From contig NZ_FWFT01000006.1 of assembly GCF_900172275.1 (NCBI RefSeq), positions 124,001 to 188,000 of the forward strand: a stretch of 64,000 bases of DNA, read 5' to 3'. The notes under the pieces were generated by a model, which did no database searches, was not told the DNA's origin, and was given only the letters and a program-made list of their open reading frames with translations. The position numbers and the translations under genes were made by a program. Positions 1 to 64,000 of this stretch are shown one piece after another (position 1 is the first letter of the stretch; every line of letters begins with the position of its first letter). The DNA is from Pseudooctadecabacter jejudonensis (GTDB taxonomy: Bacteria > Pseudomonadota > Alphaproteobacteria > Rhodobacterales > Rhodobacteraceae).

Positions 1-290
1 CCGGTTGGGACCGCTCCCCTTTGCGGATGGCTGCGGCCATGGCCGTGGGCATCCTGTGCGTCTACATCCCAGGCGTGCTGTGGCTGAGCGCCGGTGCGGC
101 GCTGCTGGGCGCTGCGGCGACGGCTGCTGTGTCCGGGTTTGTGGGCGGCGAAGCCTTCACCGGTTACGGGTGGGCTAACTGGTACGCCTACGGCGTGAAG
201 ACCTTTATCTGGGTTGATGCGCTGAAGCTGGTTGTTGCGGTCATCGCATTCCCTGCGATCTGGAAGCTGGTGGGCGACGCCCGCGGCTAA
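1..290 (+). CDS. bioY: BioY-like biotin transporter S component, C-terminal part
   Basis: The 3' end of a gene that runs in from the left edge; the open frame begins at base 3 and stops at 288-290. About 95 residues are visible and are strongly hydrophobic, with a GVLWLSAG helix followed by a short re-entrant stretch and a final YGVKTFIWVDALKLVVA helix. BioY proteins (substrate-binding membrane subunit of the biotin ECF transporter) end in the same way, with a conserved Asp-x-x-Lys after a Phe/Val-rich segment. The internal TTG/ATG codons near bases 21-39 are unlikely starts because homology continues upstream. A strong terminator follows at 316. The family assignment rests on the C-terminal helices only. 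Confidence 0.65.
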   Translation, partial: GWDRSPLRMAAAMAVGILCVYIPGVLWLSAGAALLGAAATAAVSGFVGGEAFTGYGWANWYAYGVKTFIWVDALKLVVAVIAFPAIWKLVGDARG

Positions 291-315
291 AACCGGCCTA
301 TAGGTGTTAAAATGA

Positions 316-351
316 GAGGCGCGGAGCGATGCTCCGCGCCTCGTTTTGTTT
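316..351 (+). terminator. Rho-independent terminator after bioY
   Basis: Perfect 12-bp inverted repeat (316-327 with 331-342, loop GAT) followed by GTTTTGTTT. It closes the bioY transcript. Confidence 0.85.
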
Positions 352-412
352 ATGGGTGCCTGTGGCAGGTGTGAGCCCATTCCGAAGGCGTGGATTTGGG
401 GTGTGACCTGCG

Positions 413-446
413 CCTCCGGCGGGGATATTTTTGAAACAAAGACAGG
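413..446 (+). repeat. Dispersed CCTCCGG/T-run repeat, copy a
   Basis: A 34-base element with head CCTCCGGCGGGG, a TTTTT core and a purine tail ending GACAGG, in the convergent gap between bioY and the hydrolase/OsmC gene. Its last 24 bases (423-446) are identical to 34947-34970. Related copies at 43415 and 56276 share the head and layout. Confidence 0.7.
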
Positions 447-449
447 GGC

Positions 450-1658
450 CTATGCCAATTTCGTCTCAATCCGGTTGCTGCGCTCAAGGGATTGGTGGAC
501 GGGGCAGCGGTCGGCGATTTCCAGCAGGCGGGCCCGTTGGGCGTCGTCGAGATCACCGGTGAGGTGGATCGTGCGGGTGAAGTTGTCGATCTTGGATTTG
601 GTTTCGGTGCCGGCGTCTTGTCCGTGGACTTTGTCATGTGTCACATCGACCAAAACATGGGTCAGCGGCCAGCCTTTGCGGCGCGCATACATGCGGATGG
701 TCATGGAGGTACAGGCCCCGAGACCTGCGGATAGAAAGCCATAGGGCGTGAGGCCTTTGTTGGTGCCGCCGTAGGCCGCCGGTTCGTCCGCGAGGACGTG
801 GTGGGGGCCTGATTGGATGTCTTGCAGAAAGCCTGAGGCGTCGGCCTCGGACACCCGTAGCACGCCTTCGGGGATGCCGATGGGGGGGGCGGGGCGGTTC
901 AGGTCAACGTATTTGGTGGCCCAGCTGGCGATCATATTGGCCACGTATTCGGCGTCTTGCGCACGTGTGAGCAGGTGATCGGCGTCATCGAGGGTGATGA
1001 AGCTTTTGGGGTGTTTGGCGGCCAAGAAAATCTCGGACGCGTTGTCGATGCTGACTGTTGCATCCCGCGGGGCGTGCAGGACCAGCAGCGCGGCATCCAA
1101 TTTGGCGATGGCGGGCGTCAGCTGGCCTTTGGCGACGTCTTCCAGAAAGTCGTTGGAGATGCGGAAGGGGCGACCGCCCAGCGTAACCTCGGCCACGCCG
1201 TCTCGGATGATGTCGGGCAGGCTGTCGGCGAAGTTGTGGGTGACGTGTTCGGGGTCAAAGGGCGCGCCGATGGTCACGACGCCTTTGATGGACGGCAAAT
1301 CAGGCGCTGCCTTGAGCACGGCGGCCCCGCCCAGACTATGACCGATCAGCAGGGAGGGGGTCATGCCACGTTTGTCCAACTCTGCCGCGGCGGCCGAGAG
1401 GTCAGCGACATTGGTGGTGAAGTTCGTATTCTCGAACTCGCCTTCCGAGTGGCCCAGGCCGGTGAAATCGAACCGCAGCACCGCGATGCCCATGGCCGCC
1501 AGTCGGCCCGCGATGCGGCGGGCGGCGGGGATGTCTTTGGAACAGGTAAAGCAGTGCGCAAAGAGGGCCGTGGCCAGATGCGGCCCATCGGGCAGATCAA
1601 GACGGGCGGCGAGTTGTTGGCCATCGTGGCCTGGGAAGGTGAAACGTGTGGTGGGCAT
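450..1658 (-). CDS. Bifunctional alpha/beta hydrolase / OsmC-family protein
   Basis: A 402-residue two-domain fusion. Residues 1-250 form an alpha/beta hydrolase with nucleophile elbow GHSLGG (Ser108) and likely Asp199 (HAPRDA) and His228 (DADHLL) completing the triad. Residues 265-402 form an OsmC/Ohr-type domain with the two conserved cysteines, Cys316 (GLGACTSMT) and Cys385 (DRCPVHQ), that reduce organic hydroperoxides in this family. Such fusions are widespread in Proteobacteria; the physiological substrate is not known to me. It lies 102 bp downstream of dddP on the same strand, so co-transcription is possible. The stop codon lies three bases beyond a dispersed repeat. Confidence 0.88.
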
Positions 1659-1760
1659 GGGTTTTGGTCCTTGTGTTGACCTTTACCTGCGCCTGCGCGG
1701 CTGACTGCGCAAGGGATGTGACGGGGGCGTCACGCTATGGTGAGAAATGTCACCGACTGG

Positions 1761-3101
1761 TTACAGCCCCATCAGCGCGTCATCCCAAGGGTAGGTGGTG
1801 AGGCGTTCATAGCCGTCTTCGGTGATCAGCACCTGATCTTCGAGCTTGATCGAAAAATCGCCGCCGACTTCGCCCACCAGCGCCTCTACACACAATGTCA
1901 TGCCTGGTTGCAGTTCGTAATCAAACGCGCCGGGCACCATCTTGTCTGGATAGGCCACGAGGGGCCATTCATCGCACAGGCCCACGCCATGCATAAGGCA
2001 GCCGTATTTTTGCGCCTGATATTTGTCATGCAGCACATGGGTGTTGCGGCTGAGGTCTTCGATATTCACCCCCGGTTTCAGCATTTCCATATTGGTTTCA
2101 ATATGTTCGACGGCGTGTTTCATCGCCTCGACCATGTCCGGGCGGGGCTTGTCGGGGCCGATCCACCAACTGCGCGAGATGTCGATGCAGATGCCGTAAC
2201 TGCCCACCAAATCAGTGTCAAAGGAGATGATTTCGTTGGGCCTTGTGATGCGCGGCCCGCATTCCTGAAACCACGGATTGGTGCGAGGACCTGATGCCAA
2301 CAGACGTGTTTCGATCCATTCACCGCCGCGTTTGATGTTTTCTGCGTGCAGAACCGCCCAGATGTCGTCTTCCGAACAGGTGCCGTTTCCGGCGTTCGCA
2401 CGGGCGAAGTCTTCCATGGCTTTGACGGAGGTTTCGCAGGCATGGTTGGCGCAGCGCATGGCCAGGATTTCGTCGGGGCCTTTGATGGAGCGGGCCTTTT
2501 CGGTGAGTTCTTCGCCCTCTTTTATGTCAAATCCTTGGGCTTCGAGGGCGCGCAGCCCGTGCAGCATGATCTTGTCCACACCAAGCCGCATGTTGCCGCC
2601 GCCGTGCTGTGCGATCAGGTGGCGGACCTCGTTTGAGAAAGTGTCGGCGGCGACATCGACTTTGTCGCCACGGTCGAAATAAAACAAATCCGCGCCGCTG
2701 CGCTGTTCGCGCACCAGCGGGTTGAAGGTGCTCAGGAAAGGAGAGTTTTTGTAATCCCAGATGACCATGTAGCCGTCGGCGCAGATGAGGACCGCGCGGA
2801 ACGGGTTGTGGGTGTTCCACAGCTGCATGTTGGTGCTGTCGGTGGCGTAGCGGATGTTGAGGGGATCGAACATCAGCAGACCGCCATAGTCGCGGTCCAC
2901 GATGTGTTGGGTCAGCCGCCGCCAGCGAAAGGCGCGCAGGTTGGCGAGGTTGGGCAGGGTGAGGCCTGCGGCCTCCCATTCGCGGAAGGCCAGTTGGGTG
3001 GGGCCGATTTCAATACGGTCCGCATCGTTGGGCGTTCCATCCCCCAGTGTCGCGCCGCGGGTCGGGTCAATCTTGCGGGTGTCGCGATAATGCGTGTTCA
3101 T
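1761..3101 (-). CDS. dddP: DMSP lyase DddP (M24-fold metalloenzyme)
   Basis: 446 residues, the usual DddP length, and near-collinear with roseobacter DddP as I remember it (IDPTRGATLGDG start, DSTNMQLWNTHNPFRAV, end DALMGL). DddP cleaves dimethylsulfoniopropionate to dimethyl sulfide and acrylate. It has the fold of M24 creatinase/aminopeptidase P enzymes. The six metal ligands described for the Ruegeria lacuscaerulensis structure fall at exactly the same residue numbers here: Asp295, Asp297, Asp307, His371, Glu406 and Glu421; Asp377, proposed as catalytic base, is also present (CDEWP). A strong Shine-Dalgarno GGAGGAGG precedes the ATG. No acrylate-utilisation gene (acuI, acuN/K) is adjacent. 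An ordinary Xaa-Pro peptidase is unlikely given the DMSP-lyase-specific N-terminus. Confidence 0.92.
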   Translation of the reverse strand: MNTHYRDTRKIDPTRGATLGDGTPNDADRIEIGPTQLAFREWEAAGLTLPNLANLRAFRWRRLTQHIVDRDYGGLLMFDPLNIRYATDSTNMQLWNTHNPFRAVLICADGYMVIWDYKNSPFLSTFNPLVREQRSGADLFYFDRGDKVDVAADTFSNEVRHLIAQHGGGNMRLGVDKIMLHGLRALEAQGFDIKEGEELTEKARSIKGPDEILAMRCANHACETSVKAMEDFARANAGNGTCSEDDIWAVLHAENIKRGGEWIETRLLASGPRTNPWFQECGPRITRPNEIISFDTDLVGSYGICIDISRSWWIGPDKPRPDMVEAMKHAVEHIETNMEMLKPGVNIEDLSRNTHVLHDKYQAQKYGCLMHGVGLCDEWPLVAYPDKMVPGAFDYELQPGMTLCVEALVGEVGGDFSIKLEDQVLITEDGYERLTTYPWDDALMGL

Positions 3102-3195
3102 GGCGGCCTCCTCCGGCTATGATCAGGCGATGGGGGAAGCGTGGCGGCGAGGGTGAGAGCTGTCCGGCCCAAAAACGACATTCAGGGGCGGGCTG

Positions 3196-3948
3196 ATGGA
3201 CGCAAAACCGACATCTATCCTGCAAAAGGCCCTGCCGGAGGGGCAGGCCGTGCGCGCGGCGGCGCGGTTGCCGTCCATGCAACCGGTTGTAGGGCCATGG
3301 TTGTTTTGCGACGACGCCTATGGCGCGCAGATGGTCGAACGACGTCGGTTGTTGGACACGCAGTTGGACGACGTGTGTGCTATGCAGCCTGACGGTTTGG
3401 TCGCAGCCCGGTCATTTCTGAACGATGTCTTGGGCTGTTTGCCAGAGGGGTTCGCGTTAGATGCTGGAACGGTGCGGTGTCCCGATGGAACGTCTCAGAC
3501 CGTCGATTGGGACCAGCCGTTGCAAACCGTGGGCCGGATCCTGCAACAGGACGTTTGCATTCTTGAAAAACGCGGAGATGAACATGTTTTGACAGGCGCT
3601 GTCCTGTGTTTTCCGGCCAGTTGGACCTTGGCCGAAAAGATCGGACGGCCTTTGGTTCGCATTCATCGCCCAGTGGCTGATTATGACGCTGGGATTGCTG
3701 CACGCGTGCAGCGGTTGTTTGATGGTGTGCAAAGGGGCCGGCCCATGTGGCGGGCCAATTTACTGCGATACAGTGATCCTGCGTTGTTTCAGCCTCGGCT
3801 CGAGGTGGACAAACGCCCCGTGGGCCAACCTGATGATCCCTTTATTCGGAGTGAGCGACAAACCGTGCTGCGTCTGGAGCATCCAGACGCAGTGGCTTTC
3901 GTCATTCACACGACGCTGGTGCAGGTCAGATCAGAAAAGGACCATTAG
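3196..3948 (+). CDS. DUF3445 / haem-dependent oxidative N-demethylase-like protein
   Basis: 250 residues, divergent from dddP with a 94-bp gap. The central LCFPASWTLAEKIGRPLVRIH block and the RSERQTVLRL plus FVIHTTLV block are typical of DUF3445, the family that includes the alpha subunit of haem-dependent oxidative N-demethylase (dimethylamine monooxygenase in methylamine-degrading bacteria). Chemistry on secondary amines is therefore a family-level inference. The partner reductase and tetrahydrofolate genes found next to true dimethylamine monooxygenases are not visible here, so this may be a stand-alone homologue. The last 18 bases overlap the end of a convergent small ORF. Confidence 0.72.
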   Translation: MDAKPTSILQKALPEGQAVRAAARLPSMQPVVGPWLFCDDAYGAQMVERRRLLDTQLDDVCAMQPDGLVAARSFLNDVLGCLPEGFALDAGTVRCPDGTSQTVDWDQPLQTVGRILQQDVCILEKRGDEHVLTGAVLCFPASWTLAEKIGRPLVRIHRPVADYDAGIAARVQRLFDGVQRGRPMWRANLLRYSDPALFQPRLEVDKRPVGQPDDPFIRSERQTVLRLEHPDAVAFVIHTTLVQVRSEKDH

Positions 3949-4230
3949 GACACAGGCCGCGATGACGCCTGCGGTGAACGCGGCCCTCACAGAGCCTGTA
4001 AAACACCACCGAAGCGGTGCCATGGCGACCTCAGCCAGATTGCGGGGCTCAGACGTGTGGCGGGGAAGGTTCCCGCTCATTGCCACGCCGCGGGTTTGCC
4101 ACGCGGCAGGAAGGGTCGACGCCCCAGACTGGATCGCGGATGCGGGCAAGTCACGGTTGCGGTGGGCCCCAAAACTGGCGGTCTGTTCATAGGGCGATGA
4201 CGGCGGGATATACTGGTTCACATTACTCAT
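3931..4230 (-). CDS. Small protein with a C-terminal membrane segment (hypothetical)
   Basis: 99 residues: a polar, Pro/Ser-rich N-terminal two thirds and one hydrophobic segment at the extreme C-terminus (FTAGVIAACVLMVLF), as in a tail-anchored protein. No family recognised. No good Shine-Dalgarno is seen before the ATG. It overlaps the DUF3445 gene tail to tail by 18 bases. The alternative is that it is a chance frame; the tail-anchor-like end and the absence of another gene in 3949-4353 argue mildly for a real gene. Confidence 0.4.
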   Translation of the reverse strand: MSNVNQYIPPSSPYEQTASFGAHRNRDLPASAIQSGASTLPAAWQTRGVAMSGNLPRHTSEPRNLAEVAMAPLRWCFTGSVRAAFTAGVIAACVLMVLF

Positions 4231-4353
4231 ACTGCCGGAATGTCAGCTAAAATCGTCAAGACGGAGTAAACGTAAAGGCAAGTTTGGGAATAAATTGTGA
4301 CGCGGCGGAGGCACACGACAGGGCGCGTCGCAGATCAGCGGGCCCCCAAAATG

Positions 4354-4381
4354 AAAAGGGCGCCCCGAGGGACGCCCTTTT
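4354..4381 (-). terminator. Terminator after glnA
   Basis: Hairpin AAAAGGGCG...CGCCCTTTT with one internal mismatch; on the minus strand it ends in a short T-run just downstream of the glnA stop. Confidence 0.7.
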
Positions 4382-4399
4382 GCAAACTCAAAACCGGAC

Positions 4400-5806
4400 T
4401 TAGCAGCTGTAGTACAGCTTGAATTCCATGGGGTGGGGGGTGTGCTCGTAGGCGTAGACCTCTTCCCACTTCAGTTCCATGTAGCCTTCGATCTGGTCTT
4501 TGGTGAACACGTCACCGGCCAGCAGGAAGTCCATGTCTTTTTCCAGCTCATCCAGGGCTTCACGCAGCGATGCGCAGACCGTTGGGATTTCGGCCAGCTC
4601 TTCTGCGGGCAGATCATAAAGGTCTTTGTCAGACGCAGGACCGGGATCGATCTTGTTCTTGATGCCGTCAAGGCCGGCCATCAACAGGGCCGCAAAGCAC
4701 AGATAGGGGTTGGCTGCGGGATCAGGGAAACGGGCCTCAACGCGCTTGGCTTTGGGGCTTTCTGTCCATGGAATACGCACACAACCGGAGCGGTTGCGGG
4801 CAGAGTAGGCGCGCAGAACGGGGGCTTCAAAGCCCGGGATCAGACGCTTGTAGGAGTTTGTGGACGGGTTGGTGAAGGCGTTGAGTGCCTTGGCGTGCTT
4901 CAGGATACCACCGATGAAGTACAGGGCTTCCTGAGACAGATCGGCGTATTTGTCGCCTGCAAACAGCGGCTTGCCGTCTTTCCAGATAGACATGTTCACG
5001 TGCATGCCGGTGCCGTTGTCGCCTGCGATGGGCTTGGGCATGAAGGTCGCGGACTTGCCGTAGGCCTGGGCCACGTTGTGAATGACGTACTTGTACTTCT
5101 GCAGCTCATCACCTTGCTTGGTCAGGCTGTCGAAGATCAGGCCAAGTTCGTGCTGACAGGAGGCCACCTCGTGGTGGTGCTTGTCCACTTTCATGCCCAG
5201 ACGCTTCATCGTGGACAGCATCTCGGAGCGGATATCCTGCGCGTCGTCGATGGGGTTGACGGGGAAGTAGCCGCCTTTGACGCCGGGACGGTGGCCGGTG
5301 TTGCCCATCTCGTACTCGGTGTCGGTGTTCCAGGCAGCGTCGATCGCGTCCACTTCGTAGGACACTTTGTTCATACCTACGGAGTAGCGCACGTCGTCGA
5401 AGAGGAAGAATTCAGCTTCAGGGCCAAAGTAGGCCACATCACCGATGCCGGAGGATTTCAGATAAGCCTCAGCGCGTTCGGCGGTGCCGCGTGGGTCACG
5501 GTCATAGCCTTCGCCTGTGTCAGGCTCAACAATGGAGCAGTGCAGGCAGAGGGTTTTTTCCGCATAGAAAGGGTCAACATAGGCGCTGGATGTGTCGGGC
5601 ATCAGCTTCATGTCGGATTCGTCGATGGATTTCCAGCCGGCGATGGAGGAGCCGTCGAACATAAAGCCTTCTTCAAGGAAGTCTTCGTCGACCTGGTCGG
5701 ACATCAATGTGACGTGCTGGAGTTTGCCGCGTGGATCAGTGAAGCGGATATCAACGTAATCGATATCTTCGTCAGCGATCATTTTCACGAGATCTTTGTT
5801 GTTCAT
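4400..5806 (-). CDS. glnA: Glutamine synthetase, type I
   Basis: 468 residues, full length for GSI-beta. It makes glutamine from glutamate, ammonia and ATP in the cytoplasm as a dodecamer. The N-terminal beta-grasp ([12 protein letters not shown]) and the catalytic domain with [24 protein letters not shown] and [11 protein letters not shown] motifs are intact. Tyr397 in the DLYDLPAEE motif is the adenylylation site, so GlnE-type control is expected. It lies 54 bp downstream of glnB, consistent with a glnBA operon; the T-run hairpin at 4354 ends it. Confidence 0.97.
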
Positions 5807-5860
5807 TACTTACGTTTCCCCTGATGAATATTGGGTTTGGATAGATTTGGTTGGCCCGCC

Positions 5861-7028
<1,168 letters not shown>

Positions 7029-7320
7029 GGCGTTTCTCGCTCTGTGCTTGTTGTTCTGCCTCGTTTGTAGCCGCAAATATGGCAACAAATTGTTACCGGC
7101 GGGACTTCTTTTGTGTTTTTGCGCGGCATTGATGAGAGGTGAGTCTTTTTCGTCACGCACCTTGCTGCCACCGATGCAGGGCGGGGCTGATGCTGCGAGG
7201 CTTCCAAACCGCTGCAAAACCTTGTGGGATGGGTGGCGTTTTCCTCTCGCATCCTTCATTCGACTTTGCTAAGACGCGCCCAACTTAAGGGGATGGCTGT
7301 GCCGTCCCCTTATGAATACT

Positions 7321-7405
7321 GCGGGTGTGGCGAAATTGGTAGACGCACCAGATTTAGGTTCTGGCGCCGCAAGGCGTGGGGGTTCAAGTCCCTCCACCCG
7401 CACCA
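7321..7405 (+). tRNA. tRNA-Leu (anticodon TAG)
   Basis: 85 nt including an encoded CCA. The acceptor stem GCGGGTG/CACCCGC is perfect. The anticodon stem CCAGA/TCTGG encloses loop TTTAGGT, giving anticodon TAG (reads CUN leucine codons). A long variable arm (GGCGCCGCAAGGCGT) and a T-arm with GGTTCAAGTCC mark it as a class II tRNA. Confidence 0.96.
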
Positions 7406-7453
7406 AGAAATTGCCCCGATCGGGGCGTGAGAGATGAAAGAAGGACGATATCC

Positions 7454-8785
7454 ATGACGGTCAAAGAGACCCTGAACGACGGCCTGAAGCGCGGCTACGA
7501 GATCACGGTGACGGCCGCCGATCTGGACGGCGCGGTCAACGACAAGCTGAAAGAAGCGCAGCCCGAGATCGAGATGAAGGGTTTCCGCAAGGGCAAAGTG
7601 CCGATGGCGCTGCTGAAAAAGCAGTTTGGCCCACGTGTTCTTGGTGAAGCCATGCAGGAAGCTGTTGATGGCGCGATGAACAAGCATCTTGAAGAAAGTG
7701 GCGACCGCCCTGCGATGCAGCCTGAAATGAAGATGGCCAACGAAGACTGGAAAGAGGGCGACGATGTTGTCGTCAACGTGTCTTACGAAAAGCTGCCTGA
7801 GATCCCCGAAGTCGATTTTTCCGGCATCGCCTTGGAAAAACTGGTTGTGAAAGCCGACGACGCGGCCGTGGATGAGGCGCTGGGCTCACTGGCGGAGACC
7901 GCGCAGAATTTCGAAGACCGCAAGAAGGGGTCCAAGGCGAAAGACGGCGATCAGGTGATCTTTGATTTCCTGGGCAAAGTTGATGGCGAAGCGTTTGAGG
8001 GTGGTGCTGCCGAAGGTCACGCGCTGGTTCTGGGCTCTGGTCAGTTTATCCCTGGGTTCGAAGAGGGCTTGGTCGGTGTGAAAGCGGGCGACGAAACGGA
8101 CGTCACCGTGACCTTCCCCGAAGATTACAACGCAGAACATCTGGCCGGCAAAGAGGCTGTGTTCGAGTGCAAAATTCACAACGTGAAAGAGCCGAAGGCC
8201 GCCGAGATCGACGACGAAATGGCAAAGCAGTTTGGCGCAGAAGATCTGGCCGGTCTGAAAGGCCAGATTTCTGAACGTTTGGAAGAAGAATACGCAGGCG
8301 CCGCGCGGGCTGTGACCAAGCGTGCACTTTTGGATGAGCTGGACAAGGCCGTATCGTTCGAGTTGCCACCCTCGTTGGTGGACGCCGAGGCTGGCCAGAT
8401 CGCGCATCAGCTGTGGCACGAAGAAAACCCTGACGTTCAGGGCCATGATCACCCCGAGATCGAGCCGACGGATGAGCACAAGAAACTGGCTGAGCGCCGC
8501 GTGAAGTTGGGCTTGCTGCTGGCCGAAGTTGGTCAGAAGGCCGAAGTTCAAGTGACCGATGCGGAATTCACCCAAGCGGTGATGAACCAAGCGCGCCAAT
8601 ACGGCAACCAAGCACGCCAGTTCTTTGAATTCGTGCAACAAAACCAGCAGATGCAGCAGCAGATCCGCGCGCCCCTGTTCGAAGACAAAGTCGTCGATCA
8701 CATTGTGGAAGGGGCCAAAGTGACCGAGAAAGAGGTCTCTAAAGACGATCTTCAAAAGGCTGTTGAGGCTCTCGAAGAAGAGTAA
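7454..8785 (+). CDS. tig: Trigger factor (ribosome-bound chaperone)
   Basis: 443 residues from the ATG at 7454, giving the expected [19 protein letters not shown] start; the in-frame extension upstream runs back into the tRNA and is not real. The ribosome-binding signature GFRKGKVP is near residue 48, the FKBP-type PPIase domain spans about 150-245 ([15 protein letters not shown] to FECKIHNV), and the helical C-terminal chaperone domain follows. It binds nascent chains at the ribosomal exit near L23. Expressed alone: tRNA upstream and a hairpin at 8813 downstream. Confidence 0.96.
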
Positions 8786-8812
8786 AGTCTTCGACTTGGC
8801 GACACATTTTTG

Positions 8813-8839
8813 GGGCCGTCCTGAAAGGGGCGGCCCTTT
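8813..8839 (+). terminator. Terminator after tig
   Basis: Nine-bp stem (8813-8821 with 8828-8836, one G-T pair), loop TGAAAG, followed by TTT. Confidence 0.65.
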
Positions 8840-8965
8840 GTCGTGGTCCGGTAGTTGCCAAAAACTAAGGAAAACCCGACCCGAACTGCACAAATTTCCG
8901 TTAGGTAAATCCTGAATGTTTGGTTAAAAAATCCTCACGACTATTTTACTTCGGGGATTATTACT

Positions 8966-9439
8966 ATGAAGAAACTATTGGCAACGGTTGCAGCATTGGT
9001 GGGGTTTGCAGGGGCGGCACAGGCGTGTCCGAACTGGAGCATGAACCCGACATATGGGTCCTACAACCTGACTTTGGGGCAGATGCGGTCTGGTCAGCGT
9101 GTTGGCCTTCAGGCTGGCGGCAACAACTACGTTTGGAACTGCCCGAACGTGAACCCACAGACCGACACGGGGGCGGGGTATTTCACCTCTGCGCCTGACG
9201 TGCGCATTTTCGCGAACAACATCGAAGGCAATCGCCTGATCCTGCGTGTGAACAGCAACTGTGACAGCGCACTGTTGATCAACACCGGCACTGCGACGTG
9301 GTACTACGATGACGATGACGCCGGAAATCTGGATCCGCAGATCGTTTTGACACGGCCGCGCAGTGGGCAGATCGATATCTGGGTTGGCACGTATGATGGC
9401 GGGTATTGCGACGCAAACCTGATCATTCAGGCTCAATAA
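8966..9439 (+). CDS. Secreted small protein, paralogue 1
   Basis: 157 residues with a clear Sec signal peptide (MKKLLATVAALVGFAGAAQA, cleavage before CPNW). The mature part has several Cys residues, a Tyr/Asn-rich first half, an acidic DDDD stretch near residue 115, and ends PRSGQIDIWVGTYDGGYCDANLIIQ. The end matches the next gene (PDGPLQVWVGS...CDATVILET), and both have a CD-x-x-L motif before a Trp, so the two are diverged paralogues, probably beta-sandwich periplasmic or extracellular proteins like the bacterial pre-peptidase C-terminal domain. No enzyme motif seen. Own hairpin terminator at 9463. Confidence 0.75.
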   Translation: MKKLLATVAALVGFAGAAQACPNWSMNPTYGSYNLTLGQMRSGQRVGLQAGGNNYVWNCPNVNPQTDTGAGYFTSAPDVRIFANNIEGNRLILRVNSNCDSALLINTGTATWYYDDDDAGNLDPQIVLTRPRSGQIDIWVGTYDGGYCDANLIIQAQ

Positions 9440-9462
9440 CCACGTCTTTCGTGTTTGCATTT

Positions 9463-9493
9463 GCCGCCCCTGACGGATGTTGGGGGCGGCTTT
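9463..9493 (+). terminator. Terminator after secreted protein 1
   Basis: Perfect GCCGCCCC/GGGGCGGC stem (9463-9470 with 9483-9490) followed by TTTCTT. Confidence 0.75.
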
Positions 9494-9564
9494 CTTATGG
9501 GAGCTGACGAAAAAGTCAGGGCCTGTAGCGTGACCTGCGCGGGCAACGCGGTATATCATGCAGT

Positions 9565-10032
9565 ATGAAGTACAGCGTTCTGATTTTCATTGGATGGGCG
9601 GGTATGGCGCAGGCCAGTTGTCCTGATCCATTCCTTCCCGCCGAAACATACAATGCGACCGGGCCAGATTTGATTGCGCCGCAATCTTGGGCGGTGCAGG
9701 CGACGGCGGAGGCGCAAGTGCCGTGCGCGGACTGGGCCGAAAATGATGTGCTGACCCATGAGTTGGTCGGATATTTGCCGATTGCGCCGTCAGCGGTGTT
9801 CAATCTGGAGGGGATGGCGCCCCATATCTTGATGGTCATGGCGGATGCGCAATGCGATCCCATATTGGCTGTCAGGTCCGGTGATGGGCTATGGCATTTC
9901 GGGCAGAGCGCGAATGATCGACAGGAGGTTGTCGTTTGGGGCGCGCCTGATGGGCCGTTGCAGGTGTGGGTCGGGTCTGCCAGGCAAACCAGCTGCGACG
10001 CCACGGTTATCCTTGAGACGTTTGACCGCTGA
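9565..10032 (+). CDS. Secreted small protein, paralogue 2
   Basis: 155 residues with a short signal peptide (MKYSVLIFIGWAGMAQA, then SCPDPF). It shares with the preceding gene a Cys-Pro mature N-terminus, a central QCDPILAV / NCDSALLI block, a following Trp, and the C-terminal L-x-V-W-V-G motif with a late CDA. No Shine-Dalgarno is obvious before the ATG. It converges with the EAL gene, leaving a single base between the two stop codons. Function unknown; probably extracytoplasmic. Confidence 0.65.
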   Translation: MKYSVLIFIGWAGMAQASCPDPFLPAETYNATGPDLIAPQSWAVQATAEAQVPCADWAENDVLTHELVGYLPIAPSAVFNLEGMAPHILMVMADAQCDPILAVRSGDGLWHFGQSANDRQEVVVWGAPDGPLQVWVGSARQTSCDATVILETFDR

Positions 10033-10033
10033 T

Positions 10034-11245
10034 TTACGCCACACTGCTGATCGGATGTCGGCCCTGATCCGCGCTGACAAGGGCGAGCAGGTCGTTGCTG
10101 TTGGTGGGTTTGTGAAAAAAGTACCCCTGCGCCATTCGGCAGCCCAGATTGGTGAGGGCCCGAACGTCATGGACCGTTTCGACCCCCTCTGCCACGATGT
10201 CGACGTTGAGGGCCGTGCCAAGGCCCACCAGCATGGCCACAATGCTGCCTGAGACCGGATTTTCATGGGCGTCGCCTGCGAAGGCACGATCTATCTTAAG
10301 CGTTGAGAGAGGCATCGTTTTGAAATGGGCGAGGTTGGAATAGCCGGTGCCAAAGTCATCAATTGAGAGCCCGAACCCCATTGTTTTAAAGGCCTCGAGA
10401 TTGTCTCTCACGATTTGGGAATCAAAGATGCAAGCCGTTTCCGTGATTTCGAGGCGGATGGATTTCGGGGCGATCCCATAGCGGTCAAGCGTTAAGGCCA
10501 GACTTTCCGCAAAACCGAGACGGGAAATATCACGGCCGGACACATTGATCGACGCAAAGAAATCCGGATCGCCGTCGGTTTGATCCAAGATGTTTTTGAG
10601 GGTGCGACAGCTTTCTTCGACGGCGAAATCGGTCAGCGCGCCGATTGCGCCGAGGTCTTCGGCCACGGTGATAAATTCATCAGGTGGAACAAAGCCGCGC
10701 ACGGGATGAATCCACCGCATCAAGGCCTCAAACCCGAGAATTTTACCGGTCTGCAGATTCACGATGGGCTGGTAAACCATTGTAAATTCGCGGTTGATGA
10801 TGCTGGTTTGCAAATCGATTTCGAACTTCAACCTTTCAAGGAGGGCATCTGCATTGGCAACGACTGTTCCGGTTTTTGGAACGCTTGTATTTGAGGAGGC
10901 CTGGGCTGTGTTCAGACGTGCGTTGAAGCAAATAGCGGTATCGATGCACGCACGCAGTATCGGGTCAACGGTATCATAATTCGCAAGGAGGGCCTCTGCG
11001 GGCATGCGGATGACGCAGGTGTCTTCGAGGGCTTGCGCGCTGACAAACCGAGGCGATTGCATCATAACAGAGAGCGCGCCCAGGATGGATCCACGCCCCC
11101 GGGTTTCACAGTCTGTGCGGCTGTCTTTGTCCGAATGAAACATGACGACCTGACCCGAGGCGATCAGGAAGATGTCGGAATTGTTGCTGCCTTGTTCGTA
11201 AAGGATGTCGCCCTTACGAAGATTCACAAGCTCAATCGGTTTCAT
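10034..11245 (-). CDS. Cyclic-nucleotide-binding-domain / EAL c-di-GMP phosphodiesterase
   Basis: 403 residues from the ATG at 11243-11245, chosen because AGGAAA lies just upstream; an in-frame ATG at 11272 would add nine residues. Residues 1-110 are a CAP-type cNMP-binding/Crp effector fold (GDILYEQG, FLIASGQV, GSILGALS). Residues 150-395 are an EAL domain with the metal and catalytic motifs EALMRW, NVSGRD, EITETA, DDFGTGYSNL, KIDR and EGVE, so active hydrolysis of c-di-GMP to pGpG is expected. No HTH is present, so the sensor domain likely controls the EAL domain directly. A 16-bp perfect palindrome sits 45 bp upstream. Confidence 0.88.
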   Translation of the reverse strand: MKPIELVNLRKGDILYEQGSNNSDIFLIASGQVVMFHSDKDSRTDCETRGRGSILGALSVMMQSPRFVSAQALEDTCVIRMPAEALLANYDTVDPILRACIDTAICFNARLNTAQASSNTSVPKTGTVVANADALLERLKFEIDLQTSIINREFTMVYQPIVNLQTGKILGFEALMRWIHPVRGFVPPDEFITVAEDLGAIGALTDFAVEESCRTLKNILDQTDGDPDFFASINVSGRDISRLGFAESLALTLDRYGIAPKSIRLEITETACIFDSQIVRDNLEAFKTMGFGLSIDDFGTGYSNLAHFKTMPLSTLKIDRAFAGDAHENPVSGSIVAMLVGLGTALNVDIVAEGVETVHDVRALTNLGCRMAQGYFFHKPTNSNDLLALVSADQGRHPISSVA

Positions 11246-11290
11246 GTGCGTTTCCTGAGTGGCAAAATCCATCCTCAGGTTGCTATCCGC

Positions 11291-11306
11291 CAGTTCTTAA
11301 GAACTG
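11291..11306. promoter_or_regulatory. 16-bp perfect palindrome upstream of the EAL gene
   Basis: CAGTTCTTAAGAACTG, centred 53 bp upstream of the EAL gene start and 20 bp from the rplI terminator. The symmetry suggests a dimeric repressor site, but the regulator is unknown. Confidence 0.45.
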
Positions 11307-11325
11307 TTGAATAGCTTCAATTAAA

Positions 11326-11357
11326 TAAAAAAGGGGCCACGTTAAAAACGCGGCCCC
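11326..11357 (-). terminator. Terminator of the rpsF-rpsR-rplI operon
   Basis: GC-rich stem GGGGCC.CG/CG.GGCCCC (11333-11341 with 11349-11357) followed on the minus strand by TTTTTTATTT. Confidence 0.85.
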
Positions 11358-11383
11358 ATTTCAATATGTTTTTGTCGGAAGAC

Positions 11384-12019
11384 TTAGTCTTCGTCGGAGC
11401 CTTCGGCCGTGTCGGCGTCGTCAGCGGCAGGTGCCGCATCGTCGTCACCGAAATCGTCCATGCCGGCTGCACCGATATCGTCGAAGAGTTCTTGAATTTC
11501 GAACTCAGCGGCGGCCTCTTCTTCTGCGGCCAGTTCGGCAATGGATTTGCCTGCGGCCTGAAGTTCGGCTTCTTCGGTTGAACGTGCGACGTTCAGCTTG
11601 ATGGTCGCGTCGACCTCAGGGTGAAGCGTGACGATCACGTCGTGAATGCCCAGTTCTTTGATGGGGGCGGTCAGGGCAACCTGACCACGATCCAAGGAGA
11701 ACCCAGCCTCGGTCGCAGCGTCAGCTGCGTCACGGGTGGAGACGGAGCCATAGAGGTTGCCGCCGTCGGAGGCCTGACGAATCACGATGAAGGTTTCGCC
11801 GTCCAGCTTGCCAGCCAGCGCCTCGGCCTCTTTTTTGGATTCCAGGTTGCGGGCTTCAAGCTGCGCTTTCTGGTCCTCAAAGGCTTTCATGTTGTGTTCG
11901 TTGGCGCGCAGGGCTTTGCCTTGGGGCAACAGGAAGTTGCGGGCATAGCCCTCCTTGACGGAGACGACTTCGCCCATCTGGCCCAATTTGGCTACGCGTT
12001 CGAGAAGGATGATATCCAT
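11384..12019 (-). CDS. rplI: 50S ribosomal protein L9
   Basis: 211 residues. The N-terminal domain ([32 protein letters not shown]), connecting helix and C-terminal rRNA-binding domain fill the first ~150 residues. A further ~60-residue Ala/Glu/Asp-rich acidic tail ends GSDED; the usual bacterial L9 is about 148 residues, and such tails are common in Rhodobacterales. Last gene of the rpsF-rpsR-rplI operon, 12 bp after rpsR. Confidence 0.96.
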
Positions 12020-12031
12020 GATGTCGGTCCT

Positions 12032-12259
12032 TTACTTAACAGCGTAAGGCAGCAGTGCGAGGAACCGGGCGCGTTTGATCGCACGGGCGAGGGCACGCTG
12101 GTTCTTGGCACCGACTGCGGTGATGCGGGACGGCACGATTTTGCCACGCTCAGAGATGTAGCGCTGCAGGGTGCGGGTGTCTTTGTAGTCGATCTTGGGG
12201 GCGTTATCGCCCTCAAACGGATCAGACTTACGACGACGGAAAAATGGTTTAGCTGCCAT
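12032..12259 (-). CDS. rpsR: 30S ribosomal protein S18
   Basis: 75 residues with the standard S18 pattern: [59 protein letters not shown]. Middle gene of the rpsF-rpsR-rplI operon; S18 binds next to S6 on the small-subunit platform, which fits the shared operon. Confidence 0.97.
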
Positions 12260-12288
12260 GACTTACAGTCCTTTCTTGATCTGATGAA

Positions 12289-12642
12289 TTAGCGGCGCTC
12301 GCGGCGGTCGCCACGTTCGTCACGTTTCTGCATCTGAACGGAGGGGCCTTCCTCGTGCTCATCAACCTTGATGGTCAGAACGCGCATCACGTCGTCGTGC
12401 AGGCGCATCAGACGTTCCATTTCCTGCACGGCAGTCGCTGGCGCGTCGGACCGCAGGTAGGCGTAGTGGCCTTTGCGGTTCTTGTTGATTTTGTAGGCCA
12501 TAGTCTTGACGCCCCAGTACTCGGACTCAATCACTTTGCCGCCGTTGTCGGCGAGCACAGTGGAGAAGTGTTCGATGAGGCTTTCAGCTTGCGTGTTGGA
12601 CAAGTCCTGACGCGCAATAAACGTATGCTCATAAAGTGGCAT
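12289..12642 (-). CDS. rpsF: 30S ribosomal protein S6
   Basis: 117 residues; MPLYEHTFIARQDLS start, WGVKTMAYKINKNRKGHYAY and the beta-sheet core of S6, then a basic, Arg-rich tail (RDERGDRRERR). First gene of the operon, with a sigma-70-like promoter about 110 bp upstream at 12752-12779. Confidence 0.97.
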   Translation of the reverse strand: MPLYEHTFIARQDLSNTQAESLIEHFSTVLADNGGKVIESEYWGVKTMAYKINKNRKGHYAYLRSDAPATAVQEMERLMRLHDDVMRVLTIKVDEHEEGPSVQMQKRDERGDRRERR

Positions 12643-12751
12643 GCGTAACTCCAGTCATATCGGCGCATTTCATAGGGCAGGGTTTGCACGTCCGCCCCCA
12701 CCCACGAGAGACTGCGCAGTTCATAAGATGATCTGCGGACGCGATGGGGCC

Positions 12752-12779
12752 TTATACAGAGACAGGGCAGGGGATCAAG
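12752..12779 (-). promoter_or_regulatory. Likely promoter of rpsF-rpsR-rplI
   Basis: On the minus strand, TTGATC, 16 bp, TATAAG. The 12643-12944 gap contains this promoter, a CtrA-type site on the other side and no gene. Confidence 0.55.
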
Positions 12780-12848
12780 GGAAAGCCTGCGCATTTGATG
12801 CCGGACAAAGGGGGGGGCGTTGCATCGGGTGACGCGCAGGGAAGGACA

Positions 12849-12863
12849 TTAACGATTTATTAA
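12849..12863. promoter_or_regulatory. CtrA-type binding site
   Basis: TTAA-CGATTTA-TTAA followed by C, an exact match to the alphaproteobacterial CtrA consensus TTAA-N7-TTAA, 82 bp upstream of the membrane protein gene at 12945. Confidence 0.6.
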
Positions 12864-12944
12864 CACGTGGTGGACGCGGGCATGACGTTTTTCCGCCTGA
12901 ATTCCCCGTCAGTGATGGTGATGTAGCCAATGAGAGAGAACGCC

Positions 12945-13583
12945 ATGACTGCACTGCCAGACCCTTCTTTTTTCACCCACGCACAGCAGGGTGCCCTGCG
13001 ACCATCGTCCATGGGTGAGATCGCTGTTTATCCGTCGCTGGAGGAACGGTTTTGGGGGTATGAGATCAAGATGACCCAGTCAGAGATGACGTCGGCGTTG
13101 ATCGTACGGGGCCTTGCGTCCTTTGGTGCGGCGGTCTTTGGGCTTACGACGGCTGTGATGTTCGTCTCTGCCTTGATTGGTCTTGGGGCCGCGGCACCCG
13201 AGATTCGCATATTCACTTTGATGATCTTGGCGGCGTTGACCCTGATTTGTGCGACAGTGGCAGACAGGACGCGCCGGGTTCGGGTGCAGATTGACACGCG
13301 CAACGGTGAGGTGCGTCAGGTGACGCGCGGGCGGTTTGGGCCGGAAACCATCTTGACGCGACACAGCATGGATACGGTGTCTTCTGTTGAGATCGTGGCC
13401 TCCGACTTTGATCGGTCGTTTGGCCAGATTCACATGCGGATCAAGGGGTATGGTCCAATCGTTGCTGCCGACGGATGCGTCACGACGTTGACGTCCTTGC
13501 GCGACCGGATCGCGGCGGATTGCGGGGTCCGTCAGGGGCGTGTGCTGGATCCGGTTTGGTCTGGGCCATTGTCTAAGGACTGA
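12945..13583 (+). CDS. Two-TM membrane protein of unknown function
   Basis: 212 residues from the ATG at 12945, preferred over the in-frame ATG at 12930 because GAGAGAA lies at Shine-Dalgarno distance. After an N-terminal cytoplasmic stretch of about 70 residues come two hydrophobic helices (GAAVFGLTTAVMFVSALIGLG and IFTLMILAALTLICATVA), then a basic linker (DRTRRVRVQ) and a beta-rich C-terminal domain of about 100 residues, PH-domain-like in pattern. I do not recognise a named family. The perfect CtrA-type site upstream suggests cell-cycle or motility/GTA-linked control. A hairpin terminator follows at 13619. Confidence 0.7.
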   Translation: MTALPDPSFFTHAQQGALRPSSMGEIAVYPSLEERFWGYEIKMTQSEMTSALIVRGLASFGAAVFGLTTAVMFVSALIGLGAAAPEIRIFTLMILAALTLICATVADRTRRVRVQIDTRNGEVRQVTRGRFGPETILTRHSMDTVSSVEIVASDFDRSFGQIHMRIKGYGPIVAADGCVTTLTSLRDRIAADCGVRQGRVLDPVWSGPLSKD

Positions 13584-13618
13584 TGTGACCTGTCTGGACT
13601 GACACAACTGGAGATCAT

Positions 13619-13639
13619 GGGGGCTGCGGCCCCCTTTTT
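13619..13639 (+). terminator. Terminator after the membrane protein gene
   Basis: GGGGGC/GCCCCC stem with TGCG loop (13619-13634) followed by TTTTT. Confidence 0.8.
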
Positions 13640-13771
13640 GCTGTGCGCGGCTGTGCTGTTCCAGTCTGGTCCACCCTGTCCCTTGTGCCAAGTGAGTGTG
13701 CAGGGTAACCCCTTGTGCAACATCCGTGGGGACCATCTCCACCCATATGATCAAACGACGAGGGGAGCGAT

Positions 13772-14707
13772 ATGAAGGCGTTTGTTTTTCCTGGCCAGGG
13801 GGCCCAGACCATCGGAATGGGGCAGGCCTTGGCGGCCGCTTATCCCGCAGCGCAGGCGATTTTCGATGAGGTGGACGACGCCTTGGGTGAGAAGTTGTCT
13901 GATCTGATCTGGACGGGCGACGTTGCTGATTTGACGCTGACGCGCAATGCCCAGCCCGCTTTGATGGCCACGTCAATGGCGGCCATGCGTGCGTTGGAAG
14001 CCGAAGGCGTGGCGATCGGGGCTGCGTCCTATGTGGCGGGCCATTCCTTGGGCGAATATTCTGCATTGGCGGCCAGTGGCGCGTTGAGCGTGGCCGATAC
14101 GGCCCGCCTGCTGCGCATCCGTGGCGAGGCAATGCAGGACGCGGTGCCGGTGGGTGTGGGCGCGATGGCGGTGCTGCTGGGCATGGATTTTGAGGGCGCG
14201 CAGGCTGTCGCGTCCGAGGCCGCCCAAGGTGAAGTGTGCGAAGCGGCGAATGACAATGATCCATCGCAAGTCGTCGTGTCGGGCCACAAGGCCGCTGTGG
14301 AACGGGCCGTGGCAATTGCCAAGGACAAGGGTGCAAAGCGCGCGATGTTGCTGCCTGTCAGCGCGCCGTTTCATTCGTCCTTGATGAAACCTGCTGCTGA
14401 TGTGATGGCGGGCGCCTTGGCGGATGTGACGTTGAATGCACCTGCCGTTCCTTTGGTGGCCAATGTGCGGGCTGCGGCTGTTGAGGCCGATGAGATCAAG
14501 GCGCTGTTGGTTGAACAGGTGACCGGATCGGTGCGCTGGCGCGAAAGCGTAAGTTGGATGGCCGGGGCCGGTGTGACGGAGGCATGGGAAATCGGCGCGG
14601 GCAAAGCCTTGTCCGGCATGATCAAACGGGTTGACCGCAGTGTGGCGACCCGTGCGGTGGGCACGCCCGAAGACGTTGTGGCGGCGGTTGCTGCTTTGAA
14701 CGGGTAA
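13772..14707 (+). CDS. fabD: Malonyl-CoA:ACP transacylase
   Basis: 311 residues, full length. It loads malonyl groups onto ACP for fatty acid elongation. The N-terminal VFPGQGAQ motif, the nucleophile GHSLGEYSALAA (Ser92, the number known from E. coli FabD) and the His motif VSAPFHSSLM are intact. GAGGGGAGCGAT precedes the ATG. First of the fabD-fabG-acpP-fabF set; its stop codon is immediately followed by the double-hairpin element at 14708. Confidence 0.96.
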   Translation: MKAFVFPGQGAQTIGMGQALAAAYPAAQAIFDEVDDALGEKLSDLIWTGDVADLTLTRNAQPALMATSMAAMRALEAEGVAIGAASYVAGHSLGEYSALAASGALSVADTARLLRIRGEAMQDAVPVGVGAMAVLLGMDFEGAQAVASEAAQGEVCEAANDNDPSQVVVSGHKAAVERAVAIAKDKGAKRAMLLPVSAPFHSSLMKPAADVMAGALADVTLNAPAVPLVANVRAAAVEADEIKALLVEQVTGSVRWRESVSWMAGAGVTEAWEIGAGKALSGMIKRVDRSVATRAVGTPEDVVAAVAALNG

Positions 14708-14753
14708 CAGGCTTTCAAGGAAAGCCTGCTGACAAACCCTCGATGAGGGTTTG
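14708..14753 (+). repeat. 46-bp double-hairpin element, copy 1
   Basis: Two adjacent perfect hairpins with 9-bp stems and 3-nt loops: 14708-14716/14720-14728 and 14733-14741/14745-14753. It starts at the first base after the fabD stop. The same design, with compensatory base changes, occurs at 39877-39922 touching the aldolase stop. Neither hairpin has a U-tract, so it looks like a mobile/REP-like or mRNA 3'-end element rather than a simple terminator. Confidence 0.75.
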
Positions 14754-14775
14754 GACACTTAGGAGAGGATGGAAT

Positions 14776-15513
14776 ATGTTTGATTTGACAGGTAAAAACG
14801 CGCTGATCACGGGCGCATCGGGCGGCATCGGTGGAGAAATTGCCAAAACCTTGCACGCCGCAGGCGCCACGGTGGGGCTGTCGGGGACACGGGTTGAGCC
14901 GTTGGAGGCGCTGGCCGCCGAACTGGGCGGGCGCGCCCATGTGTTGCCTTGTAATCTGAGCGACGCCGAAGCCGTTGATGCGCTGCCCAAACAGGCAGCG
15001 GAGGCCATGGGGTCGGTTGATATTCTGGTCAACAACGCAGGCATCACCCGCGATCAGGTGTTCATGCGCATGAAGGACGACGAATGGGCGGACGTGATCA
15101 ACGTCAACCTGACGTCCACCATGCGGCTGTGCAAAGGGGTCATCCGCGGCATGATGAAGGCGCGGTCGGGGCGGATTATCAACGTCAGTTCCATCGTGGG
15201 GGCCACGGGCAATCCGGGACAGGCCAATTATGCAGCGTCCAAGGCCGGTATGGTGGGGATGAGCAAATCCATCGCCTATGAGGTCGCGTCGCGTGGCATC
15301 ACCGTGAACTGCATCGCCCCGGGCTTTATCGCGACGGCCATGACCGACAAGCTGACCGATGATCAAAAAGACAAGATCAACGTGCAAATCCCTGCAGGCC
15401 GTATGGGCACCCCAGCCGAGATCGCGGCGGCTGCGCTGTATCTGGCCAGCGATGGGGCGGCCTACGTCACAGGGACGACATTGCACGTCAATGGTGGTAT
15501 GGCGATGCTGTAA
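14776..15513 (+). CDS. fabG: 3-oxoacyl-ACP reductase
   Basis: 245 residues from the ATG at 14776, behind AGGAGAGG; the in-frame codons upstream fall in the repeat element. NADPH-dependent short-chain reductase of fatty acid elongation. Cofactor motif TGASGGIG (13-20), NNAG (87-90), and catalytic Ser139, Tyr152, Lys156 (YAASK) are present; the C-terminus ends LHVNGGMAML as in typical FabG. Follows fabD by 68 bp and precedes acpP by about 200 bp. Confidence 0.96.
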   Translation: MFDLTGKNALITGASGGIGGEIAKTLHAAGATVGLSGTRVEPLEALAAELGGRAHVLPCNLSDAEAVDALPKQAAEAMGSVDILVNNAGITRDQVFMRMKDDEWADVINVNLTSTMRLCKGVIRGMMKARSGRIINVSSIVGATGNPGQANYAASKAGMVGMSKSIAYEVASRGITVNCIAPGFIATAMTDKLTDDQKDKINVQIPAGRMGTPAEIAAAALYLASDGAAYVTGTTLHVNGGMAML

Positions 15514-15551
15514 CCCTATATTGGGGTTCTGACCTTTGGGTCGCAAAGCGT

Positions 15552-15579
15552 TTGCCAAGCGGGGAATCTCTGCTATAGG
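15552..15579 (+). promoter_or_regulatory. Likely acpP promoter
   Basis: TTGCCA, 16 bp, TATAGG in the fabG-acpP gap, about 135 bp upstream of the acpP ATG. Confidence 0.5.
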
Positions 15580-15716
15580 CCACGCAGAATTGAGGCTCGT
15601 GACGTTGCGTCGTGGCCTTTTCGCCCCATCAGTGGGCAAAAATGGGCCTTTCGCCGTGACAACGGTTCTGGGCTGACCAACGGGCATAAAGCCCTGAACT
15701 ATGTGAGGAATTTGAC

Positions 15717-15950
15717 ATGAGCGACGTCGCAGATCGTGTTCGTAAGATCGTTGTAGAGCACCTGGGTGTGGAAGAAGATAAAGTTGTTGAAGGCGCGTCC
15801 TTCATCGACGACCTGGGCGCAGACAGCCTCGACACTGTTGAGCTGGTTATGGCGTTCGAAGAAGAATTCGGCATCGAAATCCCTGATGATGCAGCCGAAA
15901 CGATCCAGAGCTTCGGCGACGCCGTGAAGTTCATCAAAGAAGCGTCCTAA
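15717..15950 (+). CDS. acpP: Acyl carrier protein
   Basis: 77 residues, acidic, with the phosphopantetheine attachment motif [10 protein letters not shown] (Ser37). Carries acyl chains between the Fab enzymes. GTGAGGAATTTGAC precedes the ATG. The stop codon region overlaps by four bases the stop of the convergent PilZ gene, and the acpP terminator lies inside that gene. Confidence 0.97.
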
Positions 15951-16831
15951 ATCGCTTCGTTCGGAATGTAAGAGGCGGCGCCGTTTGGTGCCGCCTTTTG
16001 TTTTGTCAGATCGGCCTGTTTGAGCATCGCGGCATAGTCTGATGCCAGTGTTTGCACCACGCGGCGGGGCAGGGTCTGGGAAAAGACGACGCCGATGAAA
16101 TGATCGTTACGCCAGCACACCGTCGCTTGCATACGAATGTTCTGTATCGTGACAGCCAGCGCGGTTACATCTGGCGGTAGGTTTTCCACTTTCAACTTTG
16201 CGCCCAAACGGCTGACATCTGCCATAATGCCTGTGAAGTCCCCTGCGTTGGTCTTTATTTTGATGGGATAATGGCACAAGATGCGCTTGCGGCGGCGGTC
16301 GCTGCGTTGTTTGTTGCGATGCACGAAAACCAAGGCCAGCACAGGCACTGTCACCAACAGTGTAAGGGCGGGGCCCACCACATACCACGACAACAATTGG
16401 CCCATCATCGACGTGTCAGAGGACGCGGATTTTGTTGCGCTGGTCCCGGGCGGTGTGGTGGTGAATTCGGTGTCTTCGCAATAGGGCTTGGCGACGCGGA
16501 TCAGATTGCCGAAGGCGTTTTGATGCGCGTCTTTGCTGACCGCGGCGCGCAAGGCTTCGGGGTTTCGGCCCGCTTGGCGCACATCAATAAGGGCGAAGGT
16601 CAAGAAATGGTCGGAGGCGTGTCTGAGATCACGTTCTTCGGGGAAATATTCGGCCAGAAGGTCGACGGCCCCTGAAAAGGCGGCGATCAGTTCAGGGGTG
16701 GTTGCTGTATTGGGCTGCTGTATCTGGGTTTCGATCGCATCCATTTCGGCCAGAGCCTCACAGAAATCTGCCCAAGCGGGGAGGGCGCTGGCCAGACTGA
16801 ACAAGACTACAAAAACACCGACGCGTTGCAT
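15947..16831 (-). CDS. Membrane-anchored PilZ-domain protein
   Basis: 294 residues. A signal peptide ([21 protein letters not shown]) is followed by a ~120-residue periplasmic region with two Cys, one transmembrane helix ([21 protein letters not shown]), a basic stretch (RSDRRRKR) and a cytoplasmic PilZ domain. The PilZ c-di-GMP contacts RxxxR (in RRRKR) and DVSRLGAKL (D/NxSxxG) are both recognisable, so c-di-GMP binding is likely. The gene is antisense between acpP and fabF, which are usually adjacent. Its final ~15 codons lie over the acpP terminator hairpin. Confidence 0.8.
15973..16004 (+). terminator. acpP terminator, inside the PilZ gene
   Basis: Ten-bp stem (15973-15982 with 15987-15996, one G-T pair), loop GTTT, then TTTTGTTTT on the plus strand. 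Confidence 0.8.
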
Positions 16832-16988
16832 GGCGCACCTCTTCGCTTATGCATACAGCCGTACACCGTCAGGCTTTCAAAATGCTTAACCTTGCCGACG
16901 TGACGGTGCCCCTGCCGCGCTGGGCTTGCCCCTATGACAAAAAGCACGGTAAACGGAGCAAAAGACATGCAATCGTGAGGGGTGCGCA

Positions 16989-18248
16989 ATGCGTCGAGTT
17001 GTCGTTACAGGACTGGGTCTGGTCACACCGTTGGCTGATGGTGTCGAAAAAAGCTGGGAGCGCATTTTGGACGCGCAATCTGGCGCGGGACCCATCACTC
17101 ATTTTGACCCCGAGGGCTTTGCCACGACCTATGCGTGCGAGGTTCCTTATGGTGATGGCAGCGATGGCACATTTAACCCTGACGCCTATATGCCTGCCAA
17201 AGAGCGCCGGAAGGTTGATGATTTCATCGTTTTTGCCATGGCGGCTGCTCAGCAAGCTGTGGAGGATGCCGGGTGGCAGCCTGAAGACTCACACGCGTTG
17301 GAGCGCACGGGCGTTCTGACGGGGTCGGGCATTGGGGGGCTGAATTCCATCGCCAACACCGCCGTCATGATGAAAGAAAAGGGACCGCGCCGCGTGTCGC
17401 CGTTCTTTGTGCCGGGGGCCTTGATTAATCTTATCTCTGGTCAGATTGCCATCAAGTACGGGTTTAAGGGGCCGAACCATGCGGTGGTGACCGCGTGTTC
17501 GACGGGCGCGCATGCCATTGGGGACGCGACGCAGCTGATCAAATCGGGCCGTGCGGATGTGATGATTGCAGGCGGGGCCGAGGCCACGATTTGTGAGATT
17601 GGCATCGCGGGCTTTAATGCCTGCAAGGCGCTGTCCACAAAACGAGGCGATGACCCAAAGGCCGCCAGCCGCCCCTATGATGCGGATCGCGACGGGTTCG
17701 TGATGGGCGAGGGCGCGGGGATGGTTGTCCTTGAGGAGTATGACCACGCTGTGGCCCGGGGCGCGAAGATCTACGCCGAAGTTCTGGGCTACGGTCTGAC
17801 CGGTGACGCCTATCACATCACCGCCCCGTCCGAGGACGGCGAGGGTGGCGAGCGGTCCATGCGGATGGCGTTGAAGGATGCAGGGCTGGAGCCCGGCGAT
17901 ATTGATTACATCAACGCGCACGGCACCTCGACCATGGCCGACACGATTGAGTTGGGCGCGGTGGAGCGGATGATGGGGGATGCGGCGTCTAAAGTGACGA
18001 TGTCGTCAACCAAATCGGCCACCGGGCACCTGTTGGGGGCTGCTGGCGCGATTGAGGCGATATTCTCGATCCTGGCGATCCGCGATCAGGTGGCCCCGCC
18101 CACGATCAATCTGGACAATCCCGCCGTGGAAACCAAGGTCGATCTGGCAGCTAACGCCAAGGTGGAACGTGAGATCAACGTGGCTTTGTCCAACTCCTTT
18201 GGGTTTGGTGGCACCAACGCATCCGTCTTGTTCGGTAAGGTCAGCTAA
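16989..18248 (+). CDS. fabF: 3-oxoacyl-ACP synthase II
   Basis: 419 residues; elongating condensing enzyme of type II fatty acid synthesis. N-terminal RRVVVTGLGLVTPL, active-site Cys170 (VTACSTGAH), catalytic His motifs NAHGTST and SATGHLLGAAG, and GFGGTNAS end are all present. GAGGGG lies upstream of the ATG. Its stop codon is followed without a gap by the mltG ATG, so the two are translationally close. Confidence 0.97.
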   Translation: MRRVVVTGLGLVTPLADGVEKSWERILDAQSGAGPITHFDPEGFATTYACEVPYGDGSDGTFNPDAYMPAKERRKVDDFIVFAMAAAQQAVEDAGWQPEDSHALERTGVLTGSGIGGLNSIANTAVMMKEKGPRRVSPFFVPGALINLISGQIAIKYGFKGPNHAVVTACSTGAHAIGDATQLIKSGRADVMIAGGAEATICEIGIAGFNACKALSTKRGDDPKAASRPYDADRDGFVMGEGAGMVVLEEYDHAVARGAKIYAEVLGYGLTGDAYHITAPSEDGEGGERSMRMALKDAGLEPGDIDYINAHGTSTMADTIELGAVERMMGDAASKVTMSSTKSATGHLLGAAGAIEAIFSILAIRDQVAPPTINLDNPAVETKVDLAANAKVEREINVALSNSFGFGGTNASVLFGKVS

Positions 18249-19421
18249 ATGTGGAAACATATCGCCAGCAATGCGCTGACGTTTTTGATTGTCCTGCTGT
18301 TTATGGCGGGCGGCGTTGTGATGTGGGGGACGTCCCAGTATTCCGCCGCGGGACCGCTGGATGAGGCGATTTGTGTGCAGGTCCCATCGGGCAGCAACAT
18401 GCGCCGTGTCAGTGAAGACCTGGAGGAGCGGGGCGCGATTTCATCTTCGTCTCTTCTGAGGATCGGGGCGGATTATGCGGACAAGACACGCCAGCTGAAG
18501 GCTGGGTCTTTTCTGGTGCCGGCGGAATCTTCCATGGAGGAAATCGTCGATATCGTCACGCGCGGCGGGCAAAGCACTTGCGGCACGGAAATTGTGTACC
18601 GTGTGGGGGTGACCCGTGTGGTGGCCCAGGTGCGCGAGCTGGATCCGGCGACAGGACGGTTTGATCAGTTGGCGAGCTTTGAGCCTGCGGTTGAGGATGC
18701 CCCCGCGACCTATGCTGAAAAGCGCGAGGCCTCCGACACGCAGTACCGTGTGGTTGTGGCTGAGGGCGTGACAAGCTGGCAGGTGGTTCAGGCGCTGAAT
18801 GCGTTGGAATTCATGGATGGTGAAGTCGAGGACATCCCGCCAGAGGGCATGTTGGCCCCCGATTCCTATCAGGTGTCGCCTGGAGATTCGGTGGCGGAGT
18901 TGTTGGCTGATATGCAAGCTTCCCAAGAGGCGATCTTGGCCGAGGCATGGGCGTCCCGCGCCGATGGTCTGCCACTTGAGACCCCGGAAGAGGCGCTGAT
19001 TCTGGCGTCGATCATCGAGAAAGAGGCGTCGACCAGCGATGAGAGGTTTGACGTGTCATCGGTGTTTGTGAACCGGTTGAACCAAGGCATGCGTCTGCAA
19101 ACGGACCCCACGGTGATTTACGGGGTGACCGAAGGGCGCGGCGTGTTGGGACGGGGCCTGCGACAGAGTGAGCTGCGCGCTGAAAACCCTTGGAATACCT
19201 ACGTTATTGACGGGTTGCCCGCGACGCCCATCGCCAATCCTGGCGCGTCTTCGATTGAGGCGGCGCTGAACCCGGCCGACACGGATTACATCTTCTTTGT
19301 GGCCAAAACGCTTGATCCACGGGACGGGCACAATTTCGCGGTGACGCTGGCCGAACATAACGCCAATGTGGCTGTCTATCGTCAGCTGGAGGCTGAACGG
19401 GATGCTGCATCTGGCAACTGA
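18249..19421 (+). CDS. mltG: Endolytic murein transglycosylase
   Basis: 390 residues with one N-terminal transmembrane helix (ALTFLIVLLFMAGGVVMWG) and a large periplasmic YceG/MltG domain. MltG cleaves nascent glycan strands and helps set their length. The catalytic-Glu segment LASIIEKEAS and the conserved LQTDPTVIYG and WNTYVIDGLPATPIANPG motifs are present. The ATG directly abuts the fabF stop (TAAATG). In Rhodobacterales this gene commonly precedes the GTA cluster, as here. Confidence 0.95.
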   Translation: MWKHIASNALTFLIVLLFMAGGVVMWGTSQYSAAGPLDEAICVQVPSGSNMRRVSEDLEERGAISSSSLLRIGADYADKTRQLKAGSFLVPAESSMEEIVDIVTRGGQSTCGTEIVYRVGVTRVVAQVRELDPATGRFDQLASFEPAVEDAPATYAEKREASDTQYRVVVAEGVTSWQVVQALNALEFMDGEVEDIPPEGMLAPDSYQVSPGDSVAELLADMQASQEAILAEAWASRADGLPLETPEEALILASIIEKEASTSDERFDVSSVFVNRLNQGMRLQTDPTVIYGVTEGRGVLGRGLRQSELRAENPWNTYVIDGLPATPIANPGASSIEAALNPADTDYIFFVAKTLDPRDGHNFAVTLAEHNANVAVYRQLEAERDAASGN

Positions 19422-19451
19422 TCAGTTAACGAGACGTGTCCTCGGCGGGCG

Positions 19452-19466
19452 CTAACATTTTGTTAA
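19452..19466. promoter_or_regulatory. CtrA-like site upstream of the GTA cluster
   Basis: CTAA-CATTTTG-TTAA, one mismatch from TTAA-N7-TTAA, in the mltG-g1 gap and 135 bp upstream of g1. A further TTAAC lies at about 19436. CtrA is required for GTA production in several Rhodobacterales, though direct binding at this promoter is not established. Confidence 0.4.
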
Positions 19467-19505
19467 GATTTGGGAAAATCACAGGCTGCGGGTAGGTTTA
19501 CCCCC

Positions 19506-19586
19506 ATGCTGGACGAAGCAAACGGGACTTTGGGGCATACACCCCAAGGTCCCTTTTTTGTTTCGCAATCGGGCGGAGCAACCTGA
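19506..19586 (+). other. Possible 26-codon leader ORF across the pre-GTA hairpin
   Basis: ATG CTG GAC ... ACC TGA, open through the hairpin at 19524-19559 and ending 14 bp before the g1 ATG. The Shine-Dalgarno is weak (GGTAGG). No run of special codons is seen. It could be a chance frame; listed because translation through the hairpin would disrupt it. Confidence 0.2.
19524..19559 (+). terminator. Strong terminator-like hairpin before the first GTA gene
   Basis: Twelve-bp stem (19524-19535 with 19542-19553, one G-T pair), 6-nt loop, then TTTTTT. Only 41 bp separate it from g1, too little for a separate full promoter, so it may act as an attenuator of the GTA transcript or end the fabF-mltG transcript. 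Confidence 0.8.
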
Positions 19587-19600
19587 AAGGGGACTGCCCC

Positions 19601-19954
19601 ATGACAACCCAAAGCGGTGGCGAGGCCACCGAGCAGAAACTAGCTGCCGAACGTATTGAGGAGGCTAGGCAGCTTCAACGCAATATCAACCGGACACTGA
19701 AGGCTGTGCTGGATTTGGTGGAAAGTGGCGATCTGGGAGAGATCGACAAACTGCCAAAGCAGATGGCGCAGCTGAACAATGTGTTCGCTGAAACCAGAAA
19801 GAAAGAGGCAGAGTTCAATGGACAATTCGGAACCGGATTGGCCGACGGCGACATCGACTTTGACGCCGTCCGCTACCAGATTGGGTGCCGCCTGCGTCGC
19901 ATCCGCAAGTGTTGCAGATCGCAAGGCGTTCCTCAAAAGCCTGACGCGGACTGA
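19601..19954 (+). CDS. GTA gp1, small terminase-like
   Basis: 117 residues, first gene of the RcGTA-type cluster. It is mostly helical with a predicted coiled coil (residues 12-75: EQKLAAERIEEARQLQRNI ... FAETRKKEAEF) and a Cys/Arg-rich end (IDFDAVRYQIGCRLRRI). In R. capsulatus the gp1 product has been proposed to be the small terminase subunit. AAAGGGG precedes the ATG. It overlaps the terminase large gene by about 137 bp in another frame; both frames look protein-like in the overlap. Confidence 0.72.
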   Translation: MTTQSGGEATEQKLAAERIEEARQLQRNINRTLKAVLDLVESGDLGEIDKLPKQMAQLNNVFAETRKKEAEFNGQFGTGLADGDIDFDAVRYQIGCRLRRIRKCCRSQGVPQKPDAD

Positions 19955-21224
19955 GTTGAGGGCGCTGCCATACGTGTTTGATTTCTGGGCGATGGAGCAC
20001 CAACTTCCGCCGGTGGGGAACTGGCGGAGCTGGGTCATTCTGGGGGGGCGCGGCGCGGGCAAAACCCGCGCTGGTGCAGAATGGGTCCGAACCATGGTTG
20101 AGGGGTCGCGTCCGCGCGACCCCGGCCGTGCCAGCCGGATCGGGTTGATCGGTGAGACGATGGAACAGGCCCGTGAGGTGATGGTTTTTGGCGAGAGCGG
20201 CATTCTTGCGTGTTCTCCGCCGGACCGCCGGCCTGACTGGTTGGCCAGCCGGCAGATGTTGGTTTGGCCCAACGGTGCAGAAGCGCGCTTGTATTCTGCC
20301 TTCGATCCGGAGCGGCTGCGGGGACCGCAGTTTGATGCGGTGTGGGCGGATGAATTGGCCAAATGGCCGAAGGCGAAATCCACCTGGGAGACGCTGCAGT
20401 TTGCATTGCGTTTGGGCAAGTATCCGCAGGCTTGTATCACGACAACGCCCAAAAATGTTGAAATATTGAAAGCCCTTTTGGCGCGGGACAGCACGGTGAT
20501 GACCCATGCACCGACTGAGGCCAACCGAGCCAATTTGGCGGACAGTTTTCTGGAAGAGGTGCAGGCGCAGTTTGCTGGATCACGACAAGGCCGTCAGGAA
20601 TTGGAGGGCGTGATGCTGCCCGACATTGAAGGCGCGTTGTGGACGACGGCGGGATTGGAGGCATCGCGCGCACGAACCGTGCCGGAATTGGACAGGATCG
20701 TTGTGGCGGTGGACCCGCCTGCGGGCGCAGGGGCGTCGTCAGATGCCTGCGGGATTGTTGTCGCAGGGATTGTGGCACAGGGCCCGGTTCAGGATTGGCG
20801 CGTCTATGTGTTGGAGGATGCCAGCGTGCAGGGTGCCAGCCCCAATGGTTGGGCGGCCGCTGCGATTGCGGCGATGGACCGTCATGGGGCCGACAGGATG
20901 GTGGCCGAGGTCAACCAAGGCGGTGCGATGGTGGAAACCATCGTGCGGTCGATCAATCCGACCGTGTCTTACCGCGGGGTACATGCCACGCGTGGTAAAT
21001 CGGCCCGCGCCGAACCGGTTGCTGCCCTTTATGAACAGGGACGTGTTCGCCATGTGGGCAATCTGGGCGCGTTGGAAGACGAGATGTGCCAGATGACGGC
21101 ACAGGGGTTTGACGGGCAGGGGTCACCGGACCGTGTGGATGCGCTTGTCTGGGCGCTGACGGATTTATTCATCGAGCCCGCCAAATCCTGGCGTGCGCCC
21201 CGTGTGCGCACCTTAGATGTTTGA
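19818..21224 (+). CDS. GTA terminase large subunit (gp2)
   Basis: 468 residues from the ATG at 19818; an ATG at 19779 is also in frame, and a TTG near 19881 would give the shorter N-terminus seen in many GTA terminases. The ATPase domain has Walker A GGRGAGKTRAGAEW near residue 75 and Walker B VWADELAKW near 175. The RNase H-like nuclease domain has its acidic residues in VVAVDPPAG, MVAEVNQGG and RVDALVWAL. It packages host DNA fragments into GTA heads. Followed by the portal gene after 129 bp. Confidence 0.92.
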   Translation: MDNSEPDWPTATSTLTPSATRLGAACVASASVADRKAFLKSLTRTELRALPYVFDFWAMEHQLPPVGNWRSWVILGGRGAGKTRAGAEWVRTMVEGSRPRDPGRASRIGLIGETMEQAREVMVFGESGILACSPPDRRPDWLASRQMLVWPNGAEARLYSAFDPERLRGPQFDAVWADELAKWPKAKSTWETLQFALRLGKYPQACITTTPKNVEILKALLARDSTVMTHAPTEANRANLADSFLEEVQAQFAGSRQGRQELEGVMLPDIEGALWTTAGLEASRARTVPELDRIVVAVDPPAGAGASSDACGIVVAGIVAQGPVQDWRVYVLEDASVQGASPNGWAAAAIAAMDRHGADRMVAEVNQGGAMVETIVRSINPTVSYRGVHATRGKSARAEPVAALYEQGRVRHVGNLGALEDEMCQMTAQGFDGQGSPDRVDALVWALTDLFIEPAKSWRAPRVRTLDV

Positions 21225-21353
21225 TTTAACTGGTGAAAAGTGGCTGTTGCGTGGTGCGCGCTCGGTCGGTTTTCACCTTTTAAACCTATAAATATGAAAC
21301 TGTCCTCAAGTTGCAGCGATTGCCGCGATGTCAGCGGACCCAAGGAGATTTGG

Positions 21354-22547
21354 ATGTTTGATTTTCTGAAACGATCTGAAGCAGGGCAGGTGCAGGCCGA
21401 TATGGATGTGCCTGAGACCAAAGCCTCGGCCACCGGCAAGATTGCCGCCTGGGGGGCCGCGGGACGCACTGTTTGGGGCGCGCGGGACACCGCAAGCCTG
21501 ACGCGCAGTGGGTTTACGGCGAACCCTGTCGGCTTTCGCGCGGTCAAGATGATTGCCGAGGCGGCAGCGGCGTTGCCTTTGGTGTTGCAGGACAACGCCC
21601 GCCGCTATGACGCCCATCCGATGTTGGATTTGATCAACCGCCCCAATGGCGCGCAGGGCCGGGCGGAGTTTTTTGAGGCGTTGTTCGGCCAGCTTTTGTT
21701 GACTGGCAACGGCTATGTTGAAGCTGTGGGCGGTGAAGAAGGCCCTGTTGAGCTGCACGTGTTGCGGTCGGACCGGATGTCGATTGTGCCCGGGGCCGAT
21801 GGCTGGCCCGTGGCCTATGATTACACCGTGGGCGGGCGGAAACACCGTTTTGCCGTGGGCGAGGGCGCCGCGCCGGTGTGCCACATCAAATCGTTCCATC
21901 CGCAAGATGATCACTATGGGCTTAGCCCGATGCAGGCGGCTGCAACGGCGCTGGATGTGCACAATGCGGCCTCGCGGTGGTCAAAGGCGCTGTTGGACAA
22001 TGCCGCGCGGCCGTCGGGGGCGATTGTGTATCGGGGCGCAGACGGGCAGTCGCAGCTGTCGAATGATCAATACGATCGTCTGCTGCATGAGATGGAAACC
22101 CAGCATCAAGGCGCGCGGAATGCCGGACGTCCGATGTTGCTGGAGGGGGGCCTGGATTGGAAGCCGATGGGCTTTAGCCCGTCTGACATGGAGTTCCAGA
22201 AGACCAAAGAAGCCGCCGCGCGTGAGATTTCTGTGGCGTTTGGGGTGCCGCCCATGTTGCTGGGCATTCCAGGTGATGCGACTTATGCGAATTACCAAGA
22301 GGCCAACCGCGCGTTTTACCGACTGACGGTGCTGCCGTTGGTGACGCGGGTGGCCGGAACGATTGCCGACTGGTTGGGCGATTTTGCAGGCGAACGGTTT
22401 GATCTGAAGCCCGACCTGGATCAGGTGCCGGCGCTGGCCGCTGAGCGTGATGCGCAGTGGAAGCGCGTGGGTTCGGCCACCTTCCTGAGCGACGATGAAA
22501 AACGCCATCTGCTGGGCTTGCCCGCCCGTGAGGTCGGCCATGAGTAG
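21354..22547 (+). CDS. GTA portal protein (gp3)
   Basis: 397 residues from the ATG at 21354 behind AAGGAG; the longer open frame upstream has no similarity. HK97-type portal: GFRAVKMIAEAAAALPLVL, LLLTGNGYVE, VCHIKSFHPQDDHYGLSPM and GVPPMLLGIPGDATYANYQEA motifs. It forms the dodecameric ring at the capsid vertex through which DNA enters. Its last eight bases overlap the next gene. Confidence 0.93.
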   Translation: MFDFLKRSEAGQVQADMDVPETKASATGKIAAWGAAGRTVWGARDTASLTRSGFTANPVGFRAVKMIAEAAAALPLVLQDNARRYDAHPMLDLINRPNGAQGRAEFFEALFGQLLLTGNGYVEAVGGEEGPVELHVLRSDRMSIVPGADGWPVAYDYTVGGRKHRFAVGEGAAPVCHIKSFHPQDDHYGLSPMQAAATALDVHNAASRWSKALLDNAARPSGAIVYRGADGQSQLSNDQYDRLLHEMETQHQGARNAGRPMLLEGGLDWKPMGFSPSDMEFQKTKEAAAREISVAFGVPPMLLGIPGDATYANYQEANRAFYRLTVLPLVTRVAGTIADWLGDFAGERFDLKPDLDQVPALAAERDAQWKRVGSATFLSDDEKRHLLGLPAREVGHE

Positions 22548-22755
22548 TGGCGAGATGTTCGAGTGCGGGCCGTCCTTGCGCATTGAGGCGCAGGAAAGGC
22601 TGACGGCGCTGCAGTTTGCGCAGCTTAACACGCAGTTGGGCAAGATCGAAGAGATGATGGAGCGGCTGGAGCGGCGGTTGTGGCTGACGGTTTATGGCGT
22701 GGTGGGTGTGATTTTGGCGCAGGCGTTTGAATCCATCCTGACCGGAACGGTTTAA
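22540..22755 (+). CDS. GTA gp3.5-like small membrane/coiled-coil protein
   Basis: 71 residues from an ATG inside the portal gene's end (8-bp overlap). A helical charged segment (RIEAQERLTALQFAQLNTQL, then KIEEMMERLERR) is followed by a hydrophobic helix (LWLTVYGVVGVILAQAF). Position and size match the small gene found between portal and protease in RcGTA. Role not known to me; the coiled coil plus one helix resembles a holin-like or anchoring protein only superficially. Confidence 0.7.
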   Translation: MSSGEMFECGPSLRIEAQERLTALQFAQLNTQLGKIEEMMERLERRLWLTVYGVVGVILAQAFESILTGTV

Positions 22756-22766
22756 GGAGAGTGACG

Positions 22767-23306
22767 ATGTTGGAACACAAGTTTGTGGCCCTGGGCGACA
22801 CGGTGCCCGTGGACAACGGGATTGAGATTTCGGGCTATGCGTCTTTGTTCGGCAAGGCCGATCAGGGGGGCGATGTGGTGCAAACAGGTGCCTATGCAGC
22901 GTCTTTGGAGCGGCTGGCCGCAAAGGGCAACCGCGTGAAAATGCTATGGCAGCATGACCCGGAACAGCCCATCGGCGTTTGGGATGAGGTGCGCGAGGAT
23001 GCGTCCGGCCTTTGGGTCAAGGGCCGCATTCTGACCGACGTGGAAAAGGGCCGCGAGGCTGCGGCCTTGATCGAGGCGGGCGCCATCGACGGGTTGTCCA
23101 TCGGCTACCGCACGGTAAGGGCCACAAAAAATGACACGGGCGGTCGCCTGTTGTCGGAGCTGGAACTTTGGGAGGTGTCCCTTGTGACCTTTCCGATGCT
23201 TCCTGATGCGCGGGTGGGCGCAAAGGGGGATGACCCCTTTGAGACTGCCATGCGTGATCTGGCGGGGGTGCTGAATGATGCCCGCGCCGTGCTGGGCCGG
23301 ATCTAA
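22767..23306 (+). CDS. GTA prohead protease (gp4)
   Basis: 179 residues from the ATG at 22767, which is at better distance from AAGGAG than the GTG at 22761. HK97-type U35 protease: GYASLFGKADQGGDVV, the catalytic-His motif MLWQHDPEQPIG and the catalytic-Ser motif AIDGLSIGYR, then ELELWEVSLVTFPM. It trims the capsid N-terminus during head maturation and directly precedes the capsid gene. Confidence 0.93.
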   Translation: MLEHKFVALGDTVPVDNGIEISGYASLFGKADQGGDVVQTGAYAASLERLAAKGNRVKMLWQHDPEQPIGVWDEVREDASGLWVKGRILTDVEKGREAAALIEAGAIDGLSIGYRTVRATKNDTGGRLLSELELWEVSLVTFPMLPDARVGAKGDDPFETAMRDLAGVLNDARAVLGRI

Positions 23307-23350
23307 AGCCTGAGCGCATTCACCGAAACGATCTGAAAGGATCACGAACC

Positions 23351-24580
23351 ATGACGACACCCGAGTTTAAGGCTCGGGCCGGGAAAGATGCGTCCGCTGT
23401 GGCGATCCCGGCCCAAGATCGGGCCCTGGATGGGGCCCGGACCCCGGCCGCTGAACTGAAGGCCGCTATGGCGGGCTTTGTGAGCGAATTCAAAGACTTC
23501 ACGACCAATATCGAAACCAAGTTGCAACAGCAGGATGACCGCATGACCAAACTTGACCGTAAATCCACCTTCGGCGCACGCCCCGCGCTGGCCACCGCTG
23601 CCTCTGTCGAGGCACCGCATCAGAAGGCGTTCGAGGACTATCTGCGTTCTGGCGATGACGACGCGCTGCGCGGCCTTGAGATGGAAGGCAAATCCATGTC
23701 CACAGCCGTCGCCGCTGATGGTGGCTATCTTGTGGACCCGCAGACCTCTGCCACTGTGCAGTCCACGCTGGCCGCAACGGCGTCCATCCGCGCGATCGCC
23801 AATGTGGTGAACGTTGAAGCGACATCTTATGATGTGCTGATCGACCATGCCGAGCTGGGCGCTGGCTGGGCCACAGAGACGGACCCTGCAACCGAGACGG
23901 GCACAGGGTCCATCGACCGCATTTCCATCCCGCTGCATGAGCTCTCTGCGCTGCCCAAAGCGTCCCAGCGTCTGCTGGATGACAGCGCGTTCAACATTGA
24001 TGAATGGCTTGCAGGCCGTATCGCCGACAAGTTCGCCCGTTCCGAGGCTGCGGCGTTCGTCAACGGTGACGGTGTGGACAAGCCCACCGGTTTCCTGACA
24101 GCGCCCTCCGTGGACAATGACGTTTGGGCCTGGGGCAACCTTGGCTATGTCGTGACCGGCGCTGATGGTGATTTCAATGGTGCGGATGCGCTGATTGATC
24201 TGGTCTATGCGCTGGGTGCTGAATACCGCGCCAATGGCACATTCGTGATGAATTCCAAGACTGCCGGTGCAGTGCGCAAGCTGAAGGACAACGATGGCCG
24301 CTTCTTGTGGTCCGATGGTCTGACCGCGGGTGAGCCTGCCCGTCTGCTGGGCTATGCCGTTCTGATCGCAGAGGACATGCCCGACATCGGGTCTGACGCC
24401 ACCGCCATTGCTTTTGGTGATTTTGGCGCGGGCTACACTGTGGCTGAACGCCCTGATTTGCGTGTTCTGCGTGACCCCTTCAGCGCCAAGCCGCACGTTC
24501 TGTTCTATGCGACCAAGCGCGTGGGTGGTGCGGTCAGCGACTATGCCGCGATCAAGCTGCTGAAGTTCGGCACCGCCTAA
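23351..24580 (+). CDS. GTA major capsid protein (gp5)
   Basis: 409 residues, HK97-fold capsid. Residues ~30-75 form a coiled-coil scaffold-like delta domain (KLQQQDDRMTKLDRK) that the gp4 protease is expected to remove; a linker (ATAASVEAPHQ) marks the probable cleavage zone. The shell domain has the typical ADGGYLVDPQT, AELGAGWATE, KASQRLLDDS, GDGVDKPTGFLT and LLGYAVLIAEDMPDI motifs. Followed by 187 bp without a gene, the largest gap inside the cluster. Confidence 0.95.
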   Translation: MTTPEFKARAGKDASAVAIPAQDRALDGARTPAAELKAAMAGFVSEFKDFTTNIETKLQQQDDRMTKLDRKSTFGARPALATAASVEAPHQKAFEDYLRSGDDDALRGLEMEGKSMSTAVAADGGYLVDPQTSATVQSTLAATASIRAIANVVNVEATSYDVLIDHAELGAGWATETDPATETGTGSIDRISIPLHELSALPKASQRLLDDSAFNIDEWLAGRIADKFARSEAAAFVNGDGVDKPTGFLTAPSVDNDVWAWGNLGYVVTGADGDFNGADALIDLVYALGAEYRANGTFVMNSKTAGAVRKLKDNDGRFLWSDGLTAGEPARLLGYAVLIAEDMPDIGSDATAIAFGDFGAGYTVAERPDLRVLRDPFSAKPHVLFYATKRVGGAVSDYAAIKLLKFGTA

Positions 24581-24767
24581 GCGAGGTGCTGCAAGTGACG
24601 GTTTCGCCCTTTTCTAGCGAGGGGGGCGGGGCCGGGTCCGGGCGCGTGCAGGGCGCGAGTTCACCTTGCGTTGTCCAGCTGCTTCCTTCCGTCCGAGCAA
24701 TGCGGGGGCACGCGTCCGGTTCTACCAAATGGCGGACCTAATTTGAGACCGTTTTCGGAGTACGTCG

Positions 24768-25367
24768 ATGATGTTGATTGAAGAAACCTTCGCGCCCGCG
24801 GCGGCGCTGCCGGTGGCCTTGTTCAAGGAACACCTGCGCCTTGGGTCGGGCTTTTCCGATGACGGATTGCAGGACACCTTGCTGGAGAGCTTTTTGCGCT
24901 CCGCCTTGGCAGCGATTGAGGCGCGGACAGGCAAGGCGCTGTTGGAGCGGACGTTTTCATGGACCCTGACACGTTGGCGGGATGCGTCGATGCAGGTGCT
25001 GCCCCTTGGTCCTGTGAGCGCGATTGTGGATGTGACGCTGGTGGACCGCGTGGGTGGTGAGATCGTGGTTGATGCTGACGCCTATACGCTGCGCCCCGAC
25101 ATGCAGCGCCCCGCGATTGTCGCGGCTGGTGTCGCGTTGCCATCTATTCCGCAGGCGGGTTCGGTGAAGATTCAAATGCTGGCGGGCTTTGGCCCTGAGT
25201 GGGGGGATCTACCCGCGGATCTGGCGCAGGCCGTGTTGCTGCTGGCCGCCCATTACTACGAATACAGACATGAGGTTCAATATGACGGGGGCTGCATGCC
25301 CTTTGGTGTCAGTGCGTTGATCGAACGCTACCGCGTGATGCGGCTGACGGGCGGGGGCCAGCAGTGA
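24768..25367 (+). CDS. GTA head-tail adaptor (gp6)
   Basis: 199 residues; CGGAG lies upstream of two adjacent ATGs at 24768 and 24771. Head-tail connector of the phiE125 gp8/HK97 gp6 type: an N-terminal helical pair (ALFKEHLRLGSGFSDDGLQD, FLRSALAAIEARTGKALL), a beta region and a C-terminal LAQAVLLLAAHYYEYR helix. It docks under the portal. Its TGA overlaps the ATG of gp7. Confidence 0.88.
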   Translation: MMLIEETFAPAAALPVALFKEHLRLGSGFSDDGLQDTLLESFLRSALAAIEARTGKALLERTFSWTLTRWRDASMQVLPLGPVSAIVDVTLVDRVGGEIVVDADAYTLRPDMQRPAIVAAGVALPSIPQAGSVKIQMLAGFGPEWGDLPADLAQAVLLLAAHYYEYRHEVQYDGGCMPFGVSALIERYRVMRLTGGGQQ

Positions 25368-25702
25368 TGGCGCCGCGTCTGAACCGTCAGTTGTTGTTGG
25401 AAAGCCCTGCGCGCGTGCCTGATGGCGCAGGTGGCTTTACACAAAGCTGGATGCCGATGGGCAGTCTGTGGGCCGAGGTGACCGCCCGCACAGGACGTGA
25501 GGCGGCAGGCGTGGCCGCGCCTATGAGCCGGATTGCATACAAAATAATCGTGCGTGCGGCCCCAGTGGGGGCGCAATCGCGGCCCAAGCCCGACCAGCGG
25601 TTCGTCGAAGGCGACCGGGTCTTTTTGATCCTGTCGGTGACGGAGAACGATGCGGACGGGCGGTATCTGATCTGCACGGCACAAGAGGAGACAGTGGCAT
25701 GA
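25367..25702 (+). CDS. GTA head closure/stopper protein (gp7)
   Basis: 111 residues from the ATG at 25367, overlapping the gp6 stop by one base; the GTG three bases earlier is less likely. SPP1 gp16-like head-closure fold: RQLLLESPARVPDGAGGF, WAEVTARTGRE, DQRFVEGDRVFLIL. It seals the connector after packaging. Its end overlaps gp8 by four bases (ATGA), giving tight coupling. Confidence 0.85.
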   Translation: MAPRLNRQLLLESPARVPDGAGGFTQSWMPMGSLWAEVTARTGREAAGVAAPMSRIAYKIIVRAAPVGAQSRPKPDQRFVEGDRVFLILSVTENDADGRYLICTAQEETVA

Positions 25703-26109
25703 GTTATGGTGTTTCTGCGGCCCTTCAGTCTGCTGTTTATCAGGCGCTGATCAACGACACGGCGCTGGGCGCCGTGGTGGGGGACCACGTTTATGATGCC
25801 TTGCCCTCTGGCAGCCTGCCGCCGCTGTATGTGGCCTTGGGCCCCGAGCAGGTCAAGGACCTGTCCGACAAGACAGGCGCCGGTGCGATGCACCAGTTCA
25901 CGATTTCCGTGGTCACGGACACTGCCGGTTTTGCCACAGCGAAACAAGCGGCGGGCGCTGTCTCGGATGTGCTGGTCGATGCGGATTTGACGCTGACCCG
26001 GGGTCAGCTGATCGCCCTCAATTTCTATCGCGCAAAGGCCGTGCGTGTTGGCACCGCCGATGAACGCCGGATCGATGTGACGTTCAATGCCATTGTGCAG
26101 GACAACTAA
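25699..26109 (+). CDS. GTA tail terminator (gp8, DUF3168)
   Basis: 136 residues; LQSAVYQALINDTALGAVVG, VYDALPSGSLPPLYVALG and a hydrophilic beta-rich rest fit DUF3168 tail terminator proteins, which cap the tail tube at the head side. ATGA overlap with gp7. Confidence 0.87.
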   Translation: MSYGVSAALQSAVYQALINDTALGAVVGDHVYDALPSGSLPPLYVALGPEQVKDLSDKTGAGAMHQFTISVVTDTAGFATAKQAAGAVSDVLVDADLTLTRGQLIALNFYRAKAVRVGTADERRIDVTFNAIVQDN

Positions 26110-26144
26110 ACCCAAATTTTTCAATCCCTTACGGAGTACGGACA

Positions 26145-26564
26145 ATGACAGCCCAAAATGGCAAGGATCTGTTGATCAAGATCGATATGACAGGTGATGG
26201 CCTGTTTGAAACAGCCGCAGGCCTCCGGGCCACGCGCATCAGCTTTAACGCGGAAACCGTGGACGTCACGTCGCTGGATAGCACCGGTGGCTGGCGCGAG
26301 GTGCTGGGCGGCGCGGGCGTAAAATCCGCCTCGATCAGCGGATCAGGCGTGTTCAAGGATGAAAGCACCGATGAGCGCGTGCGAGAGGTGTTCTTTGGCG
26401 GGCTGACCCCAGATTTTCAGGTGATCATTCCTGATTTTGGCACGATTGAGGGGCCTTTCCTTGTCAGCTCTGTCGAATATGCGGGCAACTACAATGGCGA
26501 GGCGACCTATGAGTTGTCGTTGGCGTCGGCAGGTGAAATCACCTTTGTGGCCTTCCCTGTATGA
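26145..26564 (+). CDS. GTA tail tube protein (gp9)
   Basis: 139 residues, TP901-1-like major tail protein: GKDLLIKIDMTGDGLFETAA, TSLDSTGGWREVL, SGSGVFKDE, VEYAGNYNGEATYELSL. It stacks as hexamers to form the short tail tube. ACGGAGTACGG supplies the Shine-Dalgarno. Overlaps gp10 by four bases. Confidence 0.92.
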   Translation: MTAQNGKDLLIKIDMTGDGLFETAAGLRATRISFNAETVDVTSLDSTGGWREVLGGAGVKSASISGSGVFKDESTDERVREVFFGGLTPDFQVIIPDFGTIEGPFLVSSVEYAGNYNGEATYELSLASAGEITFVAFPV

Positions 26565-26908
26565 GCCTGAGCGCGCAGATGCCTGCTCACACTCCCCCGT
26601 TCAATCCATGGGCGGGGGAGGTGGCCCTGGTGCTGGATGGTGTCCCGCACCGCTGCAAGCTGACGCTTGGGGCATTGGCAGAGCTTGAGGCCGCATTGCA
26701 CGCCGACTCGTTGGTGGCCTTGGTCAAACGGTTTGAGGCAGGCGGGTTTTCGACCCGCGACGTTTTGGCCTTGATCGTGGCGGGCCTGCGCGGCGGCGGC
26801 TGGCAGGGCAGTGCGCGCGATTTGTTGAGCGTCGAGATCGAGGGCGGCCCAGTGCGGGCAGCAGAGGCGGCGGCGGAGCTTTTGGCCCGCGCCTTTGCCA
26901 CCCCGTGA
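26561..26908 (+). CDS. GTA gp10 family tail assembly protein
   Basis: 115 residues; GEVALVLDGVPHRCKLTLGA, LAELEAALHADSLVALVKRF and FSTRDVLALIVAGLRGGGW match the GTA_gp10 family, which resembles tape-measure chaperones. ATGA overlap with gp9 and GTGA overlap with the next gene, the arrangement seen in siphovirus chaperone pairs. Confidence 0.88.
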   Translation: MSLSAQMPAHTPPFNPWAGEVALVLDGVPHRCKLTLGALAELEAALHADSLVALVKRFEAGGFSTRDVLALIVAGLRGGGWQGSARDLLSVEIEGGPVRAAEAAAELLARAFATP

Positions 26909-27135
26909 GCCGGTATTCGTCCCACGCGGCCAGTTTCGACTGGCCGGCCTTGATGCAGGCAGGAATGCGCGGATTGGGGCTGCGCCCTGATCAGTTCTGG
27001 GCGCTGACACCGGCTGAGCTTTGGCTGTTGCTGGGCCCCGAAACAGGAGACGCGCCAATGGCGCGGGGAACGCTGGAGGCCCTTGCCGCCCGCTTTCCTG
27101 ATGAGACTTCGGATATAGGAGCGAAAGATGGATGA
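26905..27135 (+). CDS. GTA gp10.1 tail assembly chaperone (DUF2376)
   Basis: 76 residues from a GTG that overlaps the gp10 stop (GTGA). FDWPALMQAGMRGLGLRPDQ, FWALTPAELWLLLG is the signature of the small phage tail assembly chaperone family. Overlaps the tape measure gene by eight bases. Confidence 0.85.
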   Translation: MSRYSSHAASFDWPALMQAGMRGLGLRPDQFWALTPAELWLLLGPETGDAPMARGTLEALAARFPDETSDIGAKDG

Positions 27136-27787
27136 TATCGACGGGTTGGACGCCCTTGAGACCGAGGCCAAGGCTTTGGAAGAGACATTGGGGTCGGTGA
27201 CGGCCATGACAGACGCTTTTGAGGGTCAGTTGCGGCGGGTTCAGGGAACGTTGGGCGACACGACGCGCGATCTGGGCAATCTGGAGCGCGGGTTTTCTGG
27301 CGGGTTGCGCAAAGCCTTTGATGGGTTGGTGTTTGACGGAAATTCGCTGTCCGATGCCTTTGCGACATTGGGTCAGGCCATGTCGCGCACGGTTTACAAC
27401 AACGCGATGAAGCCGGTCACCGATCATTTCGGCGGTATTTTGGCCGGTGGTGTCAATGCGTTGGTGTCGGGGCTGATGCCGTTTGAAAAAGGCGGGGCGT
27501 TCAGCGGTGGTCAGGTGCGGGCATTCGCCCGTGGCGGCGTCGTGGATGGGCCGATGACGTTTCCTATGCGGGGCGGCACGGGGCTGATGGGCGAGGCGGG
27601 GCCAGAGGCGATTATGCCGCTCAGCCGTGGGCCAGATGGCAGCCTTGGCGTCAAGGCGCAGGGGGGGCAGACCGTCAATGTGACCATGAATATCTCAACG
27701 CCCGATGTGGCGGGTTTCCAACGCAGCCAAAGCCAGATTGCTGCCTCAATGAGCCGCGCACTGAGCCGTGGCCAGCGCAACCGCTAA
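27128..27787 (+). CDS. GTA tape measure protein (gp11)
   Basis: 219 residues, very short for a tape measure, as expected for the short GTA tail. Coiled-coil N-terminal third (LETEAKALEETLGSVTAM), a hydrophobic middle (FGGILAGGVNALVSGLM), a Gly-rich region (GGVVDGPMTFPMRGGTGLMG, EAGPEAIMPL) typical of tape measure C-termini, and a basic end. It sets tail length and enters the recipient envelope. Confidence 0.9.
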   Translation: MDDIDGLDALETEAKALEETLGSVTAMTDAFEGQLRRVQGTLGDTTRDLGNLERGFSGGLRKAFDGLVFDGNSLSDAFATLGQAMSRTVYNNAMKPVTDHFGGILAGGVNALVSGLMPFEKGGAFSGGQVRAFARGGVVDGPMTFPMRGGTGLMGEAGPEAIMPLSRGPDGSLGVKAQGGQTVNVTMNISTPDVAGFQRSQSQIAASMSRALSRGQRNR

Positions 27788-27799
27788 GGGAGACGAAAA

Positions 27800-28432
27800 A
27801 TGAGTTTTCACGAAGTACAGTTCCCAACGGGTTTGAGTTTTGGCGCGCTGGGCGGGCCTGAGCGGCGCACCGAGATTGTGACGTTGGCCAACGGGTTTGA
27901 GGAGCGTAACACGCCCTGGGCCCATTCGCGTCGCCGGTATGACGCAGGAATGGGGCTGCGGTCGCTGGAGGATGTGGAGGCTGTGGTTGCCTTCTTTGAG
28001 GCGCGGCAGGGTCAGATGTTCGGGTTTCGCTGGAAAGACTGGGCTGACTTTCGGTCCGCCAAGCCCAAAGCCGAAATCACGCCAGATGATCAGGTTCTGG
28101 GCATGGGGGACGAGGTTCGCACCGAATTTCAACTGCTGAAGAACTATCGTTCCGGCACACAAATTTACAGCCGCCCGGTGGTCAAACCCGTGCAGGGGAC
28201 GGTGCTGGTTGCTGTGGGCGGTGAGGTCATGGTCGAAGGGGTCGATTATTCTGTCGATCATCTGACAGGTGTTGTGACGTTTGATCATCCGCCGGATCTG
28301 CAGGGTGAGGTCACCGCGGGCTATGAATACGACGTGCCCGTGCGGTTTGATACCGATGCGATCGTGACATCCATGGCGACGTTTCAAGCAGGCGAAGTCC
28401 CCGACATTCCGGTGGTCGAGGTGCGCGTATGA
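27800..28432 (+). CDS. GTA distal tail protein (gp12, DUF2460)
   Basis: 210 residues; FHEVQFPTGLSFGALGGPER, TPWAHSRRRYDAG, MFGFRWKDWADFRS and VTFDHPPDLQGEVTAGYEYD match DUF2460 distal tail proteins. It forms the ring joining tail tube and baseplate hub. GGGAGA precedes the ATG; ATGA overlap with gp13. Confidence 0.92.
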   Translation: MSFHEVQFPTGLSFGALGGPERRTEIVTLANGFEERNTPWAHSRRRYDAGMGLRSLEDVEAVVAFFEARQGQMFGFRWKDWADFRSAKPKAEITPDDQVLGMGDEVRTEFQLLKNYRSGTQIYSRPVVKPVQGTVLVAVGGEVMVEGVDYSVDHLTGVVTFDHPPDLQGEVTAGYEYDVPVRFDTDAIVTSMATFQAGEVPDIPVVEVRV

Positions 28433-29313
28433 CATCTTTGCAGGATCATCTGGACACGGGCACCACCACGCTGGCGCGGTGTTGGGCTGTGGTGCGCCGT
28501 GATGGCACGACTTACGGCTTCACCGATCATGACCGTCCGCTGACGTTTGATGGGATCACGTTTAAGGCGGATGCGGGCATGACGGCACGGGCCATTGTGT
28601 CCGCGACAGGGTTGTCTGTCGATAACTCTGAGGCGATGGGTGCGTTGAGTGATGCGGCGATCACCGAAGCTGACATCGAAGCGGGCCGGTTTGATGGCGC
28701 CGAGGTCAAGGCGTGGCTTGTCAATTGGGCGGATGTTGAAATGCGCAGCCTGCGGTTCGCAGGCTCCATCGGGGAGTTGCGGCGCGCAGGCGGTGCGTTT
28801 CATGCCGAATTGCGCGGGCTGACTGAAATGCTCAACCAGCCGCAAGGCAAGATCTATCAAACGGCCTGTCCTGCGGTTTTGGGCGATGGGGCATGTGCCT
28901 TTGATCTGAATACGGATGGGTTCTTTGCGGAACTTTCGGTGGTTCAGATTGAAGAAGCCCGCCGCCTGATCTTTCCCGACATGACCACGTTTGAGCCTGC
29001 GTGGTTCGAACGCGGGCGTTTGCGTGTTCTGTCCGGGGCAGCAGAGGGGCTGATCGCCGTGATCAAGCGGGACCGCTTTGTGGGTGAGGATCGCCATATT
29101 GAGGTCTGGGAGGCGTTTCGCGCGGAACTCGCCCCCGGCGATCTGGTGCGACTTGAGGCCGGTTGCGACAAACGGTTTGAGACCTGCCGGACAAAGTTCA
29201 ACAATTTGGTGAATTTCCGCGGGTTTCCCGACATTCCGGGCGATGACTGGCTGGTCAGCACCCCCACACGGTCGGGCCAGACCACCGGCGGCAGCCTGCG
29301 GCGGGGGGTGTAA
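28429..29313 (+). CDS. GTA baseplate hub protein (gp13, DUF2163)
   Basis: 294 residues; TTLARCWAVVRRDGTTYGFT, DHDRPLTFDGITF, and the C-terminal cluster CDKRFETCRTKFNNLVNFRG with conserved Cys match DUF2163. In the R. capsulatus GTA structure these cysteines belong to an iron-sulfur-binding hub; the four visible here (QTACPAV, GACAF, GCDKRFETC) are compatible with that. Confidence 0.92.
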   Translation: MTSLQDHLDTGTTTLARCWAVVRRDGTTYGFTDHDRPLTFDGITFKADAGMTARAIVSATGLSVDNSEAMGALSDAAITEADIEAGRFDGAEVKAWLVNWADVEMRSLRFAGSIGELRRAGGAFHAELRGLTEMLNQPQGKIYQTACPAVLGDGACAFDLNTDGFFAELSVVQIEEARRLIFPDMTTFEPAWFERGRLRVLSGAAEGLIAVIKRDRFVGEDRHIEVWEAFRAELAPGDLVRLEAGCDKRFETCRTKFNNLVNFRGFPDIPGDDWLVSTPTRSGQTTGGSLRRGV

Positions 29314-29315
29314 CG

Positions 29316-29759
29316 ATGTCGATATTGGTGGCAGAGGCCCGCGCGTGGATTGGAACGCCTTACGTGCATCAAGCCGCAGTACGCGGCGCGGGATGCGATT
29401 GCTTGGGGCTGTTGCGCGGCGTTTGGGCCCAGGTTACGCAAACGCCTTTGCAGCCCGTGCCCGCCTATACCCCTGATTGGTCCGAAGCGCAGGGCGATGA
29501 ACGGTTGTGGTCAGAGGTGTCAAAACGCCTGACCCGCAAACAATTGGGCGATGCTGCACCAGGCGACGTGGTGTTATTCCGCATGCGCCAGGGCGCTGTG
29601 GCCAAACACGTGGGGTTGCAGGCGGCATGCGGCGATACCCCGACTTTTATTCATGCATATCAGGGGCATGGCGTGGTTGAAAACGCCTTCTCCGCCCCCT
29701 GGCAACGCCGGATGGTTGCGCGGTTTGCAGCCCCCGTTTTTGAACTTAAAGAGGTCTGA
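29316..29759 (+). CDS. GTA NlpC/P60 peptidase (gp14)
   Basis: 147 residues; catalytic Cys in RGAGCDCLGLLRGVW, His in AKHVGLQ, and GDVVLFRM before it, as in NlpC/P60 cell-wall peptidases. It probably opens recipient peptidoglycan during DNA delivery. No signal peptide, as expected for a baseplate component. Confidence 0.92.
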   Translation: MSILVAEARAWIGTPYVHQAAVRGAGCDCLGLLRGVWAQVTQTPLQPVPAYTPDWSEAQGDERLWSEVSKRLTRKQLGDAAPGDVVLFRMRQGAVAKHVGLQAACGDTPTFIHAYQGHGVVENAFSAPWQRRMVARFAAPVFELKEV

Positions 29760-29764
29760 ACACC

Positions 29765-32700
29765 ATGGCGACGATTGTACTTTCGGCAGCGGGTATGGCG
29801 CTGGGCGGCTCCGTTGGGGGCACGGTTTTGGGCCTTGGCATGGCGACGATTGGACGCGCGGCGGGGGCGACACTTGGCCGCGCGATTGATCAACGCCTGA
29901 TGGGGGCGGGCAGCGATGCGGTTGAAACCGGTCGCGTGGACCGGTTTCGTCTGACGGGGGCCAGCGAAGGCTCGGGCATGTCGCGGCTTTATGGCCGGAT
30001 GCGGGTGGCGGGGCAGGTGATTTGGGCCACGCGGTTTGTTGAAACCTCCTCGACCTCCGGGGGGGGCAAAGGCGGGCCACCCAAGCCCAAGACGACGACC
30101 TATAGCTATTCTGTTTCGCTGGCGATTGGTCTGGGCGAGGGGGAGATTTCGCGCGTCGGGCGTGTGTGGGCCGACGGCGAGGAAATTGCGCGTGATGATC
30201 TGAATATGCGGGTCTACACCGGCAGCGATGACCAACTGCCCGACCCCAAGATGGAAGCCGTCGAAGGCGTGGGGCAGGTGCCGGCCTATCGCGGCACGGC
30301 CTATGTGGTATTGGAAGATCTTGATTTGGGGCAGTTCGGCAACCGTGTGCCGCAATTCTCGTTCGAGGTGATGCGCCCGGGGCAGGGCGATGAGGCGGTG
30401 CATTCCGATCTGGCCTCCTTGGTCACCGGCGTGGCCTTGGTGCCGGGCACGGGGGAGTATTCCTTGGCCACAACGGCTGTGACCCTGCCGAAGGGGTATG
30501 GACGGCGGGAGTCGGCCAACGTCAACACTCCGTCGGGCAAGACGGATTATCTGGTGTCTGTGGAGGCCATGGAAGAGGAGCTGCCAAAGTGCGGGTCCGT
30601 GACCATGGTTGTTTCGTGGTTTGGCGACGATTTGCGCTGCGGCAACTGCCAGCTGAAGCCCAAGGTCGAACAGACAGAGGCCGACGGTGACGAAATGGCA
30701 TGGCGCGTGGCCGACATTGCCCGGGCCGAGGCCGAAACCGTTCCGCTTGAGGCGGGGCGCCCACTTTATGGTGGCACACCTGCGGATGCCGCGGTTGTTG
30801 AAGCTTTGCGTGATTTGACGGAACGAGGGCAAAAGGCAGTCTTTTATCCGTTTATTTTGATGGAACAGGTTGCGGGCAACACGTTGACAGACCCGTGGAC
30901 CGGCGCCGAAGGTCAGCCGCCATTGCCATGGCGCGGCCGGATTACGACCTCTCTCGCGCCCACTGTGGCGGGTACGCCGGACCGGACCGCGACCGCCGAT
31001 GCGGAGGTCGCGGCGTTCTTTGGGACGGCGCAGCCAGGTGATTTTGCCGTTGTCGGTGACCGCGTCGTTTATTCGGGGCCGGATGAGTGGTCCTACCGGC
31101 GCTTCATTTTGCATTACGCACATCTGTGCGCGCTTGCCGGTGATGTGGACGGGTTCTGTATCGGATCTGAGATGCGGTCGCTGACGCAAATTCGCGGGGC
31201 GAATGGATTTCCTGCGGTGGACGCTATGGTCTCTTTGGCGGCGGATGTACGCGCTGTTCTGGGGCCTGACGTCAAGATTGGTTACGCGGCGGATTGGTCG
31301 GAATATCATGGCTATCAGCCAGTCGGGACGGTCGACAAAATCTTCCATCTCGATCCGTTGTGGGCCAGCGCGGACATCGATTTCATCGGTATCGACAACT
31401 ACATGCCCCTGTCCGATTGGCGCGAGGGGGAGGAGCACCTCGATGCAGACTTCGGGTCGATTTATAACCTGGATTACCTGACGGCGAACATCGCCGGCGG
31501 TGAGGGGTATGATTGGTTCTATGCCAGCGCGGAGGCAACCGAGGCGCAAATTCGCACGCCCATCACCGATGGTGAGGGGGAGCCGTGGATTTGGCGGTAT
31601 AAAGACCTTAAAAACTGGTGGCTGCGGGCGCATCATGACCGGATTGACGGGGTGCGCCAACCGTTGCCCACAGCGTGGGAACCAGGGTCAAAGCCCATTT
31701 GGTTCACAGAGATCGGCTGTGCCGCAGTCGATAAGGCGACCAACGAACCCAACCGCTTTGTCGATCTGAAATCGTCAGAAAGTGGTCTGCCGCGGGCGTC
31801 CAACGGGATCCGCGATGATTATATCCAGATGCAATATCTGCGCGCGATGTATCAATTCTACAATGATGATCTGTCCAATCCAACGTCGGATGTCACAGGT
31901 ATTCGCATGGTTGACCCGGACCGCATTCATGTATGGGCCTGGGACGCGCGGCCGTTTCCAGCCTTTCCTGGCAATGCGACCTTGTGGTCAGACAACGTGA
32001 ATTATTCTCGCGGGCACTGGATCAACGGGCGTGCCGCTTCTCGTCCGTTGTCGTCGGTGGTGGCAGAGATTTGTGAGGACGCGGGCATCACGTCTTACGA
32101 TGTGTCTGACCTGCACGGTGTTGTGCGTGGCTACGGCGTCGATGATGTGACGACGGCGCGGTCCGCATTGCAGCCTTTGATGGTGGCCTACGGGTTCGAT
32201 GCGATTGAACGGGACGGCGTGTTGGTGTTCCGCACGCGCGGCGCGCGTTTGGATGCGGCGCTCTCCTCTGATGGGTTTGTGTATGAGTATGACGCGGATG
32301 GCGCGGTGGAACTGACCCGCAACCAAGAGGCAGAGGTCGCTGGTCGCGTGCGGCTGGGCTTCGTGGAGGCAGACGCCGACTACGAAGTGCGCAGCGCCGA
32401 GGCGGTGTTTCCAGATGACCGAGGCCTGACGACGTCTGGGTCCGAATTGCCGCTTGTTCTGACTTATGCGGAAGGGCAGCGGATCGCGGAACGTTGGCTG
32501 TCTGAGGCCCGCGTGGCACGGGATACTGCGCGCTTTGCCTTGCCACCTTCGATGATGAATGTGGGTGCGGGCGATGTGGTCCGTCTGCCGGATGAGCAGG
32601 GGGACGGCCTTTATCGTGTGGACCATTCAGAACAAACAGACCGCCAGACGCTTGAGGCGGTGCGGATCGAACCTGCGGTCTATGAACCGCAAGACGTCAC

Positions 32701-33667
32701 CGAAAAGACGTTCAATTTGCGTGATTTCGTGGCGCCGGTGCCGGTCGAAGTTCAGTTCATGGATCTGCCCTTGCTGCGCGGGGATGAAGACCCGGTGGCG
32801 CCCTATGTTGCGGCGTCGGGTCTGCCTTGGCCGGGCAGTGTGGCTGTGTATTCGGCCCCGCAAGATGCGGATTACGGGTTGAACCGTCTTGTGGCGTCGG
32901 CCTCGGTTATGGGGATCACACAAAGTGAGATGGGGCGGGCCTGCCCCGGGGTCGTTGATCGGGGGCCATCCTTGCAGGTTGAATTGATCCGCGGCGCGCT
33001 TTCGTCCGTTTCTCTGACCCAAATGCTAAGCGGTGCCAATACCGCCGCCATCGGTGACGGCACCGTTGGAAACTGGGAGGTCTTCCAATTCCAAAGTGCA
33101 GAGATTGTTGGGGAAAACACCTATCAGCTTAGCCTGCGACTGCGCGGGCAAGCGGGCACGGACGGAATTGCACCACAGGCCTGGCCTGCGGGGTCGTTTT
33201 TCGTTTTGTTGGACGGCACACCGGAACAAATGGCGCTTCCGCCTGCGTCCGTTGGGGTGACACAACACCTGCGGTTCGGTCCGGGCACGCGGCCTCTGAC
33301 AGATCAAAGTTATGGCTACCGCACAGAAACCTTTGCGGGTGTCGGACTGCGACCCTACCGCGTGGCGCATTTGACCGTGTCAGAGGATGGCGACGCCTAC
33401 GATGTCAGCTGGATCCGCCGCGCGCGGGTGGGCGGAGACAGTTGGGAGACCGAAGAGGTGCCCTTGTCAGAAGCCTTTGAACGCTATGCCATTCGGGTTT
33501 ACCGCGACGGCGTTCTGCGGCGCCGGACCACATCAAACGCCCCGTCCTGGCGTTACACGAACCTGATGCGGATTTTGGATGGGTCTGGTGACATCCGCAT
33601 TGAAGTTGCCCAGATTTCCGACGCCTTCGGAGAAGGCCCCGCGGCGTCCATCGCGGTTGGTGCATAA
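29765..33667 (+). CDS. GTA tail tip 'megatron' protein (gp15)
   Basis: 1300 residues, the usual size. The N-terminus has a Gly-rich hydrophobic stretch (AAGMALGGSVGGTVLGLGMA) that may enter membrane. From about residue 355 to 735 runs the GTA TIM-barrel-like, glycoside-hydrolase-related domain (IGYAADWSEYHGYQ, FIGIDNYMPLSDWREGEEHL, KPIWFTEIGCAAVDKATNEP). The rest is the hub/fibre-like C-terminal part seen in phage tail-tip proteins. It forms the cell-facing tip and is expected to contact the recipient. Last structural gene of the cluster; its TAA shares a base with the next ATG. Confidence 0.94.
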   Translation: MATIVLSAAGMALGGSVGGTVLGLGMATIGRAAGATLGRAIDQRLMGAGSDAVETGRVDRFRLTGASEGSGMSRLYGRMRVAGQVIWATRFVETSSTSGGGKGGPPKPKTTTYSYSVSLAIGLGEGEISRVGRVWADGEEIARDDLNMRVYTGSDDQLPDPKMEAVEGVGQVPAYRGTAYVVLEDLDLGQFGNRVPQFSFEVMRPGQGDEAVHSDLASLVTGVALVPGTGEYSLATTAVTLPKGYGRRESANVNTPSGKTDYLVSVEAMEEELPKCGSVTMVVSWFGDDLRCGNCQLKPKVEQTEADGDEMAWRVADIARAEAETVPLEAGRPLYGGTPADAAVVEALRDLTERGQKAVFYPFILMEQVAGNTLTDPWTGAEGQPPLPWRGRITTSLAPTVAGTPDRTATADAEVAAFFGTAQPGDFAVVGDRVVYSGPDEWSYRRFILHYAHLCALAGDVDGFCIGSEMRSLTQIRGANGFPAVDAMVSLAADVRAVLGPDVKIGYAADWSEYHGYQPVGTVDKIFHLDPLWASADIDFIGIDNYMPLSDWREGEEHLDADFGSIYNLDYLTANIAGGEGYDWFYASAEATEAQIRTPITDGEGEPWIWRYKDLKNWWLRAHHDRIDGVRQPLPTAWEPGSKPIWFTEIGCAAVDKATNEPNRFVDLKSSESGLPRASNGIRDDYIQMQYLRAMYQFYNDDLSNPTSDVTGIRMVDPDRIHVWAWDARPFPAFPGNATLWSDNVNYSRGHWINGRAASRPLSSVVAEICEDAGITSYDVSDLHGVVRGYGVDDVTTARSALQPLMVAYGFDAIERDGVLVFRTRGARLDAALSSDGFVYEYDADGAVELTRNQEAEVAGRVRLGFVEADADYEVRSAEAVFPDDRGLTTSGSELPLVLTYAEGQRIAERWLSEARVARDTARFALPPSMMNVGAGDVVRLPDEQGDGLYRVDHSEQTDRQTLEAVRIEPAVYEPQDVTEKTFNLRDFVAPVPVEVQFMDLPLLRGDEDPVAPYVAASGLPWPGSVAVYSAPQDADYGLNRLVASASVMGITQSEMGRACPGVVDRGPSLQVELIRGALSSVSLTQMLSGANTAAIGDGTVGNWEVFQFQSAEIVGENTYQLSLRLRGQAGTDGIAPQAWPAGSFFVLLDGTPEQMALPPASVGVTQHLRFGPGTRPLTDQSYGYRTETFAGVGLRPYRVAHLTVSEDGDAYDVSWIRRARVGGDSWETEEVPLSEAFERYAIRVYRDGVLRRRTTSNAPSWRYTNLMRILDGSGDIRIEVAQISDAFGEGPAASIAVGA

Positions 33668-33975
33668 TGCGGGCAGTTGGCCTGACCGATCTTGACCTTG
33701 CGGCGCGCGCTGTGATGCGCGTCGCTGGGCCAAGGCAGCAGCAATTTGCCTCAGGTTTGATCGAGGATGCCCATGCCAGTGATCTCTGGCGTAAGCGTTT
33801 TGGCGTGGCCCATCCATCGGGCGGAACGGGTTCACTTCATGCGCAAGCCCAGCTTTACGATGTGGCACCTGTGGTGGGGGCAAGTTCTGCCTATGTTGAC
33901 GCAATGTCCATTGTTTTGAACGCATTGCAGGCATGGCGGAAAGACGGGCGGCGTATGGGCCATCAAAATTCTTGA
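33667..33975 (+). CDS. Small conserved GTA-adjacent protein
   Basis: 102 residues; the ATG overlaps the gp15 stop by one base, so it is translationally coupled to the GTA cluster. Helical, with LTDLDLAARAVMRVAGPRQQ, SDLWRKRFGVAHPSGGTGSL and a C-terminal AMSIVLNALQAWRK helix. Similar short genes follow gp15 in other roseobacters as far as I recall; function unknown. Confidence 0.7.
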   Translation: MRAVGLTDLDLAARAVMRVAGPRQQQFASGLIEDAHASDLWRKRFGVAHPSGGTGSLHAQAQLYDVAPVVGASSAYVDAMSIVLNALQAWRKDGRRMGHQNS

Positions 33976-34050
33976 TCTGCAGAGTCACAGGTTTGTTCTT
34001 TGAAAATCCACCTTATGTGGAGTAGGACAATCCTGAAAGTGAGGTGCACC

Positions 34051-34860
34051 ATGGCCCAGATCCAACCGAAAATTGCAAAAGTCGATCCGGTTTGGCAGCG
34101 TATCTGTGACGAAGCTGAGGCCGCGATCTCGGACGAGCCGCTGATGGGGGGCTTTGTGCATACTTCCGTTTTGCATCACGCCTCATTGGAAAGTGCATTG
34201 GCGTACCGGATTTCGATGAAGCTGGCCTCTGCCGACATGTCCGCGCAGATGCTGCGTGAGATTGCAGATCAGGCCTACGCCGCAGAGCCGTCTCTGGCGG
34301 AGGCGGCCCGTGCGGATATCGTGGCCATTTTTGACCGAGATCCGGCCTGCCACCGCTTTTTGCAGCCCTTGTTGTTTTTTAAAGGGTTTCAAGCCATTCA
34401 GGCACACCGGCTGGGCGCGTGGTTGTTCCGGCAGGGACGGCGTGATTTGGCCTATTATGTGCAAATGCGCGTGTCTGAAATTTTCGGCGTCGACATTCAT
34501 CCTGGTGCCACGATTGGCAAGGGCCTGATGATTGACCATGCCCATTCGATCGTGATCGGGGAGACGGCTGTGGTTGGCGACAATGTGTCGATGCTGCATT
34601 CCGTGACTTTGGGCGGGACGGGCAAAGAGGAAGAGGATCGTCATCCCAAGATCGGTGACGGTGTGCTGATCGGGGCTGGCGCGAAAGTTTTGGGTAACAT
34701 CACGATTGGATACTGCAGCCGCATTGCTGCGGGGTCTGTGGTGTTGGAGGCCGTGGCACCGATGAAGACCGTCGCGGGGGTTCCCGCCAAGGTCGTGGGT
34801 GAGGCGGGATGTTCGCAGCCGTCGCAGACCATGGATCAGCTGTTGCGCACACACGGCTAA
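34051..34860 (+). CDS. cysE: Serine O-acetyltransferase
   Basis: 269 residues from the ATG at 34051 behind GTGAGG; an ATG at 34000 is in frame but lacks similarity. N-terminal helical SATase domain (HTSVLHHASLESALAYRISM) and a left-handed hexapeptide-repeat beta-helix with active-site region DIHPGATIGKG, DHAHSIVIGETAVVGDN, LHSVTLGGTGKE. It makes O-acetylserine for cysteine synthesis. cysE directly downstream of the GTA cluster is the arrangement known in Rhodobacter and roseobacters. Confidence 0.96.
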   Translation: MAQIQPKIAKVDPVWQRICDEAEAAISDEPLMGGFVHTSVLHHASLESALAYRISMKLASADMSAQMLREIADQAYAAEPSLAEAARADIVAIFDRDPACHRFLQPLLFFKGFQAIQAHRLGAWLFRQGRRDLAYYVQMRVSEIFGVDIHPGATIGKGLMIDHAHSIVIGETAVVGDNVSMLHSVTLGGTGKEEEDRHPKIGDGVLIGAGAKVLGNITIGYCSRIAAGSVVLEAVAPMKTVAGVPAKVVGEAGCSQPSQTMDQLLRTHG

Positions 34861-34866
34861 AGGATT

Positions 34867-34889
34867 TCGGACGGGCTATGCCCGTCCGA
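34867..34889 (+). terminator. Hairpin after cysE
   Basis: Perfect 10-bp stem TCGGACGGGC/GCCCGTCCGA, loop TAT, six bases past the cysE stop; no U-tract. A second stem GCGCCGC/GCGGCGC follows. Confidence 0.5.
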
Positions 34890-34946
34890 TCCGCGCCGCT
34901 GACGCGGCGCATGGGGCTTTGCCCCCGGCGCAAGGCGCCACCCCCA

Positions 34947-34970
34947 GGATATTTTTGAAACAAAGACAGG
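34947..34970 (+). repeat. Dispersed CCTCCGG/T-run repeat, copy b
   Basis: 24 bases identical to 423-446 (core GGATATTTTTGAAACAAAG), preceded by a GC-rich stretch (GGCGCCACCCCCA). Lies in the convergent cysE/pdhC gap. Confidence 0.7.
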
Positions 34971-35022
34971 AGGCCAAAGACGGGGGGCCGTGGAGGCCGG
35001 GGATTTCGAAAAAGTCCAATAA

Positions 35023-35049
35023 AAAGCCGCGCGGGTGAGGCGCGGCTTT
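35023..35049 (-). terminator. Terminator of the pdhABC operon
   Basis: AAAGCCGCGC/GCGCGGCTTT stem with 7-nt loop; T-run on the minus strand. Confidence 0.8.
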
Positions 35050-35076
35050 CGTGTTTTCGGGGATGGGATGGGGCGG

Positions 35077-36414
35077 TTAGGCCAGCATGCCCATTGGATC
35101 CTCAAGGTTGGCTTTGATTGCGTTCAGAAGGTCCGCACCCAATGCCCCGTCGATGACGCGGTGATCCACGGAGAGGGTTGTGGACATCACAGTGGCGACC
35201 TTGATTTCCCCGTCTTCCCCGACAACCGGTTTCTTGGCACCTGCCCCAACAGCCAGAATAGCGGCGTGGGGTGGGTTGATAATGGCATCGAAGTTGTCGA
35301 TGCCGAACATCCCAAGATTGGAGATCGCAAAGCTGCCGCCCTGATATTCGTGAGGGGCCAGTTTTCGATCGCGTGCGCGGGAGGCCAAGTCCTTCATCTG
35401 GGTGGACAGGGCCGACAGGGATTTGCTGTCTGCGTCTTGCAACACTGGTGTAAACAGCCCGCCTTCGATGGCGACAGCCACGGCTACGTCGGAGGCCTGC
35501 ATTTTCAACACACGGTCGCCCGCCCAGACGGCGTTGGCGTCCGGCACCTGTTGCAGGGCCAAGGCGCAGGCCTTGATGATGAAATCGTTGACGCTGAGTT
35601 TCACGCCACGCGGTTCCAGTGTCTTGTTGATCTGGCTGCGGAATTTCAGCAAAGCGTCCAGTTCAATGTCACGGCGCAGATAGAAATGCGGCACGGTTTG
35701 TTTGGCTTCCACCAGACGGGAGGCGATGGTTTTGCGCATTCCATCGAGGCTGACCTCTTCGAACGTGCGGCCCTCATACATTTTCTTGACCTGATCTGTG
35801 GTCGGACCTGTTGCCGTAGCGGCGGCCGCGGTGGCGGCAGGGGCTGCAGCGGGGGATGTTGCGGCCTCAGATGCGGACGCGGTCTGCGGCTTGGCGTTTT
35901 CGACGTCCGCCTTGATGATCCGGCCATGGGGGCCGGAGCCCTTGATCTGACCCAGATCGAGACCTTTGTCCTTGGCGATCCGGCGGGCCAGTGGGGTTGC
36001 GAACAGACGTGAGCCATCCGCACTGGTGGCCGGTGCCGGTGCCGGGGTCGGCAATGCGGCTGTGGCCTGAACCTCTGCCGGGGCCTCGGATGCCTTATCC
36101 GCGGGTAAGGTATCCTCTTGATTATTTACGGTTTCTTCACCTTTGGGGGCTGCGACGTCGGACATGTCCTCCCCCTCTTCGCCAATGATGGCGATGGGGG
36201 TGTTCACCTTCACGCCCTCACTGCCTTCTGCCACGAGGATCTTGCCGACGACGCCTTCGTCCACGGCCTCAAACTCCATGGTGGCTTTGTCGGTTTCAAT
36301 CTCGGCCAGCAGGTCGCCCGCCTGAACGGTGTCGCCTTCCTTGACCAGCCATTTCGCCAGCGTGCCTTCCTCCATCGTGGGGGACAGGGCGGGCATCAGA
36401 ATTTCGGTTGCCAT
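35077..36414 (-). CDS. pdhC: Pyruvate dehydrogenase E2, dihydrolipoamide acetyltransferase
   Basis: 445 residues. N-terminal lipoyl domain with Lys43 in [11 protein letters not shown], Ala/Pro-rich linker, E3/E1-binding domain ([20 protein letters not shown]), a second Ala-rich linker, and the catalytic domain ending in [17 protein letters not shown], which holds the active-site His (the DHRxxDG motif of acetyltransferases reads DHRVIDG). It transfers the acetyl group to CoA. Twelve bp after pdhB. No lpd (E3) gene is visible between pdhC and cysE. Confidence 0.96.
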
Positions 36415-36426
36415 TTCTGTTGCTCC

Positions 36427-37806
36427 TTACCGGTAGGTGACTTGATTGACCGCTTCGATCACTTCGGCGGTGGTGATCAGCGCGTGCTTTTCGAGGTTGG
36501 CCGCATAAGGCATCGGCACATCCTTACCGGTGCAGTTGATCACCGGCGCGTCGAGGTAATCGAACGCCTTTTGCATGATCGTGGCACCCAGATGGTTGCC
36601 GATGGAGCCCACGGGCCAGCCCTCTTCGACGGTGATACAGCGGTTGGTTTTGCGGACACTGTCCAGAACCGTGTCGTAGTCGATGGGGCGCAGGGTGCGC
36701 AGGTCGATGACCTCGGCACTTACACCGTCTTCGGCCAGTTTTTCGGCGGCTTCCATGGCGTAGGTCATGCCAATGCCGAAGCTGACGATGGTGACATCAT
36801 CCCCCTCACGGGCCACGCGGGCCTTGCCGAAGGGGATGGTGAAATCGTCAAGCACCGGAACCTCGAACGAGCGACCGTAGAGGATCTCGTTTTCTAGGAA
36901 GATCACCGGGTTGGGGTCACGGATCGCGGTTTTCATCAGGCCCTTCGCGTCGGCGGCGGAGTAGGGCATGACCACCTTGAGGCCCGGCACCATCGCGTAC
37001 CATGCGGCGTAATCCTGGCTGTGCTGTGCGCCCACGCGGGCAGCGGCGCCATTGGGGCCACGGAACACCATGGGCGCGCCCATTTGGCCGCCGGACATAT
37101 AGAGCGTCTTGGCGGCGGAGTTGATAATCTGGTCAATCGCCTGCATGGCGAAGTTGAACGTCATGAATTCCACAATGGGTTTCAGTCCGCCGAACGCAGC
37201 CCCCACGGCGATGCCGGTGAAGCCATGTTCGGTGATGGGCGTGTCGATCACCCGTTTGTCGCCAAACTTGTCCAACAACCCTTGGGAGATTTTGTAAGCG
37301 CCTTGGTATTCGGCGACTTCTTCACCCATGAGGAAGACGTCTTCGTCGCGCTCCATCTCTTCGGCCATGGCCTCGTTCAGGGCCTCACGGACGGTCATGG
37401 TTTTCATCTCCGTGCCTTCGGGCCAGTCGGGGGACCGATCGGCCTGAGGGGCGGCGGGGGCCTGCGTTGGTTGGGCCGCAACCTTGCCTTCTTCGCTGCT
37501 GAGCGCGGCAGGGGCCGGGGTGGAGGCCTCTTGCGGGGCAGCGGACGCGGCGGACATGTCCTCCCCCTCTTCGCCGATGATCGCGATGGGGGTGTTGACC
37601 TTGACGCCTTCGGTGCCTTCTTCGATCAGGATCTTGCCGACGATGCCTTCGTCCACGGCCTCAAATTCCATGGTGGCCTTGTCGGTCTCGATCTCGGCGA
37701 TGATGTCGCCGGATTTAACCTCATCGCCTTCTTTGACGAGCCATTTGGCGAGGGTGCCTTCCTCCATCGTGGGGGACAGCGCGGGCATGAGAAGTTCAGT
37801 CGCCAT
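36427..37806 (-). CDS. pdhB: Pyruvate dehydrogenase E1 beta with N-terminal lipoyl domain
   Basis: 459 residues from the ATG at 37804-37806, behind AGGAG and overlapping the pdhA stop (TAATG). Residues 1-85 are a lipoyl domain almost the same as that of pdhC (75 of 85 residues identical; Lys43 in [11 protein letters not shown]). After an Ala/Pro linker comes the E1-beta transketolase-type domain ([57 protein letters not shown]). E1-beta with its own lipoyl domain is an alphaproteobacterial trait. Confidence 0.96.
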
Positions 37807-38819
37807 TATACGTTCTCCTGCGGGATTTCGGTGGCATAGATGTCTGTCCAAAGCTCTGACAGGTCAGGCTCGGGGCTTTCCTTGGCAAAGTCGGCTGATG
37901 CGTTCACGCGGGCCTTGATGTCTTTGTCGATGGCCTTGAGATCGTCTTCGGAGGCGTGTTTGCCGGTGAGAAGCAGATCGCGGACCTGTTCGATGGGATC
38001 GCGTTCGTCGCGCATTTTCTGCACTTCTTCGCGGGTCCGGTATTTGGCAGGGTCCGACATGGAATGGCCGCGATACCGGTATGTTTTCACTTCCAGAATG
38101 TAGGGGCCGTTGCCTGCGCGGCAGTGTTCGGTGGCGCGTGCGCCGGCCTCTTTGACGGCGAGCACGTCCATGCCGTCCACGGCCTCGCCCTCAATCCCGT
38201 AGGCGGCACCGCGTTCCCACAGCGACGGGGATTTGGTGGACCGCTGGACAGAGGTGCCCATGGCGTATTGGTTGTTTTCGATGACGAACACGACGGGCAA
38301 ATCCCACAGTTCGGCCATGTTGTAGGTCTCATAGACCTGGCCCTGGTTCGCGGCACCGTCGCCAAAATAGGCGAATGTCACGTTGTCGTTGCCTTTGTAC
38401 TTGTCGGAAAAGGCCAAACCGGCACCCAGTGGCACCTGGGCCGCCACAATGCCGTGGCCCCCGTAAAAGTGCTTCTCTTTCGAGAACATGTGCATGGAGC
38501 CGCCTTTGCCTTTGGAATAGCCGCCCTCACGTCCGGTCAGTTCGGCCATCACGCCGCCCGGGTCCATGCCACAGGCCAACATGTGGCCGTGATCGCGGTA
38601 GGATGTGATGCGTTTGTCGCCGTCCTTGGCGACGGCCTCAAGGCCCACAACAACGGCTTCCTGTCCGATGTACAGGTGGCAGAACCCGCCGATCAGGCCC
38701 ATCCCATACAGCTGGCCCGCTTTCTCTTCGAACCTGCGAATCAACAACATATCTTCGTAGTAGCCCAACAGCTCCTCTTTGGAGATGTTTGGTTTCTTTG
38801 AACTTTTCTTGGCTGCCAT
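37806..38819 (-). CDS. pdhA: Pyruvate dehydrogenase E1 alpha
   Basis: 337 residues; thiamine-diphosphate motif [12 protein letters not shown] followed 26 residues on by the NN of VIENNQYAM, plus the [20 protein letters not shown] phosphorylation-loop-like segment conserved in E1 alpha. Decarboxylates pyruvate. First gene of pdhABC on the minus strand, with a 20-bp palindrome about 50 bp upstream. Confidence 0.97.
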
Positions 38820-38868
38820 GGGTCCTCCCGGGGTCGTTTTCGCGGCGTCAAAACACGCCTGCCAAAAT

Positions 38869-38888
38869 ATAGTTTAGCGTTAAACTAT
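38869..38888. promoter_or_regulatory. Palindromic operator candidate upstream of pdhA
   Basis: ATAGTTTA-GCGT-TAAACTAT, perfect 8-bp arms, centred about 60 bp from the pdhA ATG in the divergent gap with the GNAT gene. Confidence 0.5.
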
Positions 38889-38994
38889 CTCATAAACCGT
38901 TTGTTCCGAAAAATCGACCAACAATATGACGTTAGGTTAGTGATCGCTTGAAAACCTGCCTTGCGCCCAGTGCAAGGGTCGGGAAGACTGCGGT

Positions 38995-39486
38995 ATGAAA
39001 TACAAGATCAGACAAGAAAAAGAAGGCGATGCCGCAGCGATCCGCGATGTGGTCGCGCAAGCCTTCAAGGGAAAATCCTTTGAGGATCCGGACGATCCGG
39101 TGATCGTGGAACGCCTGCGCGACGACGGAAGCCTTGTGCTGTCGCTTGTCGCGGAGGCGGGCGGGGAGGTGATCGGGCAGGTCGCCCTGTCGCCGGCCAA
39201 GATCGGTGACAGCCCGTATCTGTGCCTTGGGCCCATCGCGGTGCTGCCGGGCCATCAGGGCAAGGGGATCGGGTCCGATCTGATGGGCCACGCCTTGGGT
39301 GTTGCCCGGGTGTACGGGCGCGACGGTGTCGTGTTGATGGGGGACCCCAAGTACTACAGCCGGTTCGGGTTCAAACGTGTGGCGGCCATCACCTACGAAG
39401 GGGAGGGCGCGGATTACATTCAGGTCCTGCCTTTTGGTGCTGATCCGTCGGGGCCGCTGTCGCTGCACCCGCTGCTGACGCCATAA
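38995..39486 (+). CDS. GNAT-family N-acetyltransferase (YhbS-like)
   Basis: 163 residues; acetyl-CoA loop GPIAVLPGHQGKGIGSDLMG and YYSRFGFKRV. The N-terminus (IRQEKEGDAAAIRDVVAQAF) and the GDPKYYSRFGF motif match the YhbS group of GNAT enzymes, substrate unknown. It converges with the FtsB-like gene, with only three bases between the stops. Confidence 0.88.
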   Translation: MKYKIRQEKEGDAAAIRDVVAQAFKGKSFEDPDDPVIVERLRDDGSLVLSLVAEAGGEVIGQVALSPAKIGDSPYLCLGPIAVLPGHQGKGIGSDLMGHALGVARVYGRDGVVLMGDPKYYSRFGFKRVAAITYEGEGADYIQVLPFGADPSGPLSLHPLLTP

Positions 39487-39489
39487 ACC

Positions 39490-39786
39490 TTAGCGGATCA
39501 CGATCTCATCGGCGCGGACCATGCCCAGCACATCGCGGGCCTGTTCGTCCAACAGATCCAGATCCAGATAGGTGTCGGACAAACGACGGGTCAGGTTTTC
39601 CATGCGGGCAACCTCGGCCTGCACGAGGCTGAGTTCTTCACGCAGCATCCGGCCCTCTGCCTCAATCTCTGCGCGCTTGAAGACGCCGAAATCGCCTTGC
39701 ACGGCGGCAAAGGTGAAATAGACCGCCAACATCAGGCTGCCTGCGAAATAAAGAAGAACCCCCATGGGGGCGCGGGTTTTGCGCAT
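39490..39786 (-). CDS. Septum formation initiator (FtsB/DivIC family)
   Basis: 98 residues: one N-terminal transmembrane helix (MGVLLYFAGSLMLAVYFTFA) and a periplasmic coiled coil (LREELSLVQAEVARMENLTR). This is the architecture of FtsB/DivIC in the divisome, and in Rhodobacterales it is commonly located upstream of pdhA; here it lies beyond pdhA and a GNAT gene. Confidence 0.85.
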   Translation of the reverse strand: MRKTRAPMGVLLYFAGSLMLAVYFTFAAVQGDFGVFKRAEIEAEGRMLREELSLVQAEVARMENLTRRLSDTYLDLDLLDEQARDVLGMVRADEIVIR

Positions 39787-39876
39787 TCGTCTGCCTCATC
39801 TACGGCCTCTGACGGGCCGCCTTTGGCACAGAATCGCATATTTGATTCGCGAAGGGAATCCCCTTTGTGCGGACCC

Positions 39877-39922
39877 CAGACTTTCCTCGAAAGTCTGTAG
39901 GCAAATCCTCTGAGAGGATTTG
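39877..39922 (-). repeat. 46-bp double-hairpin element, copy 2
   Basis: Hairpins 39877-39885/39889-39897 and 39902-39910/39914-39922, 9-bp stems and 3-nt loops. It ends at the base before the aldolase stop codon. Relative to 14708-14753, one base pair in each stem is changed on both sides (G-C to A-T in the first, C-G to T-A in the second). Confidence 0.75.
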
Positions 39923-40822
39923 TTACGCGACCGAGGCCGCGTGGATGCTGTCGATGGTGTCGGCGATGGTTGCGTTGAAGGCGTCATCGCTTTGCTGGGC
40001 GGACAGACCTTCGGTCAGGGCGCGGCTGAAACTGGCCACGATGCCGGAGTTCTGGGCCAACCGTGCGTTCGCCTCCGCCCGGTCATAGCCGCCAGACAGG
40101 GCCACAACCTTCATCACGCGGGGATGATCCACCAGCGCCTGATATTGGCCCGCCACATCGGGCAGGGTCAGCTTCAGCATGATGTCGTCGTCCATTTTGT
40201 CCAGGCGCGACAGCAGCGCGTCCTGCAACATCGCCTCCGCCTTGGCTTTGTTGTCCATGGTGATTGTGATCTCAGGCTCAAGGATGGGAACCAACCCGTG
40301 GGACAAAACCTCGGCCCCCACATCAAACTGCTGATCGACGACGGCGTTGATGCCAGCCTCATTTGCCTCATCAATCACGGCGCGCATTTTGGTGCCGAAA
40401 ATGCCGCCCGCGCGCGCGCGGGGCAGCAGATCGCCCAGATGGGGCATGGGTTTCATCAGTTTGACGCCGTCCGATGGGGCCTCCAACCCTTTGTCGATTT
40501 TCAAAAACGGCACCACGCCTTTGTCTTCCCACAGGGCGAGGGCTGTGGGTTTGCCGTTGACCTGTCGGTCCATCGTCATCTCAAACAAGATTGCCCCGAT
40601 CACTTTGCTGCCGTCAAAGGCGGGTGCGTTGATGATGCGGGCGCGCATCTCGTGGATCAGATCGAACATCTCATCTTCACCGGCGTAGGCGTCCTCAGGC
40701 ACGCCATACAGGTTGAGTGCATTGGGCGTTGAGCCGCCGGATTGATCAAGGGCCGCGATAAATCCCTGACCGCGCCGGATCTGGTCTGCCATCTTTGCCT
40801 GAATGTTCGTCATGTCCAACAT
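39923..40822 (-). CDS. Fructose-bisphosphate aldolase, class I
   Basis: 299 residues; Schiff-base-type aldolase of the bacterial class I group with GFIAALDQSGGSTPNAL, GAILFEMTMDR, VPFLKIDKGLE (Lys of the active site region), VPILEPEITI and MLKLTLPD (Schiff-base Lys) motifs. AAGGAA precedes the start; an in-frame ATG three codons on is possible. It joins pgk next door in lower glycolysis/gluconeogenesis. Confidence 0.92.
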   Translation of the reverse strand: MLDMTNIQAKMADQIRRGQGFIAALDQSGGSTPNALNLYGVPEDAYAGEDEMFDLIHEMRARIINAPAFDGSKVIGAILFEMTMDRQVNGKPTALALWEDKGVVPFLKIDKGLEAPSDGVKLMKPMPHLGDLLPRARAGGIFGTKMRAVIDEANEAGINAVVDQQFDVGAEVLSHGLVPILEPEITITMDNKAKAEAMLQDALLSRLDKMDDDIMLKLTLPDVAGQYQALVDHPRVMKVVALSGGYDRAEANARLAQNSGIVASFSRALTEGLSAQQSDDAFNATIADTIDSIHAASVA

Positions 40823-40938
40823 GCTGCGTTCCTTTCCAAAGGGTCAAACCGAGGTTGTCTTTGGTCTAGGACACGCAGGCAGGGGCGCACAATTCTGGTT
40901 ACGCTAACGGGTTGCGCTAACACCGCAAAACGCAACAA

Positions 40939-40963
40939 AACAGGGCGCTTGGGGCGCCCTGTT
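40939..40963 (-). terminator. Terminator after pgk
   Basis: Perfect 10-bp stem AACAGGGCGC/GCGCCCTGTT, 5-nt loop; on the minus strand it runs into TTTTG. Confidence 0.75.
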
Positions 40964-40985
40964 GGTGTCATTCATGGGGGGTGGA

Positions 40986-42164
40986 TCAGGTGTGCAGGGC
41001 TGCGACGCCGGGCAATGTCTTGCCCTCCATCCATTCCAGAAAGGCCCCGCCGGCTGATGAGATATAGGTGAAATCACCGGACACACCCGCCTGATTGAGG
41101 GCCGCAACCGTGTCGCCCCCGCCCGCCACGGTGATCAGTTCACCGGCCTTGGTTTTGGCCGCAGCATCCTGCGCTGCGGCAAAGGTGGCCTTGTGGAACG
41201 GCTCGATCTCGAACGCGCCAAGGGGGCCGTTCCAGATCACGGTTTTGGCGCGCGCGAACACCTGCGCGATATGCGCGACACTGTCTGGCCCTGCATCGAG
41301 GATCATTTGATCGGCGGGCACCTCTTCGGCCATCACCGTGGTGGCAGCAGCACCTGCTTTGAACTCCGCGGCGACAACCACATCGCGGGGCAGCAGGATT
41401 TCGCAGCCTTTCGCGGCGGCCTTTTCGGCGATGTCGCGGGCGGTGTCGGCCAGATCATGTTCGCACAAGGATTTACCCACATCGAGGCCTTGGGCCGCCA
41501 GAAACGTATTCGCCATGCCGCCGCCGATGACGATGACGTCGACCTTGTCGATCAGGTTGCCGAGTAAATCCAGCTTGGTGGAGACTTTGGCCCCGCCGAC
41601 GACAGCCACCACGGGCCGTTCTGGGCTGCCCAAGGCTTTCTCAAGCGCGCCGAGTTCTTCGGCCATCAGGCGGCCCGCGCAGTTGGGCAGCAATTTCGCC
41701 ACGCCGGTCGTGGAGGCATGGGCACGGTGCGCGGCGGAGAATGCATCGTTGCAAAAGACATCCCCCAAAGAGGCCAAAAATTGCGCCATTTTGGGATCAT
41801 TGTCCGTTTCCATGGAGGAAAAGCGCGTGTTTTCCACCAGAATGACCGAATCTGCGGGGGCGGCATCGATGTCGTCGCGGCTGGGGCGTTCCATGAAGGT
41901 CACAGTGCGGCCCAGCACCTTTTCCAACGTCGGCACGGTGATGCGCAGGGACATATCAGGGTTGGGCTGGCCTTTGGGGCGGCCAAAATGGGCCAGCAGA
42001 ACCGGCTTGCCGCCCTTGGCGAGGATGTCTGTCACGGTGGGCTTGATGCGTTCGATGCGAGTGGCGTCTGTCACCTCTCCTTGGTCGACGGGCACGTTAA
42101 TGTCCACGCGGGTCAGCACCACTTTGCCGTCCAGATCCATATCGTCGAGAGTGTTCCAGCCCAT
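40986..42164 (-). CDS. pgk: Phosphoglycerate kinase
   Basis: 392 residues from the ATG at 42162-42164 behind AGGAGG; the frame is open upstream but lacks similarity. Motifs [51 protein letters not shown] and [11 protein letters not shown] are intact. Transfers phosphate from 1,3-bisphosphoglycerate to ADP. Hairpin terminator at 40939. Confidence 0.97.
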
Positions 42165-42284
42165 CTTCGCCTCCTGCTTCATATGGGCGGGGATATCGCC
42201 AATCGCGACCGTCGCGTCAACCGCGCTTGGCAATCTGGCCGCAGCGCCTTAGGTTCCGCCCAAACAACATCAAAGGAGGCCCCC

Positions 42285-42791
42285 ATGGCCGAGATCAAAG
42301 ATCCAGAGAACACGATCCTGATGGAGCTGAAAGGCGGGACGGTCACGATTGAGCTGCTGCCCGACGTCGCACCCGAACACGTGGCCCGCATGAAAGAACT
42401 GGCCCGCGCCGGTGCCTATGACAACGTGGCCTTTCACCGGGTGATTGACGGGTTCATGGCGCAGACAGGTGATGTGGCCAACGGCAACATGGAAAAGGAT
42501 TTCAACATCGGGCGCGCGGGCACCGGCGGGTCTGATTTGCCGGATCTGCCGGCTGAGTTTTCCAAGATCCCCCACGCCCGTGGGTCCTTGGGGGCTGCAC
42601 GTTCGGCCAATCCGAACTCCGCCAACAGCCAGTTTTTCATCAACTTCAAGGACAATGATTTCTTGAACGGCCAATACACGGTATACGGCCAGGTTGTGTC
42701 GGGGATGGAGCATGTGGATGCGATCACGCGCGGTGAGCCGCCGATGAACCCGGACCGGATGATTTCTGTCAAGGTGGCGGCTGATGCTTAG
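42285..42791 (+). CDS. Peptidyl-prolyl isomerase, cyclophilin type (cytoplasmic)
   Basis: 168 residues from the ATG at 42285 behind AAAGGAGG. Cyclophilin fold with the active-site segment AFHRVIDGFMAQTGD and NPNSANSQFFINF. No signal peptide, so cytoplasmic. Its last eight bases overlap the next gene, a secreted cyclophilin, suggesting duplication and a shared mRNA. Confidence 0.94.
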   Translation: MAEIKDPENTILMELKGGTVTIELLPDVAPEHVARMKELARAGAYDNVAFHRVIDGFMAQTGDVANGNMEKDFNIGRAGTGGSDLPDLPAEFSKIPHARGSLGAARSANPNSANSQFFINFKDNDFLNGQYTVYGQVVSGMEHVDAITRGEPPMNPDRMISVKVAADA

Positions 42792-43341
42792 GGGCGCGCT
42801 CATCGCGGTGCTCTTCGCGGGTACGGCGCAGGCCGGCGGGATTGAAATCACCGTGGCGGGGCAGGCCGAAGGCACGATTGTCATTGATCTGTTTGAGGAC
42901 ATCGCCCCGCAACACGCCGAACAAATCAGCGCCTTGGCCGCTGAGGGCGCCTATGACGGGGTGGTGTTTCACCGCGTGATCGAAGGCTTTATGGCCCAAA
43001 CGGGCGATGTGGAATTTGGCGACAGCACGGATGCGGCGTTTGACATGCGCCGCGCGGGCACCGGCGGATCCGATCGAGGCGATATCCCGTTGGAGGCCAC
43101 GACCGAGATGTCATTCACCCGTGGCAAAGTGGGGATGGCGCGGGCGCAGAACCCCAATTCCGCCAACAGCCAGTTCTTCATCATGTTTGAAGATGGCCCG
43201 TTTCTGGATGGTCAATACACCATCGTGGGGGAGGTGACGGCCGGTCTTGAGATCGTGGATGCCATCAAACGTGGTGATGGGCCCAATGGTGCGGTGATCG
43301 GTGAAGCTGACCGGATGGTCAGCGTGACTGTCACCGAGTGA
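42784..43341 (+). CDS. Peptidyl-prolyl isomerase, cyclophilin type (periplasmic)
   Basis: 185 residues with a signal peptide (MLRGALIAVLFAGTAQA). Active-site segment VFHRVIEGFMAQTGD and NPNSANSQFFIMF as in the preceding paralogue, with an added acidic, Ser/Thr-rich insertion near residue 85. It should fold periplasmic proteins. Followed by a 28-bp palindromic terminator. Confidence 0.94.
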   Translation: MLRGALIAVLFAGTAQAGGIEITVAGQAEGTIVIDLFEDIAPQHAEQISALAAEGAYDGVVFHRVIEGFMAQTGDVEFGDSTDAAFDMRRAGTGGSDRGDIPLEATTEMSFTRGKVGMARAQNPNSANSQFFIMFEDGPFLDGQYTIVGEVTAGLEIVDAIKRGDGPNGAVIGEADRMVSVTVTE

Positions 43342-43362
43342 GCTTTACCTATTCATGTCCTG

Positions 43363-43390
43363 AAAAGGCCGCGCAATTGCGCGGCCTTTT
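43363..43390 (+). terminator. Terminator after the cyclophilin pair
   Basis: 28-bp perfect palindrome (AAAAGGCCGCGC arm, AATT centre) followed by more T. Confidence 0.85.
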
Positions 43391-43391
43391 T

Positions 43392-43413
43392 TCTAAAATT
43401 CCGGAATTTTAGA
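43392..43413. repeat. CCGG-centred palindrome, copy 1
   Basis: 22-bp perfect palindrome with arm TCTAAAATTCC. Its core of 20 bases recurs inside the palindrome at 63459-63484. Confidence 0.7.
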
Positions 43414-43414
43414 G

Positions 43415-43448
43415 CCTCCGGCGGGAGTTTTTCCGGTCAGATGAAGGG
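43415..43448 (+). repeat. Dispersed CCTCCGG/T-run repeat, copy c
   Basis: 34 bases, 31 of 34 identical to the minus strand of 56276-56309. Ends exactly at the selO stop codon (43449). Confidence 0.7.
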
Positions 43449-44828
43449 TTATGTCCCGCAGAACGTCTGGTGGACTTTTTCTGTTTCTTTGGGTGGGGAT
43501 TGGTAGTCTGGATTGGCCGTAAAAGGCGCTGAAACGGCGGCGAGCATGTCATGGAACGGGGCCTCATCGCCCGCGGTTGCGGCTTGGATCACGGCCTCGA
43601 TCTGGTGGGTGCGCGGGATGACCGCCGGATTGGTTTTGCGCCACAGGGCATCATCGGGTGCCGCGGCGCGCCAGCGGGCGTGCCAGTCTGGAAACAGATC
43701 ATCTGTGATGTCCAATGCATTGAATGTATTTGTAAAATCCGCTTTGGCTTTGGCCATTTCGGTGAGCAGATCTTGTGCGAGGGTCGAGGCCGTCTCGTTT
43801 GGCTGCAGGCCGAGTTTTGGCGCGAACGCGCGGGTCCATTCAGCTGCAAAAAGCGTAGGAAAGCGGTTGATGATTGCGGTGAAGTCTTCGATGGCGGCGT
43901 CTTGGTCGGGCATGATGGGGACCAGTGCCGTGGCAAATTGTGCGAGGTTCCAATGGGTTATCGGTGGTTGGTTTGAATAGGCGTAGCGGCCTTGATGGTC
44001 GATGGAGCTGAACACTGTGTCGGGGTGGTAGTGGTCCATGAAGGCGCAGGGGCCATAGTCGATCGTTTCGCCTGATATCGTGACATTGTCCGTGTTCATC
44101 ACACCGTGGATGAAGCCCACGGACATCCACTTGGCGACCAGATATGCCTGATTTTCCATGACTTTTTGCAAAAGATCTGCAGGGCCTTTTGCATCTGGGG
44201 CGTGGCGCGCGATGGTGTAGTCTGTCAGGGCTTGCAGGCCCTCGGTGTCGCCGCGGGCGGCGAAGTATTGGAAGGTGCCCTCGCGGATATGCGAGGCTGC
44301 GACGCGGGTCAGGATTGCGCCGGGAAGTGGGCCCTGTTCGCGCAAAACAGGATCGCCGGTGGCCACGGCGCAGAGGGCTTTTGTAGTTGGAATATCAAGG
44401 GCCTGCATTGCGCAGCTCATCAAATATTCCCGCAGCACGGGGCCAAGCCAGGCCCGTCCGTCGCCCATGCGTGAGTAGGGCGTGGGGCCGGATCCTTTAA
44501 GTTGGATGTCCACGCGGCCCAAGGGGCTGTCCAATTCGCCCAGATGAAGGGCGCGGCCGTCGCCCAGCTGGTGCGAAAATCCACCGAATTGGTGTCCGGC
44601 GTAGACCTGGGCGAAGGGACGGGCGGTTGCAGGATTGTCGTTTCCTGAGAAGAGGTTCGCGGCTTCTTGATCGGTCATGCCGGAGGTGTCCAACCCCAAA
44701 TCGCGGGCCAACGCATGGTTGAACGCAATCAAGCGCGGGGCGCTGACGGGGGTGGCGGGCTGTTGGGTGTAGAACCTCTCAGGGAGGGTGTCGAGGTAGC
44801 TGGACTGGAGCGGCAGGGTCAGGGACAT
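43449..44828 (-). CDS. selO: SelO protein adenylyltransferase (YdiU/UPF0061)
   Basis: 459 residues from the ATG at 44826-44828 (the usual SelO start, near LPLQSSYLDTLPERFYTQ); an in-frame ATG at 44876 would add 16 residues. Pseudokinase-fold enzyme that transfers AMP to protein Ser/Thr/Tyr: YAGHQFGGFSHQLGDGRA, KGSGPTPYSRMGDGRAWLG and MNTDNVTISGETIDYGPCAF are typical. The C-terminal Cys (end FCGT) takes the place of selenocysteine in eukaryotic SelO and forms the redox switch known in E. coli. Known to act in oxidative stress. Confidence 0.93.
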   Translation of the reverse strand: MSLTLPLQSSYLDTLPERFYTQQPATPVSAPRLIAFNHALARDLGLDTSGMTDQEAANLFSGNDNPATARPFAQVYAGHQFGGFSHQLGDGRALHLGELDSPLGRVDIQLKGSGPTPYSRMGDGRAWLGPVLREYLMSCAMQALDIPTTKALCAVATGDPVLREQGPLPGAILTRVAASHIREGTFQYFAARGDTEGLQALTDYTIARHAPDAKGPADLLQKVMENQAYLVAKWMSVGFIHGVMNTDNVTISGETIDYGPCAFMDHYHPDTVFSSIDHQGRYAYSNQPPITHWNLAQFATALVPIMPDQDAAIEDFTAIINRFPTLFAAEWTRAFAPKLGLQPNETASTLAQDLLTEMAKAKADFTNTFNALDITDDLFPDWHARWRAAAPDDALWRKTNPAVIPRTHQIEAVIQAATAGDEAPFHDMLAAVSAPFTANPDYQSPPKETEKVHQTFCGT

Positions 44829-44912
44829 GGCGAGGCCTTTTGCAGCGATTTTCGAGGGGCTGACATGAGTGTGCATCGGGCGTATGTCTCCAAAACACCC
44901 TCGCGGAGTAAG

Positions 44913-45362
44913 TTAGAGCGTGCGGGTCATCAGGGAATAGCGGTCGCGCATCTTGAAGCGGGCGCGGGTGTAGAGGCGGATCGTCGCCTCATCGGTGCGG
45001 TCGACTTCGAGGTGGAGCGCTTTGACGCCGACGTCCGCGAGAGAGGCGGCGATGGTGTGCAAGACCTCTGATCCCAATCCACGGTTGCGCACGGCGGGCC
45101 GGATAAAGAGTTCATCGACAAAGGCGTCCATGCCACCGAGTTCCATTGACCAGCCGAAGGTGATGATGGTGTAGCCGGTCGGCGCCTTTGCGGGGCCAAA
45201 GAGCCATGCTGCGCCCAAGGGCGAGCCTTCGAGGAGGGGCATCAAGGCCGTGTGGCGGGCATCGTCTGTCATCTCAAGCCCGTATTCGGTGTGGAAGGCT
45301 GCGATGAGGGGCAGGAGGCGGGGGGCGTCCTGTGGCGTGGCGAGATGGATGGCTGTTGTCAT
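44913..45362 (-). CDS. GNAT-family N-acetyltransferase
   Basis: 149 residues from the ATG at 45360-45362; the frame is open upstream but starts poorly. GNAT motifs: MDAFVDELFIRPAVRNRGLG for the acetyl-CoA loop and ALHLEVDRTDEATIRLYTRA for the C-terminal part. Substrate unknown. It follows the nucleoside hydrolase on the same strand by about 96 bp. Confidence 0.85.
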   Translation of the reverse strand: MTTAIHLATPQDAPRLLPLIAAFHTEYGLEMTDDARHTALMPLLEGSPLGAAWLFGPAKAPTGYTIITFGWSMELGGMDAFVDELFIRPAVRNRGLGSEVLHTIAASLADVGVKALHLEVDRTDEATIRLYTRARFKMRDRYSLMTRTL

Positions 45363-45458
45363 GGCGGTGTCCGGTTCGGGGCGTGCGGTGCCGTGAGGCG
45401 GGGTGGGAATTAGGTATTTTTGACCCAAAGAAGCAAGGGGCGGTGTGACAAAGTGCCG

Positions 45459-46394
45459 TTAGAGTGTGGCGAGACGATCCGCCAGCAGGGCATAGAAGCC
45501 GTCTGCGTCCAGATCCCCGATGAAGGTGCAGTTTTTGGGCCGATCCGTGATGCCCCACCAATCGGCCACGGTCATGCCCAAGGTCAGATCGGATGTGGTT
45601 TCGATTTCCACGTTGATGTGGCGCCCTGTGAAGAGATCCGGTTGAAGCAGGTAGGCGATGACAGTCGGGTCGTGGAGCGGCGCGCCTTCGGAGCCGTATT
45701 TGGCCATGTCGAAGCGTTCGAAAAAGTCGGTCCATGCAGCGGTCATGTCGCCCACACGGGTGCCCATTTGCCGAAATTTTTCGATGCGCGGTTTTGTGGT
45801 GAGCGCCTTGTGGGTCATATCCAGCGGCATGACGGTGAGCGGTAGGCCTGCGGTGAAGACGACTTGCGCGGCCTCTGGATCGACGTAGATGTTGAATTCG
45901 GCGGCGGGGGTGATGTTGCCCACGGCAAAGTACGCACCGCCCATCAGGACGATTTCCGCGATGGCGTCCTTGATGTCGGGCGCGCGGGTCAGGGCTGTGG
46001 CGATGTTGGTCAGCGGGCCTAACGGACAGAGCGTGATGCTGGCGGGGGCGGCGGCGCGGCAGGTGTCGATGATCCAGTCCACCGCGTGTTGGTCCTGCAG
46101 CGGCATTGTCGGGTCGTCAAGCTGCGGCCCGTCAAGGCCGGTTTTGCCGTGGACGTGTTCGGCGGTCACCAGTTTACGGGCGATCGGCGCGTCGCAGCCT
46201 GCAAAGACCTTCATGTCTGGGCGGCCCGCCAATTCGCACACGATGCGGGCGTTCTTTTCCGTCAGCGGCAGGGGCACATTGCCCGCCACGGCCGTGATGC
46301 CCAGCACGTTCAATTCAGGGGAGGCCAGTGCCAGCAGGATGGCAACGGCGTCGTCTTGTCCAGGGTCTGTGTCGATGATGATGTCGCGGGGCAT
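45459..46394 (-). CDS. Inosine-uridine-preferring nucleoside hydrolase family
   Basis: 311 residues; Ca2+-binding motif DTDPGQDDAVAI at residues 8-19, AGNVPLPLTEKNA, LGPLTNIATAL and HDPTVIAYLL with a further conserved Asp. Hydrolyses ribonucleosides to ribose and base in nucleoside salvage. Cytoplasmic. Confidence 0.93.
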   Translation of the reverse strand: MPRDIIIDTDPGQDDAVAILLALASPELNVLGITAVAGNVPLPLTEKNARIVCELAGRPDMKVFAGCDAPIARKLVTAEHVHGKTGLDGPQLDDPTMPLQDQHAVDWIIDTCRAAAPASITLCPLGPLTNIATALTRAPDIKDAIAEIVLMGGAYFAVGNITPAAEFNIYVDPEAAQVVFTAGLPLTVMPLDMTHKALTTKPRIEKFRQMGTRVGDMTAAWTDFFERFDMAKYGSEGAPLHDPTVIAYLLQPDLFTGRHINVEIETTSDLTLGMTVADWWGITDRPKNCTFIGDLDADGFYALLADRLATL

Positions 46395-46453
46395 TTGAGG
46401 GGGCTTTCACTTGGGTGCGCGCAGCCTAATGCCATGTGGGCGGGGGGGAAAGG

Positions 46454-46475
46454 GGGCGCGCGGTGCCGCGCGCCC
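46454..46475 (-). terminator. Hairpin after the secreted hydrolase gene
   Basis: GGGCGCGCG/CGCGCGCCC stem with 4-nt loop, 22 bp past the stop at 46497; no clear U-tract. Confidence 0.4.
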
Positions 46476-46496
46476 TGATTTCAATGTGATCGGTGC

Positions 46497-47810
46497 TTAC
46501 CCGTCTTCGGGCGTGGATGTTTCAAAGCGCAGCCCGTGGGCGGAGCGGTTGGGAAAGCCGGACCAATAGGTGTGCGCATCCGTGGGATTGCCTGCATCGT
46601 CCAGATCCCAGACCCCGTCTGCGGCCACGGGCACCAGATCAAACGTGGCACTGCGGTCTTGTGATTTGAGGTGTTGGTCGAGGAAGGCCGTGACAAAATG
46701 CTGGCTGATGTTGTTCATCCGCGTGCTGTCCCAAACGGCGTCTGCGTAGTGTTCGAAGGGGGCCCAGCCCAAGGCCTCGGACACGGCATAGCTTTCGGCG
46801 GGGGCGGGCATGGGGGCGCCTGCGTTGTGGTTGGCAGCCTCGAAGGTCAGCAGATGGCGGGTGGTGCCTGTGGCCTGATCAAACATACCGCGGATGGCGT
46901 CATAGATGCTGACGTCATCCACCCCGCCTGCGATCAACAAAAGGGGATCGTCGATGGCGGCAAAGGCCTCAGGCGACCAAAAGCCTGCGTTATTGCCCCA
47001 TGGGCCGAAGGCGACGAAGGCTTTGATGCGGTCATCGTCAAGCCCCGCGTGGCTGCCCGAGCCGTGCAGGTTGCGTTCCAGCAGGCCTTGCGGTGCACCC
47101 CATTCATATTCGGTGCTGGCCTGTGTGACACCGGCACCTGCGTAGATCAGAGCGCCATAGCCCCCCATGGAGTAGCCCACAACCGCAGTGTTGGTGGCAT
47201 CGGTGATCGCCCCCAGATCGCCTTCAAGTGCGGCCATCTGATCCACGACGAACATCTGATCCCACGGGCGGTTCACGAGGGTCGACCCAAACGCGCCTTG
47301 ATCGGAGTAGGTGCTGTCGGTGTGATCAATCGAGGCCACGACATATCCCTTGCTGGCGATGTTTTCGGCCAAGGGCGACATGAGCATCCGGTTGCCGGGA
47401 TAGCCGTGGCTGATAATCACAAGGGGATATGGGCCGGTATCCGTGCCCGCAGGTGTGGCGTCGCGGGCGGCGCGTCCTGTCAGCGTGACCTCGGTCGTGC
47501 CGTCGCGCAGGATGGTGGTGTAGGTGCCGCCTGCCTCTGTGGTGTCTGCGGCGGGGTACCAGACTTCGACGGTCAATGAGCGGTCTGCGCGCGCAATATC
47601 GCCGTCTGCGCCAGTGGCGGCCACGTCGATTTGATCAGGGTTGGTGAAGGTGAGGGTTTGCACCCCGATGGGGGACGCACCATAGGCTGCAAATTCAGGG
47701 GCATCGGGGCGGATGATGTCGATGCGGTTTTCTGCGCTGGCTGGAACTGCAAGCCCGCCGAGCGTTGTGGCAAGCATGGCGGAAAGGGCGATGTTTGGGG
47801 TGCGCGTCAT
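46497..47810 (-). CDS. Secreted alpha/beta hydrolase (dienelactone hydrolase/PAF-AH-like)
   Basis: 437 residues from the ATG at 47808-47810 behind a strong TAGGAGGA. Signal peptide about 26 residues (MTRTPNIALSAMLATTLGGL, then AVPASA). The hydrolase core has VEVWYPA, PLVIISHGYPGNRMLMSPLA, the nucleophile elbow GYSMGGYG and a late His in EAANHN. Platelet-activating-factor acetylhydrolase/dienelactone-hydrolase-like enzymes share this layout; substrate not known. Exported to periplasm or outside. Confidence 0.87.
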   Translation of the reverse strand: MTRTPNIALSAMLATTLGGLAVPASAENRIDIIRPDAPEFAAYGASPIGVQTLTFTNPDQIDVAATGADGDIARADRSLTVEVWYPAADTTEAGGTYTTILRDGTTEVTLTGRAARDATPAGTDTGPYPLVIISHGYPGNRMLMSPLAENIASKGYVVASIDHTDSTYSDQGAFGSTLVNRPWDQMFVVDQMAALEGDLGAITDATNTAVVGYSMGGYGALIYAGAGVTQASTEYEWGAPQGLLERNLHGSGSHAGLDDDRIKAFVAFGPWGNNAGFWSPEAFAAIDDPLLLIAGGVDDVSIYDAIRGMFDQATGTTRHLLTFEAANHNAGAPMPAPAESYAVSEALGWAPFEHYADAVWDSTRMNNISQHFVTAFLDQHLKSQDRSATFDLVPVAADGVWDLDDAGNPTDAHTYWSGFPNRSAHGLRFETSTPEDG

Positions 47811-47873
47811 TCTGATCCTCCTATGTGACACGGAGGAGCCTAGCGCGTCTGAGATCAATTGCGACCCGTGACG

Positions 47874-48107
47874 TTACAGTCGCCCCTCGGCGGACAGGCG
47901 ACGTTTGAGAGCGCCCGCGCGGGTGTCCCCGACCTCCAGCGCGAAAATATACGCTTGGGTGAGAAAGAAGCAGGCGGTGTCAGTGTCTGCGGCGATGTCA
48001 GCGGCGCGGGTATAAAGGCCCACAAGGGTTGTGGCATCGCCCGCGTCATGGGCGGCCAGAAGGGCGGCGTTCAGATCGTCGTGCTGATCTTTTGCGGCGT
48101 CGGTCAT
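47874..48107 (-). CDS. Small TPR-like protein
   Basis: 77 residues from the ATG at 48105-48107, which overlaps the stop of the Rieske gene (ATGA). Two helical repeats (LNAALLAAHDAGDATTLVGL and ADIAADTDTACFFLTQAYIF) read like tetratricopeptide units. Translational coupling to the Rieske oxygenase suggests a role with it. No family recognised beyond TPR-like pattern. Confidence 0.7.
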   Translation of the reverse strand: MTDAAKDQHDDLNAALLAAHDAGDATTLVGLYTRAADIAADTDTACFFLTQAYIFALEVGDTRAGALKRRLSAEGRL

Positions 48108-49249
48108 TCGGCCGCTTGCAGTTTGCCCGCGACCCAGTCGTGAAAACAATGGGTCGGCCCGTCCATTGCGGGCGAAAAGCGGCCCCCGTCGAACCCCGGT
48201 GCGGCGCGGCCGCGCTGCATGCCTTCGACGACACCGATGTCCTCTTCGAAAACGTCTTTCCACAGGGCCGCGTTTTTCGCGCGCAGATCGGCGTCCGTTG
48301 CGGGGTCTGCGTAATAAAGGTGGATGTGTTCCGCCGTTTGGTCGTGGGCCAGCGGTTCCAGAACGATGGCGAAGGCGTGGTCGCGCTGTGCGCCCAACAG
48401 CACGTTGGGATAAAGGGCGATGTATTCGGCGCCTTCGTCCCAGAAGTCGGACAGGCCCGCGAAATCGGGAAAGGTCTGCCCTGCTTCGCCTTGCAGTTGG
48501 CGGTAGACCAAGGTGCCTTGGCCCGAATATTTGCCGTATTCCGCGATGTTGTAGTGATCCTCAAGCCGGGAATAGCTGTTCAAACCAGGGTGGACCCACG
48601 GCAGGTGGTAGCTTTCACAGTAGTTTTCCACGGCGAGTTTCCAGTTGGTCGCCACGTTCAGGGTAAAGGCGCTGTCCGGCCCGCCGTGATGCAGCGGCGT
48701 GTCGTGCTCATGCCAGCGGGCGATCAGGTCGGCGTGGATGTCTTCGAACGGATCCGCCTTACCGTCGATGTTGATAAAGACGATGTCGCGCCAGATGTGG
48801 CTGCGGACTTCGATCAGACCCAAATCGTCTTTGACGATGGCGTCATGGGTGTTGTGACCCGCGCCGCCCACATGCGGGGTGGAGACAAGGCGGCCTTGCG
48901 TGGAATAGCACCACGAATGATAGGGGCAGCGGATCGCGCCCTCAATCTTGCGCGCGGTGTCCACAAGGATCATGCCCCGGTGGCGGCAGATGTTTTGAAA
49001 CACGCGCACTTGGCCCTCTTTGTCGCGCAGCAGCAAAAGGGGGATACCGGTGAAGGTGATGGGCTTGGCGTCGCCCGGCTTTGGCACATCGGCGGCCACG
49101 GCGAGACCGGCCCAGCTGCTGTACAGGACCGCGCGGGCTTCGGCGGTGAAGACATCCGGGTCGGCGTAGTGGGCGTTGGGCAGGCCGTTGGCCACCTCAA
49201 CCGGTTGGCGCACAGCGTTCAGGGGCGTGGTGTTGTGATCTTTGGCCAT
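48104..49249 (-). CDS. Rieske-type ring-hydroxylating oxygenase, alpha subunit
   Basis: 381 residues from the ATG at 49247-49249 behind AAAGGA; the frame is open further upstream without similarity. Rieske [2Fe-2S] ligands CRHRG and CPYHSW, then the mononuclear-iron motif ESYHLPWVH (E-x2-H-x4-H) and a third ligand further on. Members of this group act on aromatic rings or quaternary amines (choline/betaine/carnitine-type monooxygenases). The substrate cannot be told from the sequence; no reductase gene is adjacent. Confidence 0.9.
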   Translation of the reverse strand: MAKDHNTTPLNAVRQPVEVANGLPNAHYADPDVFTAEARAVLYSSWAGLAVAADVPKPGDAKPITFTGIPLLLLRDKEGQVRVFQNICRHRGMILVDTARKIEGAIRCPYHSWCYSTQGRLVSTPHVGGAGHNTHDAIVKDDLGLIEVRSHIWRDIVFINIDGKADPFEDIHADLIARWHEHDTPLHHGGPDSAFTLNVATNWKLAVENYCESYHLPWVHPGLNSYSRLEDHYNIAEYGKYSGQGTLVYRQLQGEAGQTFPDFAGLSDFWDEGAEYIALYPNVLLGAQRDHAFAIVLEPLAHDQTAEHIHLYYADPATDADLRAKNAALWKDVFEEDIGVVEGMQRGRAAPGFDGGRFSPAMDGPTHCFHDWVAGKLQAAE

Positions 49250-49586
49250 GGGCGCGTCCTTTCGAACAAATCTGTGACCCAAGGCTAGACCGATCTGCGC
49301 GGCGGCGTCCGGCAGGCGGGCGACATGGGATATTCTGCCGCCGACATGATGGGGGCCCATCGGCGGTGGGGTGCCAGTGCGGCGGTATGGTCTGCGCCAT
49401 GTGTTGCCGATGGGGGACGGCGGGGGTTTGGGCGGCGTCCCTCCGCCCAACCGCGCGCCTGATTTATGCCGCATGCCGCCCAAAACGTGTCCTTGCGGGT
49501 TGCTGTGTGGTCCGCGGTGTGCGGTCAGGGCACATCAGGGTTACGGGGCTCAGACGCCCCGCCATGTCCATCTAAGGAGAAACCAG
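49250..49586. other. Divergent intergenic region without a gene
   Basis: 337 bp between the Rieske gene and the EF-hand gene. It holds an 8-bp inverted repeat TTGGGCGG/CCGCCCAA (49428-49435 with 49443-49450) and a smaller GGGGC/GCCCC stem near 49540. No convincing small gene or promoter was seen. Confidence 0.5.
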
Positions 49587-49835
49587 ATGATGAAGATGAC
49601 CCAAATGATCGCCCTTGTTCTGATCACCGTCGCAAGTGCCGCCCATGCACAGGACGCAGACCCTGCCATCGACGTGAACGGTGACGGCTTCTACAGCTTT
49701 CCTGAGCTTTTGACGGTCATGCCCGAGATCACGGATGCGGATTTCACGGCCATGGACACCACGGGCGATGGCCTGCTGGACATGGCCGAGGTGACGGCGG
49801 CGCAAGACGCAGGTGTGATGCCCGTGGACCAGTAA
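49587..49835 (+). CDS. Secreted EF-hand protein 1
   Basis: 82 residues from the ATG at 49587 behind AAGGAG. Signal peptide (MMKMTQMIALVLITVASAAH, then AQ) and two EF-hand loops, DVNGDGFYSFPE and DTTGDGLLDMAE, both with the Asp/Gly/Glu Ca2+-binding pattern. Probably a periplasmic calcium-binding protein. Similar in design to the protein at 51062. Nested hairpin terminator at 49937. Confidence 0.85.
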   Translation: MMKMTQMIALVLITVASAAHAQDADPAIDVNGDGFYSFPELLTVMPEITDADFTAMDTTGDGLLDMAEVTAAQDAGVMPVDQ

Positions 49836-49936
49836 CGCGGCGCAGTAACGCCGCGCGTTTTCCCTCATCCCGAGATGGAATGGCCGATCGCTCCGCCATT
49901 CCGGCCGCGCATGTTCCCCAAGCGTGACGCGGCACT

Positions 49937-49984
49937 GCCCCTTGGTTTGCAGCGGGGGACCGCTGCGGGCCAAGGGGCTTTTTT
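49937..49984 (+). terminator. Nested hairpin terminator
   Basis: Outer stem GCCCCTTGG/CCAAGGGGC (49937-49945 with 49970-49978), inner stem CAGCGG/CCGCTG, then TTTTTT. It ends the EF-hand transcript and faces the ilvH 3' end. Confidence 0.8.
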
Positions 49985-50010
49985 GTGACGTTCTTAGAAG
50001 GGGCGGGGCG

Positions 50011-50574
50011 TCAGTCGCTGCCGCGCGACAGGGCGGCCACGCCGGTGCGGGCCATTTCCACCAGCCCGATGGGGCGCATGAGGTCGGCAAAGGCGTCGAT
50101 TTTCTCGGACGTGCCGGTGATTTCAAAGGTGAAGCTGTCCAGCGTGCTGTCGACCACATTGGCGCGGAACACATCGGCCAGACGCAGGGCCTCAACGCGG
50201 TCCTCGCCTTTGCCGGCGACCTTGAACAGGGCCAGTTCCCGCTCCACCGCGCGGCCCTCGACGGTCAGGTCGTGAACCTCACGCACAGAAATGATGCGGC
50301 CCAGCTGGGCGGTGATCTGGTTGATGGTCTGCGGCGTGCCGGTTGTCACCACGGTGATGCGGCTCAGGTGGCCTGTGTGGTCAACCTCGGCCACCGTCAG
50401 GCTTTCGATGTTGTAGCCCCGCCCCGAAAACAGGCCGATGACACGGGCCAGAACACCTGGTTCGTTTTCCACGAGCACAGCCAGCGTGTGGCGTTCTTCG
50501 TGATCCGAAAAAGTCGGCCTTAGGTTGTAGGCGGAATGAGACGTGGCGCCTTGTTTGATATTGAGGGCAGACAT
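50011..50574 (-). CDS. ilvH: Acetolactate synthase small (regulatory) subunit
   Basis: 187 residues: N-terminal ACT domain (TLAVLVENEPGVLARVIGLF, SGRGYNIESLTVAEVDH) that binds valine, and the C-terminal IlvH domain (VDSTLDSFTFEITGTSEKID). It confers feedback inhibition on IlvI. Usually next to ilvI; here 1.56 kb and three genes lie between them. Confidence 0.95.
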   Translation of the reverse strand: MSALNIKQGATSHSAYNLRPTFSDHEERHTLAVLVENEPGVLARVIGLFSGRGYNIESLTVAEVDHTGHLSRITVVTTGTPQTINQITAQLGRIISVREVHDLTVEGRAVERELALFKVAGKGEDRVEALRLADVFRANVVDSTLDSFTFEITGTSEKIDAFADLMRPIGLVEMARTGVAALSRGSD

Positions 50575-50586
50575 GGGGCAGGCTCC

Positions 50587-50931
50587 TTATTGAGGGGGGC
50601 AATCGAGGGCGGCATAATAGGTGTTCACGCCGGTTTCTTTGGTGATGTTTGTTGTGGTGCATCCTGTCGCCACTTCGGCGGCGCGGGCGGCATAGGCCAG
50701 TAACAGGGCCGGATTGGTGGCACCGGTTTCAAAGTTGCGCACCGTGGCCCCGCGCGGGGTGTCGGTGACAGTGAAGGGGATGTCTTCGATCATGACTGAT
50801 TGACCGGGCATTATGTCAGCGACAAATCCACCTGTGCAGGCGGTTGTTGCCATCGTGGCGGTGAACATACCTATATTTCTTGATCGTTTCAGATATTTTT
50901 TAAGGGATTTAACATGTTGAATTACATACAT
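50587..50931 (-). CDS. Small exported or lipoprotein-like protein
   Basis: 114 residues if started at the ATG at 50929-50931 (N-region SLKKYLKRSRN, then hydrophobic IGMFTATMATTAC); 93 residues from the ATG at 50868. The Cys in TTACTGG resembles a lipobox but lacks the usual Leu at -3. The conserved-looking part is VMIEDIPFTVTDTPRGATVR, NFETGATNPALLLAYAARAA and a C-terminal Cys pair. No family recognised. Same strand as ilvH, 12 bp upstream of its start. Confidence 0.6.
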   Translation of the reverse strand: MYVIQHVKSLKKYLKRSRNIGMFTATMATTACTGGFVADIMPGQSVMIEDIPFTVTDTPRGATVRNFETGATNPALLLAYAARAAEVATGCTTTNITKETGVNTYYAALDCPPQ

Positions 50932-51061
50932 CTTTTGACATGCTGCGATTTTTTCTTGAACGCTGCAGGAACTTTTGGACGCAGCGATGTGTTGTGTTTC
51001 CGAAGCCGCACAGGACACCTTGTCCATCACGGTGCTGGCCCAAAGACAATAGGATTTTAAA

Positions 51062-51334
51062 ATGACAAACCTGATGAAAACACTGATCGCTTCCGCTGCT
51101 GTTGCAACGCTGGGCACCGCTGCCCTGGCCGACGGCCATTCCAAGTTCGGTGACTTCGATCCAAACCGCGCCGTGCTGGACCCAACAATGGACCAGAATG
51201 ACGACGGTGAGATCACCATCGATGAGCTGATCGAGATGAACATGATGGTATTCGACACAGATGGCAACGGCGCAATCGACGCCGACGAGCGTGGCGAAGC
51301 CGAGCAGTTCCTCGAAGCTGCGCTGAACCGGTAA
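51062..51334 (+). CDS. Secreted EF-hand protein 2
   Basis: 90 residues; signal peptide (MTNLMKTLIASAAVATLGTA, then ALA), then EF-hand loops DQNDDGEITIDE and DTDGNGAIDADE. Ca2+ binding likely. Good terminator at 51366. It interrupts the ilv region on the opposite strand, together with the lipoprotein-like gene. Confidence 0.85.
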   Translation: MTNLMKTLIASAAVATLGTAALADGHSKFGDFDPNRAVLDPTMDQNDDGEITIDELIEMNMMVFDTDGNGAIDADERGEAEQFLEAALNR

Positions 51335-51365
51335 ATCAACCCTCGGTTGTTACCGATTGTTGGAA

Positions 51366-51395
51366 GGGTGGCCCCGTCGGGGCTGCCCTTTTTTT
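51366..51395 (+). terminator. Terminator after EF-hand protein 2
   Basis: Ten-bp stem with two G-T pairs (51366-51375 with 51379-51388), loop GTC, then seven T. Confidence 0.85.
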
Positions 51396-51427
51396 GCGTT
51401 TTTGCGGGGGTCAAATGATCCATCGCG

Positions 51428-52126
51428 TTACACTGTTGCGCTTTGCGGAGTGGATTGGCCGCGCAGTGCGGTCACCTGAGGATCATTCAGCATTTGCCGC
51501 AACTTCGTGCGCCAGACGCCCGCGTCCCCTTCCCAACTGCGGGGCGGTTCGCGGTCGTCGTAGGTGACGAACGTGCCGTGGGGCAGGGGATCGCCTTCGT
51601 CCATGCGGCCCTTTCGCACCACATTGAACATATGACTGTTGGGCAACCGTGCCTTGAACGCTGCGTCCAACGCCGCCAGATCGGCCTGCCGCGCCAAAGG
51701 GTCCAGCGGCGGCACGGTCAATGACGGCGTGAGGTTGCGTTGCGTGTTGGACCACACGCCGATGGTGGGTTTTCGGGCGAGGGCTGCGAAATTTTCTGCC
51801 AGATGATCGAACTTGGACCGGAATTCATCGAACCGTTCAATCAGGTTTGGGGTGTGAAAAAACCACAGCCTCATGTCATCCCAATAGTACACTTTGCCGC
51901 GCACATGGGTCAGCGCATCAGGGCTGTCCGGGAAAAACCGATTTGTGTCCAACACCTTGGCCAAGGCACGCGGTGGCGCGATGAGCCAGTCAAACGGCGT
52001 GCGTTTGATCCGGCCCTTTTCGCCCACGTTGCGGTCCAGAAACTTCTGGCCCTTCTCGATCTGGAAGGCTGCCTGACAGCTCATCCCGACGGAGACGATG
52101 TTGAAGGTGTCATAGACAAGTGCCAT
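51428..52126 (-). CDS. DUF1796-like putative cysteine peptidase family
   Basis: 232 residues. The N-terminus NIVSVGMSCQAAFQIEK with an early Cys and TPFDWLIAPPRAL is typical of DUF1796 (papain-like, found in capsule/exopolysaccharide contexts). A late His (LPHGTFVTYDD) could complete a Cys-His pair but this is uncertain. It lies 4 bp downstream of ilvI on the same strand, so it is probably read from the same mRNA. Confidence 0.7.
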   Translation of the reverse strand: MALVYDTFNIVSVGMSCQAAFQIEKGQKFLDRNVGEKGRIKRTPFDWLIAPPRALAKVLDTNRFFPDSPDALTHVRGKVYYWDDMRLWFFHTPNLIERFDEFRSKFDHLAENFAALARKPTIGVWSNTQRNLTPSLTVPPLDPLARQADLAALDAAFKARLPNSHMFNVVRKGRMDEGDPLPHGTFVTYDDREPPRSWEGDAGVWRTKLRQMLNDPQVTALRGQSTPQSATV

Positions 52127-52130
52127 CGGA

Positions 52131-53885
52131 TCAGACCAGAACAGACCCTTTCGCGTCGATGACGCCTTGGGTTTCGGCCTCGCCCAGAAGCATTTCGTTG
52201 TGGGCCTTGCCCGACGGGATCATCGGGAAGCAGTTTTCGTGCTTTTCCACCAGACAATCGAAAATGACCGGCCCGTCATGGTTCAGCATTTCCATGATCG
52301 CATCGTCCAGATCCGCAGGATCGGAACAGATGATGCCCTTGGCGCCAAACGCCTCGGCCAGTTTCACGAAATCCGGCAGGCTTTCGGACCAGCTGGAGGA
52401 ATAGCGTTCGCCGTGCAGCAATTCTTGCCACTGGCGCACCATGCCCAGACGTTCGTTGTTCAGGATGAACTGTTTGACGGGCAGGTTGTACTGCACCGCG
52501 GTGCCCATTTCCTGCATGTTCATCAGCCACGACGCCTCACCGGCGACATTGATGACCAGCGCGTCAGGGTGCGCCATTTGCACGCCAATGGACGCGGGGA
52601 AGCCGTAGCCCATCGTGCCCAATCCCCCCGATGTCATCCACTGGTTGGGGTTTTCAAAGCCAAGGTACTGCGCGGCCCACATCTGGTGCTGGCCGACCTC
52701 GGTGCAGATGTAGCGATCTTTACGGTCCTTCGTCAGCGCCTCCAGACGGGTCAGGGCGTGCTGGGGTTTGATGACCTTGCCTTCTTGCGTAAACGCCAGG
52801 CAGTTGACCTTTTTCCAGTCTGCAATCTGGTGTTTCCACTTGGTCACGGCCTCGGCATTCGTCTTGCGGCCGCGGGATTTCCAGACCTTCAGGATGTCTT
52901 CCAGGACGTGGCCCACATCGCCGATGATCGGAATATCCGTTTGGATGACCTTGTTGATGGAGGACGGATCGATGTCGATATGCGCCTTGGTGGAGCCGGG
53001 CGAGAACGCATCAAGACGCCCCGTGATCCGGTCGTCAAAGCGCGCGCCGATGTTGATCATCAGATCGCAATCGTGCATCGCCATGTTCGCCTCATACAGA
53101 CCATGCATCCCCAACATGCCGATCCAGTGTTCGCCTGACGCCGGATAGGCGCCCAGACCCATCAGGGTTGAGGTTATGGGAAAGCCCGTAGCCTCGACCA
53201 ATTCGCGCAGCAGTTGGGATGCTGCAGGGCCGGAGTTGATGACACCACCGCCGGTGTAAAACACAGGGCGCTTGGCCTTTTCCATCGCGGCGACCAGATC
53301 GGTGATGCCTTCGATGTCGCCTTTGACGTTGGGCTGATAGTGCGACTTTTGCGGCGCGGGCTTAGCGTAGGTGCCGTTGGCGAATTGAACATCCTTGGGG
53401 ATGTCGATCAGCACAGGGCCGGGGCGGCCGGATGTGGCCACGTGGAACGCCTCATGGATCGTGGGCGCCAGCGCGTCCGTTTCCTTGACCAGCCAGTTGT
53501 GTTTGGTGCAGGGCCGCGTGATGCCGACCGTGTCGGCCTCCTGAAAGGCATCGGATCCGATCATAAACGTCGGCACCTGTCCGGTGAAAACGATGATCGG
53601 GATGCTGTCCATCAGCGCATCCGTCAGGCCAGTGACCGCATTCGTGGCCCCGGGGCCGGATGTCACCAGCGCAACACCGGGTTTGCCGGTGGACCGTGCG
53701 TATCCTTCGGCGGCATGAACCGCTCCCTGTTCGTGACGCACCAGAATGTGCTTGATCGAGTTTTGCTGAAAAATCTCGTCATAAATCGGTAGGACGGCGC
53801 CACCGGGATATCCAAAGACTGTATCCACACCCTGATCGATCAGGGCTTGAACCACCATTTTTGCACCGGTCATTTGAGCTGACAT
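52131..53885 (-). CDS. ilvI: Acetolactate synthase large subunit
   Basis: 584 residues, complete. TPP-dependent condensation of two pyruvates (or pyruvate and 2-oxobutyrate), first common step of Val/Leu/Ile synthesis. Motifs: [35 protein letters not shown] (Glu of TPP activation), [21 protein letters not shown] and the late [19 protein letters not shown]. Preceded by a leader peptide and attenuator. The small subunit gene ilvH is 1.56 kb away. Confidence 0.95.
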
Positions 53886-53935
53886 TGTTTTATCCTCTTA
53901 GCAGCTGCCGTTATCGTGTCGTATCGCATAAAAAA

Positions 53936-53956
53936 GCCCCCGAAGATTTCGGAGGC
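53936..53956 (-). terminator. ilvI attenuator hairpin
   Basis: On the minus strand GCCTCCGAA/TTCGGGGGC, 9-bp stem with one G-T pair, loop ATC, then seven T/A-free T residues (53929-53935 read as T with one A). It lies 45 bp upstream of the ilvI ATG. An alternative stem (53990-53998 with 53955-53963) overlaps its first arm and is mutually exclusive. Confidence 0.75.
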
Positions 53957-53982
53957 GCATGGGAACCGGAATGGTCAACCTG

Positions 53983-54030
53983 TTACAGGCCCATGCGCGT
54001 GTCTCCTTCAAGTACAAGGACGATGTTCAT
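53983..54030 (-). CDS. ilv leader peptide
   Basis: 15 codons, MNIVLVLEGDTRMGL, on the minus strand. Codons 3-7 are Ile-Val-Leu-Val-Leu, the three amino acids that the pathway makes. AAAGGAGAG lies before the ATG. It ends 26 bp before the attenuator. Stalling at codons 3-7 would leave the antiterminator arm at 53990-53998 (codons 11-14) free to pair with 53955-53963. Confidence 0.75.
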   Translation of the reverse strand: MNIVLVLEGDTRMGL

Positions 54031-54057
54031 CCGAGGCTCTCCTTTGTGCGTGCTGGA

Positions 54058-54086
54058 TGTATGCCCAAGCGGGGCAGGACGGTCAA
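54058..54086 (-). promoter_or_regulatory. Likely ilvI promoter
   Basis: On the minus strand TTGACC, 17 bp, CATACA, about 28 bp upstream of the leader peptide ATG. The -10 is weak; the -35 and spacing are good. The 53886-54293 gap holds this, the leader/attenuator and the PhoB sites for the divergent phosphatase. Confidence 0.45.
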
Positions 54087-54168
54087 CAGCCCAAATCGCA
54101 AAAATGTCGCTGTAGGGCGGTTTTTCGCAACTTTCTTTCTGGGGCTGCTCAAAGCGGACGCGGCAGGC

Positions 54169-54230
54169 CTGTCATCAATCCGACATCAAACTGTCAGCGG
54201 CCTGTTTCAAAACTGTAATCGCACCGTCAC
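54169..54230 (+). promoter_or_regulatory. Array of six PhoB-type half-sites
   Basis: Half-sites at 54169 (CTGTCAT), 54180 (CCGACAT), 54191 (CTGTCAG), 54202 (CTGTTTC), 54213 (CTGTAAT) and 54224 (CCGTCAC), each 11 bp after the last. That is the Pho box pattern (7-bp repeat, 4-bp spacer), three boxes in a row, 63 bp upstream of the PhoX gene. Confidence 0.75.
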
Positions 54231-54293
54231 GGGAATCGCGGACACCAACCTCAGCGGCAGCATAGGGACTGCCAGCCAACCTGAGGATTTACG

Positions 54294-56204
54294 ATGAAAC
54301 ACATCCAGACCCCCGCCACGCCCCAAAGCCAAGCAGACGCCATGGACACCATGAGCTGGGATGACTGGGATGAACTGCAACGTCCTACACCTGAAATGAC
54401 CGAATTTGACGGTGTCGTGGCCTCTGCCATGTCGCGCCGCGGCTTTCTGGGCCGCGTGCTTGCGATGGGGTCGGGCGCTGCGGTGATGGGCGCGGGCGTG
54501 TTCAAGGGCAGCACGGCGTTGGCGGCCTCCGACCGCTTTGCCTTCGACGCCATTCCGATTGCCACCGATTTCACCATCCACGTGCCTGAGGGGTATTCCT
54601 GGGCGCCTGTGGCCAAATGGGGCGACCCGTTGTTCTCCGACGCGCCTGCCTTTGACCCTGTCAGCGGTGTCACAACCGAAGGCCAGGCGCGCGCCTTTGG
54701 CGAAAACACCGACGGGATGGAGCTGTTTAACATCGGCGGTCGTCAGGTCATCGCGGTGAACCACGAATACGCCAACACCCGCACCAACCTGGCCCGCTCG
54801 GGCGGTGACGTGACCTCGCTGGACGATGTGCAGCTGTTGCAAAACGCCCAAGGCGTGGCGGTGTTTGAGGTGGAAGAGGCCGAGGACGGCTGGCGCATCG
54901 TGCTCGACAGTGACCTCAACCGCCGCATCACCCATCAGACGCCGATGACCCTGACAGGGCCCGCCGCAGGGCACGACCTGCTCAAGACTGCGGCCGATCC
55001 TGAGGGGCGGACGGTGCTGGGCACGATGAACAACTGCGGCGCAGGCAAAACGCCGTGGGGCACCTACCTGACTTGCGAAGAGAACTTCAACGGCTACTTC
55101 GGATCCACCGATCAAGCGCTTGAACTGTCTGCAGAGTTTGGCCGCTACGGCATCGGTCTGGAAGGGCGCTACGCCTATGAAACCTATGACGCGCGGTTCG
55201 ATCTGTCCCAAAACATCAATGAGCCGAACCGCTTTGGCTATATCGTGGAAATCGATCCCGCCGATCCGACCTCAACCCCGATGAAACGCACCGCTTTGGG
55301 CCGGTTCAAACACGAAAACGCCGCCTGTGCCGTGGCCCCTGATGGGCGCGTGGTTGTCTATCTGGGCGACGATGAACGCGGTGAATACTTGTATAAATAT
55401 GTCTCTGATGGGGTCTATACGCCGGGCGGCGATACCTCTGATCTGTTGGTCGAAGGCCAGCTTTATGCGGCCAAGTTCACCGACGATGGCCGTGGCGAAT
55501 GGATAGCCCTGACGCCAGAGGCCACAGGCATGGACGCCGCAGAGATCGCCATTCACACACGGCTGGCGGCCTCCGCCGTAGGTGCCACCACCATGGACCG
55601 CCCCGAATGGGTCGCCGTGAACCCGGTCGCTGTGGAAGGCTACTGCGCGTTGACCAACAACAAAAACCGTGCCGTCAAACCCAACGCCGGTGGGGATGAG
55701 ACACCCGTGAACGGCCCCAACCCAAGGGCCGAAAACAAATACGGCCAGATCGTGCGCTGGTATCCCGAAAACGACGACCATGCGGCTGTCGATTTCACAT
55801 GGGATCTGTACGTCATGGCCGGCAATCCCGAGGTCCACGACGACGCCTACGCCGGATCGGACAACGTCCATAAGGGCAACATGTTCAACAGCCCCGACGG
55901 GATGATGTTCGACAGCGCAGGTCTGCTGTGGATCCAGACCGATGGGGACGACAGCAACGAAGACGGCTTTGCGGGCATGGGAAACAACCAGATGCTTGTT
56001 GGCGATCCGGTCAGCGGTGAAATCCGCCGCTTTATGACTGGCCCCAAAGGGTCGGAAGTTACGGGCATCACCTGGTCATCCGACCGCCGCACGGCCTTTG
56101 TTGGCATCCAGCACCCCAAAGCACCGTTCCCCGATGGCGAAGGCTCTCTCGCCCGTTCGACCATCGTGGCGATCAAGCGGGATGACAACGCCGTCATCGG
56201 CTAG
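54294..56204 (+). CDS. phoX: PhoX-family alkaline phosphatase (DUF839), Tat-exported
   Basis: 636 residues. Twin-arginine signal SRRGFLG at residues 47-53 with a hydrophobic stretch (VLAMGSGAAVMGAGVF) and cleavage near ALAASD, so exported folded, as expected for a Ca/Fe cofactor enzyme. Motifs NHEYANTRTNL, GTMNNCGAGKTPWGTYLTCE, ENFNGYFG, NKNRAVKPNAGG and CNSPDG-type region NSPDGMMFD match PhoX. Releases phosphate from organic esters. Six PhoB half-sites upstream make it a Pho regulon gene. Terminator at 56222. Confidence 0.92.
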   Translation: MKHIQTPATPQSQADAMDTMSWDDWDELQRPTPEMTEFDGVVASAMSRRGFLGRVLAMGSGAAVMGAGVFKGSTALAASDRFAFDAIPIATDFTIHVPEGYSWAPVAKWGDPLFSDAPAFDPVSGVTTEGQARAFGENTDGMELFNIGGRQVIAVNHEYANTRTNLARSGGDVTSLDDVQLLQNAQGVAVFEVEEAEDGWRIVLDSDLNRRITHQTPMTLTGPAAGHDLLKTAADPEGRTVLGTMNNCGAGKTPWGTYLTCEENFNGYFGSTDQALELSAEFGRYGIGLEGRYAYETYDARFDLSQNINEPNRFGYIVEIDPADPTSTPMKRTALGRFKHENAACAVAPDGRVVVYLGDDERGEYLYKYVSDGVYTPGGDTSDLLVEGQLYAAKFTDDGRGEWIALTPEATGMDAAEIAIHTRLAASAVGATTMDRPEWVAVNPVAVEGYCALTNNKNRAVKPNAGGDETPVNGPNPRAENKYGQIVRWYPENDDHAAVDFTWDLYVMAGNPEVHDDAYAGSDNVHKGNMFNSPDGMMFDSAGLLWIQTDGDDSNEDGFAGMGNNQMLVGDPVSGEIRRFMTGPKGSEVTGITWSSDRRTAFVGIQHPKAPFPDGEGSLARSTIVAIKRDDNAVIG

Positions 56205-56221
56205 ACAGCCCCATCAAAATC

Positions 56222-56250
56222 AAGGCCGCCCCCCCGCCGGGGCGGCCTTT
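56222..56250 (+). terminator. Terminator after phoX
   Basis: Eleven-bp stem AAGGCCGCCCC/GGGGCGGCCTT, 6-nt loop, ending in TTT. Confidence 0.75.
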
Positions 56251-56275
56251 CTGCATCCGTTTTTGAGCGGCGCCC

Positions 56276-56309
56276 CCCTTCATCTGACCCAAAAAACTCC
56301 CCCCGGAGG
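56276..56309 (-). repeat. Dispersed CCTCCGG/T-run repeat, copy d
   Basis: On the minus strand, 31 of 34 bases identical to 43415-43448. Lies in the convergent gap of phoX and the response regulator. Confidence 0.7.
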
Positions 56310-56357
56310 GCCGGAATGCCGCAGGCCGCTCGGTCGGTTTTAACGACCGCACAGGCC

Positions 56358-56993
56358 TTACCGGCCTGTGCCTTGTAACACCCCATGCTCCATCGCGTAA
56401 CGGGTCAGCCCCGCGGTCGATGATATCCCCAGCTTGCGTTTGATGTTCTTGCGGTGGGTTTCCACGGTGCGCACGGAAATATCCAGGGCCAGACCCACAT
56501 CCTTGTTGGATTTGCCCTGCGCCAATTCCAACAAGATCTGCTGTTCGCGCGATGTCAGGGGCTCGCGCCCGTCGGAGATGCGCGGTTTCAGCGACCCGCG
56601 CGCGCCGGTGCACAGGTATTCGCCCCCCGCCATCACCGTATCAATCGCGGTCTTGATCTCTTCTGTGGGCACGTCCTTGAGGACATAGCCCTTGGCCCCG
56701 TGGTTCAGCGCCGTTGAGATATATTCAGGGCTGTCATGCATGCTGAGGATCAGGATGCGGGTGTCGGGGCGACGTTCGAGGATGATTTCAGTGGCCGACA
56801 GGCCGTTCACACCCGGCATGTTCAGATCAAGGAGCATCACGTCAGGGGCCAGCGCCTCGACCTCGTCAATCGCGGCTTGGCCATTGGTCAGAACACCGAT
56901 TACGTCCAGATCGTCATAGGTTTCCAAGATGGCTTCGATGCCTTCGGCGACCATCGGGTGGTCGTCGACGATCAGCACGCGGATCGGGGTCAT
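56358..56993 (-). CDS. NarL/FixJ-family response regulator
   Basis: 211 residues: receiver domain with phosphoacceptor Asp56 (VMLLDLNMPGVNG), acidic pair DD (10-11) and a Lys in KGYVLKDVPTEE; C-terminal LuxR-type HTH (LTSREQQILLELAQGKSNKD, TVETHRKNIKRKLG). Overlaps the kinase gene by four bases (ATGA), so co-translated. Likely regulates the divergent TRAP genes. Confidence 0.93.
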   Translation of the reverse strand: MTPIRVLIVDDHPMVAEGIEAILETYDDLDVIGVLTNGQAAIDEVEALAPDVMLLDLNMPGVNGLSATEIILERRPDTRILILSMHDSPEYISTALNHGAKGYVLKDVPTEEIKTAIDTVMAGGEYLCTGARGSLKPRISDGREPLTSREQQILLELAQGKSNKDVGLALDISVRTVETHRKNIKRKLGISSTAGLTRYAMEHGVLQGTGR

Positions 56994-58441
56994 GCGATAT
57001 CCTTTTGCGTCTTGGCCGGCCGCTTGGCCGCTTTTTCCGGCGACAGCATATGCGTCAACGGCACGCGGGCTTCAAGGGTGGTGCCAGTGCCTGCGCCCGC
57101 GGCTGAGGTCAGAACGCGAAAGGTGCCGCCCAGCTGTTCCATGCGTTCGGACATGTTGCGCAGGCCCAATCCGCCGCCCGACGTGCGCCCACGGCGCATG
57201 CCCCGCCCGTTGTCTGAGATCTGCAACAAAGCACCTTTTGTGGTTCCCTTGAGGGTCAAGGTCACTTGCGTGGCGTTGGCATGCCGTTCGATATTGGTCA
57301 GTGCCTCTTGTGCGACGCGGTAAAGGGCGATGCGGGCGTCTTCGTCCAGACGGCCCCGAAACACGACGGTCTCGAAATCGACGGTGATGCCCGTGCGGGT
57401 GCTGAAATCCTCGGACAGGGATTGTAGGGCAGGGCCAAGGCCAAGGTCATCAAGCACCCCGGGCCGCAGATCGCGGCTGATCCGGCGCACTTCGCCAATC
57501 GCGCCGCCCAAGGCGTCGATGCCCTTATCCAGGCTCGCACCCGCGCGGTCGTCGCCTGTGGTGATCCGGCGGCGGGCCAGTTCCAGCGCATATCGGACGG
57601 AGACCAGAATCTGGCTGATCCCGTCATGGAGTTCACGCGCCACGCGCCCCCGTTCTTCTTCTTGCGTGTCGATGATGCGTTCGGTCAGCTGTTTGAGCTT
57701 TGCATCCGCCAGCCTGCGTTCACGGGTGTTGAGCACGATGCCGGTCAAGAACACCGCCAGAAGGGCGGCGATGGTCACGAGAAGGATGTAGAAGGTCGTC
57801 TGCTGGATCCGGTCCTCAACATCGGCGCGGGCCGAGGCGACGGTTTCGCGCACGTCATCCACGAAAATCCCCGTGCCAATCGCCCAACGCCAGTCCTGCA
57901 GGCCATTGACGTAGACGATCATTGGCGCGGTTTCGCGGGTGGTTGGTTTGGGCCATTGGAATTCATGATAGCCGCCCCCGGACCGCGCCAGCCGGATGAT
58001 TTCATTGGTGATCGGCACCCCGTCGATGTCATCAAGGCCCCGCCAATTCTGGCCAATCAGATTGGTTTGGCGCGGGGCCACCAGATTTGTGCCGTCGTAA
58101 TCGAACACAAAGAAATAGCCGTCTTGGCCATATAGCATCGCAGACAGGATGCGGGTGACCTCCAGTTTGGCCTCCTCGTCGTCGGGGGCGGCGCGGCCAT
58201 AGATGTTCACAAAGGCGGTCTTGGCGATGGAGAGGTAATTTTGCAGCTCATCGCGTTTGGCGTCGATCAGCTGGGTTTCCAAGGCCCTGATTTCACGATC
58301 CGCTAAGGCCCGCGACTGGTTCGCCACGATCAGGGTTATGACCGCGACGGACAACAACAGCGGCACCGTGGCCAGCAAAAACAGCTTTTGCCCGTAGCTG
58401 AGGCGCACGGCGTCGCGCAGTGATGTCCACACAGATCCCAT
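56990..58441 (-). CDS. Sensor histidine kinase, Cache domain plus HisKA_3
   Basis: 483 residues. Two transmembrane helices (LFLLATVPLLLSVAVITLIV near the N-terminus and FYILLVTIAALLAVFLTGIV near residue 215) flank an extracytoplasmic sCache_2-type domain (DGYFFVFDYDGTNLVAPRQT, GGYHEFQWPKPTT, WRWAIGTGIFVDDV). The kinase core has the HisKA_3 H-box EEERGRVARELHDGISQI, N-box EALTNIERHANAT and G-boxes NGRGMRRG and GGLGLRNM. sCache_2 domains usually bind small organic acids, which would match the TRAP transporter next to it. Confidence 0.92.
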   Translation of the reverse strand: MGSVWTSLRDAVRLSYGQKLFLLATVPLLLSVAVITLIVANQSRALADREIRALETQLIDAKRDELQNYLSIAKTAFVNIYGRAAPDDEEAKLEVTRILSAMLYGQDGYFFVFDYDGTNLVAPRQTNLIGQNWRGLDDIDGVPITNEIIRLARSGGGYHEFQWPKPTTRETAPMIVYVNGLQDWRWAIGTGIFVDDVRETVASARADVEDRIQQTTFYILLVTIAALLAVFLTGIVLNTRERRLADAKLKQLTERIIDTQEEERGRVARELHDGISQILVSVRYALELARRRITTGDDRAGASLDKGIDALGGAIGEVRRISRDLRPGVLDDLGLGPALQSLSEDFSTRTGITVDFETVVFRGRLDEDARIALYRVAQEALTNIERHANATQVTLTLKGTTKGALLQISDNGRGMRRGRTSGGGLGLRNMSERMEQLGGTFRVLTSAAGAGTGTTLEARVPLTHMLSPEKAAKRPAKTQKDIA

Positions 58442-58527
58442 GGGCGAATCGTTAATCGGGAATCAGTCAGATCACTAGGCTTGATTCGATTCATTCGGTG
58501 AGACCGTTTTGATGTTCGCGCTAACAT

Positions 58528-58559
58528 GTTGGTCCAACTGGTCAGATTGTCTGACAATC
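58528..58559. promoter_or_regulatory. Paired odd palindromes between kinase and TRAP genes
   Basis: GTTGG-T-CCAAC at 58528-58538 and GATTGTC-T-GACAATC at 58545-58559, centres 19 bp apart, in the divergent gap. Candidates for binding by the NarL-type regulator. Confidence 0.4.
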
Positions 58560-58685
58560 GGGGGTTTTCTACGGGGCAGTGGGTATTCCGCACGCAACAA
58601 GGTTTCGTTAACGTCTTCACACTTGCAACGATCTGTCCGCCTCTTGGGAGGGGTGAGGCAGGCAATTCCATGGGAGGAAATACAC

Positions 58686-59771
58686 ATGGATCGTCGTTCT
58701 TTTCTGAAGAACTCTGCGCTGGGCGGAACCGCCGCAGCCGCAACCACACTCGCAGCGCCTGCTTATGCCGCTGGCCACCGCACGCTGACGATGGTGACAT
58801 CCTGGGGCCGCGGCCTTGCAGGTGTGCATGACGCCGCACAGCGCGCAGCCGACACCATCACCGCGATGTCTGACGGCACGCTGACGGTTGACCTGAAAGC
58901 CGCAGGCGAGCTGGTTGGCGCGTTTGAAAGCTTTGACGCCGTGACCTCCGGTCAGGCCGACATGTACCACGCCGCTGACTACTACTTCGTGGGTCAGCAC
59001 CCAGGTTACGCCTTCTTCACATCCGTACCATTCGGCATGTCCCCACAGGAACTGATGAACTGGTACTACCACGGTGGCGGTCACGACCTGCACACCGAGC
59101 TGGGCGAAATCTTCGGTCTGAAATCCTTCCTCGCAGGCAACACCGGCCCACAGGCTGGCGGTTGGTTCGCCAAGGAAATCACGGGTCCGGAAGACTTCCA
59201 GGGTCTTAAGTTCCGTATGCCGGGCCTTGGTGGTCAGGCACTGGGCAACATGGGTGCCTCCGTTCAGAACTTGCCAGGTGCGGAAGTGTACCAGGCGCTG
59301 GCCTCCGGTGCGATCGACGGGACCGAGTGGATCGGCCCATGGGCAGACGAAAAGGCCGGTTTCCAGGAAATCACCAAGTTCTACTACACCGCTGGTATGC
59401 ACGAGCCGGGCGCAGGCCTGTCCTTGGCGACCAACCTCGACGTCTTCAATGAGCTGTCCCCAGCCCACCAGAAGATCATCGAGATCGCCGCAGGCGAAGC
59501 GCACCAGTGGAACCTGGCCCAGTTCATGAACTCCAACGGTGCAGCGCTGCAGCGTCTGCAGGCCGGTGGCGTGAAGGTTCTGGAATTCCCAGACAGCGTT
59601 TGGGATGCCATGGGCACCGCCGCAATGGAGACGATGGACCAGTACAACGGCGACGAGCTGTATGACAAAATCCGCGCCTCCTACAACACATCCATGGCGG
59701 AATCCTCCAGCTGGATTTCCCAGTCCGAAGGTGCGTACCGCGCCCAGCGTGACCGTGTGATGGGCGGCTAA
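58686..59771 (+). CDS. TRAP transporter solute-binding protein (DctP family, TakP-like)
   Basis: 361 residues from the ATG at 58686 behind GGGAGGAAA. Tat-type N-terminus DRRSFLK and a signal ending APAYA-AGHR. DctP-family pattern with YYFVGQHPGYAFFTSVPFGM, GNTGPQAGGWFAKEI, KFRMPGLGG (ligand Arg) and GTEWIGPWADEKAGF. These match TakP of Rhodobacter sphaeroides, an alpha-keto-acid binder, more than C4-dicarboxylate binders. Its mRNA is followed by an intercistronic hairpin before the membrane subunits. Confidence 0.92.
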   Translation: MDRRSFLKNSALGGTAAAATTLAAPAYAAGHRTLTMVTSWGRGLAGVHDAAQRAADTITAMSDGTLTVDLKAAGELVGAFESFDAVTSGQADMYHAADYYFVGQHPGYAFFTSVPFGMSPQELMNWYYHGGGHDLHTELGEIFGLKSFLAGNTGPQAGGWFAKEITGPEDFQGLKFRMPGLGGQALGNMGASVQNLPGAEVYQALASGAIDGTEWIGPWADEKAGFQEITKFYYTAGMHEPGAGLSLATNLDVFNELSPAHQKIIEIAAGEAHQWNLAQFMNSNGAALQRLQAGGVKVLEFPDSVWDAMGTAAMETMDQYNGDELYDKIRASYNTSMAESSSWISQSEGAYRAQRDRVMGG

Positions 59772-59813
59772 GGCCGCTTTCTGGGTCATTTGATCCAGAT
59801 CAAAGAACCGGAG

Positions 59814-59838
59814 GGGTCCTGCCCGGTAGGCAGGGCCC
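59814..59838 (+). other. Intercistronic hairpin in the TRAP operon
   Basis: Ten-bp stem GGGTCCTGCC/GGCAGGGCCC (one G-T pair), loop CGGTA, no U-tract, between the binding-protein gene and the small permease. Placement suggests 3'-end protection of the more abundant binding-protein mRNA. Confidence 0.5.
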
Positions 59839-59943
59839 AACCAAACCGGCCCACCCCTTGTTTGGCAATCGTGATCGGCCATCGTGACCGGTGGATGCTG
59901 ACAAGCTGGGCCTAACTTTCAAGACATTTCGGGGGGCAGGGAC

Positions 59944-60990
59944 ATGGAAGAAGACGCCGCAAACGCAGGCTTCTGGTCCAGCTATGAAAACGGATTTACG
60001 CGATTGGTTGAACGCTGGCAGGGCAATGTCCCTGAAGGGGCGGACCCGATTGCACCGGCTGAGACGACCTTGGGCGCCATCTGGGACGCCTTTGTGTGGT
60101 TCTTTGCCAATATTCTTGAGGCGATCTACAACATCGCCTTTGCCATCACCCATCCGACCATCTGGTTGGACTGGCTCAGCTGGGCCAACACCACCGAGGA
60201 CAAAGAGGCGCTGATGCGGTTCGTCTATTATGGCGGATCGGTTGAGTTCTTCTTTGCGGTCTTCACGATGTTCTTGATCCTGTCGGCTGCGGCCTTTGCG
60301 TACAGGCCGTTGATGTGGGGCGTGGTGCGGGTCTTTGAAGGCATCGCCAATTCGGTCGGGCGGACCTTTGCCTGGGCCGGATTGCTGATGGTGATGATCC
60401 AGATCATTATTATTTTCATGCAGCGGGTCTTTGCGGTGTCTGAAATTTCGTTTGGTTTCGGGATGGCGACGACCTTCGATGTCAGCTGGTGGGCCGAAAG
60501 CCTGAAGCTGTATAACGCCATGATTGTCTGCCTGTGTGTGACCTATACCTTTGTTCAGGGCGGACATGTCCGCGTTGATCTGGTCTATTCCGCCATAGGC
60601 CACCGCGCCAAACGTGTGATCGACATGTTCGGGTCGCTGTTTTTCATGGTGCCTGCGGCGATCATCACGTGGATGTACGGGTGGTACTTCTTGTGGCGTC
60701 ACCTGATCACGCCAAAGCCGTCCGCGTCCGACAGCCTTGATCGGTTGCTGACCAAGGCGCGCGCGGTGCGCTGGAACGTGGAAACCATCGGCTTCAGCCC
60801 CAACGGGTTCAACGCCTACTTCCTGTTCAAGGTCCTGTTGGTGTTGTTCACCGCATTGGTTCTGCTGCAGGCGGTCGCCTTCTTCTATCGGTCCTATCTG
60901 GAATGGGTCGAAGGCGAAGACAGCATCGGCAAAAACCTCGACAAAGATACGCTCGGTGAAGGTGAAGAAGCCTTCGAAGGCACACATTAA
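59944..60990 (+). CDS. TRAP transporter small permease (DctQ), extended form
   Basis: 348 residues, about twice the usual 160-200. The typical four-helix DctQ core, with YNAMIVCLCVTYTFVQGGHV and RVDLVYSAIGHRAKRVID, is preceded by ~150 residues with extra hydrophobic segments (WDAFVWFFANILEAIYNIAF, FFFAVFTMFLILSAAAFAY) and followed by a late helix (FLFKVLLVLFTALVLLQAVA) and an acidic tail. Together with the enlarged DctM next door it suggests a subtype of TRAP transporter. Confidence 0.88.
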   Translation: MEEDAANAGFWSSYENGFTRLVERWQGNVPEGADPIAPAETTLGAIWDAFVWFFANILEAIYNIAFAITHPTIWLDWLSWANTTEDKEALMRFVYYGGSVEFFFAVFTMFLILSAAAFAYRPLMWGVVRVFEGIANSVGRTFAWAGLLMVMIQIIIIFMQRVFAVSEISFGFGMATTFDVSWWAESLKLYNAMIVCLCVTYTFVQGGHVRVDLVYSAIGHRAKRVIDMFGSLFFMVPAAIITWMYGWYFLWRHLITPKPSASDSLDRLLTKARAVRWNVETIGFSPNGFNAYFLFKVLLVLFTALVLLQAVAFFYRSYLEWVEGEDSIGKNLDKDTLGEGEEAFEGTH

Positions 60991-61007
60991 AAGAAGGCTG
61001 GAAAATC

Positions 61008-63362
61008 ATGCTTTTCGGACTTGATGGCGTAGAAATTGGCCTCATTATCGTTTTCCTGTGTCTGTTCGCAGGTATCTTGTCGGGCTTTCCCGTCGCCTTT
61101 GCCATCGGTGGCTCGGCCATCATTTCATTCGCGATCATCGCGGCGTTGGACAGCGGGGGGTATCTGATCCACCAGGCGATCGACACGGGGTCTGCAGAAT
61201 ATGCGGCCCTGATCGCAGAAGGGATAAGGCCGGAAAGCATATCCGTGTTCCGGTTCCCCGAATTGCCCCGCATCGAAGAAGCGCTGTTTGACGCCGGCTG
61301 GATGACCACCGGTCTGGACCGCAACGTGTCCTTCGTCGTCAACCGCATGAACGAACGGGTCTTGGCGGGCCAGTCGATTGAGACCTTGTTGGCGGTGCTG
61401 ATGTTCGTGCTGATGGGCATCACGTTGGAACGCTCCAAGATCGCGGACGACCTGCTGACCACCATGAGCCGCGTTTTCGGCGGATTGCCGGGCGGTCTGG
61501 CCGTGTCGGTGGTGGTTGTGGGCGCGTTCCTTGCGGCCTCGACCGGGATTGTGGGCGCGACCGTTGTGACCATGGGCCTGTTGTCGCTGCCCACCATGTT
61601 GCGCGCAGGCTATTCGAAAGAGTTGGCGACGGGCGTCATCGCGGCATCTGGCACCTTGGGGCAGATCATTCCGCCGTCCATCGTGATCGTTTTGTTGGGC
61701 ACCTTGGCGGGGGATTTGTATTCCGCGGCCCAGGAAGAACGCGCGCAGCTTGCAGGCTGTTCGGATGCACTGACCTATCTGGGGGAACCTGCGGTGGTGT
61801 CCGTGGGCACCTTGTTCCAGGCCGCTTTGTTGCCGGGGATCATGTTGGCGGGGCTTTATGCGGCCTATGCCTTTGGCTTTGCCCTGTTGAACCCGGCCAA
61901 GGCCCCCGCGGTTGAAATGGGATCCACCAATTCCGAGGCGATCACGCGCAACGAAGGGCTGACATGGTTCCTCGCCGTGCCGGGTGGTCTGATCATTGGT
62001 CTGGTGTTCTTGATGAACCTTGGTGTTGTGGGCAGCCAGTCTGTCATCGTCGACAGCTTTACCGATGCGGGTCAAACCGCCAGCCTGCGCACCAACGTGT
62101 CGCCGGAATGTGCGGCCTCCATGCAAGAATTGCACGGGGATGAAGCCTGGAACCAAGCGCTGGCCGAGCAGGCCGCGATTGACGAGGCCGGCGGCGTCGC
62201 CCAAGCCCGCGCGCTGTCTGATGAGGAACGCGCAGAGCTGGTGGCACAACGGGTGGCAGACGCCCCCGCGATTGGCACCGGCATTGCGGTGCTGGCATTG
62301 CTGTTGGGTCTGGTTCTGGCTGTGGCACGGGGCGTGTCGCCGTCGTCCAACCCGCTGCCATTGGTGGTGGGGGCAGGGGCCATCGGCCTGATGCTTTTGG
62401 CGGATATCGTTCTGATTTCTCCGCTGACATCGCCGGGTGTGACGACGTTGATCATCATCCTGCCTTTGCTGCTGGTCGCGTGGTCTATGCGGTTTGCGCT
62501 GGCACGGTTGGCCAAGAACGACCTGTTGCGCGTGGTTTTCCCGCCGTTGGTTCTGATCGTGGCTGTGCTGGGCTCTATCCTGGGTGGGATCACCAACCCC
62601 ACACCTGCAGCCGCACTGGGCGCAGGCGGGGCGATCATGCTGGCGGCCTACCGCAAGCTGGCGGATCAGGAAAAGTCGGGCAAGATCATTCTGTTGGCCA
62701 CGGGTGCTGTGATGCTCATGCTGATTGTGGGCGTGAACTTCGATATGCGGATCGGGCAGGAAGATGTGGCGTTTGAGGATTACCTCGCCTTCTTCTTCGC
62801 GTTCTCCATGTTCCTGTTCTCGATGTTCGGTCTGTTTTACGCCTGCACGGTCCTGTGGCTGGGCGGCGTGCTGACGCCGGTGGTGCGAGAGACGGCGAAG
62901 GTGACGTCGATGGTGTTCACCATCCTCATCGGGTCGCAGCTGTTGAACCTTGTGGTGATTTCCTTTGGCGGGGAACATTACATCCAGCAGTTCTTGCGGT
63001 CCTTTGATGAGGAATGGACGGTCTTCCTGATCGTGATGTTGGTGTTGTTCATCTTGGGCTTCGTGTTGGACTTCCTTGAGATCATCTACATCGTGATCCC
63101 GATCGTGGGGCCCGTCATCTACGGCGGCACGTTCGATCCCAAGTGGGTGACGATCATGATCGCGGTGAACCTGCAGACGTCCTTCCTGACACCACCTTTC
63201 GGCTTTGCGCTGTTCTATCTGCGCGGCGTGGCCCCGAAAGAGGTGACGACAGGTGACATCTACCGCGGTGTGGCACCTTTCGTGCTGATCCAGGTGGTGG
63301 GGCTGGCGATCTTGGCCTTCTTCCCAAGCATCGTGACGATTGTCCCGAACCTGCTGAACTGA
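61008..63362 (+). CDS. TRAP transporter large permease (DctM), extended form
   Basis: 784 residues; usual DctM proteins have about 430. The normal motifs are present (GFPVAFAIGG, GVIAASGTLGQIIPPSIVIV, GGITNPTPAAALGAGGAIML, LDFLEIIYIVIPIVGPVIYG, FLTPPFGFALFYLRGVAP). Two added blocks are seen: residues ~45-115, a polar segment after the first helix, and residues ~300-480, including a charged soluble stretch (QALAEQAAIDEAGG, SDEERAELVAQR) and extra helices. Starts 17 bp after the small permease. Terminator at 63384. Confidence 0.9.
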   Translation: MLFGLDGVEIGLIIVFLCLFAGILSGFPVAFAIGGSAIISFAIIAALDSGGYLIHQAIDTGSAEYAALIAEGIRPESISVFRFPELPRIEEALFDAGWMTTGLDRNVSFVVNRMNERVLAGQSIETLLAVLMFVLMGITLERSKIADDLLTTMSRVFGGLPGGLAVSVVVVGAFLAASTGIVGATVVTMGLLSLPTMLRAGYSKELATGVIAASGTLGQIIPPSIVIVLLGTLAGDLYSAAQEERAQLAGCSDALTYLGEPAVVSVGTLFQAALLPGIMLAGLYAAYAFGFALLNPAKAPAVEMGSTNSEAITRNEGLTWFLAVPGGLIIGLVFLMNLGVVGSQSVIVDSFTDAGQTASLRTNVSPECAASMQELHGDEAWNQALAEQAAIDEAGGVAQARALSDEERAELVAQRVADAPAIGTGIAVLALLLGLVLAVARGVSPSSNPLPLVVGAGAIGLMLLADIVLISPLTSPGVTTLIIILPLLLVAWSMRFALARLAKNDLLRVVFPPLVLIVAVLGSILGGITNPTPAAALGAGGAIMLAAYRKLADQEKSGKIILLATGAVMLMLIVGVNFDMRIGQEDVAFEDYLAFFFAFSMFLFSMFGLFYACTVLWLGGVLTPVVRETAKVTSMVFTILIGSQLLNLVVISFGGEHYIQQFLRSFDEEWTVFLIVMLVLFILGFVLDFLEIIYIVIPIVGPVIYGGTFDPKWVTIMIAVNLQTSFLTPPFGFALFYLRGVAPKEVTTGDIYRGVAPFVLIQVVGLAILAFFPSIVTIVPNLLN

Positions 63363-63383
63363 GCCCCTCTGGCATGACATGAA

Positions 63384-63426
63384 AAAGGCGCCCCCGATTC
63401 CTGTCGGGGGCGCCTTTGGTTTTTTT
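63384..63426 (+). terminator. Terminator of the TRAP operon
   Basis: Fourteen-bp perfect stem (63384-63397 with 63404-63417), 6-nt loop, then GG and seven T. Confidence 0.85.
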
Positions 63427-63433
63427 GGGGGGG

Positions 63434-63455
63434 CGCAAATTTCCGGAAATTTGCG
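63434..63455. repeat. CCGG-centred palindrome, AAATTT type
   Basis: 22-bp perfect palindrome with arm CGCAAATTTCC, immediately before the next palindrome. Confidence 0.7.
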
Positions 63456-63458
63456 GGG

Positions 63459-63484
63459 GATCTAAAATTCCGGAATTTTAGATC
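63459..63484. repeat. CCGG-centred palindrome, copy 2
   Basis: 26-bp perfect palindrome with arm GATCTAAAATTCC; it contains the stop codon of the last gene (63478-63480) and shares a 20-bp core with 43392-43413. Confidence 0.7.
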
Positions 63485-64000
63485 AGGCTCAACTGGTTGT
63501 CGTAGGCACGCAATAATTTCGGGATCTTGTCTTTGAATTTGAAGAACCCAGCGGTGGCGTATTGCCAGGCCTTTGCGTCATAAGGCCGGATCAGCTTGTG
63601 CGTTTCAATGCTCGCCAAGGCATCCGCAGTGCCGCCCACGGGCGGGTAGGACATGACAACGGCATCAAATCCCGCGGCCCAGTCTTTCACCGCAGCGACG
63701 TCAGCCAACCGCGTGGCGCCGCCCAGCCGTTTTGCCGTGTCGTCAAAGGCACCCGTCATAAAGGACGTGAGGCGTTCGCCAAGATGCAGCGGGCTGCGGT
63801 GGGCCGTGCCGTCGTAAAGTGCCACGCCGTCTACGCTGATCTGATCCGTGATCCAATCCGGCGTCAGATCATCTTCAGTCACCAGCAGGCCCACGTTGCC
63901 CTTGGGCAAGGGTGACGAGGTGGGCAGGGCCGTGCGGTCAGGGTTGGGATAGCCGTCGAGCGGGGCGGCAAAGGCGGCCAGATCACGGGGACGGAACCGG
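63478..64000 (-). CDS. Unidentified protein, C-terminal part
   Basis: Open from the right edge to a TAA at 63478-63480; about 173 residues are visible. The residues nearest the edge read RPRDLAAFAAPLDGYPNPDR, and a TTG near 63909 is not a convincing start because the frame continues. The segment VGLLVTEDDLTPDWI looks like a Rossmann-type beta-strand followed by a helix; the end is basic and aromatic (WQYATAGFFKFKDKIPKLL). I considered a photolyase-related FAD-binding protein but cannot support it from this part. The 3' end is embedded in a palindrome. Confidence 0.6.
   Translation of the reverse strand, partial: RFRPRDLAAFAAPLDGYPNPDRTALPTSSPLPKGNVGLLVTEDDLTPDWITDQISVDGVALYDGTAHRSPLHLGERLTSFMTGAFDDTAKRLGGATRLADVAAVKDWAAGFDAVVMSYPPVGGTADALASIETHKLIRPYDAKAWQYATAGFFKFKDKIPKLLRAYDNQLSLI

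Follow-up and report, generated by a model that had tools for sequence, protein, structure and literature searches.

A conserved leader-peptide element upstream of ilvI in Rhodobacterales, very probably a ribosome-mediated transcription attenuator

The leuL and thrL elements of Escherichia coli are attenuators. In alphaproteobacteria, ilvIH attenuators were reportedly predicted by Vitreschak et al. (2004, FEMS Microbiol Lett 234:357). Attenuation has been described as the main mode of branched-chain amino acid control in Gram-negative bacteria (PMC6123439, in excerpt), and attenuation of ilvBN/ilvIH is in print for Caulobacter (PMC4117421, in excerpt), in agreement with an earlier note on the DNA studied here, which had stated that ilv attenuators are known in proteobacteria. 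Among the matches listed by a literature search, with subscription papers mostly outside its scope, nothing was found on the Rhodobacterales form or on an attenuator of Bcr/CflA transporters. The earlier note had placed an attenuator with an Ile-Val-Leu leader peptide before ilvI on the minus strand of the window, by which is meant the whole 64,000-nucleotide stretch of Pseudooctadecabacter jejudonensis DNA that was analyzed. The element is very probably a ribosome-mediated transcription attenuator controlling ilvI.

The gene that this element precedes was correctly named as ilvI, since it encodes the acetolactate synthase large subunit by NCBIfam NF006581 (584 aa; 52131..53885, minus strand; 1122.3 bits against a cut-off of 974). 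The small subunit (ilvH/ilvN) is encoded downstream of ilvI and not adjacent to it, at 50011..50574 on the minus strand (NCBIfam NF008864, 221.6 bits against a cut-off of 119), and a divergent ORF of 636 aa begins at 54294, upstream of the leader. When the minus strand was read directly, the leader, the Shine-Dalgarno sequence, both pairing arms and the terminator were all found where the earlier note had put them. The Shine-Dalgarno sequence AAAGGAG (54039..54045) lies 8 nt 5′ of the leader ATG, and the leader ORF, MNIVLVLEGDTRMGL, has 15 codons plus TAA, from the ATG at 54030 to the TAA at 53983; its reading rests on the relatives and the frame control given below. The leader overlaps the first antiterminator arm, as claimed: arm 1, GCGCATGGG (53990..53998), is leader nt 33-41 within codons 11-14, and it pairs with arm 2, CCCATGCGC (53955..53963), as a 9-bp hairpin, the putative antiterminator. 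The intrinsic terminator, GCCTCCGAA-ATC-TTCGGGGGC (53936..53956), consists of a 9-bp stem and a 3-nt loop followed by a T6 tract (53930..53935), and it shares exactly 2 nt with arm 2, the number given beforehand. Directly 3′ of the T tract, at 53925-53929, ATGCG repeats a part of arm 2; at the corresponding place ATGCG stands in 39/91 distinct relatives and ATG in 58/91. The promoter proposed for the leader stands in part, because a −35-like box, TTGACC (54081..54086), is clear on direct reading and TTGAC occurs within 20-110 nt 5′ of all 93 leaders collected from relatives, but a promoter scan gave no full sigma-70 consensus. A terminator scan recovered the terminator at 53936-53956 together with a weaker 6-bp site at 54018-54032 inside the leader, two sites in total against a shuffle mean of 0.5. 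The RNA fold of the element is better than shuffles (z −2.73; 3/200 shuffles equally good), and at equilibrium the exclusion of the terminator by the antiterminator is just partial. The single-sequence fold pairs the Shine-Dalgarno region with the 3′ side of the terminator. With Rfam 15 at gathering cut-offs, the sole match of the window is a tRNA elsewhere in it.

Comparison of the leader in relatives, set beforehand as one analysis that could refute the attenuator reading, found the control codons conserved. IlvI loci numbered 110; 30 came from 31 whole genomes, and the other 80 were the best among 590 named contigs. Twelve loci with IlvI below 80% identity (L019-L030) were left out, of which L019-L026 lacked a leader of this kind on inspection, as were L017 and L064, which are cut by contig ends. 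The leader is present in 93 of the remaining 96 loci, those in which IlvI identity reaches 80% or more and upstream DNA is available, the named loci among them being the best 80 of 590; the three without it are L016, L065 and L067. Dropping the duplicates L007, L031, L032 and L088 left 89 distinct leaders in alignment A1, the leader picks for L102, L066 and L061 having been set by hand. A length of 15 codons was found in 88/92 leaders first picked. Among the 86 distinct 15-codon frames, 77 have nothing but Ile, Leu or Val at codons 4-8, and 84 have at least four such codons out of the five (these frames include L061, whose stop is at codon 11), whereas in the +1 and +2 frames 0/86 have all five and 0/86 reach four, which supports the Ile-Val-Leu reading. 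The stretch of codons 4-8 occurs in 61 different nucleotide versions among the 86 frames, and all three amino acids lie within codons 3-9 in 76/86; the runs are broken in L066 and L231. The position of the control codons had been given correctly for the window, where codons 3-7 read ATC GTC CTT GTA CTT, but in relatives the run comprises codons 4-8, and the Glu at codon 8 of the window leader is found in 1/86 of the frames. An SD-like 4-mer precedes 92/93 leaders, and a run of 5-8 T stands at the terminator in 93/93 loci. The Arg-Met-Gly tail of the leader is nearly invariant (84 to 85/86 for each residue), as would be expected if CGCATGGG serves as an RNA arm too. Leaders of 9-13 codons, with a stop preceding arm 1, occur in genus g21 (L246, L247, L253). 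The stop codon of these leaders and of L061 lies just before arm 1, not after it, and a ribosome at that stop would still mask the arm.

Codon choice in the control stretch differs from that in the ilvI gene which follows at each locus: Leu is CTA in 67/106 control codons versus 89/4038 Leu codons of ilvI, and Val is GTA in 113/236 versus 194/3785. In the Salmonella leu leader the control codon is CUA, and its replacement reduced sensitivity, according to work cited in PMC1183508; as excerpted, that paper takes selective tRNA charging, not rarity, to account for control codons. The Gly at codon 9, which belongs to no product of the pathway, is GGA in 59/67 leaders versus 279/4971 in ilvI, where GGA is rare. 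Since this codon shares the A-ending bias, tRNA charging is not the sole possible cause, and a part of the bias, that at codon 9 included, may come from constraint on the RNA.

The antiterminator helix in A1 (89 leaders) has 98.4% of its cells paired versus 17-66% with partners slid by 1-3 columns, and the terminator helix 99.0% versus 38-71%. Covarying stems, to which the earlier note had looked, were found for the terminator, whose pairing is kept through double changes at 4/7 pairs in A1, but less so for the antiterminator, which has few double changes and a covariation score of 0.031, below those of the slides by −3, −2, −1 and +2. These double changes are few because the antiterminator hardly varies; A1 contains four such cells at two pairs, one in L045 and three in the Planktomarina-like L087 and L109, where the alignment does not give the likely pairing. 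The change in L045 is compensatory (GCACATGGG/CCCATGTGC), and a clear compensatory change is present in L230, a more diverged member (GTGCATGGG/CCCATGCAC). In a scripted wider alignment of 28 diverged elements, the four outer antiterminator pairs are kept in 27, 27, 28 and 28 of them, and the same pairs are kept in 15/15 transporter-linked elements (L207, being partial, was left out of the latter), whereas the innermost pair fails in 18/28 diverged and 11/15 transporter-linked elements. Conservation therefore sits on the outer pairs, including those that share terminator bases; arm 2's share of it is partly forced by the terminator, and arm 1's is not. The overlap between antiterminator and terminator is 2 nt in 67/93 and 3 nt in 21/93 loci, or 2-3 nt in 88/93, and it is zero in the diverged copies L109, L164, L167, L168 and L213, and by eye also in L214. 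For L149 and L151 the automatic search chose a wrong terminator, and their stems were read by eye.

From the parts observed, their conservation, the identity of the codons, the pairing kept by relatives and the geometry that follows when a ribosome footprint is assumed, a course of events can be proposed in which the transcription start, actual termination, read-through and the position of the ribosome are predictions. Transcription would begin upstream of the leader, and a ribosome following RNA polymerase would translate the 15 codons. If charged Ile, Val and Leu tRNAs were ample, this ribosome would get to the stop codon and mask arm 1, leaving arm 2 unpaired; the terminator could then close down to the base beside the T tract, and transcription would end 5′ of ilvI. 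If charging fell, the ribosome would stall in codons 3-7 with its leading edge just short of arm 1, which would pair with arm 2 and thereby remove the last two terminator base pairs next to the T tract, allowing read-through into ilvI. To model the geometry, the leading edge was placed at the customary, assumed distance of 16 nt, counted from where the P-site codon begins (nt 3c+11). By this measure of geometry alone, arm 1 stays accessible while the A-site codon is 7 or lower, and once codon 8 is reached it is masked, the stop included, which matches a stall in window control codons 3-7. The switching step is what we infer, given an overlap of just 2-3 nt that is absent in some diverged copies, and losing the two pairs at the base of the stem, beside the T tract, would presumably suffice to prevent termination. 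An equilibrium model assigns these two pairs a median probability of 0.83 when arm 1 is free (A-site codon 7) and of 0.997 when it is masked, a difference of about 2.6 kcal/mol. The same model shows no switch for E. coli leuL and thrL (0.99 throughout), so that equilibrium folding is uninformative as proof of a switch and kinetics must decide in both systems.

The distribution of the element was followed with a covariance model, R1, searched at E ≤ 0.1 in 292 genomes of the order, of which 265 have a match, representing 108/112 genera. The best match was read in 74 of the 265 genomes (the own genome, 30 with best matches, 28 with weak ones and 15 others), and it lies within 150 nt 5′ of ilvI on the same strand in 72/74; the two exceptions are G226 (L242), where it precedes a Bcr/CflA-like gene, and G299 (L255), where it precedes neither. 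The 28 weak ones, and 12 of the 15 others, belong to sets of 28 and 16 genomes chosen for extra or weak R1 matches. Weak matches at loci that lack both ilvI and the transporter were set aside (L113-L117, L255, L257, L258, L265, L266), as were L183, L184 and L186-L194, which have the look of chance terminators and likewise lack both genes. A second match in the own genome (contig G000:C15, E 0.0046; L112, L148) was also rejected, as a chance match in a phiX174 contig; the contig is 5513 nt long, the part of it that was searched (1500 nt) matches phiX174-type phage records with 100% identity, and in all likelihood it is a spike-in from sequencing that was never removed from the assembly. Of the 27 genomes negative for R1, the 20 listed ones were followed, and all 20 have ilvI. 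A diverged Ile/Leu/Val leader with a terminator, whose sequence differs, was found in six of them (L149, L151, L164, L165, L167, L168), and by eye no recognizable leader in 14, namely 13 of genus g19 and G259. Genus g19 (G036, G052, G078, G084 and nine others), which belongs to the window's family, has thus kept ilvI and apparently lost the switch.

In a sample from the whole class, R1 at E ≤ 0.01 matched 25/385 genomes, of which 5 belong to the window's family and 20 do not. The 11 matches with E ≤ 1e-4 outside the family come from 10 families, and 11/11 stand before a Bcr/CflA-like MFS gene, which places transporter-linked elements in 11/380 sampled class genomes outside the window's family; four of the nine weaker matches were fetched (L209-L212) and rejected, since they look like chance terminators with no ilvI or transporter nearby. 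Within the Rhodobacterales, G279, G059, G195 and G226 likewise have copies ahead of such a gene, and the transporter-linked elements together are L198-L208, L181, L182, L185, L242 and L213. When ten of the transporter proteins were scanned (seven from these class genomes and three from Rhodobacterales), TIGR00710 was the best family for 10/10 and above the cut-off for 8/10; the remaining ones were assigned by tblastn similarity of 52-59%. Most of these leaders are Val-rich, such as MTVTTVVVGAWRLDR and MTVKFVVVVSKRCMVR, but in those of L185, L206, L208 and L182 Val residues never stand side by side. A model R2, built from 14 transporter-linked elements (alignment A2; four from the window's family), matches the window's ilvI element at 76.4 bits (E 1.1e-20), a match that is not independent, as the members of R2 had been found with R1; the RNAalifold structure of R2 misses the antiterminator, which makes R2 mainly a sequence model. 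A search with R2 gave no transporter-linked genome beyond the 11 outside the family. Common origin is better supported by the R1 E-values of 1e-5 to 1e-15 of the transporter-linked matches in distant genomes, together with the one kind of gene behind them, and kinship of the ilvI attenuator with the attenuator of an efflux-type transporter is likely. In the own genome, no such leader was seen by eye in the 300 nt upstream of the Bcr/CflA genes (L227, L228).

An RNA of about 100 nt formed by termination could also act mainly in trans, as an sRNA or as a source of leader peptide, with cis control of ilvI being secondary, and this would be compatible with the attenuator. A comparable case is that of rnTrpL and peTrpL in Sinorhizobium, which are described as a functional RNA and a functional peptide (PMC10117765; PMC7298713, both in excerpt), and the window matches Rfam RF02502, Atu_C8, over its full length, at 23.0 bits and E 0.019, short of the gathering cut-off of 50 bits. 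That family is filed as 'Rhizobiales sRNA', and its consensus may be read as a short Ile/Val leader, a hairpin GCGCAUGGG/CCCAUGCGC and a terminator. Among 190 class genomes nine match Atu_C8 at E ≤ 0.01, one of them (G413, L213) over the cut-off; there a Bcr/CflA-like gene follows the leader MQVSVVVGRRMGKAA, which could also begin further upstream in frame. In G494 (L214) a match below the cut-off (32 bits) has the 15-codon leader MSLLIVPCAPNEGLA and is followed by ilvI after about 90 nt, and the other ten Atu_C8 match loci have neither ilvI nor a Bcr/CflA-like gene. When 17 related loci, some of them linked to the transporter, were searched against Rfam at E ≤ 0.5, Atu_C8 was not matched and the sole match was an unrelated one, which counts against kinship. 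Atu_C8 presumably stems from the Agrobacterium sRNA work of Wilms et al. In a proposal by Lee et al., several Agrobacterium sRNAs of Wilms et al. are regarded as parts of 5′ UTRs, and C8 is not named in the excerpted text (PMC3738593). The Atu_C8 'sRNA' may be open to re-reading as an attenuator leader. For the element studied here a mainly trans-acting role is highly improbable, because it stands directly 5′ of ilvI in nearly all genomes read, with codons that fit the product of that gene, and because in-frame Ile/Leu/Val codons kept in so many nucleotide versions argue for a cis sensor.

The transporter-linked relatives bring in another reading, likewise compatible with the attenuator, by which the element senses drugs or stress and any slowing of the ribosome in the leader releases the gene. 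Amino acid limitation is no obvious signal before Bcr/CflA efflux-type transporters, but the control codons at ilvI match the products of its pathway, and for ilvI this reading is a shade less probable still than a trans-acting RNA. That nothing more than a terminator of the ordinary kind and a short ORF arisen by chance lies 5′ of ilvI, with no regulation, scarcely deserves credence: terminators of such form are common, as the weak R1 matches L183, L184, L186-L194 and L209-L212 illustrate, but the conserved 15-codon frame, the control codons, the pairing and the promoter box would remain unaccounted for, and in our view the frame control refutes it. Ribosome-mediated attenuation of ilvI is accordingly preferred. 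A wider scheme can be offered tentatively, as a possibility that is rather less likely than its contrary: one homologous attenuator family would serve ilvI in Rhodobacterales and, by way of leaders that are mostly Val-rich, a Bcr/CflA transporter in other alphaproteobacteria, the transporter handling a branched-chain amino acid or a derivative, or the leader gauging ribosome slowing in general and having been re-tuned to amino acids at ilvI, with minimal capture of 2-3 pairs in the ilvI form, and with Atu_C8 as the terminated product of a sister leader. The link suggests that the transporter, filed as multidrug efflux, responds to a physiological signal.

Set against the described systems, the element resembles E. 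coli leuL and thrL in having a leader peptide with control codons, an antiterminator (here putative) and a terminator. It differs from them in size, their leaders being 28 and 21 codons long versus 15 in the window, and in the overlap of the two structures, which measures 9 and 10 nt in E. coli versus 2 in the window when one crude stem search is applied to all of them. An overlap of 2-3 nt makes it a lean natural case for studying the smallest capture of a terminator stem that would block termination. In class, gene and mechanism it agrees with the attenuators reportedly predicted by Vitreschak et al. in 2004. The Caulobacter crescentus ilvBN/ilvIH attenuator is similar as well, belonging to an alphaproteobacterium and to the same gene, with tandem Ile and Val codons, a terminator, and read-through upon low charging (Schrader 2014, PMC4117421, in excerpt, citing Tarleton 1994), a likeness drawn from the published description. 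The Rhodobacterales form provides the Roseobacter group with an order-wide cis element for branched-chain amino acid control that has no Rfam 15 match at cut-offs, and it is very probably a conserved ilvI attenuator across the order, a newly described member of an already known mechanism.
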